Shown one piece after another: positions 1-33,570 of a stretch of DNA of 33,570 nucleotides (position 1 is its first letter; the number at the start of each line of letters is the position of its first letter). A program made the translations under genes and the position numbers. The notes below the pieces were generated by a model. The model saw only the letters and a program-made list of their open reading frames with translations, searched no databases and was not told the origin of the DNA. This stretch comes from Gammaproteobacteria bacterium Ga0074134. Its GTDB lineage: Bacteria; Pseudomonadota; Gammaproteobacteria; Ga0077554; Ga007554. The stretch lies in NCBI GenBank assembly GCA_001464965.1, contig LNEJ01000067.1, forward strand, positions 1-33,570. Direction: 5' to 3'.

Positions 1-213
1 ATTGCCGTCAGGTGTCTGAATCAGCAGGTGGTAGTGATTATCCATCAGGCACCATGCGTAACATATCCAGTTGAACTGGGTAATGACCCGCTCCAGAATC
101 AACAGAAACGCCTGCCGATCCTGGTCGTCCTCAAAAATGTCTTCGCGCCTATCTCCACGCGAGGTGACGTGGTAGAGCGCATCAGGAAATTCGATTCGAA
201 TGGGACGGGACAT
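1..213 (-). CDS. REP-associated tyrosine transposase (RAYT/IS200-like Y1), 5' part, cut by window edge
   Basis: The reverse strand from the ATG at 213 reads without a stop to the window edge (71 codons). The protein begins MSRPIRIEFPDALYHVTSRG and contains an NHYHLLI segment near residue 62. That is the HUH (His-hydrophobic-His) metal-binding motif of Y1/TnpA_REP transposases, which nick and join single-stranded DNA. The YHV(T/I)SRG opening followed by an HUH motif is typical of RAYT proteins, domesticated relatives of IS200/IS605 that mobilise REP palindromes. The catalytic tyrosine and C-terminus lie outside the window, so intactness cannot be judged. A REP-like hairpin occurs at 27494-27518, but nothing in the sequence proves the two are linked. 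The gene reads away from the folC operon. Confidence 0.9.
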   Translation of the reverse strand, partial: MSRPIRIEFPDALYHVTSRGDRREDIFEDDQDRQAFLLILERVITQFNWICYAWCLMDNHYHLLIQTPDGN

Positions 214-247
214 GATGGATGAAATATAACAGGGAGTTCGCTATATT

Positions 248-304
248 GCTAGACCTGACCCTTTTTTCTGCTTTTTTCTGCGAGTTTGGAGATGATCGCT
301 AGAC
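248..304. repeat. Tandem decamer and direct heptamer repeat upstream of the RAYT gene
   Basis: Positions 261-280 are two exact tandem copies of CTTTTTTCTG. The heptamer GCTAGAC occurs at 248-254 and again at 298-304, flanking the tandem repeat. The stretch lies between the transposase start and the end of the dedD-like gene. On the transposase strand it gives a GGGTCAGGTCTAGC segment shortly upstream of the start codon. No open reading frame of interest is visible here. It may be the left-end or promoter structure of the transposase gene, which is inference. Confidence 0.5.
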
Positions 305-334
305 ATAAAGGCAGGCTCTAAGTTTGCATCTTGT

Positions 335-350
335 TTCAGCCGCCGCTGAA
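335..350 (-). terminator. Hairpin just after the dedD-like stop codon
   Basis: A perfect inverted repeat TTCAGC-CGCC-GCTGAA (6-bp stem, 4-nt loop) begins 5 nt beyond the dedD-like stop codon. There is no U-tract on the minus strand, so it may stabilise or end the folC operon transcript only weakly. Confidence 0.35.
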
Positions 351-355
351 GTTCT

Positions 356-1036
356 CTATTTGTACCGCATTACGATACCCTTCAGCTTCATTTCCTGCTC
401 CAGCTTCTGCTGCAATGCTTCCGCGTTGGATCGCAATAGCTCAGGGCCAATACGCACCCGAATGGCTACCCCCTCCCCCTCGGCAACACGCTCAACAAAC
501 GCGGGATAGCCTTTGGCACGCAGCCGGTCACGCAGCGTCAGCGCGTTCTGCTCGCTGGAGAAACTGCCAAGCTGCACTACCCATGCGGTAGGGGTGGCGC
601 CAGTGGCCGGACTGGGATGAGCTGTCACCGGCTTTGACTCTGCCGGTTTAGGCGCCACAGCTTTTGGCTTCACTGGCTTGGGCTCAACCGGCTTCGAAGA
701 TTCCGATACGGGGATTGAGGTTGTCGATGGTTTTGGCTCGGCGGGAGGCGGCGTTGCGGCAAGCGCGGGGGTTGCCGAGTCCACAACCGTGTCTGCCGTA
801 ACATCCATAGGGGGGACGTTTTCGCCTGGCGCACCGCCATCCGCATCACCCGGCGCAGGAAAGGCTTGCGCAACAGTACCCTGATCCGGCACGGCAGGAA
901 CGGGAGGAATAGCAGCAATCGGCGCGGGTCCCTGTTCCTTTTCACTATCAGGAAGGAACAGCGGAATAAGTATGGCAGCCAGCGAAACCAGCACCAAGGC
1001 GCCTATCAAACGATGCTTTAATTGATTTTTTTCCAT
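356..1036 (-). CDS. dedD: DedD-like cell-division protein with SPOR domain
   Basis: The 226-residue protein has a short cytoplasmic N-terminus and one membrane segment (about residues 10-28, LIGALVLVSLAAILIPLFL). A long Pro/Ala/Lys-rich linker follows (about 30-145) with repeated PKP units, then a C-terminal SPOR domain (about 150-226, from WVVQLGSFSSEQNA). SPOR domains bind denuded peptidoglycan glycans at the division septum, and this bitopic inner-membrane layout is that of DedD/FtsN-type proteins. Position supports DedD, because folC-dedD is a conserved gammaproteobacterial order. The ATG lies 7 nt after the stop of the preceding small gene and has no strong ribosome-binding site, which suggests translational coupling. 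The cvpA and purF genes that often follow are absent. The exact family name is less certain than the domain assignment. Confidence 0.85.
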   Translation of the reverse strand: MEKNQLKHRLIGALVLVSLAAILIPLFLPDSEKEQGPAPIAAIPPVPAVPDQGTVAQAFPAPGDADGGAPGENVPPMDVTADTVVDSATPALAATPPPAEPKPSTTSIPVSESSKPVEPKPVKPKAVAPKPAESKPVTAHPSPATGATPTAWVVQLGSFSSEQNALTLRDRLRAKGYPAFVERVAEGEGVAIRVRIGPELLRSNAEALQQKLEQEMKLKGIVMRYK

Positions 1037-1043
1037 AAATAAA

Positions 1044-1325
1044 TTATGACTCAGAAAGTTCAGCTAAAAGTAACGGGAGCCCGGATTCGGTTATGAAAAC
1101 GGCATTGACTGTGGAGGTGTATATTTTTCCCGCCCGGCGCAATTCCGAAACAGCATCGGCATCGGCTCGCGCATCGATACAGTAAAAATGCTCACTTTCG
1201 ATGAGGCGGTGATGCATACGCTTGAAGGCGCGAAACGCCGCCCCTTTGGGACGGCCCAGCATCTCGTCAATCTGCTTGAATGTTTTCAGGCGAGGATTTT
1301 GGGCAATATCAACACTGGTTTTCAC
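1044..1325 (-). CDS. Small helix-turn-helix-like protein between folC and dedD
   Basis: This 93-residue protein starts at GTG 1325, chosen because an AGGA ribosome-binding sequence lies about 10 nt upstream and the nearby ATG frame stops at once. Residues about 14-38 (KTFKQIDEMLGRPKGAAFRAFKR) look like helix-turn-helix: an FKQIDEMLG helix, an RPKG turn, then an AAFRAFKRM helix. The rest contains an IYTSTVNAVFITESGLPLLL segment that could be a beta wing plus hydrophobic helix. I do not recognise a named family. The gene sits 22 nt after folC and 7 nt before the dedD-like gene in the same direction, so it is almost certainly co-transcribed with them. A DNA-binding role is inferred only from the motif shape. 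Confidence 0.7.
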   Translation of the reverse strand: MKTSVDIAQNPRLKTFKQIDEMLGRPKGAAFRAFKRMHHRLIESEHFYCIDARADADAVSELRRAGKIYTSTVNAVFITESGLPLLLAELSES

Positions 1326-1347
1326 GCGGGTATCATCCTGATATCAA

Positions 1348-2613
1348 TTATACCGCCTGCTTCATTGCCTCTGCCACAGTATAAAAGGAGCCAAAAGCCA
1401 GAACCCGATCTTGGGGTTGCGCGCCGGCAATAGCTTGCGTATACGCCGTGGTGACATCGGCGTAAGTATGTACAGGGGACCGCACGCCTGATGCCAGCAA
1501 ACGTTCGGCAAGGTATGTGCCTGATGCGCCACGCCTGACATTAAGGCCTGCCACATGCCACACATCAACAACATCGCGCATGGCGCTTATCACGCCCTCA
1601 ATATCCTTGTCCGCCAGCATCGCCAGCACCGCATGAGTTTGACCTGTGCATGGATGAGCACGCAGCGTTTCCGCCAGCACCTGTGCGCCGTGCGGATTGT
1701 GCGCCACGTCGAATATGCGTGTAACACCGCCATCGGACATCACCTGAAAACGTCCCGGCAAGTGTACTGTCTCCAAGCCATGGCGCACGTCATTCTGGCT
1801 AACGGGCAGGTGGGCCTCCAGCAACTCCAGCACCATCAGCACCGCCGCCGCGTTCTGCAATTGAAAACCGCCGCGCAAGGCGGGATGAGGCAATGCCGTA
1901 CGGCGGCGCGCAACACTCCACCATGACCACGCTGTCCCTTCCACTGTATAGCCGAAATCACGCCCAGCGCGATACAGGGGCGTCCCAAGCGTTTCAGCAT
2001 ATTGCAGCAGTGTTGCCGGGGGATCGAGATCACCGCAGACAGCGGGCCGTCCGGGGCGAAAGATGCCGGCCTTCTCACGCGCGATCGCCTCGCGGGTATT
2101 CCCCAGCCACTCGGCATGATCTATGCCGATGGATGTCACCAGCGCCACATCGGCACCCAGCAAATTCACGGCGTCGAGACGGCCTCCCATGCCCACCTCA
2201 AGGATGGCGATATCCAGCGTCGAGCGGGAAAAGATTTCCAGCGCCGCGAGCGTACCGAACTCGAAATAGGTCAGCGAGGTGCCATGACGCGCCTGATCGA
2301 CGCGCTCAAACGCCTCGCATAGTGAGGAATCCCGAACCTCCACACCGCATATCCTGACACGTTCGTTATAGTGCAGCAGATGCGGCGAAGTATACACGCC
2401 AGTCCGGTATCCGGCGGCTTCAAGAATAGACTCCAGCATGGCCACACTCGACCCCTTGCCGTTGGTACCGCCAACTGTCACCATGGTAAACTCGGGGTGT
2501 CCCAGGCCCATGCGCTCCAGTACCGGCCGCACCCGCTCCAGGCCCAGCTCGATTTCTGCGGGGTGAAGTGTCTCTTGCCAGGCGAGCCATTCGTTGAGGG
2601 TAGTGAAACGCAT
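1348..2613 (-). CDS. folC: Bifunctional folylpolyglutamate synthase / dihydrofolate synthase
   Basis: The 421-residue protein matches the Mur-ligase-like FolC family. Its P-loop is TVGGTNGKGSS (about residues 46-56), followed by the TGVYTSPHLLHYNERVRI segment, an EVGMGGRLDAVN motif, and GIDHAEWLG in the ATPase core. The C-terminal domain contains FDVAHNPHGA. FolC adds glutamate to dihydropteroate to form dihydrofolate, then extends the polyglutamate tail in the cytoplasm. Length is normal for the family. The ATG at 2613 has AAAGG about 11 nt upstream. It is the first gene of a three-gene unit (folC, HTH-like gene, dedD) and diverges from recQ across an 83-bp gap. Confidence 0.95.
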   Translation of the reverse strand: MRFTTLNEWLAWQETLHPAEIELGLERVRPVLERMGLGHPEFTMVTVGGTNGKGSSVAMLESILEAAGYRTGVYTSPHLLHYNERVRICGVEVRDSSLCEAFERVDQARHGTSLTYFEFGTLAALEIFSRSTLDIAILEVGMGGRLDAVNLLGADVALVTSIGIDHAEWLGNTREAIAREKAGIFRPGRPAVCGDLDPPATLLQYAETLGTPLYRAGRDFGYTVEGTAWSWWSVARRRTALPHPALRGGFQLQNAAAVLMVLELLEAHLPVSQNDVRHGLETVHLPGRFQVMSDGGVTRIFDVAHNPHGAQVLAETLRAHPCTGQTHAVLAMLADKDIEGVISAMRDVVDVWHVAGLNVRRGASGTYLAERLLASGVRSPVHTYADVTTAYTQAIAGAQPQDRVLAFGSFYTVAEAMKQAV

Positions 2614-2679
2614 CGCTGATAATACCTTTCGTTAAATACGTGAATTATGTCATGGATCGGCATGGAATCCACCCGTGAT

Positions 2680-2695
2680 GTTATCATTAGATAAC
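2680..2695. promoter_or_regulatory. Inverted repeat abutting the recQ start codon
   Basis: GTTATC-ATTA-GATAAC is a perfect 6-bp-arm inverted repeat ending one base before the recQ ATG at 2697. It occupies the place where a ribosome-binding site would be expected, and no Shine-Dalgarno sequence is visible. It may be an operator or an RNA hairpin limiting recQ translation, both inferred. Confidence 0.4.
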
Positions 2696-2696
2696 C

Positions 2697-4514
2697 ATGA
2701 CTCCCGCCCTGCAAACACTCCACGCCGTTTTTGGCTATAACGAATTCCGCGGCAATCAGGCTGCGATTGTCGAGCACATCATCAACGGCGGCGATGCGCT
2801 GGTGTTGATGCCGACTGGCGGCGGCAAATCTTTGTGTTACCAGATCCCGGCGCTGGTGCGGCGTGGCGTGGGGATTGTGGTATCGCCGCTCATTGCGCTG
2901 ATGCAGAACCAGGTGGATGCCCTGCTGCAGGCTGGCGTTAAGGCCGCGTTCCTCAACTCCAGCCTGACCGGGCAGGCGGCCTTGCAGGTCGAGCAGCAAT
3001 TACTGCGCGGCGAGCTGGACCTGCTGTATGTCGCGCCGGAACGTCTCATGACGCCGCGCTTTTTGCAATTGCTGGAACGCGCCGAACTCGCGCTGTTCGC
3101 CATCGACGAGGCACACTGCGTATCGCAATGGGGGCACGATTTTCGCGCCGAATATCTGCAACTCTCCGTGCTGCACGAACGCTTCCCTGCCGTGCCGCGC
3201 ATTGCCCTCACCGCCACCGCCGACACGCCTACCCGCCATGAGATCGTCGAGCGCCTGGGGCTGGCCGAGGCGCGGCAATTCGTCTCCAGCTTTGACCGTC
3301 CCAACATCCGCTACCGCATCGTGCAAAAGGCCAGCACCCGCCAGCAGCTACAGGCCTTTCTGGAGGCAGAGCATCGCGGTGACGCCGGGATTATCTATTG
3401 CCTGTCGCGCAAACGGGTTGAAGAAACTGCTGCCTGGCTGGCGGAACGGGGCTGGGATGCCCTGCCCTACCACGCCGGGCTGGACAATGACACACGCCAG
3501 AAAAACCAGCAACGCTTTCTGCGCGAAGAGGGTGTCATCATGGTCGCCACCGTGGCATTCGGCATGGGTATCGACAAACCCAACGTGCGATTTGTCGCGC
3601 ATCTGGATCTACCGAAAAGCATGGAAGGCTACTATCAGGAAACCGGACGCGCCGGACGCGATGGCCTGCCCAGCAATGCCTGGATGGCCTACGGGCTGGG
3701 CGATGTCATCACCCTGCGCCAGATGGTGGACAGCGGCGAGGCCAATGAACAACGCAAGCGGCTGGAGCGGCAAAAGCTCGATGCCCTGCTCGGCCTGTGT
3801 GAAACCACACTATGCCGCCGCCAGGTGCTGCTCAATTATTTTGGCGAACAATATAACGCGGCCTGTGGTAATTGCGACAACTGCCTGGAACCCGTGCAAA
3901 CCTGGGACGGCACCGTCGCCGCACAGATGGGCTTATCCTGCGTTTACCGCACCGGGCAACGCTTCGGCGTAGGACACCTGACCGATGTGCTGCTCGGCAA
4001 ATCCACCGACCAGGTGCAGCGTTTTGGCCACCATAAACTAAGCACCTTCGGCATCGGCAAGGAATTCAGCCAAACGCAATGGAGTGGCATCTTCCGGCAA
4101 CTTGTGGCAGCGGGGATGCTGGCGGTTGACATGGAAGGGCATGGCGGCCTGCGGCTGACCGATGAAAGCCGCCCCCTGTTGCGCGGCGAACAAAAAATCG
4201 CCCTGCGCAAAGACCCGGAGTCACCCGGCAAAAAACCCAAGCCCCCGCAATCCGCCCTTTCATCCAAAGCGGCATACCGCTTTGATTCACCCGAATCCGA
4301 AGCCTTGTGGCAAGCACTCAAAGCAAAACGCATGGAACTCGCCCGCGAACAGGGCGTGCCGCCCTATGTAATTTTCCATGACAGCACCCTGCGGGAGATG
4401 GTGGAACGGCGCCCGCAACGGCTGGCACAACTCGCCGCCATCCCCGGCATTGGCAAACAGAAGCTCGAACATTACGGCGAGGAGTTTTTGGAAGTGCTGG
4501 TGGATTTTGCTTAA
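2697..4514 (+). CDS. recQ: ATP-dependent DNA helicase RecQ
   Basis: The 605-residue protein is a superfamily 2, 3'-5' helicase. Motif 0 lies in [10 protein letters not shown] (about residues 12-20), Walker A in [12 protein letters not shown] (38-49), the DEAH box at 137-140 within [15 protein letters not shown], motif III in ALTATAD, and motif VI in [13 protein letters not shown]. The RecQ-Ct zinc site is visible as [12 protein letters not shown] followed by CGNCDNC. A winged-helix region and a C-terminal HRDC domain (around [18 protein letters not shown]) complete the E. coli-type architecture. RecQ unwinds DNA in RecF-pathway recombination and fork repair. No clear ribosome-binding site precedes the ATG; the spot is filled by an inverted repeat. 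Confidence 0.97.
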
Positions 4515-4528
4515 GCGCTCGTCAGCGC
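4515..4528 (+). terminator. Short GC hairpin immediately after recQ stop
   Basis: GCGCT-CGTC-AGCGC begins directly after the recQ stop codon. The stem is 5 bp and no U-tract follows, so it is at best a weak transcript end. Confidence 0.3.
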
Positions 4529-4607
4529 GCGCAAAGGAATCCAGGGGATTAGAACATAACAAGCGCACCCACCCAGAGGGCACTTCGAAATATCATGTCA
4601 AGATCTT

Positions 4608-4641
4608 GTTTTTCCTCTGCGTTCTCTGCGCACTCTGCGGT
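4608..4641. repeat. Intergenic CTCTGCG 9-nt-period repeat, copy 1
   Basis: After GTTTTTC come three units with exact 9-nt period: CTCTGCGTT (4615), CTCTGCGCA (4624) and CTCTGCGGT (4633). The stretch lies in the gap between the convergent recQ and fpr genes. A second copy with the same GTTTTT lead and the same three-unit layout lies at 8234-8267. Confidence 0.7.
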
Positions 4642-4659
4642 GAATTACCATTCTTGTGT

Positions 4660-5436
4660 TTACTTCTCAACAAAAGCACGCTCGATAACATAATGGCCTG
4701 GGTCGCCGATGCGCGGCGACATGACAAACCCCCGCTTATCCAGTAACGCGCAGGTTTCCGCGAGCATGCCGGGGCTGCCGCAGATCATCACTCGATCATG
4801 TTCCGGATTCAGCGGGGGCAAGCCGATATCCGTGAATAACTTGCCGTTTTCAATCAGGTCAGTGAGGCGCCCCTGATTTTCAAAGGCTTCCCGCGTGACG
4901 GTGGGGTAGTAAATCAGTTTCTCACGCACGCTCTCGCCAAAGTATTCATTTTGCGGCAGATGCTCCGTGATGAAATCGGAGTAGGCCAGTTCGTTGACGT
5001 GGCGCACGCCGTGCACCAGCACGACCTTTTCAAACCGCTCGTAGGCCTCAGGGTCCTTGATGATGCTCATGAACGCGGCCAGCCCTGTTCCGGTGCTCAG
5101 CAAATACAGCGTTTTTCCGGGCAGCAGATCATCCAGCACCAGCGTGCCAGTGGGTTTGCGGCTGACCAGCAGCGGATCCCCGACCTTCAGGTGTTGCAAG
5201 CGCGAGGTGAGCGGGCCATCCGGCACCTTGATGCTGAAGAATTCGAGATGCTCTTCGTAATTTGCGCTTACGATGCTGTAGGCGCGCATCAAAGGGCGCC
5301 CATCAACCTCCAGGCCAATCATGACAAACTGGCCATTCTCAAATCGCAGCCCTGGATCGCGTGTTGTGGTAAAGCTGAAAAGCGTGCTGTTCCAGTGATG
5401 CACGCTCAATACGTGCTCGGTTGTATACGTCGCCAT
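4660..5436 (-). CDS. fpr: Ferredoxin-NADP(+) reductase
   Basis: The 258-residue protein is a plant-type FNR-superfamily flavoenzyme of the short bacterial (Fpr) class. The FAD-binding motif is RAYSIVSANYEEHLEFF (about residues 51-67), and the FAD/substrate turn is GPLTSRLQHLKVGD. The NADP-binding glycine motif is STGTGLAAFMS, the CGSPGM motif lies near residue 215, and the family's usual end is YVIERAFVEK. It moves electrons between NADPH and ferredoxin or flavodoxin in the cytoplasm. It lies 39 nt downstream of etfA on the same strand, so it is probably the third gene of an etfB-etfA-fpr unit, tying the ETF block to the NADPH/ferredoxin pool. Confidence 0.95.
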   Translation of the reverse strand: MATYTTEHVLSVHHWNSTLFSFTTTRDPGLRFENGQFVMIGLEVDGRPLMRAYSIVSANYEEHLEFFSIKVPDGPLTSRLQHLKVGDPLLVSRKPTGTLVLDDLLPGKTLYLLSTGTGLAAFMSIIKDPEAYERFEKVVLVHGVRHVNELAYSDFITEHLPQNEYFGESVREKLIYYPTVTREAFENQGRLTDLIENGKLFTDIGLPPLNPEHDRVMICGSPGMLAETCALLDKRGFVMSPRIGDPGHYVIERAFVEK

Positions 5437-5475
5437 GATGCAATCTCGATTCTCAGTTAAAAAATGATGGGTAAC

Positions 5476-6405
5476 TCAGAGACTGAGCTCCAATTCCCTC
5501 ACCGCCTCAAACAGGTCAGCGACCAACCCATAGTCTGCCCATTGGAAGATCGGGGCGTCCGGGTCATGGTTGATTGCCACGATCACCCGGCTGTCCTTCA
5601 TGCCAGCCAGATGCTGCACGGCGCCGGAGACACCGACGGCGATATAAAGATCCGGGGCGACGACCGTGCCGGTTTGTCCGACCTGCCATTCGTTAGGGGC
5701 ATAACCGGCGTCAACCGCGGCGCGGGTAGCACCAAGTGCCGCGTTGAGTTTGGCCGCAAGCGGCGCAAGCACCTGCTGGAACTGCTCGGCGCTGCCCAAC
5801 GCCCGGCCACCGCTGACGACGACACGAGCAGTGGAGAGTTCCACGCGATCGGCTGGTTGAATTTCGGTGCTGAGCCATGTCGAAAGACCGGCATCACCTG
5901 TCGCCGACAGGGTATCGATGGCCGCGGCACCACCGTCGGGGGCGGCCGGAAATGAGGTCGCGCGCACCGTGAGCACCTTAATCGCGTCGGTGGTTTGCAC
6001 CGTGGCGTTCAGATTGCCGGCGTATATCGGCCGCACAAAGGTGTTTTGATCCACGATCTGCGTGACTTCCGACACCATGCCCACGTCCAGCAAAGCCGCG
6101 GCACGCGGCAGCAGGTTTTTGCCAAAACTGTCGGCGGCCGCCATCACTGTAGTGTACTCCGGCGCAATACGTACCAGCAGAGGGGCGAGGTTTTCCGGCA
6201 GGCCATGGGCGTAGGCCAGATCATCGGCTATCCGAACCCGGGTGACGCCCTGTACCTTGGCGGCGGCCTGGGCCACCTCATCCAAGCCATGGCCGGCCAC
6301 CAGGAGATGAATGTCACCACCCAAGGCCATCGCTGCGGTGACGGCCGAGCGGGTGGCGGGTTTGAGTTGGTGATGGTCGTGCTCGGCAACAATGAGGATG
6401 GTCAT
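5476..6405 (-). CDS. etfA: Electron transfer flavoprotein, alpha subunit
   Basis: The 309-residue protein starts [18 protein letters not shown], the usual EtfA opening. The FAD-binding C-terminal domain carries [46 protein letters not shown] and [21 protein letters not shown], all signature segments of the family. With EtfB it forms the soluble ETF heterodimer, which takes electrons from acyl-CoA and other dehydrogenases and passes them to ETF-quinone oxidoreductase. Its start overlaps the etfB stop by four bases (ATGA), a sign of translational coupling. The gene order is etfB, etfA, fpr. I see no defect. Confidence 0.97.
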
Positions 6406-7154
6406 GGCAACACCTTGGCTTCATCACGCAGTTTTTGCACCAGTTCCGGTACGCTGGACACCTTGATTCCCGGTGGCCGTGCAGGCGGCTCCGCCACGCG
6501 CAGCAGCTTCCGGCGAGGCGCCTGATCCACGCCCAGATCGGACGATTTGATGGTTTCAATCGGTTTTTTCTTGGCTTGCATGAGATTAGGCAGCTTGACG
6601 TAGCGGGGTTCGTTGAGCCGCAAGTCGGCCGTGATCACGGCTGGCAATGGCAACGACACCTTTTCCTGTCCACCGCTGATTTCCCGTGTCACCACCACAC
6701 GGTCGGCCGTCAATTCAAGCTTGGAGGCGAACGTGCCCTGCCCGACGTTGAGTAGCGCCGCCAGCATCTGCCCGGTTTCGGCGGCATCGTCATCAATGGC
6801 CTGTTTTCCGATAAGGATGAGGCCCGGCTGCTCGCGCTGCACGATGACCTTAAGCAGCTTGGCGGTCGCCAGCGGCTCAGCCACCGCGTCCGTTTCGACC
6901 AGAATCGCCCGATCCACACCCATGGCCAGCGCGTGGCGCAGGACATCCTGGCTCTGGACGGTGCCCACCGCTACGGCGAGAATCTCGGTGGCGATACCCG
7001 CTTCCTTGAGGCGCAACGCCTCTTCCACGGCGACTTCGTCGAAGGGATTTATACTCATTTTGACAGTGGCGATATCGACATCCGAGCCATCTGCCTTGGG
7101 TCGAACCTTGATGTTGTAGTCGACAACACGTTTTATTGCAACGAGTAGCTTCAT
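6402..7154 (-). CDS. etfB: Electron transfer flavoprotein, beta subunit
   Basis: The 250-residue protein starts MKLLVAIKRVVDYNIKVRP. I chose the ATG at 7154 rather than an in-frame one farther upstream because GGAG lies 6 nt before it and every EtfB begins this way. Family segments include INPFDEVAVEEALRLKE (near residue 40), a nucleotide-binding VQREQPGLILIGKQAIDDDAAETGQ region, the ETF-beta signature around LPAVITADLRLNEPRYVKLPN, and a C-terminal arm. The subunit binds AMP and docks partner dehydrogenases. A good sigma-70-type promoter lies at 7207-7235. The divergent LysR gene starts 118 bp away and is the likely regulator. Confidence 0.97.
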   Translation of the reverse strand: MKLLVAIKRVVDYNIKVRPKADGSDVDIATVKMSINPFDEVAVEEALRLKEAGIATEILAVAVGTVQSQDVLRHALAMGVDRAILVETDAVAEPLATAKLLKVIVQREQPGLILIGKQAIDDDAAETGQMLAALLNVGQGTFASKLELTADRVVVTREISGGQEKVSLPLPAVITADLRLNEPRYVKLPNLMQAKKKPIETIKSSDLGVDQAPRRKLLRVAEPPARPPGIKVSSVPELVQKLRDEAKVLP

Positions 7155-7206
7155 CAAAAACTCCAGCGGCCTAGATAATAAACACGCGCTTATGCTATTT
7201 ACGGCG

Positions 7207-7235
7207 ATTTTAATAGCGGGTAGAATATTTGTAAA
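7207..7235 (-). promoter_or_regulatory. Sigma-70-type promoter of etfBA-fpr
   Basis: On the minus strand TTTACA (7230-7235) and TAAAAT (7207-7212) are separated by exactly 17 bp, pointing into etfB with a leader of roughly 45 nt. Each hexamer differs from consensus at one position. The promoter lies in the shared region with the divergent LysR gene. Confidence 0.65.
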
Positions 7236-7257
7236 GTTAATTATGTTTATACAATAG

Positions 7258-7272
7258 ATCAATTTTATTGAT
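7258..7272. promoter_or_regulatory. LysR-type box (T-N11-A palindrome) at the lysR start codon
   Basis: ATCAAT-TTT-ATTGAT is a perfect dyad fitting the T-N11-A pattern of LysR-family sites (T at 7259, A at 7271). It ends directly before the ATG at 7273 and replaces any Shine-Dalgarno sequence. A TACAAT hexamer at 7250-7255 could be the lysR -10. Autoregulation is the natural inference. Confidence 0.5.
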
Positions 7273-8199
7273 ATGAAATTCTCCCTACGGCAACTTGAAG
7301 TTTTTGTCGCGATCAGCCGTTACGAAAGCGTATCACGGGCGGCGGGGGCGCTTGCGCTCAGCCAATCCGCGACCAGCATGGCGTTGATCGAACTGGAGAA
7401 ACAGTTTAACACCCGCCTCTTCGACCGTGCCAGCAAGCGGCTGCAACTCAACGAACTCGGTCACTTGCTGCTGCCAAAGGCGATCGAGCTGCTGGATCGG
7501 GCCAGGGACATCGAAAGCCTGCTGGCAGGCGATGCCGGGTTCGGGCCACTGCGGATCGGCGCGTCGTTGACGATAGGCAATTATCTCGCCACCTTGCTGA
7601 TTGGGAATTTTATGCAGCAACACCCGAGCTGCCATGTTCATCTTGATGTCGCCAACAGCGCCACTATCATCAAGCGCGTATCTCAGTTCGATCTTGACCT
7701 GGGACTGATCGAGGGCGATTGCCAGCACCGTGACCTTGAGGTGATTCCGTGGGTCGCGGACGAGCTGATGATCTTTGCGGCGCCGGAACATCCCCTCGCG
7801 CAGCAGCCCGAGGTCTCCCTGTCCGACCTCGTAACCGCCAAATGGATCGTGCGCGAAACGGGTTCCGGTACGCGCCAGACCTTTGATCATGCGATGCGCG
7901 GCGTGTTATCCCAGCTTAATATCCTTCTCGAACTGGAACACACTGAAGCGATCAAGCGAGCGGTGGAATCGGGACTGGGGATTAGCTGCATCTCCAGGCT
8001 CGCGCTCAAGGACGCATTCCGGCGTGGCAGCCTTGTGCCGCTGACGGTGCCGGGTCTCGATTTCGGACGTCATTTCCATTTCCTGCTGCACAAGCAAAAG
8101 TTCCGCACTCATGGCATGCAGGAATTCCTCGCGCTCTGTCAAAGGATTGCGGCCGATGTCCGTTACAGCGACGAGATCGTCCTGCCACTGCCGACATGA
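7273..8199 (+). CDS. LysR-family transcriptional regulator, YeiE-like
   Basis: The 308-residue protein opens MKFSLRQLEVFVAISRYESV, a standard LysR winged helix-turn-helix (about residues 1-60, recognition segment ALSQSATSMALIELEKQF). A linker helix and a periplasmic-binding-protein-like effector domain follow (about 90-300). The phrases FDLDLGLIEGDC and WIVRETGSGTRQTF are typical of the YeiE/CysB-side group of LysR proteins. It diverges from etfB and precedes the ETF-quinone oxidoreductase gene, so it probably controls electron-transfer genes on both sides. The effector cannot be read from sequence. The start has no ribosome-binding site but is fixed by the family N-terminus. Confidence 0.9.
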   Translation: MKFSLRQLEVFVAISRYESVSRAAGALALSQSATSMALIELEKQFNTRLFDRASKRLQLNELGHLLLPKAIELLDRARDIESLLAGDAGFGPLRIGASLTIGNYLATLLIGNFMQQHPSCHVHLDVANSATIIKRVSQFDLDLGLIEGDCQHRDLEVIPWVADELMIFAAPEHPLAQQPEVSLSDLVTAKWIVRETGSGTRQTFDHAMRGVLSQLNILLELEHTEAIKRAVESGLGISCISRLALKDAFRRGSLVPLTVPGLDFGRHFHFLLHKQKFRTHGMQEFLALCQRIAADVRYSDEIVLPLPT

Positions 8200-8233
8200 G
8201 CTTCACCCCTTTACGATAATGCACGGGGAAATC

Positions 8234-8267
8234 GTTTTTGCTCTGTGAGCTCTGCGTTCTCTGTGGC
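8234..8267. repeat. Intergenic CTCTGCG 9-nt-period repeat, copy 2
   Basis: GTTTTTG is followed by CTCTGTGAG (8241), CTCTGCGTT (8250) and CTCTGTGGC (8259), again with a 9-nt period. It shares the 14-mer CTCTGCGTTCTCTG with copy 1 at 4608-4641. It fills most of the 100-bp gap between the LysR gene and the ETF-quinone oxidoreductase gene. Confidence 0.65.
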
Positions 8268-8299
8268 TAACTGCTTTTAATAGGATAACGGAGTGTAGT

Positions 8300-9949
8300 A
8301 TGGAACGTGAATCAATGAGCTATGACGTAGTTATCGCGGGCGCCGGCCCGGCCGGACTCGCCACGGCGATTCGTCTAAAACAGTTGGCCGCCGAACGCCA
8401 GCAGGAATTGAGCGTTTGCGTGCTGGAAAAAGGCTCGGAAGTGGGCGCGCATATCTTATCCGGCGCGGTGATCGATCCTATCGCGCTGAATGAACTCATC
8501 CCTGACTGGCAGGCCAAAGGCGCCCCACTCCATACCCCTGTCACCGAAGAGCATTTTCTCGTTCTCACAGAGAGCAGCCGCTGGCAAATCCCGAACGGCT
8601 TGCTGCCGCCACTGATGCGCAACGATGGCTGTTACATTGCCAGCCTTGGCGACCTCTGCCGCTGGCTCGCACAGCAGGCGGAAGAGCTTGGTGTGGAGAT
8701 CTACTGCGGCTTCGCCGCCGCCGAGGTTTTGTACGACACCAACGGGGCCGTCATAGGTGTCGCAACCGGTGATATGGGCATCGCCAAGGATGGCAGCCAC
8801 ACCGCCAACTACACCCAGGGCATGGAACTGCACGCGAAATACACCCTGATCGCCGAGGGCGTGCGAGGCTCGCTCGCACGGGAAATCGAACAACGCTTCA
8901 CACTGCGCGACGGCGTAGAGCCACAGAAGTACGGAATCGGCTTTAAGGAGTTGTGGCGGATCGACCCCACCCAGCACCAGCCTGGATTAGTCCTGCATTC
9001 ACAAGGCTGGCCGCTCGACAGCCATACGGGCGGGGGCTCTTTTCTCTATCACTTGGCGGATAATCTGGTCGCCACTGGATTCGTTGTGCATCTCAACTAT
9101 GATAACCCGCACCTTTCCCCTTACGATGAATTCCAGCGCTTCAAGACCCATCCCGCGATCCGCCGCTTTTTTCAGGGTGGGCAACGGCTCGCCTACGGTG
9201 CTCGCGCGATTAACGAAGGCGGCCTACAGTCCATTCCTAAACTGTGCTTTCCGGGAGGCGCCTTGATCGGATGCTCAGCGGGTTTCGTCAATGTGCCGCG
9301 CATCAAGGGCAGCCACAATGCGATGAAGTCCGGCATGCTGGCGGCGCAGGCCGTGGCGGATGCGATCATGGAAGGCCGCACCAGCGATGAGTTAACAGCC
9401 TACCCGGAGGCCCTTAACACCTCGTGGATTCAGAAAGACCTCCACAAGGTGCGCAATGTTAAACCGGCCTTAACGAAATTCGGCACCGTGCTTGGCACGC
9501 TTTATGGCGGCCTCGACATGTGGCTGCACTGCCTCGGCGTAAATGTGCCGTGGACGCTGAAACATGGCCAGCCCGATCACGCCAGCCTGAAGCCGGCCAG
9601 TGAGACCAACCCCATACACTACCCTAAACCGGACGGCGCGATCACCTTCGACAAACTTTCTTCAGTTTACCTGTCGAACACGAACCACGAAGAGAATCAG
9701 CCCTGCCACCTGCACCTCAAGGACGCCAGTGTGCCGATCACAGTCAACCTCGCGCGTTTCGATGCGCCGGAACAACGCTATTGCCCAGCCGGCGTGTATG
9801 AGATCGTAACGGAGCACGATCAACCCCGCTTGCAGATTAACGCCCAGAACTGCGTGCACTGCAAGGCCTGCGACATCAAGGATCCAACGCAGAATATTGT
9901 CTGGACAGTGCCGGAAGGTGGCGGCGGGCCAAACTATCAGGGCATGTAG
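8300..9949 (+). CDS. Electron transfer flavoprotein-ubiquinone oxidoreductase
   Basis: The 549-residue protein has an N-terminal FAD-binding Rossmann motif (VVIAGAGPAGLATAIRL, about residues 10-26), the EVGAHILSGAVIDP segment of the family, and a long quinone-domain region (KGSHNAMKSGMLAA). The C-terminal [4Fe-4S] site is formed by the Cys in RYCPAGVYE and the cluster INAQNCVHCKACDIKDP, followed by the GGGGPNYQGM end. It is a monotopic inner-membrane enzyme that reduces ubiquinone with electrons from ETF. GGAG lies 6 nt before the ATG at 8300. It completes an ETF, ETF-QO and regulator cluster, although no acyl-CoA dehydrogenase is in the window. Length is normal. Confidence 0.96.
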   Translation: MERESMSYDVVIAGAGPAGLATAIRLKQLAAERQQELSVCVLEKGSEVGAHILSGAVIDPIALNELIPDWQAKGAPLHTPVTEEHFLVLTESSRWQIPNGLLPPLMRNDGCYIASLGDLCRWLAQQAEELGVEIYCGFAAAEVLYDTNGAVIGVATGDMGIAKDGSHTANYTQGMELHAKYTLIAEGVRGSLAREIEQRFTLRDGVEPQKYGIGFKELWRIDPTQHQPGLVLHSQGWPLDSHTGGGSFLYHLADNLVATGFVVHLNYDNPHLSPYDEFQRFKTHPAIRRFFQGGQRLAYGARAINEGGLQSIPKLCFPGGALIGCSAGFVNVPRIKGSHNAMKSGMLAAQAVADAIMEGRTSDELTAYPEALNTSWIQKDLHKVRNVKPALTKFGTVLGTLYGGLDMWLHCLGVNVPWTLKHGQPDHASLKPASETNPIHYPKPDGAITFDKLSSVYLSNTNHEENQPCHLHLKDASVPITVNLARFDAPEQRYCPAGVYEIVTEHDQPRLQINAQNCVHCKACDIKDPTQNIVWTVPEGGGGPNYQGM

Positions 9950-9957
9950 CGTTTACA

Positions 9958-9982
9958 CCTCTGAGTAAATCAGAGGGGTTCC
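9958..9982 (+). repeat. Stem-loop repeat copy A, after the ETF-QO gene
   Basis: CCTCTGA-GTAAA-TCAGAGG (7-bp stem, 5-nt loop) followed by GGTTCC lies 8 nt after the ETF-QO stop codon. A near copy (CTCTGA-ATAAA-TCAGAGG-TTCC) lies in sense orientation just after dnaE at 29620-29643. It may act as a transcript end although no U-tract follows. Confidence 0.6.
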
Positions 9983-10089
9983 TATGCTTTATAATGGTAT
10001 TTTCGTCCAGTCTCACCTATTTGGACATATGACGCTCCCATATAAGAAATGCGCAACAGGCAACGCATGACAAACAACCGAGGGATGAA

Positions 10090-11319
10090 GTGAAAATCTA
10101 TCAAGTCGGTGGTTCCGTGCGTGACAAACTGCTCGGCCTGCCCGTGCAGGACCGGGACTGGGTTGTTGTGGGCGCCACGCCGCAACAGATGCTGGACCAA
10201 GGCTTCAAGCAGGTGGGCCAGGATTTCCCTGTGTTTCTGCACCCGGACACGCACGAGGAATACGCCCTCGCCCGCACCGAACGCAAGACTGGCCCCGGCT
10301 ATAAAGGCTTTAGCGTACACACCGCGCCCAATGTTACCCTGGAAGATGATCTGGTACGCCGTGACCTGACCATTAACGCCATGGCCGAAACCCCCGACGG
10401 CATGCTGATCGACCCCTACGGTGGCGCAGAAGACCTGCGCCAGCGGCGCTTGCGCCACGTCTCGGCCGCCTTCGTCGAAGACCCGGTGCGCATCCTGCGC
10501 GTGGCGCGGTTTGCCGCGCGGTTTGCCCCCCTGGGCTTCCGTGTTGCCGATGAGACCAATGCCTTGATGCGCCAAATGGTCGAGTCGGGCGAAGCCGATG
10601 CGCTGGTGCCGGAGCGGGTGTGGGCGGAGCTGGCGCGCGCGCTGGGCGAAGCGCTGCCCTCGCGTTTTTTTGAGACGCTGCGCGATTGCGGGGCCTTGGC
10701 ACGGTTGTTTCCCGATATCGACTGCCTGTTCGGCGTGCCTCAGCCGCCCGAACACCACCCCGAGATCGACACCGGCGTGCATGTGATGCTGGTACTGGAC
10801 CAGGCCGCGCGCCTGTCTCCCGATACGCAGGTGCGCTTTGCAGCGCTGCTGCACGACCTCGGAAAGGGGACAACGCCGTCCGAGGAATGGCCGCGCCACA
10901 TCGGCCATGAAGCGCGCGGCACCGATCTGGTGAAGGCAATGTGCAAACGCTGGCGTGTGCCTGGTGACTACCGCGATCTTGCCGTACTCACGGCAAAATA
11001 CCATACCCACTGCCACCGCGCCGCCGAGCTGCGACCGTCCACCTTGCTTGACACCCTGCAAGCACTGGACGCCTTGCGTCGCCCGCAGCGCTTCGAGAGT
11101 TTTTTACTGGCCTGCGAGGCGGACTTCCGGGGCCGTCCCGGCTATGAGGACAAACCGTATCCGCAGGCCGACATCTTCCGCGCCGCACTGCAGGCCGCGC
11201 AAACCGTGGATGCCAAGGCGCTGGTGACGGAGGGCCTTGCGGGCGAGGCATTGGCCGATAAACTTCGGCGCCAGCGCATCACGACGATAGCCCGCATCAC
11301 AAAAATACAAGAGAATTAA
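10090..11319 (+). CDS. cca: Multifunctional CCA tRNA nucleotidyltransferase / phosphohydrolase
   Basis: The 409-residue protein follows E. coli Cca closely. It opens [28 protein letters not shown], with the class II nucleotidyltransferase G-[GS]-x-V-R-D motif and the catalytic DRDW acid pair. DLTINAMA and [12 protein letters not shown] are the ATP/CTP template and neck segments. The C-terminal HD phosphohydrolase domain shows [18 protein letters not shown] and ALLHDLGKG. The enzyme adds or repairs the 3' CCA of tRNA, and the HD domain has phosphatase and phosphodiesterase activity. Start is GTG at 10090 with GAGGG about 6 nt upstream. It is followed after 3 nt by a DUF218 gene, so the two form an operon. 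Confidence 0.97.
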
Positions 11320-11322
11320 AGT

Positions 11323-12126
11323 ATGAGTATTCTGCTTACGCGCGCCGTCGAATCACTGGTGCTTCCGCCTGCCATAAATCTGGTGCTGGGCGTGATGGGG
11401 CTTATCCTGCTGCGCAAGTACAAACGCGCCGCCATCACGCTGTTGGCGCTGTCGATGGTGACCTTATATATCTTCAGCATACCCTTCACTTCACTCTCGC
11501 TGATGCGCTCGCTGCAAACCTATCCTGCCCTCACCGCCGAAGATCTGCGCCACCCTGAAGCGCAGGCCATTGTTGTGCTCGGCGCAGGGCGCAATTATGA
11601 TGCGCCGGAATACGGCGGCGATACGGCGTCCAAACTCGCCCTGGAACGCCTGCGCTATGGTGCGTATCTACACCGCCAGACCGGCCTGCCAGTGCTGGTT
11701 ACTGGCGGCGCCTTGCATGGCGAGACATCCTCCGAAGCGCGCATCATGAAAGATGTGTTGGTCAACGACTTTCATATCCCGGTGCGCTGGACAGAGGAGC
11801 GCAGTCTCACCACCACCGAAAACGCCAGCTTGAGCCGCCCTATTCTTGCACAGGCACACATTCAGCGTGTCTACCTTGTCACCCACGCCTGGCACATGCC
11901 ACGTGCCGTGCAGGCCTTCCAGCAGGCGGGAATTAATATCACTCCCGCCCCTACCGGCTTCACTACTCCTTGGCCGATCGAACGGGGCGGATTCGCCTGG
12001 CTGCCTTCCGCCCACGCGCTGCGAACATCCAGCTACGCCCTGCATGAATTGGGCGGGCGGCTGTGGTATGGGCTGCGAGGATTTATTAACAGCGGGGACA
12101 AGAAAACAAACGGCCCCGGCTTATAG
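11323..12126 (+). CDS. ElyC/SanA/YdcF-family (DUF218) envelope protein
   Basis: The 267-residue protein has two N-terminal membrane segments (about residues 12-30 and 36-58) and then a DUF218 domain. The domain starts AIVVLGAGRNYDAPEYGG and contains ERLRYGAYLHRQTGLPVLVTGG, SSEARIMKDVL, ENASLSRPIL and VYLVTHAWHMPRAVQAFQQAG. This arrangement is like ElyC, an inner-membrane protein affecting peptidoglycan and enterobacterial common antigen assembly in E. coli. Biochemical activity of the family is unsettled. The ATG is 3 nt after cca. The last codons and the stop (12124-12126) lie inside a strong hairpin at 12109-12142, so the 3' end is shared with an opposing terminator. Confidence 0.88.
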   Translation: MSILLTRAVESLVLPPAINLVLGVMGLILLRKYKRAAITLLALSMVTLYIFSIPFTSLSLMRSLQTYPALTAEDLRHPEAQAIVVLGAGRNYDAPEYGGDTASKLALERLRYGAYLHRQTGLPVLVTGGALHGETSSEARIMKDVLVNDFHIPVRWTEERSLTTTENASLSRPILAQAHIQRVYLVTHAWHMPRAVQAFQQAGINITPAPTGFTTPWPIERGGFAWLPSAHALRTSSYALHELGGRLWYGLRGFINSGDKKTNGPGL

Positions 12127-12142
12127 AAGAACCGGGGCCGTT
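12109..12142 (-). terminator. Strong hairpin shared by the convergent elyC-like and small-peptide genes
   Basis: The arms AACGGCCCCGG (12109-12119) and CCGGGGCCGTT (12132-12142) pair over 11 bp around a 12-nt loop that contains the elyC-like stop codon. On the minus strand the stem is followed by TTTGTTTTCTT, a real U-rich tract, so it is a good intrinsic terminator for the small peptide gene just upstream. On the plus strand only TTCCT follows. Confidence 0.75.
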
Positions 12143-12148
12143 CCTAGT

Positions 12149-12286
12149 CTACAAACTCGCGTATGATGTGACAAACCTTGCGAATGTCACCGCGACAACG
12201 AGGACTACCAGAATACCTGCGACGGTGGGAGCAATATCCTTCATGGGATAAAGATCCTTCACCTCCTTTTGTTTGCTTGGCTGCAT
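12149..12286 (-). CDS. Unannotated 45-residue single-pass membrane peptide
   Basis: The minus strand from ATG 12286 to TAG 12149 encodes 45 residues: a charged start MQPSKQKEVKDLYPMKDIAP, one hydrophobic segment TVAGILVVLVVAVTFARFV, then a short SYASL tail. GGGAGG lies about 9 nt before the start. A TATAGA/TTGGAA promoter candidate lies at 12399-12426 and a strong terminator follows the stop by only a few bases, so the unit is complete as a monocistronic gene. The charge pattern predicts a small inner-membrane peptide; topology is not determined. I do not recognise the family. A second in-frame ATG 30 codons before the end is possible. It is a free-standing gene between the cca operon and putA. 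Confidence 0.7.
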   Translation of the reverse strand: MQPSKQKEVKDLYPMKDIAPTVAGILVVLVVAVTFARFVTSYASL

Positions 12287-12398
12287 AGACACATCCCTCC
12301 CAGATAAACACCATGACAGTGACTAACCCAGTTGCTAAATGCATCGGAACCTACCAAACTGCACCACCGGACTACAAAAGCTCCGTTGCACGAATAAT

Positions 12399-12426
12399 TC
12401 TATAGCAAAAAACTCGGGTATTCCAA
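12399..12426 (-). promoter_or_regulatory. Candidate promoter of the 45-residue membrane peptide gene
   Basis: On the minus strand TTGGAA (12421-12426) and TATAGA (12399-12404) are 16 bp apart. They give a leader of about 105 nt before the start at 12286. The assignment rests on hexamer match and position only. Confidence 0.4.
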
Positions 12427-12428
12427 GA

Positions 12429-12518
12429 GAAATATTTCAGCACACGATTTGCTGGATATCTTATGAAATAAGGCTTTATTTACACAGAAAACAAATGGCT
12501 ATCGTCGAAAATATTTTC
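12429..12518. promoter_or_regulatory. A+T-rich gap with AT palindromes downstream of putA
   Basis: The roughly 270-base stretch between the small peptide gene and putA is unusually A+T-rich for this window. It holds the perfect palindromes GAAATATTTC (12429-12438) and GAAAATATTTTC (12507-12518), and the hairpin AAATAA-GGCT-TTATTT (12466-12481). I see no further gene in it. The palindromes may be operators or curved upstream DNA of the small gene's promoter. Confidence 0.35.
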
Positions 12519-12558
12519 ATGCCTTGTTAAACAATCACGTGTTTCAATCCGAAATTTT

Positions 12559-15500
12559 CTATAAAGACAGCAAAGCTGCATTTCCTCCAACCGCTGCTGT
12601 ATTGGCACTCACCACCCGTTCTGTGGCGAAACGCAGCAATGTGTGCGGGCCGCCCGCCTTGGGTCCGGTGCCGGAGAGGCCTTCGCCGCCGAAGGGCTGC
12701 ACACCGACTATGGCACCAACCATATTGCGGTTGACGTAGATATTGCCGACACGCGCGCGGTTTTGAATACGGCGTATAGTTTCCTCGATGCGACTGTGGA
12801 TACCCAGGGTAAGGCCGTAACCAGTGCGGTTGATCGCGTCGACTACGTGATCAAGCTTGTCCGATGAATAGCGAATGACATGCAGGCAGGGGCCGAATAC
12901 TTCGCGCTCTAATCTCTCCAACCGGTCTATTTCATACACACGCGGAGCGAAGTAGGTACCGTACTCTGTCCCAAGGGGCAAACTCAGTTGATGGATGAGC
13001 TTGCCTTCACTTGCCATACGTTGCGCATGTTTTTCCAGTGTTCCTCTGGCAGAAACATCTATTACCGGTCCAATATCCGTCTCAAGCAATGCAGGGTCGC
13101 CAATGCGTAATTCATCCATTGCGCCTTGTAGCGCAGAAAGCACACGCGGGGCAATCTCATTTTGCAGAAATAACACTCTCAACGCGGAGCAGCGCTGCCC
13201 CGCACTGTTAAAGGAAGAGCGAATGACATCATTCACTACCTGCTCGACAAGCGCGGAGCTGTCCACAATCATTGCGTTCTGCCCGCCTGTTTCGGCAATG
13301 AGCGGCACGATAGCGCCAGTGCGGGCGGCAAGCGTTTGATTAATGCTGCGTGCGGTTTCGGTAGAGCCGGTAAAGGCCACTCCAGCAATGCGCGGATCGG
13401 CGATGAGTTTGTTACCTACCACATCGCCCTTGCCAGGCAACAGCTGCAGCACATCGACTGGCACGCCCGCCTCATGCAGCAGACGCACGGTGTGTGCCGC
13501 AATCAACGGGGTTTGGCTAGCGGGTTTGGCAATGACAGCGTTGCCCGCGGCAAGCGCCGCGGTGATCTGGCCGGTAAAGATCGCCAGGGGAAAATTCCAT
13601 GGGCTGATACAGGCAAATACGCCGCGCCCATGCAGGCTAAGTTCGTTGCGTTCACCCGCTGGCCCGGGCAGCACCATTGGCGCGGCAAAGTCGCGGCGCG
13701 CAAGCCAGGCGTAGTAACGGCAATAGTCCACGGCCTCGCGCACTTCCGCATGCGCATCCGAAATCGTCTTGCCTCCTTCGCGTACGCACAAGGCGATAAA
13801 TTCCGCCTGGCGCTGTTCAAACATGTCAGCCGCCCGCAGCAGACATTCTGCTCGCTTTTCCGCAGGTGTAGTGTCCCAGCCATGGGCCGCATTCGAAGCA
13901 CATTGCAGCGCCTGCTCCACCATGGCGGCATCAGCCAGGGCCACAGAGCCCGCTTCTCTGCGATTATCGTGCGGATCAACCACGCGGTGGGCTACGCCTG
14001 GGAGCATCTCACCTCCAACGATGGGCGCGGCAAACCAATGACGTGTCAGCGGCTCGCACAACGCCTGGGACAGCCTTTCGATTTCCAATGGATCAGAGAG
14101 ATTGATGCCATACGCATTGCGTCGTTCTGCACCATACAAATTGGCAGGCAATGGCAGACGCGGATGCGGTTTTATTTTTAAACTGTTCAACTCGATCACC
14201 GGGTCTGCAATCACCTGTTCGATCGGCGCCCGATCATCCGCAATGCGGTTGACGAACGAGGTGTTGGCGCCATTCTCCAGCAACCGCCGCACCAGGTAGG
14301 GGAGTAGATCTGTTTCGTTACCCACCGGCGCATACACCCGGCATGCCACATTTAATTTGTCAGCCCCTACCATCTCGCCGTACAAGGCTTCACCCATGCC
14401 GTGCAGGCGCTGGAATTCAAAATCGCGTTCCTCCCTCGCCAGTTCGAGGATATACGCCACAGTGTGCACATTGTGCGTGGCAAATTGGGGATAAAAGGTA
14501 TCACGTGCGGCAAGCAAGCGCTTGGCGCATGCGAGATAAGAGACATCCGTGGCGGCCTTGCGGGTAAATACCGGATAACCCACCAATCCTTGCACCTGTG
14601 CGCGCTTGATCTCTGTATCCCAGTAGGCACCCTTTACCAAGCGTAGCGGGATGCGGCGCTTCTCGCTGCGTGCCAGGCTTGCCAGCCAATCCAGCACATA
14701 AGGCGCACGTTTCTGGTAGCTCTGCACGGCAAGGCCAAACCCCTGCCAATCTCTCAACATCGGATGGCGGAACACCTCCGCGAAAATATCCAGAGACAAC
14801 TCCAGCCTGTCCGCCTCTTCGGCATCGAGCGTCAAAGCGATATGCGCCGCTTGGGCATGTTGCACCAGCGCCAGCACCTTGGGCACAAGCTCACGCAACA
14901 CACGCTGGCGCTGCGAAAATTCATAACGCGGATGCAGGGCAGAGAGTTTTACTGAGATGCTGGGAGCACTGACAATATCCACGTTTAGTGCAGAATTGGA
15001 AAGGCTTGCGATGGCGTGCGCATACGCATCAAAGTAACGCTCAGCATCATCCGTACACAGCGCCGCCTCGCCCAGCATATCGAAAGAATAACGGTAACGC
15101 TGGTTTTCCGCTGACTGGCTGCGCCGCTGGGCCTCCTCTATCGTCGGCGCCATAACGAATTGCTGTGCCATGACGTACATCGCCTGCTTCAACGCCAGAC
15201 GCACCAGCGGCGCGCCACTCTTCGCCACCAGACGTTTCAGCGATGACATGATGCCTTCGTCAGTCGCCGGTTCGAGCTTGACGATTTGACCTGTCAGTAT
15301 CAACCCCCATGTGGAGGCGTTTACCAGCAACGAATGGCTTTGGCCAAGATGTGCATCCCAATGCCCCTGGGAAAGTTTGTCGTGGATCAACCGATCCGCT
15401 GTAGCAGCATCAGGAATGCGCAACAGTGCCTCCGCCAGACACATCAATAGCACACCTTCCTCCGAGGAAAGATCGTACTCGCTCAAAAAGGCATCGAACC

Positions 15501-15687
15501 CATGAGCAGATTTTTCCCGCACCGCGCCAACCAGTTGCACTGCCCACGCATGCACGCGAAGTTGCGCATCGCTGGAAAGCCGCGCTTCATTCAGCAAAGA
15601 TTCGACACAGAGGGTTTCATCCGCTAAATAAGCAGTACGAATAGCGGTGCGCAGTAGTTCCAACGAGAAAGGAGTATTTTCAGCCAT
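12559..15687 (-). CDS. putA: Bifunctional proline dehydrogenase / L-glutamate gamma-semialdehyde dehydrogenase
   Basis: The 1042-residue fused enzyme oxidises proline to glutamate, passing electrons first to FAD and quinone and then to NAD. The proline dehydrogenase barrel (about residues 190-480) shows RLVKGAYWDTEIKRAQVQG, ATHNVHTVAYILELA and FEFQRLHGMGEALYGE. The aldehyde dehydrogenase half (about 530-1010) shows CISPWNFPLAIFTGQ, FTGSTETARSINQTL, ETGGQNAMIVD and the catalytic Cys in SAGQRCSALRVLF (near residue 830). There is no N-terminal ribbon-helix-helix domain and no extra C-terminal domain, so it is a minimal PutA that should not repress its own gene. It diverges from zwf. No proline transporter is adjacent. 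Confidence 0.96.
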   Translation of the reverse strand: MAENTPFSLELLRTAIRTAYLADETLCVESLLNEARLSSDAQLRVHAWAVQLVGAVREKSAHGFDAFLSEYDLSSEEGVLLMCLAEALLRIPDAATADRLIHDKLSQGHWDAHLGQSHSLLVNASTWGLILTGQIVKLEPATDEGIMSSLKRLVAKSGAPLVRLALKQAMYVMAQQFVMAPTIEEAQRRSQSAENQRYRYSFDMLGEAALCTDDAERYFDAYAHAIASLSNSALNVDIVSAPSISVKLSALHPRYEFSQRQRVLRELVPKVLALVQHAQAAHIALTLDAEEADRLELSLDIFAEVFRHPMLRDWQGFGLAVQSYQKRAPYVLDWLASLARSEKRRIPLRLVKGAYWDTEIKRAQVQGLVGYPVFTRKAATDVSYLACAKRLLAARDTFYPQFATHNVHTVAYILELAREERDFEFQRLHGMGEALYGEMVGADKLNVACRVYAPVGNETDLLPYLVRRLLENGANTSFVNRIADDRAPIEQVIADPVIELNSLKIKPHPRLPLPANLYGAERRNAYGINLSDPLEIERLSQALCEPLTRHWFAAPIVGGEMLPGVAHRVVDPHDNRREAGSVALADAAMVEQALQCASNAAHGWDTTPAEKRAECLLRAADMFEQRQAEFIALCVREGGKTISDAHAEVREAVDYCRYYAWLARRDFAAPMVLPGPAGERNELSLHGRGVFACISPWNFPLAIFTGQITAALAAGNAVIAKPASQTPLIAAHTVRLLHEAGVPVDVLQLLPGKGDVVGNKLIADPRIAGVAFTGSTETARSINQTLAARTGAIVPLIAETGGQNAMIVDSSALVEQVVNDVIRSSFNSAGQRCSALRVLFLQNEIAPRVLSALQGAMDELRIGDPALLETDIGPVIDVSARGTLEKHAQRMASEGKLIHQLSLPLGTEYGTYFAPRVYEIDRLERLEREVFGPCLHVIRYSSDKLDHVVDAINRTGYGLTLGIHSRIEETIRRIQNRARVGNIYVNRNMVGAIVGVQPFGGEGLSGTGPKAGGPHTLLRFATERVVSANTAAVGGNAALLSL

Positions 15688-15833
15688 GCTTTACTATGCA
15701 ACGATTCCCCCAGGGGATCAACCGTGATTACCTTCCAGACTGAATTGAACTTTTCGCAATCGGCGAGCAGAATGTCGAATTGTAAGCCGATGCTTCGCTC
15801 GTCCAATAGGCGGTCCCCTTCGAAGGAGATGAC

Positions 15834-17348
15834 ATGGACAATGTGGCAACAACCACCCCAACCATCCTGGTGTTATTCGGCGCAAGTGGGGATCTATCCC
15901 AGCGCCTTATTGTACCTGCGCTGTTCGATCTTTACCTGGATGGGCATCTGCCGGAACGCTTCGCGCTGCTCGGCGCGGGCCGATCCGATCTGGATGCGGC
16001 GGCGCTTGTCTTGCGCTACCGTGACGGTGTGGTGGCCCACGCGCGTCACGGCGCGCCCGATGACGCGGCATGGCAAGCGTTTTCCGCCATGATCGAATAT
16101 TTGCGCACCGACGCCGTCAGCCAGGATGCCAACGCGCAACTGAGCGAGCGGCTGTCCCGCTATGAAAAGGATTGGGGCGCCTCGGCGCAACGAATCTATT
16201 ACCTTGCCACACCGCCCATCCTGTTTGCGCCCATCGCTCGGGGCCTGTGCGCCGCCGGCCTTACGGCAGACCACGAACGGACACGCATTGTCGTAGAAAA
16301 ACCGCTTGGCCATGACCTGGAAAGTTTTCTTGAAATCAACCGGGCGCTTGCCGGCTGCTTCAGCGAGCGGCAGATATTTCGCATCGACCACTTTCTGGGT
16401 AAGGAAACGGTGCAGAACATACTCGCGCTACGCTTTGCCAATCCCATCTTCGAGCCCATCTGGAACCGCCGTTATGTGGATCACGTGGTGATCACCGTCG
16501 CGGAAACCCTGGGCGTGGAACATCGCGCCGGTTACTACGAGCACGCGGGTGCGCTGCGCGACATGGTGCAGAATCACCTGATGCAGGTGCTCTGTCTAGT
16601 GGCGATGGAACCGCCGGTGGCCTATGACGCGGAGGATGTGCGCGGCAAGAAGGTGGATGTGCTGCGTGCCTTGCGGCCGATCCCCAGGGACGCAGTGGGC
16701 GAGTTCACGGCCCGCGGCCAGTATGGCGCGGGCTGGATACGTGGCGAACGGCGTCCCGCCTATCGCGAGGAACCCGGGATTGATCCACGCTCCAACATCG
16801 AGACCTACGCTGCACTCAAGCTGCTGGTGGATAACTGGCGTTGGCAGGGCGTACCTTTTTATCTGCGCACTGGCAAACGCATGGCCGCGGATGTCTCCGA
16901 AGTCTCCATCCGTTTTCGCGATGTGCCGCACCATGCCTTTCCTGCTGCGGGCGGGCTCCAGGCCCAGCCTGTGCGCCTGGTGATCCAGATCCAGCCAGAA
17001 CAGGGGGTGGTGCTCAAGTTCATGGCCAAGGAACCCGGCTATCAACTGCGGCTGCGGCCTGTGGACATGAGCTTTCGCTACGGCGAGGCGTTCGAAACGC
17101 CCAGTCCCAATGCCTACGAGACCCTGCTCTGGGATGCGCTGCGCGGCGACGCCACGCTGTTCATGCGCGCCGATCAGGTGGAGGCGGCCTGGCACCTGCT
17201 CATGCCGGTGCTGGAGGTATGGGGCGAGAACCCGGCTCCGGACTTCCCGAATTATCCCGCCGGCTCGTGGGGACCGGAGGCCGCCGAGATTCTGCTGGCA
17301 CGGGACGGACGCAGTTGGCTGACACCGAGCTTGTCACGCGAAACATAA
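15834..17348 (+). CDS. zwf: Glucose-6-phosphate 1-dehydrogenase
   Basis: The 504-residue protein starts MDNVATTTPTILVLFGASGD; the nucleotide-binding GASGDLSQR is near residues 16-24. The active-site signature RIDHFLGKETVQN (about residues 182-194) with its catalytic His is intact, as are the EKPLGHDL and GYYEHAGALRDMVQNHLMQ segments. It makes 6-phosphogluconolactone and NADPH, the entry step of the oxidative pentose phosphate and Entner-Doudoroff routes. GGAG lies 5 nt before the ATG. The usual partners pgl, gnd and edd are not adjacent. The next gene, a DedA protein, begins 42 nt downstream and may be co-transcribed. Confidence 0.96.
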   Translation: MDNVATTTPTILVLFGASGDLSQRLIVPALFDLYLDGHLPERFALLGAGRSDLDAAALVLRYRDGVVAHARHGAPDDAAWQAFSAMIEYLRTDAVSQDANAQLSERLSRYEKDWGASAQRIYYLATPPILFAPIARGLCAAGLTADHERTRIVVEKPLGHDLESFLEINRALAGCFSERQIFRIDHFLGKETVQNILALRFANPIFEPIWNRRYVDHVVITVAETLGVEHRAGYYEHAGALRDMVQNHLMQVLCLVAMEPPVAYDAEDVRGKKVDVLRALRPIPRDAVGEFTARGQYGAGWIRGERRPAYREEPGIDPRSNIETYAALKLLVDNWRWQGVPFYLRTGKRMAADVSEVSIRFRDVPHHAFPAAGGLQAQPVRLVIQIQPEQGVVLKFMAKEPGYQLRLRPVDMSFRYGEAFETPSPNAYETLLWDALRGDATLFMRADQVEAAWHLLMPVLEVWGENPAPDFPNYPAGSWGPEAAEILLARDGRSWLTPSLSRET

Positions 17349-17390
17349 CGCCCAGAATCCAATTGCAAATCTTCAGGTTGCACCAAAATC

Positions 17391-18011
17391 ATGGTAGAAC
17401 ATGCCCCCTGGCTGCAGCATGCCTTGAGCCTGGCACAGCCATACATCGAACGCTATGGTTATCTTGCTGTGTTTGGCGGCATTATGATTGAAAGCTTCGG
17501 CATACCTGCGCCGGGGCAATCATTGCTGATCGTAGGCGCATTGGCGGCATCCCGAGGGGAAATGCACATTGTGGCATTGCTGTTCACCGCATGGAGCGCG
17601 GCGATCATCGGCGACAACATAGGCTATGCGATCGGTCGATTCGGCGGCCGTCGCCTCATTCTACATCGTGGCCGTCATGCCGAAGCACGCACGGCGTATC
17701 TGGAGCGGGTTGAACGATTCTTTGAGCGTTACGGGGGCTGGATAGTTGTTGTGGCACGCTTCTTCGATGTCTTGCGTCAACTCAACGGCATTGTTGCCGG
17801 CACCAGTGGAATATCCTGGTGGCGATTTCTCGCATTCAACGTACTTGGCGCGACGTTATGGGTTGGAATCTGGGGGATGGGCGCCTACTATCTCGGGCGC
17901 CACCTCGAACCGGCTCTCGCTCTTTTCAAACGCTTCGAGCCATACGTCATCGGCGCTGGCCTGCTGGCGATTGCGCTCGTAGTGTTGTACGTTTTAAAGC
18001 GCCGTTTTTAG
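17391..18011 (+). CDS. DedA-family membrane protein
   Basis: The 206-residue membrane protein has the DedA/VTT-domain pattern: an N-terminal ERYGYLAVFGGIMIESFGIPAPGQSLLIVGALAA re-entrant region (about 20-55), a GDNIGYAIGRFGGRR motif (about 73-88), and the conserved arginine and glycine run VVVARFFDVLRQLNGIVAGTSGISWWRFLAFNVLGATLWVG (about 120-160). Two further membrane segments follow. DedA proteins include undecaprenyl-phosphate and phospholipid flippases needed for envelope integrity and proton-motive-force homeostasis. Which lipid this one handles cannot be told. A weak CAGG precedes the ATG. It follows zwf in the same direction. Confidence 0.92.
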   Translation: MVEHAPWLQHALSLAQPYIERYGYLAVFGGIMIESFGIPAPGQSLLIVGALAASRGEMHIVALLFTAWSAAIIGDNIGYAIGRFGGRRLILHRGRHAEARTAYLERVERFFERYGGWIVVVARFFDVLRQLNGIVAGTSGISWWRFLAFNVLGATLWVGIWGMGAYYLGRHLEPALALFKRFEPYVIGAGLLAIALVVLYVLKRRF

Positions 18012-18025
18012 CCCCGCCAGATATC

Positions 18026-18045
18026 CAGGACACCCTGTTTTATTT
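18026..18045 (+). terminator. Candidate intrinsic terminator after the DedA gene
   Basis: CAGG-ACAC-CCTG followed by TTTTATTT lies 15 nt after the DedA stop. The stem is short (4 bp) but the U-rich tail is good. The rest of the 175-bp gap to the convergent hypothetical gene shows nothing I can name. Confidence 0.45.
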
Positions 18046-18186
18046 ACCATCTTTGCGAGATTGCGCATCATTACTTGATCACGCCTTGAGATGTTTCTTG
18101 GAGAGATGGAGTGAACCGCCAATCGAATTGTGCATGCTGATTGCACCGATCCGCTTTCATTTTCTCCATTATTATCAGAGGTTCTC

Positions 18187-18729
18187 TTACAGCATTCCAA
18201 TCAAATCTTTAATGTCGGCCTTTATACTCTCGAAGACCTGTTTTTCCTGCTCAGCCCAACAACCACTCCAACGGTCGTCAAGCTTTTTTTCGAGCGACAC
18301 CACAGTCTTTTCTATTTCCTGAATTTTTGGCATACCAGGACTCTCCATAGCGGCCTGTGCATGCCTCAAGTAAGATTGAACGAGCCGCATTTCAGAACGC
18401 ACCAACCCAGGGTCAGCAGAGAAAACCTGGGTTAATTCACTGAGAGTAACGTGGAATCTGGCTTCAACCAGATAACGCTTCGCCAGTTGATTTGTAATAG
18501 GCGTGACTGCATCAACTGCGGAGTAATCACGATCACGTTCAAATATCGCCCTGTCATACTCCCAGCGCCGGACCTCTGGTGTCACTGTCTCGCTGCATTT
18601 AGCCTTCCATGCCGACTTGGCCTCCTGCAGCGCTTTTTCGGGGGATGTGTCTGCCCGCAGCATGGCAGGCATGATTACGATCAGGCATGTGATCAATGAT
18701 GTGATTATGTTACGTAATAATTTTTTCAT
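18187..18729 (-). CDS. Secreted hypothetical protein
   Basis: The 180-residue protein has a signal peptide (MKKLLRNIITSLITCLIVIM, cleavage likely after AMLRA near residue 26). The mature chain of about 154 residues is helical and charged. It contains two cysteines (KAKCSETV and WSGCWAEQ), which could form a disulfide in the periplasm, and a coiled-coil-like stretch near the end (KIQEIEKTVVSLEKKLDDRW). I do not recognise the family and give no function. GGGA lies about 8 nt before the ATG. A perfect TTGACA occurs upstream at 18833-18838, but the facing -10 is poor. It lies downstream of the PepSY gene on the same strand, at the edge of the envelope-response block. Confidence 0.75.
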   Translation of the reverse strand: MKKLLRNIITSLITCLIVIMPAMLRADTSPEKALQEAKSAWKAKCSETVTPEVRRWEYDRAIFERDRDYSAVDAVTPITNQLAKRYLVEARFHVTLSELTQVFSADPGLVRSEMRLVQSYLRHAQAAMESPGMPKIQEIEKTVVSLEKKLDDRWSGCWAEQEKQVFESIKADIKDLIGML

Positions 18730-18870
18730 GTTGGCGTCCCATTAATGAGAGACATTAAAATATTCACCAAAAAAATTTTCTAGCCACAAAAAGAAACAAT
18801 CTGGCCGAGTGAATGGAAATTTTCATACTTAGTGTCAATGCGCACTAAAAAAGGGCTTTCTAAGACTTTT

Positions 18871-19206
18871 TTATGATCCGGCCAAAGGATCATCCGTTTG
18901 ATCCCCTTGCATGCTCAGAATCCTACCGGTCTTGCCGTCCACGTGCACGTCCGTGGTTTTGCCGGCATTGATAATTCTCACTCTGTAAACCGGTTCGCCA
19001 TGTTCATCATTCAACTCCACCCTGGCAGCCTTGCCATGGGCATGCCGCTCCGCATAGGAAACAGCTTGGGTCAGGCTGATTTTGGCCTGTTTAATGGCAA
19101 CCGCATCGTTTACATCCTGAAGCATTTCCTGGCTGGCATACAACATGGCAATGGCCAAGGCGGCAGCAGTCACAGCGACAATAATGAATGACAATTTCTC
19201 GCCCAT
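18871..19206 (-). CDS. PepSY-domain envelope protein 1
   Basis: This is a 111-residue protein from the ATG at 19206, chosen over an upstream in-frame start because AGGAGG lies 6 nt before it. An N-terminal hydrophobic segment (about residues 6-24) is a signal or anchor. The PepSY-type fold follows: ISLTQAVSYAERHAHGKAARVELNDE, then VYRVRIINAGKTTDVHVDGKTGRIL. PepSY domains occur in M4 peptidase propeptides as inhibitors and in many small periplasmic proteins. It is a clear paralogue of the protein at 25668-26018 (shared SL-QA-AE-H-GKA-R pattern). Its promoter carries the same QseB-type box. The tail is short and acidic. Confidence 0.85.
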   Translation of the reverse strand: MGEKLSFIIVAVTAAALAIAMLYASQEMLQDVNDAVAIKQAKISLTQAVSYAERHAHGKAARVELNDEHGEPVYRVRIINAGKTTDVHVDGKTGRILSMQGDQTDDPLAGS

Positions 19207-19265
19207 GATATTCCTCCTGAAGTAAAGCAAGAATCAATAACGCTTACCGCGTTACCGTGATTGGC

Positions 19266-19298
19266 AGATTACCTGTGGATACTTAAGCCACCTTTAAC
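19266..19298 (-). promoter_or_regulatory. QseB/PmrA-type box and promoter of PepSY gene 1
   Basis: On the minus strand the order is GTTAAA-GGTGG-CTTAAG, then 10 bp, then TAATCT as -10. The hexamer pair with a 5-bp gap fits the PmrA/QseB pattern HTTAAD-N5-HTTAAD apart from the first G. The -10 lies 60 bases from the start codon at 19206, the same layout as at the other two sites (21355-21388 and 26077-26109). Confidence 0.65.
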
Positions 19299-19320
19299 CT
19301 GCAGTTGAAAAGCGCAGTTT

Positions 19321-19345
19321 TTATCGATAAGCCTGCTTTTGCAGG
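19321..19345 (-). terminator. Hairpins downstream of the three-helix membrane protein gene
   Basis: A CCTGC-TTTT-GCAGG hairpin (19332-19345) and the palindrome TTATCGATAA (19321-19330) lie together after the stop of the gene ending at 19401. No clean U-tract follows on the minus strand, so termination is only possible. Confidence 0.3.
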
Positions 19346-19400
19346 TCGAAATTGAATCCACGAAGGAAATTAATGCGTTATTTCTCCAGTTCATTCAACA

Positions 19401-19724
19401 TTAGGATATCTCAAAAGCAATAACCACAGCCGCGATAGCGACAAATCCGAGCGCAATCAGGAACACCATTTCAGCAAGGATTTCTAGCCGGCGTTCGAGA
19501 CGCTGAACCCGCATCGACGTGAAGGACACGATGGCGCTCCCCAAAAACATGATGGTGGTTAGAGCAAGCAGCTTGTCGACAAAAAATCCGGCACGCCCCA
19601 AGTGCATTAACTTGACCAGGCTGACCGCCGTGATGCATGCTCCAACCAATGTGGCCGAGGTAGGAAGGATATGTGTCGAGAGCCCGGCATTTTTTGTATT
19701 TTCCAAAGATCTTCTCCTTGTCAT
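19401..19724 (-). CDS. Three-helix inner-membrane protein of unknown function
   Basis: A 107-residue protein from the ATG at 19724; an in-frame start at 19820 is possible but would place the degP terminator region inside the gene. Three hydrophobic helices are visible: TSATLVGACITAVSLVKLM (about 20-38), LLALTTIMFLGSAIVSFTSM (about 52-71), and EMVFLIALGFVAIAAVVIAF (about 84-104). A basic loop with RVQRLERRLEIL lies between the last two. I recall similar unnamed proteins in other proteobacteria that start ILPTSATLVG but no assigned function. It lies downstream of degP on the same strand and may be read from the degP promoter. Confidence 0.72.
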   Translation of the reverse strand: MTRRRSLENTKNAGLSTHILPTSATLVGACITAVSLVKLMHLGRAGFFVDKLLALTTIMFLGSAIVSFTSMRVQRLERRLEILAEMVFLIALGFVAIAAVVIAFEIS

Positions 19725-19838
19725 AGCAATCACGCCATGCCAGACGGCCGCTTCCGCAATAACATGCTGGTTATGAAAAAAGGTGAGGCGGCACTCGATT
19801 TGGCCACGAGGCCACTCCATTTTTGATGGCTGGTTGCC

Positions 19839-21299
19839 TCATCCGATGGTGACCGGCACAAAAAGCTTGGCGTTGTCCCGCTGCACCAGCAATGCAACGT
19901 GTTTACCAGCCTTGCTGGCCAGCACGCGCAGCTGCTCGATGCTGGCAATCGGTTCACCGTTAAACGATAGAATGACATCACCCCTCTGGATACCGGCGCG
20001 TGCCGCAGGACCAACGGCATCCTCAACCAGGATGCCACCGCTTACCTCAGCCTGCCGCTGCTCATCCGGCGTAAGCGGCCGTACGGCGAGGCCGAGACGC
20101 CCTTTATCCATATCGTTCGGATTTGCCGCGGCAAGTTTGGGATTTTCGAACTCTCCAATGGTGAGGGTATTCTCCATGGCATGATCTTTACGCCAGATTT
20201 CCAGCTTCACGCTGGAGCCAGGCTTCATGTCAGCCACCTGGGGCGGCAAATCAGCGGCACTGACAACCTCCTTACTATTGAATTTGAGAATCACGTCGCC
20301 CGGCTGTAGACCCGCCTTCTCCCCAGGACTGTCTTTCTCGACCGAACTCACCAATGCACCTACCGGCTGCTTGAGGCCAAAAGAGTCGGCGAGGGATTGG
20401 GTCACTTCCTGAACCATCACGCCTACCCTTCCGCGGCTAACCTTGCCATGCTGCACAATTTGTTGCTCGACCTTCATCGCAATATCGATCGGAATCGCAA
20501 AGGATAAACCTTGATAACCTCCGGTACGGCTGTATATCTGTGAATTGATGCCGATCACTTCACCGTTGAGATTAAACAGCGGGCCACCGGAATTGCCGGG
20601 ATTCACTGCCACATCGGTCTGAATGAAAGACACATAGCCCTCGTCGGGCAATGAGCGCGATTTCGCGGAAATGATTCCGGCGGTCACGCTGTTCTCAAAA
20701 CCGAAAGGCGCGCCGATCGCCACCACCCATGTACCGACGCGGGCCTGCGACGGATCACCCAGCCTGACGGCTGGCAGGTTCTTGGCGTCAATTTTGAGCA
20801 CTGCGACATCGGTGGGTTTGTCGACGCCAATCACCTTGGCCTTGAACTCACGCTTGTCTGTGAGTTTTACGGTAATCTCGCCCCCATCCGCCACCACATG
20901 GGCATTGGTAAGAATCACCCCGTCTGGACTCACAATAAATCCCGAGCCGAGTCCATGGACGGGCATACCTCCCTGCTGTGGAACTTGCGGACGAAAGCGC
21001 CGGAAAAACTCGAAAAACGGATCATTCGGTTCAAGCTGCGAAAATGGCGCCATTTCAGCGGAGGTCTTCATGGGGCCAGTGACGCTGACATTGACCACCG
21101 CCGCACCATTCTGTGCAACGATACTCGAAAAATCAGGCAGCGTAAGGGCCGCGCTTGTGGCAGCCGTGGCCGCGAGCGGCAACGAAGGGGTGAAAGCATG
21201 AGCGGACATGACATTCTTGTCGAATATGACGTACCCACCGGTAACTGCAACGGCCACGGCTGCCGCAACCAGTGTGCGTTTCAATGTTTTTCGTTCCAT
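19839..21299 (-). CDS. Periplasmic serine protease of the DegP/MucD (Do) family
   Basis: The 486-residue protein has an N-terminal signal or anchor (about residues 8-35). The trypsin-like domain has an intact triad: His134 in TNAHVV, Asp164 in TDVAVLKI, and Ser237 in NPGNSGGPL. Two PDZ domains follow (about 290-380 and 395-480), with carboxylate-binding loops such as VGALVSSVEKDSPGEKAGLQPGDVI. Do-family proteases degrade or refold damaged envelope proteins. GAAGGAG lies 6 nt before the ATG. The promoter at 21355-21388 carries a QseB/PmrA-type box, linking the protease to the adjacent two-component system. The name degP, degQ or mucD cannot be chosen without a tree. Confidence 0.95.
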   Translation of the reverse strand: MERKTLKRTLVAAAVAVAVTGGYVIFDKNVMSAHAFTPSLPLAATAATSAALTLPDFSSIVAQNGAAVVNVSVTGPMKTSAEMAPFSQLEPNDPFFEFFRRFRPQVPQQGGMPVHGLGSGFIVSPDGVILTNAHVVADGGEITVKLTDKREFKAKVIGVDKPTDVAVLKIDAKNLPAVRLGDPSQARVGTWVVAIGAPFGFENSVTAGIISAKSRSLPDEGYVSFIQTDVAVNPGNSGGPLFNLNGEVIGINSQIYSRTGGYQGLSFAIPIDIAMKVEQQIVQHGKVSRGRVGVMVQEVTQSLADSFGLKQPVGALVSSVEKDSPGEKAGLQPGDVILKFNSKEVVSAADLPPQVADMKPGSSVKLEIWRKDHAMENTLTIGEFENPKLAAANPNDMDKGRLGLAVRPLTPDEQRQAEVSGGILVEDAVGPAARAGIQRGDVILSFNGEPIASIEQLRVLASKAGKHVALLVQRDNAKLFVPVTIG

Positions 21300-21354
21300 G
21301 GTTATCTCCTTCTCTATAGCTATTCATGAAGTAATGCACTTCACGTTGATGTAG

Positions 21355-21388
21355 ACTTTACATCCATTAAACTTAAATCTGACTTAAG
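21355..21388 (-). promoter_or_regulatory. QseB/PmrA-type box and promoter of the degP-like gene
   Basis: On the minus strand CTTAAG-TCAGA-TTTAAG is followed after 11 bp by TAAAGT (21355-21360), which lies 56 bases before the degP-like ATG. The hexamer pair fits HTTAAD-N5-HTTAAD exactly. An extra TTTAA overlaps the spacer. The site lies in the gap shared with the divergent NRAMP gene and could also affect that gene. Confidence 0.65.
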
Positions 21389-21564
21389 GCATCTTCCTGG
21401 CATTGGCATGAGTCGTGCGTTTGTTATAGAGACAATACTCCGCGAACAAAAATGGCCGTTTATAGAAAAATTCTATCGGGAGCCGCAAGATAAACACTCC
21501 GTATAAAACGCCCGGCACGGAAGATTCAGGGCTCACTGGTGTCAGGCAGGCACCCCGTCGACTC

Positions 21565-22806
21565 CTGAGAAAATTAGGGCCGGGACTCGTCTCCGGCGCC
21601 GCCGACGACGACCCGAGCGGGATCGCAACATATTCACAGGCGGGCGCCCAGTTTGGGTTTGGATTGTTGTGGACAGTAGTTCTTACCCTGCCGCTTATGA
21701 TTGCCATTCAATTAATCAGCGCACGTATCGGCCGTGTAACTGGACGTGGCATTGCAGGCAACATGCGTCAGCATTACCCGGCAAAACTGGTCTACTTGCT
21801 GATAGCCCTACTGGTCTTTGCCAATACGGTGAATATTGCGGCGGACATCGCCGCCATGGGGGACGCACTACGGCTGGTTGTGGGCGGCAGTCAACACATA
21901 AATGCCATCATCTTCGGCCTGCTTTGCCTTGTCTTGCAGATATACGTGCCTTACCGCCGGTTTGCATCGATATTGAAATGGTTCACGCTTAGTCTGTTCG
22001 CCTACGTCGGCGTTCTTTTCACGGTACAGATTCCTTGGGGTGATGTGGTTTACCGGACGGCTTTTCCTTCAGTCTCGCTCTCTGGCGATTTCATCATGAA
22101 TGTCGTCGCAGTCTTTGGAACCACCATCAGTCCCTATCTTTTTTTCTGGCAAGCGTCCCAGGAGGTTGAAGAGCAGCGTGCGTCAGCGCAGGATCAACCT
22201 TTGATCAACGCGCCCAGGCAAGCAAGTGTACAACTTCAGCGGCTGAAGATAGATACAGTCATCGGTATGGTCTTTTCCAACGCCATCGCATTTTTTATCA
22301 TACTCACTGCCGCGGTAACGCTGCATCGGCAAGGCATCACCGATATTCAAACCTCGGCCCAGGCAGCCGAAGCGCTGCGTCCAATTGTTGGCGATTTCGC
22401 CTTTCATCTCTTCGCGGCCGGAATCATTGGAACCGGGCTCCTCGCCGTCCCAATACTCGCCAGCTCAGCCGCCTATGCTGTCTCGGAGGTGCTTGGCTGG
22501 CGTAATGGCCTGAATTTGAAATCCATGGAAGCAAAAGGCTTTTACGGTATTGTCGCAGCCGCAACGATTATAGGTACATTGCTGGGCTTCACTCCAATCG
22601 ACCCTATCAAGGCGCTCTACTGGAGCGCCGTGATCAACGGCGTGATCGCAGTCCCGATTATGGCGATGTTGATGGTAATGGCTGCGGACAAAAGTATTAT
22701 GCAGCAATTTGTAATTTCACTCCGGCTCAAAGCACTCGGATGGGTTGCCACGCTTGTCATGGGACTGGTCGCCGTGGCGATGTTCATCGCAATCTTCGCG
22801 ACCTGA
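21565..22806 (+). CDS. NRAMP-family divalent metal transporter with no clear start codon
   Basis: Homology to NRAMP-type Mn/Fe transporters begins at or before RKLGPGLVSGAADDDPSG (from about 21568) and runs to the stop at 22806. The DPSG tetrapeptide in the first helix is the metal-site motif of this subfamily (DPGN in classical NRAMPs). About ten or eleven membrane helices follow (for example TVVLTLPLMIAIQLISARIG and GIIGTGLLAVPILASSAAYAVSEV). The first in-frame ATG (21664) lies after the DPSG motif and cannot be the start. The open frame reaches back to 21466 without ATG, GTG or TTG; the coordinate given is an in-frame CTG. A one-base shift would bring a GTG at 21539 into frame. The gene may be frameshifted, or use a rare start. 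Confidence 0.82.
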   Translation: MRKLGPGLVSGAADDDPSGIATYSQAGAQFGFGLLWTVVLTLPLMIAIQLISARIGRVTGRGIAGNMRQHYPAKLVYLLIALLVFANTVNIAADIAAMGDALRLVVGGSQHINAIIFGLLCLVLQIYVPYRRFASILKWFTLSLFAYVGVLFTVQIPWGDVVYRTAFPSVSLSGDFIMNVVAVFGTTISPYLFFWQASQEVEEQRASAQDQPLINAPRQASVQLQRLKIDTVIGMVFSNAIAFFIILTAAVTLHRQGITDIQTSAQAAEALRPIVGDFAFHLFAAGIIGTGLLAVPILASSAAYAVSEVLGWRNGLNLKSMEAKGFYGIVAAATIIGTLLGFTPIDPIKALYWSAVINGVIAVPIMAMLMVMAADKSIMQQFVISLRLKALGWVATLVMGLVAVAMFIAIFAT

Positions 22807-22854
22807 AATTACAGCTCATCTACATCCAGCAATAAGCAACCGGCCAATACTCGA

Positions 22855-24171
22855 TCAAGTTATGCCTGTTGCGGCAAATTCGATACGAGCCCGCAGCCCG
22901 CCACCGTTCGCCTCACCAAGTGTCACTGTGGCGCCATGACGTTCTGCGATCGCCTTGACAATCGCCAGCCCCAATCCAGTGCCGGACTCTTCGGTTCCGG
23001 CGCGGCGATAGAATCGGTCGAATACCCGCTCGCGATCCTCGGGGGGAATGCCCGGTCCGGTGTCGGCGACTTCCGCAAATGGCCGTCCTTCATCAATACC
23101 AACCGACACATCGACCTTGCCACCCGCGGGAGTATAGCGAATGGCGTTCTCGACCAGGTTCGCAATTAAAATGCGTAACGCGTCCGCGTCGCCTTGCACC
23201 AACACGTTGTTATCCACGGAAGAGACGCCGAGATCAATCTGTCTTGCTTCGGCCAGGCGCACATGCTCGGCAACAACCAGTCGGACAAGCTCTCCGAGCT
23301 TCACTGGCGCAAATGGGCGCTCGACCTCGCCCGGTTCCTGGCGCGCAAGGGTGAGTAACTGTTGCACTGCATGAATCGCGCGTTGCAACCCTTGTTCCAG
23401 CTCATCAATAGTCTCAGTGCGCTCCTGCGCATCCGTTGCTCTTTTGACGAGCTGTACTTGAAGCTGCAAGGCAGCGAGCGGTGTGCGCAGCTCGTGGGCG
23501 GCGTCAGCGATGAATGCACGCTGAGCTTCCATTGCGCTTTTCAGCCTTGCCAGGAGATCATTAAGCGCGTGCACCAGCGGCTGCACCTCTTCCGGCACCC
23601 GTTGCTCAGAGAGTGGATTCAGAGCTGCCGGCGTCCGGGCAGTCACCGCTTGCGCGATTTGTGCCAGCGGTGACAAGCCCCGGCCTACAACAACCCATAT
23701 AAGAACACCCAACACCGGCAGCAGGATAAAGAACGGCATCAAGGTGCGCAGTGCGGCCTCAGCGGCCAGTTCATTGCGCACGCTCATCGGCTGGGCGACC
23801 TGAATGGTCTGCCCGTGCAGCTGGGTAGTGAAGACACGCCATGCGCCATCCCTGGCCTGGATGGTGGAGAAACCAAGTTGTGCGTGATCGGGTAGCCTGC
23901 TATACGGATGCGAATAGTAAAGCTTCACACCTTCACGATCCCATACCTGGATGACGAAATCGAAGTCTTCCTCATCGGCTTCGCCTTTGGGTGCCACTGC
24001 ATTTTCAAATGCCTGGTCGCGTAGCGAAAGTGCGACTTGCCGCAAGTGGTAATCGAAGATCTCATCCGCCTCCTCACGTGCCATACGATACATGGCAAAT
24101 GCACCGAGCAGCATCACGGTAGTGACCGCCCCGAGCAGTGCCACCAGCAGATAGCGGCGGATTGATGTCAC
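22855..24171 (-). CDS. QseC-like sensor histidine kinase
   Basis: The 438-residue protein has TM1 (about residues 8-28), a periplasmic sensor region (about 30-143) with many acidic residues (GEADEEDFDF), TM2 (about 144-164), a HAMP-like linker, and the kinase core. The phospho-acceptor is His226 in ADAAHELRTPLAAL, the N-box is NLVENAIRYTP (Asn342), the G1 box DTGPGIPPEDRERVFDRFYR, and the G2 box GTGLGLAIVKAI. It starts with GTG, overlapping the regulator stop by four bases (GTGA). In E. coli and Salmonella QseC and PmrB partners respond to envelope signals and iron; the signal here is unknown. It is the last gene of the PepSY2, DUF2076, qseB-like, qseC-like unit. Confidence 0.93.
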   Translation of the reverse strand: MTSIRRYLLVALLGAVTTVMLLGAFAMYRMAREEADEIFDYHLRQVALSLRDQAFENAVAPKGEADEEDFDFVIQVWDREGVKLYYSHPYSRLPDHAQLGFSTIQARDGAWRVFTTQLHGQTIQVAQPMSVRNELAAEAALRTLMPFFILLPVLGVLIWVVVGRGLSPLAQIAQAVTARTPAALNPLSEQRVPEEVQPLVHALNDLLARLKSAMEAQRAFIADAAHELRTPLAALQLQVQLVKRATDAQERTETIDELEQGLQRAIHAVQQLLTLARQEPGEVERPFAPVKLGELVRLVVAEHVRLAEARQIDLGVSSVDNNVLVQGDADALRILIANLVENAIRYTPAGGKVDVSVGIDEGRPFAEVADTGPGIPPEDRERVFDRFYRRAGTEESGTGLGLAIVKAIAERHGATVTLGEANGGGLRARIEFAATGIT

Positions 24172-24830
24172 GGCTCTTTCGGCACCATGTAGCCCACACC
24201 CCGGATGTTCTTGATAAACTCCGCACCCAATTTTCGCCGTAACGCGTGGATATAGACCTCAACCGCATTGCTCTCGACCTCTTCGCCCCAGCCGTAGATA
24301 CGCTCCTCCAGCTGGATCCGGGAAAGAGGTACGCCGGGCCGTTCGAGCAGCGCATGCAATAATGCAAACTCCCGCGCCGATAAGTTCACTGGCACACCAT
24401 CGAGAAGCACCTCATGAGTGGCAGGGTATACAGCGAGCCTGCCATGCTCGATGATTGGCTCGGCACGGCCAGCTTGCCGCCGCAGCAGCGCACGGATGCG
24501 TGCTGCAAGCTCGTCGAGATCAAAAGGCTTAACAAGGTAGTCGTCGGCGCCCGCATCGAGTCCCTTCACACGATCAGCCACAGAGTCCCTTGCTGTGAGA
24601 ATGAGTACAGGAATGCGGTTTTTCATGCGGCGAAGATTAGCGAGAACATCAAGCCCAGCCTTGCGCGGCAGCCCAAGATCGAGCAGCACCAAGTCATATA
24701 CGCCATTTTCCAGTGCCAACTCGGCAGCCTGTCCATCGCGAACCCAATCGACCGTATAGCCATCCTGTTTGAGCCCCTTCTGGGCGTTTTTACCAATCAT
24801 CGAATCGTCTTCGACGAGCAACAAACGCAT
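24168..24830 (-). CDS. QseB/PmrA-like OmpR-family response regulator
   Basis: The 220-residue protein has a receiver domain (residues 1-115) with the acidic pair Glu7-Asp8-Asp9, phospho-acceptor Asp51 in VLLDLGLP, Thr79 in ILTARD, and Lys101 in VKPFD. The C-terminal winged helix (about 125-218) ends LEERIYGWGEEVESNAVEVY and LRRKLGAEFIKNIRGVGYM, very close to the QseB pattern. GAGGT lies 6 nt before the ATG. Boxes of the PmrA/QseB type (hexamer-N5-hexamer with TTAA cores) are found upstream of both PepSY genes and degP, which makes this protein their likely activator. Because the PepSY2 promoter also reads towards this gene, autoregulation is plausible. Confidence 0.93.
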   Translation of the reverse strand: MRLLLVEDDSMIGKNAQKGLKQDGYTVDWVRDGQAAELALENGVYDLVLLDLGLPRKAGLDVLANLRRMKNRIPVLILTARDSVADRVKGLDAGADDYLVKPFDLDELAARIRALLRRQAGRAEPIIEHGRLAVYPATHEVLLDGVPVNLSAREFALLHALLERPGVPLSRIQLEERIYGWGEEVESNAVEVYIHALRRKLGAEFIKNIRGVGYMVPKEP

Positions 24831-24871
24831 GGATCTACCTCACGGATGCAGGATGTTGTATGCGCAAAACC

Positions 24872-24904
24872 ACCCGCCGGCAGGTTTACTCCATACCGGC
24901 GGGT
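24872..24904 (-). terminator. Hairpin between the DUF2076 and qseB-like genes
   Basis: ACCCGCCGG and CCGGCGGGT pair over 9 bp around a 15-nt loop. On the minus strand GGTTTTGC follows. It probably terminates or reduces reading from DUF2076 into the regulator gene, 41 nt upstream of the regulator start. The rest of the 158-bp gap (24831-24988) shows no gene. Confidence 0.5.
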
Positions 24905-24988
24905 ACGTGTCATGCGTCATCATTAAAAACGTGTGGCTGAGCTGTTCCAGCACTACAATCAATTCACTGAATATGATAAGCAATATGG

Positions 24989-25591
24989 TCAGACAAACGT
25001 GCCACTATCGCCCCATGGATCATCATCGACTGCTCCGCCGGTGGATGACAGAAAATCACCGTCCCCCGTCGAATTAAACTGGGAAGTACCGGGATAATAG
25101 TTGTTGATAGTGGTATTCTCAACAACCTCATCCGTTGGCGTGGCGAAATTATTGCCGCCAGATCCATGATGCCCAAAAAGACTTTCCATCCCTTGAAACA
25201 GAAACGCTCCGCCAGCCACGCCAGCGGCGGTAGCCGCGATGTTCTTGAGCCACGGTGATCCACCCGATGGCGCAGCGGCAGGGGTAGAAACTGGAGCTGG
25301 AGTAAAAGATTGCGCGGGTGTGGCAGGTGCCTGAGACGTGTTGCCGAAGGCGCGCGGACCGCTGCTTCTGGCGGTTTGCAGCGCGGATTGCATCTGTGCA
25401 ATTTGTTCCTTGGCGTGATCGAGCGCCGTCTCCAGCAGCAACACACGCTGCGTCAACAGATAAGCGGCATCCGGCTGCTGAGCAATAGCTTGCGCAATCA
25501 ACCCATCCGCCTGAGGATCTTTTTCAATGCCACGCACACGAACAAGTTGTTCCAGCATCAGGGAAAGCCGGGGAATGTCTTGGTTAGTCAT
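24989..25591 (-). CDS. DUF2076-family protein
   Basis: A 200-residue protein from the ATG at 25591, chosen over a longer in-frame start because GGAG lies 7 nt before it and homology starts here. The N-terminal DUF2076-type segment (about residues 1-80) includes DIPRLSLMLEQLV, ADGLIAQAIAQQPDAAYLLTQRVLLLETALDHAKEQIAQMQ, a helical coiled-coil region. A Pro/Ala/Thr-rich linker follows, then a hydrophobic patch (AATAAGVAGGAFLFQGMESLFG) and a Gly/Asp-rich tail ending DDPWGDSGTFV. Function is unknown; no cleavable signal is visible. It lies between PepSY gene 2 and the qseB-like gene, separated from each by a strong hairpin, so it should be expressed at a different level from both. Confidence 0.85.
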   Translation of the reverse strand: MTNQDIPRLSLMLEQLVRVRGIEKDPQADGLIAQAIAQQPDAAYLLTQRVLLLETALDHAKEQIAQMQSALQTARSSGPRAFGNTSQAPATPAQSFTPAPVSTPAAAPSGGSPWLKNIAATAAGVAGGAFLFQGMESLFGHHGSGGNNFATPTDEVVENTTINNYYPGTSQFNSTGDGDFLSSTGGAVDDDPWGDSGTFV

Positions 25592-25639
25592 ATAGTCTCT
25601 CCAAAATAAAAAGCATTCAGTTAGCGTAAACGCATGAGA

Positions 25640-25661
25640 CGGGGGCAGATTCCTGCCCCCG
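25640..25661 (-). terminator. Intercistronic hairpin after PepSY gene 2
   Basis: CGGGGGCAG-ATTC-CTGCCCCCG is a perfect 9-bp stem with a tetraloop starting 6 nt after the PepSY2 stop. No U-tract follows, so it is more likely a 3'-end stabiliser or partial terminator that lowers downstream expression. Confidence 0.55.
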
Positions 25662-25667
25662 CTTGGC

Positions 25668-26018
25668 TTACCCCTCATCTTCCTCCTGCCCTTCATGCTC
25701 GGCGTCGGCCTTGTCCGGCTTGGCACTGATGACCTTGCCGTCGGCGCTATCGACCTTAACATCCATTACTTTTTTTGCGCTCGCTACCTCTATCTCATAG
25801 ACAAGGCGGCCATTTTCGTCTTCCAGCGAAGCTCGTGAGGCCTTGCCGGATACATGCTGCTCCGCGACTGTAATCGCCTGGGAAAGCGAAACTTTCGTCT
25901 TCGCCAGATCAGCGATAGCATCGTTCTCGTGCTTCGCCTCGGAATCCGCATAGGCAAATGCGCCAACCGTACCCAATGCTATGAGTGCGCCCATCAAGAT
26001 AGTCGTTTTCGTAGCCAT
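25668..26018 (-). CDS. PepSY-domain envelope protein 2
   Basis: A 116-residue protein from the ATG at 26018, chosen because AGGAG lies 7 nt upstream. A cleavable signal peptide ends near AFAYA (about residue 24). The mature protein has KVSLSQAITVAEQHVSGKASRASLEDENGRLVYEIEV and KVMDVKVDSADGKVISA, a PepSY-type fold, and a very acidic Glu/Asp/His tail (AEHEGQEEDEG) that could bind metal or basic surfaces. It is a paralogue of the protein at 18871-19206 but is more clearly secreted and has a longer acidic end. Its promoter overlaps the tilS stop and carries a QseB-type box, and it heads the operon leading to the qseB-like and qseC-like genes. Confidence 0.87.
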   Translation of the reverse strand: MATKTTILMGALIALGTVGAFAYADSEAKHENDAIADLAKTKVSLSQAITVAEQHVSGKASRASLEDENGRLVYEIEVASAKKVMDVKVDSADGKVISAKPDKADAEHEGQEEDEG

Positions 26019-26076
26019 GATTACTCTCCTTTCAATGGAATCATCGATCCGGCATGATTGCCGTTTCGTGGAGGCC

Positions 26077-26109
26077 ATATTAGAGGCAGATACTTAAATG
26101 GGGCTTAAA
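26077..26109 (-). promoter_or_regulatory. QseB/PmrA-type box and promoter of PepSY gene 2
   Basis: On the minus strand TTTAAG-CCCCA-TTTAAG is followed after 10 bp by TAATAT (26077-26082), which lies 59 bases before the ATG. It fits HTTAAD-N5-HTTAAD exactly and shares TTAAGTATC with the PepSY1 site. The box overlaps the tilS stop codon (26094-26096). Confidence 0.7.
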
Positions 26110-27476
26110 GTCGAGAAGGAATGTTGACGGCTCCATTCCAGCGCTATCCCCGCTTCGCCACTCCCGGCCTGAAACGGTTCACAGACCCACAGCTCCGCCA
26201 CGGCCGCGAGTTGGTCGCCTACATAAATCAGCGGTATGCGATCGCGCTGCCAGGGTGGTATGCCCTGCTCCTGCAAGAGTTTTTTCAGGATGTGGGTGTG
26301 GCCGCGCCCTGCGGGACGGCATCGCTCACCGCCTTGACGGAAACGCACGCTAACGGTTGATGCGTAGCACAGCGATGCCTTGAGACCACTGCCCGTCATG
26401 CTGTACGCGGTCAATCTTCCATTGCCATCCGGTAATATCAAGGATTGTTCCAGATCCCACGCCAACACGGTGCTGGCATCATGTACAGGCAGTGGAGGCA
26501 TGGCATACAGCAGATCGCGATAACGGCGCACCTCGGCGCCGGCCCAGCACACACACGGGGTGCTGTCTTCGGCAGCGGCGAGCACGTCACACTGAACCCT
26601 TTGGAGATGCGCCGCCCACGGTGCAGGGAGACCTAATATTTTGAACCAGCGGCGTAGTGCATTGCGCTGGCGCGCATCATCCAGCTTTAACAATTGGCTT
26701 ACCAGCAATGTGCCCGGCAGCGGGCCACGCAATGCTTGCAGATCATTGTCCGCCAGCACATCCAGCAATGCCGCCGCCTCGGCGGCGTTCACGGCGGCGC
26801 GTGACAACGTGCTTGCGCATGCCGGCCAGCGTCGCATGAAATGTGGCATGACTTCATGGCGCAGGTAATTGCGCTCAAAGCCAGTGTCGAAGTTGCTGTG
26901 GTCATCGACCCAGGAAAGATCATGCTGAGCGGCATAGACGGCCAGTTCGTCGCGCGTAAAGCCAAGTAGCGGACGCGCGAGACATCCATTGGCAAACGGG
27001 GCATACACAGGCATGGCGGCCAGGCCATGCGGACCGGCGCCACGCAGCAGTTGCAGCAACAGGGTTTCGGCTTGGTCATCCTGATGATGGGCAGTGAGCA
27101 GGCAGTCGCCCGCCTCGATGAGTGAGGCAATGGCCTGGTATCGTGCCTGGCGTGCTGCCGCTTCGGGGCTCTCGCCGGACTGGGGCACGGCATTGACGCG
27201 CAGCGTATGGCAAGGAATGCCAAGCCGGGCGCAGACTGCCTCACAATGACGCGCCCATGCACCCGCGTAAGGGCTCAGGCCATGATCGACATGCACGGCG
27301 CACAACTGTAAATCGGGGGACAAGAAGGCGCGTATTCCAGAGAGCGCATGTAGCAGCACTGTGGAATCACGCCCGCCACTGTAAGCTACCCAAAAACGCC
27401 GTGCGGGCGGTAACTGGTCTAACGAACTGAGAAGGCGCCGGAAAAAATCATCTGCGGGGGAGCGTTGGGAGGTCAC
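26094..27476 (-). CDS. tilS: tRNA(Ile)-lysidine synthase
   Basis: The 460-residue protein has the PP-loop ATPase motif AYSGGRDSTVLLHAL (about residues 31-45), a VHVDHGLSPYAGAW segment, the LTAHHQDDQAETLLLQLLRGAG motif and the RNYLRHEV signature. C-terminal TilS domains follow, with QGGERCRPAGRGHTHILKKLLQEQGIPPW and a WVCEPF end. TilS converts C34 of the CAU-anticodon tRNA(Ile) to lysidine so that it reads AUA; the enzyme is essential in most bacteria. Start is GTG with no clear ribosome-binding site. It follows accA in the same direction, a common gammaproteobacterial pairing, with a REP-like hairpin between them. Confidence 0.96.
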   Translation of the reverse strand: MTSQRSPADDFFRRLLSSLDQLPPARRFWVAYSGGRDSTVLLHALSGIRAFLSPDLQLCAVHVDHGLSPYAGAWARHCEAVCARLGIPCHTLRVNAVPQSGESPEAAARQARYQAIASLIEAGDCLLTAHHQDDQAETLLLQLLRGAGPHGLAAMPVYAPFANGCLARPLLGFTRDELAVYAAQHDLSWVDDHSNFDTGFERNYLRHEVMPHFMRRWPACASTLSRAAVNAAEAAALLDVLADNDLQALRGPLPGTLLVSQLLKLDDARQRNALRRWFKILGLPAPWAAHLQRVQCDVLAAAEDSTPCVCWAGAEVRRYRDLLYAMPPLPVHDASTVLAWDLEQSLILPDGNGRLTAYSMTGSGLKASLCYASTVSVRFRQGGERCRPAGRGHTHILKKLLQEQGIPPWQRDRIPLIYVGDQLAAVAELWVCEPFQAGSGEAGIALEWSRQHSFSTLSPI

Positions 27477-27493
27477 GGGTGGATTCGGGTAAA

Positions 27494-27518
27494 GTTGGAT
27501 CGCTGCGCTTGATCCAAC
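27494..27518. repeat. REP-like palindrome between accA and tilS
   Basis: GTTGGATC-GCTGCGCTT-GATCCAAC pairs over 8 bp. Read on the minus strand it gives GTAGGTTGGATC, AAGCGCAGC, GATCCAAC. From memory, this GTAGGTTGG...AGCGCAGC...CCAAC layout resembles a REP-type element scattered in many proteobacterial genomes. It lies 28 nt after accA and may protect the accA 3' end. A RAYT transposase lies at the left edge of the window. Confidence 0.6.
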
Positions 27519-27545
27519 CTACATTTTAATTATAAAAGCGCGCAT

Positions 27546-28511
27546 TCACTTACGCGCCGAGGCAAAATGCCCGAACTTCATGAGCCGTGCATAACGCGCC
27601 TCAAGCAGTTTGTCGATATCAATCTGGCTGAGGCGGTCCAGATCCTTCACCAGCACGGCCTTGAGATTCGCCGCCATGGCGTCGGGATCGCGGTGGCTGC
27701 CGCCCAAAGGTTCTTCGATCACATTATCCACCAGGCCCAGCGCTTTGAGTTTGGCGGAGGTAATGCCTAATGCCGCAGCAGCCTCGGCGGCCTTATCCGC
27801 GCTTTTCCATAGAATGGAGGCGCAACCCTCGGGCGAGATCACCGAATAGGTACTGTATTGCAGCATTTGCACATGATCGCCCACCCCAATGGCGAGTGCG
27901 CCGCCGGAACCACCCTCACCGATGACGGTGCAAATGATCGGGATGCGTAATTCGGACATCACGAACAGGTTGCGGGCAATGGCCTCGCTCTGATTGCGCT
28001 CCTCAGCGTCGATGCCGGGATAAGCGCCGGGCGTGTCGATGAAGGTAAGCAGAGGCAGCTTGAAACGCTCGGCCGTCTGCATCAGACGTAATGCCTTGCG
28101 GTAACCTTCCGGTCGCGGCATGCCATAATTGCGCCGCACCCTTTCCTTGGTATCACGCCCCTTTTGCTGGCCGATCACCATCACCGGCTTGTCATCCAGG
28201 CGCGCAACGCCACCGACAATCGCGGCGTCATCGGCATAACTGCGGTCACCGTGCAATTCTTCAAAATCAGTGAAAATCCGACTCATGTAATCCAGCGTGT
28301 AGGGGCGCTGCGGGTGACGCGCCACCTGCGCGGTCTGCCACGCGGTAAGCGAAGAAAAGATTGACTTGGTCAACACCCTGCTGCGCGCCTCGAGGCGCGC
28401 AATCTCTTCGCTGATATTGATCTCATTGTCGCTACCTACGTAACGCAATTCTTCGATCTTGGCCTCCAGCTCGGCAATGGGGCGTTCAAATTCAAGGAAG
28501 TTCAGATTCAT
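27546..28511 (-). CDS. accA: Acetyl-CoA carboxylase carboxyltransferase, alpha subunit
   Basis: The 321-residue protein opens [20 protein letters not shown], as E. coli AccA does, with a coiled-coil start. The carboxyltransferase core has [58 protein letters not shown] and the acetyl-CoA oxyanion segment [15 protein letters not shown]. With AccD it transfers carboxyl from carboxybiotin to acetyl-CoA, the committing step of fatty acid synthesis. It has a good promoter at 28613-28641 and a leader of about 95 nt with a terminator-like fold. It does not follow dnaE directly; a CBS gene and a DUF3579 gene lie between. Confidence 0.97.
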
Positions 28512-28542
28512 GGGGTTTCAAGTAAAGCGGTTAGTGAGATGT

Positions 28543-28608
28543 TTGGTTGAAATAACAAAAGCGGCGGCACGGCAAGCACTGCACCTGCTTTCTGCCGCAA
28601 AAAACCAA
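28543..28608 (-). promoter_or_regulatory. Structured accA leader with terminator-like fold
   Basis: The accA leader can fold into three nested helices. TTGGTT at the predicted 5' end pairs with AACCAA (28543-28548 on the minus strand), GCGGCA with TGCCGC (28593-28598 and 28564-28569), and AAGCA with TGCTT inside. CGCTTTTGTT follows the GC stem. It looks like an attenuator or a stabilising leader. No leader peptide or known riboswitch is recognised. Confidence 0.45.
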
Positions 28609-28612
28609 GATA

Positions 28613-28641
28613 AATATACTCCGATGCCTGGCGCTTGCCAA
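28613..28641 (-). promoter_or_regulatory. Sigma-70-type promoter of accA
   Basis: On the minus strand TTGGCA (28636-28641) and TATATT (28613-28618) are 17 bp apart. Transcription should start near 28606, about 95 nt before the accA ATG. Confidence 0.65.
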
Positions 28642-28700
28642 GCAAAGCATGCCTATTGGGGTATCCCGGATAATGGCGCAACAGGGAATGCCCGCATCCG

Positions 28701-28729
28701 TTGGACACTGACGTAAAAGTGTGTATAAA
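28701..28729 (+). promoter_or_regulatory. Sigma-70-type promoter of the CBS-domain gene
   Basis: TTGGAC (28701-28706) and TATAAA (28724-28729) are separated by 17 bp. They point at the CBS gene with a leader of about 42 nt. With the accA promoter this explains most of the 266-bp divergent gap. Confidence 0.65.
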
Positions 28730-28777
28730 TAGCAAAATGATGAATGATGATTTTTGCTTGCATAGAGGAACAAGGGC

Positions 28778-29236
28778 ATGAAAGTAACCCACATTTTGAA
28801 GCAGAAAGGACCCAATATTTACAGCATCACACCAGATCGGTTATTAACCGAAGCGGTGGCGCTGATGATGAAAAACCAGATTGGCTCACTGGTGGTGATG
28901 GATGAGGGCCACCTTGCCAGCATTGTCACGGAGCGTGATGTGATGGGGGCGGTGGACAAGTACGCCGCCAATCTGGCCGAGGTGCGGGTGCGTGATGTCA
29001 TGGCGCCGAAGCTGATTACCTGCGATGCCCAGGACACCCTCGACCATGTCATGAATTTAATGATGAGCAATAGCCTCGGACATCGCATTCGCCACTTGCC
29101 GGTCATGCGCGACGGCGAGTTCGCCGGCCTGATTTCCATCGTCGACATTGTGCAGGCCCTGCTCACTGAAACCCAGTTCGAGAACAACCTGCTCAGAAAT
29201 TACATCAAGAACTGGCCGGAATCCCAAGAAGCGTAG
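28778..29236 (+). CDS. CBS-domain pair protein
   Basis: The 152-residue cytoplasmic protein is almost entirely a tandem CBS (Bateman) module. CBS1 spans about residues 8-62 (ITPDRLLTEAVALMMKNQIGSLVVMDE ... SIVTERDVM) and CBS2 about 72-135 (VMAPKLITCDAQDTLDHVMNLMMSN ... HLPVMRDGEFAGLISIVDIVQAL). Such modules bind AMP, ATP or related nucleotides and usually sense energy state; this one has no attached enzyme or channel. AGGA and AAGGG lie before the ATG. It has its own strong promoter and converges on the DUF3579 gene. Its binding partner cannot be inferred from the neighbours, though accA is divergent from it. Confidence 0.93.
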   Translation: MKVTHILKQKGPNIYSITPDRLLTEAVALMMKNQIGSLVVMDEGHLASIVTERDVMGAVDKYAANLAEVRVRDVMAPKLITCDAQDTLDHVMNLMMSNSLGHRIRHLPVMRDGEFAGLISIVDIVQALLTETQFENNLLRNYIKNWPESQEA

Positions 29237-29258
29237 GCGCGCCAGGAGCCTGTTTTTT
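29235..29258 (+). terminator. Candidate terminator between the CBS gene and DUF3579 gene
   Basis: AGGC (29235-29238) and GCCT (29248-29251) can pair, followed by GTTTTTT. The stem begins in the CBS stop codon, and the U-run overlaps the stop codon of the convergent gene. The stem is only 4 bp. Confidence 0.4.
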
Positions 29259-29538
29259 ATCCCTGATGGAAATCTTCAATTTGCAGCCGGTTGCTTTTGG
29301 CGAAGTTCATCAGAAAAGCGAACACCATCGGCTCATCCTGCTCCAGGCTCTTGTCCACCAGCACGCAACTGATCCCCTCGATGGTGATCATGCTGACCTT
29401 TGGATGAAACTCTATGCGGCGGCCTGCACCAACTTTACCAACCGCAGTGGTGATGCGCTCGGCCCAATCGCTGGGACGGAATTTTCTGCCGTCCTCGGTA
29501 ACGCCCCTGATAATAATCCTTCCAGTTAAGCCGCTCAT
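29257..29538 (-). CDS. DUF3579 family protein
   Basis: The 93-residue protein carries the DUF3579 pattern: IIIRGVTEDGRKFRPSDWAERITTAVG at the start, then RRIEFHPKVSMITIEGISCVLVDKSLE, then PMVFAFLMNFAKSNRLQIED. It is a compact soluble protein conserved in beta- and gammaproteobacteria; no function is established to my knowledge. It has no signal peptide. A perfect TTGACA (minus strand, about 29595-29600) is a likely -35, but the matching -10 is poor. It lies downstream of dnaE on the same strand, separated by 108 bp that include a repeat stem-loop, and converges with the CBS gene. Confidence 0.88.
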   Translation of the reverse strand: MSGLTGRIIIRGVTEDGRKFRPSDWAERITTAVGKVGAGRRIEFHPKVSMITIEGISCVLVDKSLEQDEPMVFAFLMNFAKSNRLQIEDFHQG

Positions 29539-29619
29539 TATCTAACCGTGTCCGTGTCCAATTTCATCCAGCAAGATGCTCGTTTTCCCGGCGCTTGTCA
29601 AACAGCGCATAAACGTTAA

Positions 29620-29643
29620 GGAACCTCTGATTTATTCAGAGCT
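29620..29643 (-). repeat. Stem-loop repeat copy B, after dnaE
   Basis: On the minus strand CTCTGA-ATAAA-TCAGAG is followed by GTTCC, starting 5 nt after the dnaE stop codon. It has a 6-bp stem and 5-nt loop. It matches copy A at 9958-9982 except for one loop base and the two extra G bases. Both copies sit just after a stop codon in sense orientation. Confidence 0.6.
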
Positions 29644-29646
29644 GCC

Positions 29647-32600
29647 TTAATAAACCACCCGTACCCTGTCTTTCCCCGCCAGCTCTTGCAGGCGATGCAG
29701 CAGTTCATCGCTGGGATGAACGCGCCATTCCTGGCCCAAGGCGAGCTGCGCGCGCGCGGTGGGTGCGTGGTATTCAATCCATACCGGGCAAACACCCTCG
29801 CGGAACGGCGCCAGCCGCTGCGCCAATTCACCTGCAAAGCCGTTGCCCGCCTGGTGCTCTTCGACATCGATCACCAACCGCTTGGCATAGGCCTCGCGCG
29901 CCTGGTCGATGTCAAAAATCTTGTCCGCGCTCATCTTGAATCCGCCGGAATACTCATCCACGCTCACTGTGCCTTCCACCACCAGCAATTTGTCCTTGAT
30001 GATCAGGTTGCGGTATTGACGGAAGTTTTCGGGAAACACCGCCAGCTCGATGCGCCCGCTGCGGTCATCCAGGGTGATGAAGGCCATGCGGTCGCCCTTG
30101 CGGCTCATCATGGCGCGCATGGCCACTACCAGGCCGGCGATAACAACGGACTGGTCGCGGCCGGGCTTGAGATCGACAATGCGCGCGCTGATGAAACGCG
30201 CCAGCTCATGCTCGTAACGCGCAATGGGGTGGCCGGTGAGATATAACCCGAGGGTTTCCTTTTCCCCGGTGAGACGCTGCTCTTCATTCCACTCGGGTGT
30301 TTCGACATAGCGTGTTTCATGTACCTCGCTCTCGTTCACTCCGCCTGGGGCCGCGAACACACCGAACAGATCTTCCTGCCCTGCGGCATCATTACGCGAA
30401 TGCTGTTCGGCCAACTGCGTGGCGGCCGTGAGCGAGGCCATTAGCGTAGCGCGGCCGGCCCCTAGTCCATCAAGCGCACCAGCGCGGATCAGCGCCTCCA
30501 GCACGCGCCTGTTGGCCTTGCGCAGGTCGATGCGCTGACAGAAATCGAACAGATCACGGAACGGAGCCTGCCTGCGGGCGGCAATGATGCCCTCAATGGC
30601 CGCGCTGCCTGCACCCTTGACCGCGCCCAGGCCATACAGGATCGTGTTGTCATTGCTGACGGTGAAAGCACATTCACAGGTATTGATGTGCGGCGGCAGC
30701 ACCGTCAGCTTCATGTCGCGGCATTCCTCGATCAGCGTTACCACCTTGTCGGTGTTATCCATATCTGCGGACAACACCGCCGCCATGAAGGCCGCCGGGT
30801 AGTGGGCCTTGAGCCAGGCGGTCTGGTAGGACAACAAAGCATACGCCGCTGAGTGGGATTTATTGAAGCCATAGCCTGCGAACTTTTCCATCAGGTCGAA
30901 GATGTAGGCGGCAATCTTTTCATCAACGCCGTTGTTCTTGGCACCATCCACAAAAATGGCGCGCTGCTGCGCCATTTCTTCAGCTTTTTTCTTGCCCATG
31001 GCGCGGCGCAGCAGATCAGCGGCGCCCAGACTGAATCCGGCCAGTACCTGGGCGATTTGCATCACCTGCTCCTGATAGAGGATCACGCCGTAGGTAGGCT
31101 TGAGAATCGGTTCCAGCGCGGGGTGCGGGTATTCCACCTTGGTGCGCTTGTGCTTGCGGTTGATGAAGTCGTCCACCATGCCGGACTGTAATGGGCCGGG
31201 ACGGAACAGCGCCACGAGAGCCACGATGTCTTCGAAGCAATCCGGTTGCAGGCGCTTGATCAGATCCTTCATGCCGCGCGATTCAAGCTGGAAGATTGCC
31301 GTCGTAGCGCAACGTTTGAGCAGGGCGAAAGACGGTGCGTCATCCAGCGGGATGCGGACAATATCCAACAATGTCTCGCCGCGTGTGGCGCGCTCCTGGT
31401 TGATGGTCTTCACCGCCCAGTCGATGATGGTGAGCGTGCGCAGCCCCAGGAAATCGAATTTTACCAGTCCCACGGCCTCGACATCGTCCTTGTCGAATTG
31501 CGTTACCGTTCCCGCCGCGCCTTGTTCACAGTAGAGCGGCGTGAAATCGGTGAGCGCCGAGGGTGCGATCACCACGCCACCGGCATGCTTGCCGGCGTTG
31601 CGCGTTAATCCTTCCAGCGAGCGCGCCAGGTCGATCAATCCACGTACGTCCTCTTCCTGCTCGTAGCGGCGGCGCAGCGTCTCTTCCTTCTCCAGCGCAT
31701 CATCGAGCGTGATACCCAGCTCGAAGGGGATCAGCTTGGCGATCTGATCGACGAAGCCATAAGGATGTCCCAACACGCGCCCAACGTCGCGCACCACGGC
31801 CTTGGCCGCCATGCTGCCGTAGGTGATGATCTGCGACACGCGGTCGCGCCCGTAGTGCTCTGTCACATACTCGATGACGCGGTCGCGGCCTTCCATGCAG
31901 AAGTCGATATCGAAATCCGGCAGCGAGACACGCTCGGGATTCAGGAATCGCTCGAACAGCAGGTCATAGCGGAGGGGGTCAAGATCCGTGATTTCCAGCG
32001 CATAGGCTACCAGCGACCCCGCGCCCGAACCACGCCCCGGCCCCACTGGCACATCATTCTCCTTGGCCCAACGTATAAAATCCGCCACGATCAAAAAATA
32101 ACCGGCAAAACCCATGGTGATGATCACATCGAGCTCGCGCGCCAGGCGCTCGTCGTAAACCACGCGCTGCTGGGCAAAATTTTGCGCCTGGGTATCGAAC
32201 AAGAAAGTCAGACGCTTTTCCAGCCCGGCGCGCGCGCACTCGCGGAAATAGGCGTCCATGGTCATGCCTTCCGGCACCGGGAAATCAGGCAGAAAATTCT
32301 TGCCCAGTGTCAGTTCCAGCGTGCAGCGGCGCGCAATCTCCACGGTATTTTCCAACGCCTCGGGAAGGTCGGCAAACAGCTCAGCCATCTCCTGCGGGCT
32401 GCGCAAATACTGCTGCTCGGAATAGAGGCGCGGGCGGCGCGGGTCATCCAGCACGCGCCCCTCGTGGATGCAAACCTTGGCCTCGTGCGCGTAAAAATCC
32501 TCTGGCTTGATGAAGCGCACATCGTTGGTGGCCACCACCGGCACGTCGAGCGCCTGCGCCAGATCGACGGCATCGTGCAGATAATCCTCCTCGTGCTCGC

Positions 32601-33120
32601 GGCCACTACGTTGCAACTCCAGGTAGAAGCGCTCGGGAAACAGCGCCTTCCAGCCATTGAGCAGCGCTTCGGCTGCTCCCCGGTTACCCGCCAGCAGGGC
32701 TTGCCCTACATCACCGGCGCGCCCGCCGGACAAGGCAATCAATCCATCACTCGCGCCCTCCAGCCACTCCCTGCGGATCATGGGGATGCCACGCTGCTGG
32801 CCTTCGATATAACTGCGCGACACCAGACGCGTGAGGTTGAGATAACCCTCGCGGTTCTGGCACAGCAACACCAATCGCGACGGTTGATTATGATCCGCCT
32901 CATTGTGCAGCCACACATCCACCCCGATGATCGGCTTCACGCCTGCCGCCTGGGCCGCACGGTAAAATTTCACCATGGCGAACAGGTTGGATTGGTCCGT
33001 CACCGCGCAAGCCGGCATACCGGCAGCGGCGCACGCTTTCACCAGCGGCTTGACGCGCACAACGCTGTCAACCAGGGAATATTCAGTGTGGAGATGGAGG
33101 TGGACGAAGCCAGGTGTCAT
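29647..33120 (-). CDS. dnaE: DNA polymerase III subunit alpha
   Basis: The 1157-residue protein is E. coli-type DnaE, the replicative polymerase subunit. It opens MTPGFVHLHLHTEYSLVDS; I chose the ATG at 33120 because this is the family start, while the longer frame would use TTG and 12 extra residues. A PHP domain comes first (HLHLHTEYS, about residues 7-15). The palm follows with GPGRGSGAGSLVAYAL and the catalytic aspartates in LPDFDIDFCMEGRDRVIEYV, plus KFDFLGLRTLTIIDWAV. The fingers, GYGFNKSHSAAYALLSYQTAWLK, the tandem HhH region, OB fold and C-terminal tau-binding region complete it. Length is normal (E. coli 1160). No strong ribosome-binding site is seen. Confidence 0.97.
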   Translation of the reverse strand: MTPGFVHLHLHTEYSLVDSVVRVKPLVKACAAAGMPACAVTDQSNLFAMVKFYRAAQAAGVKPIIGVDVWLHNEADHNQPSRLVLLCQNREGYLNLTRLVSRSYIEGQQRGIPMIRREWLEGASDGLIALSGGRAGDVGQALLAGNRGAAEALLNGWKALFPERFYLELQRSGREHEEDYLHDAVDLAQALDVPVVATNDVRFIKPEDFYAHEAKVCIHEGRVLDDPRRPRLYSEQQYLRSPQEMAELFADLPEALENTVEIARRCTLELTLGKNFLPDFPVPEGMTMDAYFRECARAGLEKRLTFLFDTQAQNFAQQRVVYDERLARELDVIITMGFAGYFLIVADFIRWAKENDVPVGPGRGSGAGSLVAYALEITDLDPLRYDLLFERFLNPERVSLPDFDIDFCMEGRDRVIEYVTEHYGRDRVSQIITYGSMAAKAVVRDVGRVLGHPYGFVDQIAKLIPFELGITLDDALEKEETLRRRYEQEEDVRGLIDLARSLEGLTRNAGKHAGGVVIAPSALTDFTPLYCEQGAAGTVTQFDKDDVEAVGLVKFDFLGLRTLTIIDWAVKTINQERATRGETLLDIVRIPLDDAPSFALLKRCATTAIFQLESRGMKDLIKRLQPDCFEDIVALVALFRPGPLQSGMVDDFINRKHKRTKVEYPHPALEPILKPTYGVILYQEQVMQIAQVLAGFSLGAADLLRRAMGKKKAEEMAQQRAIFVDGAKNNGVDEKIAAYIFDLMEKFAGYGFNKSHSAAYALLSYQTAWLKAHYPAAFMAAVLSADMDNTDKVVTLIEECRDMKLTVLPPHINTCECAFTVSNDNTILYGLGAVKGAGSAAIEGIIAARRQAPFRDLFDFCQRIDLRKANRRVLEALIRAGALDGLGAGRATLMASLTAATQLAEQHSRNDAAGQEDLFGVFAAPGGVNESEVHETRYVETPEWNEEQRLTGEKETLGLYLTGHPIARYEHELARFISARIVDLKPGRDQSVVIAGLVVAMRAMMSRKGDRMAFITLDDRSGRIELAVFPENFRQYRNLIIKDKLLVVEGTVSVDEYSGGFKMSADKIFDIDQAREAYAKRLVIDVEEHQAGNGFAGELAQRLAPFREGVCPVWIEYHAPTARAQLALGQEWRVHPSDELLHRLQELAGKDRVRVVY

Positions 33121-33412
33121 TTGTGTAATTTTCGGGGTTTGAAGTGCAGGTTGCAAGGTCTATGAAAGACGACGGCCGTCTCCATGAGGAACAGATCATA
33201 TAATATCAAACAACCAGGGTTAGCAGGACGCTGAAAAATCCCATCGCCTATTTCAGAACAGATACAACCACCTACATTTCAGACACAAGAGCTTGTTCAT
33301 GCCCGCCGCCATATAACACATGCAACGCGGCACTCACAAACGCAGCCAGGCAGGCGAGAACGGCGTTCAAATTGCATGAACCTTCCAGGCCGAAATCTGT
33401 GCACAGGGCAAT

Positions 33413-33430
33413 CATGGTATTTTTACCATG
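33413..33430. promoter_or_regulatory. Palindrome in the dnaE / right-end gene gap
   Basis: CATGGTA-TTTT-TACCATG has 7-bp perfect arms. It lies about 70 bp upstream of the -10-like element of the right-edge gene, where an operator could sit. The remainder of the 415-bp gap (33121-33535) shows the palindrome GACGGCCGTC at 33171-33180 next to dnaE and no convincing gene. Confidence 0.35.
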
Positions 33431-33496
33431 GATAACCGCTTGCAAGAGCGCTATATTTGTCTTGTACTTCCCTAGACAGTGTCGTCACGAGATTAG

Positions 33497-33505
33497 TGAT
33501 AAAAT
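33497..33505 (+). promoter_or_regulatory. Extended -10 promoter element of the right-edge gene
   Basis: TG-A-TAAAAT is an extended -10 match about 30 bases before the ATG at 33536. No good -35 lies at the right distance. Confidence 0.4.
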
Positions 33506-33535
33506 GCGCACTGCATCGTATCTTAGGGCGGAACC

Positions 33536-33570
33536 ATGACTGAAAGCGCAAGGCGACACGACTTATCGGA
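33536..33570 (+). CDS. Start of an unidentified gene, cut by the window edge
   Basis: An ATG at 33536 opens a frame that reads MTESARRHDLS to the window end. A GGGCGG purine-rich stretch lies about 5-10 nt before it and an extended -10 lies about 30 nt upstream, which supports a real start. Eleven residues are too few to assign a family. The gene diverges from dnaE. Confidence 0.4.
   Translation, partial: MTESARRHDLS

Follow-up and report, generated by a model that had tools for sequence, protein, structure and literature searches.

Results

An overlooked gene at 12149-12286

Comparative sequence evidence indicates that the open reading frame at positions 12149-12286 of the window (the whole 33,570-nt stretch of DNA analysed, from Gammaproteobacteria bacterium Ga0074134) is a real, overlooked gene and not a chance frame, and that its product belongs to a family of small proteins that had not been recognised before, has evolutionary support and is of a known kind. 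The product is probably a regulated, single-span inner-membrane protein, made from a unit with its own promoter, leader and terminator, that has no catalytic role and adjusts a larger membrane complex in the manner of AcrZ or YohP. The features of the unit, all on the minus strand, are as follows.

12399-12427, minus strand: putative promoter CTTGGAA-N15-CTATAGA, read from the sequence, nearly invariant throughout the genus and recurring in other families
12287-12392, minus strand: long 5′ leader of ~105 nt, with the start site placed ~7 nt after the -10 element
12339-12391, minus strand: predicted leader hairpin of 13 pairs, GUGCA-CGGAGCUU ... AGGUUCCG-A-UGCAU, common to the sister genus G005
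12295-12301, minus strand: Shine-Dalgarno sequence GGGAGGG, read from the sequence, 8 nt before the ATG
12149-12286, minus strand, stop codon included: 45-codon gene for a predicted single-span membrane protein; conserved frame, dN/dS 0-0.19
12108-12143, minus strand: intrinsic terminator, a GC-rich stem followed by GTTTTCTTGT, conserved in the genus

The frame begins with an ATG at 12286, ends with a TAG at 12151-12149 and encodes MQPSKQKEVKDLYPMKDIAPTVAGILVVLVVAVTFARFVTSYASL. The original prediction of a complete small gene for a 45-residue peptide, forming an independent unit between the cca operon and putA, agrees exactly with this arrangement, in which the frame and its own signals lie between a cca-ydcF-like pair, convergent with it (10090-12126, plus strand), and putA (12559-15687, minus strand). 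An in-frame GTG at 12292 was discarded as a start codon; one base between the GTG and the ATG is missing in G001 and G003, and the ATG is therefore the start. The ribosome-binding site had been described as good, a judgement borne out by the GGGAGGG at 12301-12295 and by a purine-rich, Shine-Dalgarno-like sequence 5′ of the frame in all 23 members examined. Within the coding sequence, positions 12226-12261 hold an 18-nt tandem repeat, 83% identical, that gives the doubled peptide motif KDLYP-MKDIAP and may be a small internal duplication.

Loss of the frame or disrupting indels in relatives, named beforehand as what would speak against a gene, did not occur. In a search of 95 genomes the frame was kept in all three congeners at 98-100% amino-acid identity with no indels, and congener pairs differed by 0-1 nonsynonymous versus 1-6 synonymous substitutions each. 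The proposed search for homologues and estimate of dN/dS yielded relatives in several families and purifying selection on the frame, with dN/dS of 0-0.19 across pairs from four lineages (0-0.1 in the window's genus, 0.04-0.09 in family f81, 0.09 in f22 and 0.17-0.19 in more distant pairs); the pattern of substitution between families is that of a protein. Frames of 45 codons are frequent by chance, but a chance open frame with no gene would not account for the conservation of the frame, the low dN/dS, or the conserved promoter, Shine-Dalgarno sequence and terminator, and we regard that explanation as hardly credible.

Unit boundaries and genomic neighbours

The terminator matches the earlier description of an 11-bp stem with a U-tract, the 11-bp stem being the core of a GC-rich hairpin (12143-12108) that precedes GTTTTCTTGT. 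In 14 of 23 members the DNA 3′ of the gene contains a terminator scoring at least 24, compared with 5.7% of random segments. The terminator shares positions 12108-12126 with the 3′ end of the ydcF-like gene that runs toward it, and in G003 the DNA just beyond the terminator is different while the terminator itself is kept. Similarity between the four species of the genus spans the promoter, leader, frame and terminator, and fades toward putA and, in some, past the terminator. The neighbours differ between families, being putA and ydcF in f1, trxC and a beta-propeller gene in f81, and a DUF4124-like gene and uvrD in f128, which argues that the gene is an independent monocistron and that any partner is encoded elsewhere; for the same reason, the idea of an operon partner was dropped.

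A gene-specific promoter

The candidate promoter of the original prediction can be placed, from sequence, at 12427-12399, with a -35 element TTGGAA at 12426-12421 and an extended -10 element TGCTATAGA whose hexamer occupies 12404-12399. It is almost invariant in the four species of the genus, next to a divergent flank on the putA side. When the consensus derived from the window's genus was looked for in other groups, counterparts with the same spacing were found in G005 (CTTGGAA-N15-CTAAACT), f22 (CTTGGAA-N15-CTAGACT) and f81 (CTTGG[AC]A-N15-CTACACT or CTATGCT), and much of f128 has CTTGAAA-N15-CTAC-type sites that are individually weak; the pattern was not seen upstream of the f36 and f71 relatives. 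Most counterparts lie 64-112 nt 5′ of the ATG (172 nt in G005). Matches of at least 11 of 14 positions occur in 0.4% of random 250-nt segments, and a relaxed form of the pattern occurs 11 times over six whole genomes (1-3 times in each), with five of these occurrences at this gene, in five of the six genomes. No other observation argues as strongly for a functional upstream region, orthologous despite the differing neighbours, as the near-uniqueness of the pattern in each genome and its location at this gene. The C preceding the -10 element might point to a sigma-S promoter, which we offer only as a suggestion. The transcript had been expected to be about 250 nt long; the promoter position corrects the predicted size to ~290 nt.

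A conserved leader

The segment comprising promoter and leader (12287-12430) is 94-97% identical in congeners, whereas the coding DNA of putA and cca is 90-91% identical in the pairs that have diverged most; leaders in other families are of similar length. In an RNAalifold consensus of the window and G005 leaders, the hairpin shows one compensatory change (C-G to U-A), one change from G-U to A-U and no broken pairs. Because two lineages only are represented, this covariation, with its one compensatory change, is by itself not significant (equalled in 111 of 500 shuffles), and sequence conservation is the better evidence for the hairpin. A covariance model of the leader gave strong matches only 5′ of this gene in family f1, plus one weak additional match in G005 (E 0.002). 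Together with a promoter pattern found 1-3 times per genome, this specificity denotes a conserved region particular to the gene, and the idea of a shared regulon was rejected on the same grounds. Rfam returned no match at the gathering score; at E values up to 10 there were five weak sub-threshold matches, all in the terminator or coding part and none in the leader.

The earlier view that the small protein is regulated thus gains indirect support from a conserved gene-specific promoter and a conserved, structured leader, and the leader suggests added control after transcription. A more specific proposal, that the leader is an RNA switch for this one peptide responding to a ligand, a small RNA or a change in temperature, strikes us as doubtful; under it, a conserved CGGA would pair either with a nearby UCCG or with a distal UUCCG, forming two mutually exclusive stems that are kept in five species. 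We consider it very unlikely that the transcript itself is what matters, as a dual-function or regulatory RNA with the peptide secondary. Such an RNA would fit the observation that leader and coding part are equally conserved within the genus, and the lower synonymous divergence of the frame (0.03-0.22 versus 0.18-0.34 in putA, cca and ydcF), a gap not firmly established from ~32 synonymous sites; beyond f1, however, a covariance-model search finds no recognisable leader sequence, whereas the peptide is still recognisable and changes between families as a protein does.

Two further observations concern leaders elsewhere. In L026 (G001; contig C59, ~61426-61585), a MITE-like insertion of ~160 bp, with terminal inverted repeats CCCGAATGTTTCAT ... 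ATGAAACATTCGGG and TAG flanks, is sited after the 3′ arm of the hairpin. Four f128 loci (L082, L085, L086 and L088) have an apparent leader hairpin of their own, G[AG]U[CU]UAUU ... AAUAGAUU, directly 5′ of the Shine-Dalgarno sequence and not homologous to that of the window.

Protein anatomy

The hydrophobic segment of about 19 residues noted at the outset corresponds to a 19-residue core at residues 18-36 (mean Kyte-Doolittle 2.55). AlphaFold2 predicts two helices, a short one at the N-terminus and a long one at residues 15-43, with pLDDT >90 across the span, so that core and model agree with the single-span membrane peptide originally proposed and a single transmembrane helix is predicted. 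Members share a lysine-rich N-terminus, the motif K-x-LY[PR]-x-[KQ]D (K-x-LYP-x-KD in the window protein), a helix of ~22 hydrophobic residues, which in f128 members often contains GIPVV, and the C-terminal tail A[NR]FxTSYAG[LI] (A[NR]FxTSYAGL in the window protein). The N-terminal segment, with 3-6 basic residues, has a net positive charge in most members; no member has an acidic residue in the C-terminal tail, where basic residues number at most one, and none outside f1. The positive-inside rule is an established guide to membrane topology, and by this rule the charge distribution suggests an N-in/C-out orientation in the inner membrane, with the C-terminal tail on or near the periplasmic face.

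The statement that the family is not recognised stands. Scans of Pfam, NCBIfam, PHROGs and PADLOC gave weak membrane-helix matches or nothing, and a PDB profile search gave no meaningful match (best E 1.4). The SYAGL ending resembles the tail of photosystem II PsbJ, a kinship dropped for want of a Pfam or PDB match. SecE appeared among the weak profile matches (L046, E-value 0.003), and the protein does resemble the C-terminal segment of SecE in having a conserved amphipathic stretch that precedes a single membrane helix; at that E-value, with the match lying inside a longer SecE protein and with no common signature, we dismissed it as a chance membrane-helix match.

Distribution of relatives

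Among the 95 genomes, relatives outside the genus were found in the sister genus G005 (60% identical and also beside putA), in G007, another genus of the family (41%), and in G087, from a different family (52% amino-acid identity to the window protein). Profile searches of ~370 genomes of the class brought in further members from families f81, f128, f22, f36 and f71, so that at least five other gammaproteobacterial families have recognisable relatives, with one copy per genome; in f128 the gene is present in 9 of 11 genomes. A thinner sample of the phylum (249 genomes) gave a convincing match only in the window's own genome. The least certain members are those from f22, f71 and f36, in which the TSYAG tail is missing. 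Two of them, L106 and L107 (f71), have in common an upstream block, TTGACCTCTCAATCGATACATGCGAAATTA, that differs from the others, and their protein ends in QVPA instead of TSYAGL; they are possibly a separate branch of the family. The named relatives are environmental assemblies (groundwater, Hainich and biocathode). An association with sulfur oxidation, in which the protein would be an accessory of Dsr sulfur oxidisers, was discarded, DsrA exceeding the cut-off in 0 of 22 carrier genomes, as against 9 of the 23 genomes of the class used for comparison.

No copy was detectable in G004 and G006, well-assembled genomes of the window's family that are 94-97% complete, while the related G007 has the divergent one. 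These absences indicate that the gene is not essential throughout the family and argue against an essential core subunit. They also bear on the idea that a respiratory or other bioenergetic complex contains the protein as a small constitutive subunit, similar to CydX or CcoQ and encoded away from its operon, which we judge unlikely. The strict single copy, strong conservation, fixed-sequence C-terminal tail and own conserved promoter would suit such a subunit, and the study of CydX reports that subunits of this sort are often unannotated and that further ones exist (PMC4325964). Nonetheless, respiratory-complex genes adjoin the gene at none of the loci inspected, and the protein matches neither Pfam models nor solved structures.

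Discussion

The gene has been conserved in several families along with a promoter and leader RNA of its own, which leads us to favour a protein that probably serves a larger membrane machine as a regulator or stabiliser. Its lysine-rich N-terminus, with K-x-LYP-x-KD, would be cytoplasmic, followed by one membrane helix and a conserved tail at the periplasmic face. With no catalytic role, it would act through helix-helix and interfacial contacts with a larger membrane protein or complex, and the unvarying xTSYAGL sequence of the C-terminal tail points to a specific partner surface. The amount of protein would be set at transcription and via the leader RNA, and the outcome, by analogy with AcrZ and AcrB or with YohP-type proteins, may be an adjustment of the stability or activity of a candidate membrane partner.

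The closest parallels are small proteins of under ~50 residues such as AcrZ, which is reported to bind the membrane part of AcrB (PMC7267776), and YohP, a stress-linked protein induced both in stationary phase and during growth on minimal medium (PMC12719787). The protein resembles these in size, in its single helix, in being encoded away from any partner and, we infer, in being non-catalytic. It differs in giving no family-level match and in its motifs, K-x-LYP-x-KD and xTSYAGL, and its gene is restricted in our sample to a few gammaproteobacterial families; YohP, moreover, is mainly N-out/C-in, compared with the N-in/C-out orientation predicted here. CydX, the small subunit of cytochrome bd, is likewise short, single-spanning and often unannotated (PMC4325964). 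It is encoded in cydAB operons, whereas this gene is found beside putA, ydcF, trxC, uvrD and others, and at E values up to 5 neither Pfam nor NCBIfam gave a match to the CydX/YbgT profile.

The predicted small, hydrophobic inner-membrane protein and its long 5′ leader also resemble TimP and other type I toxins, and the protein might be a TisB- or TimP-like toxin, a hydrophobic peptide that depolarises the membrane when induced and whose long structured leader is silenced by antisense RNA. Size, the single span, the monocistronic unit and the long structured leader are typical of such systems, and the antisense RNA of TimP base-pairs in the 5′UTR, >60 nt upstream of the RBS (PMC7667032). Here, however, the opposite strand of the unit has no promoter-like site (although a missing consensus match is weak evidence), there is no complementary repeat as the source of an adjacent antisense partner, and the upstream flank is not conserved, with different DNA in G002. 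Neither Pfam nor PADLOC gave a toxin match. Type I toxins are patchy in distribution and fast-changing; this gene is strongly conserved, single copy and near-universal in f128, with strict motif conservation and dN/dS <0.2. Because no antisense partner was found and because of this degree of conservation, a toxin is less likely than an accessory protein, and we consider it improbable.

The main surprise in this family is that so small a unit, promoter included, has been kept so completely in several families whose genomic surroundings differ. The new family belongs to lineages for which knowledge comes mostly from environmental genomes, those of groundwater among them, and there gene callers may overlook genes of this size. 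Promoter and leader, both conserved and specific to the gene, offer unusually good handles on when and why the protein is made.
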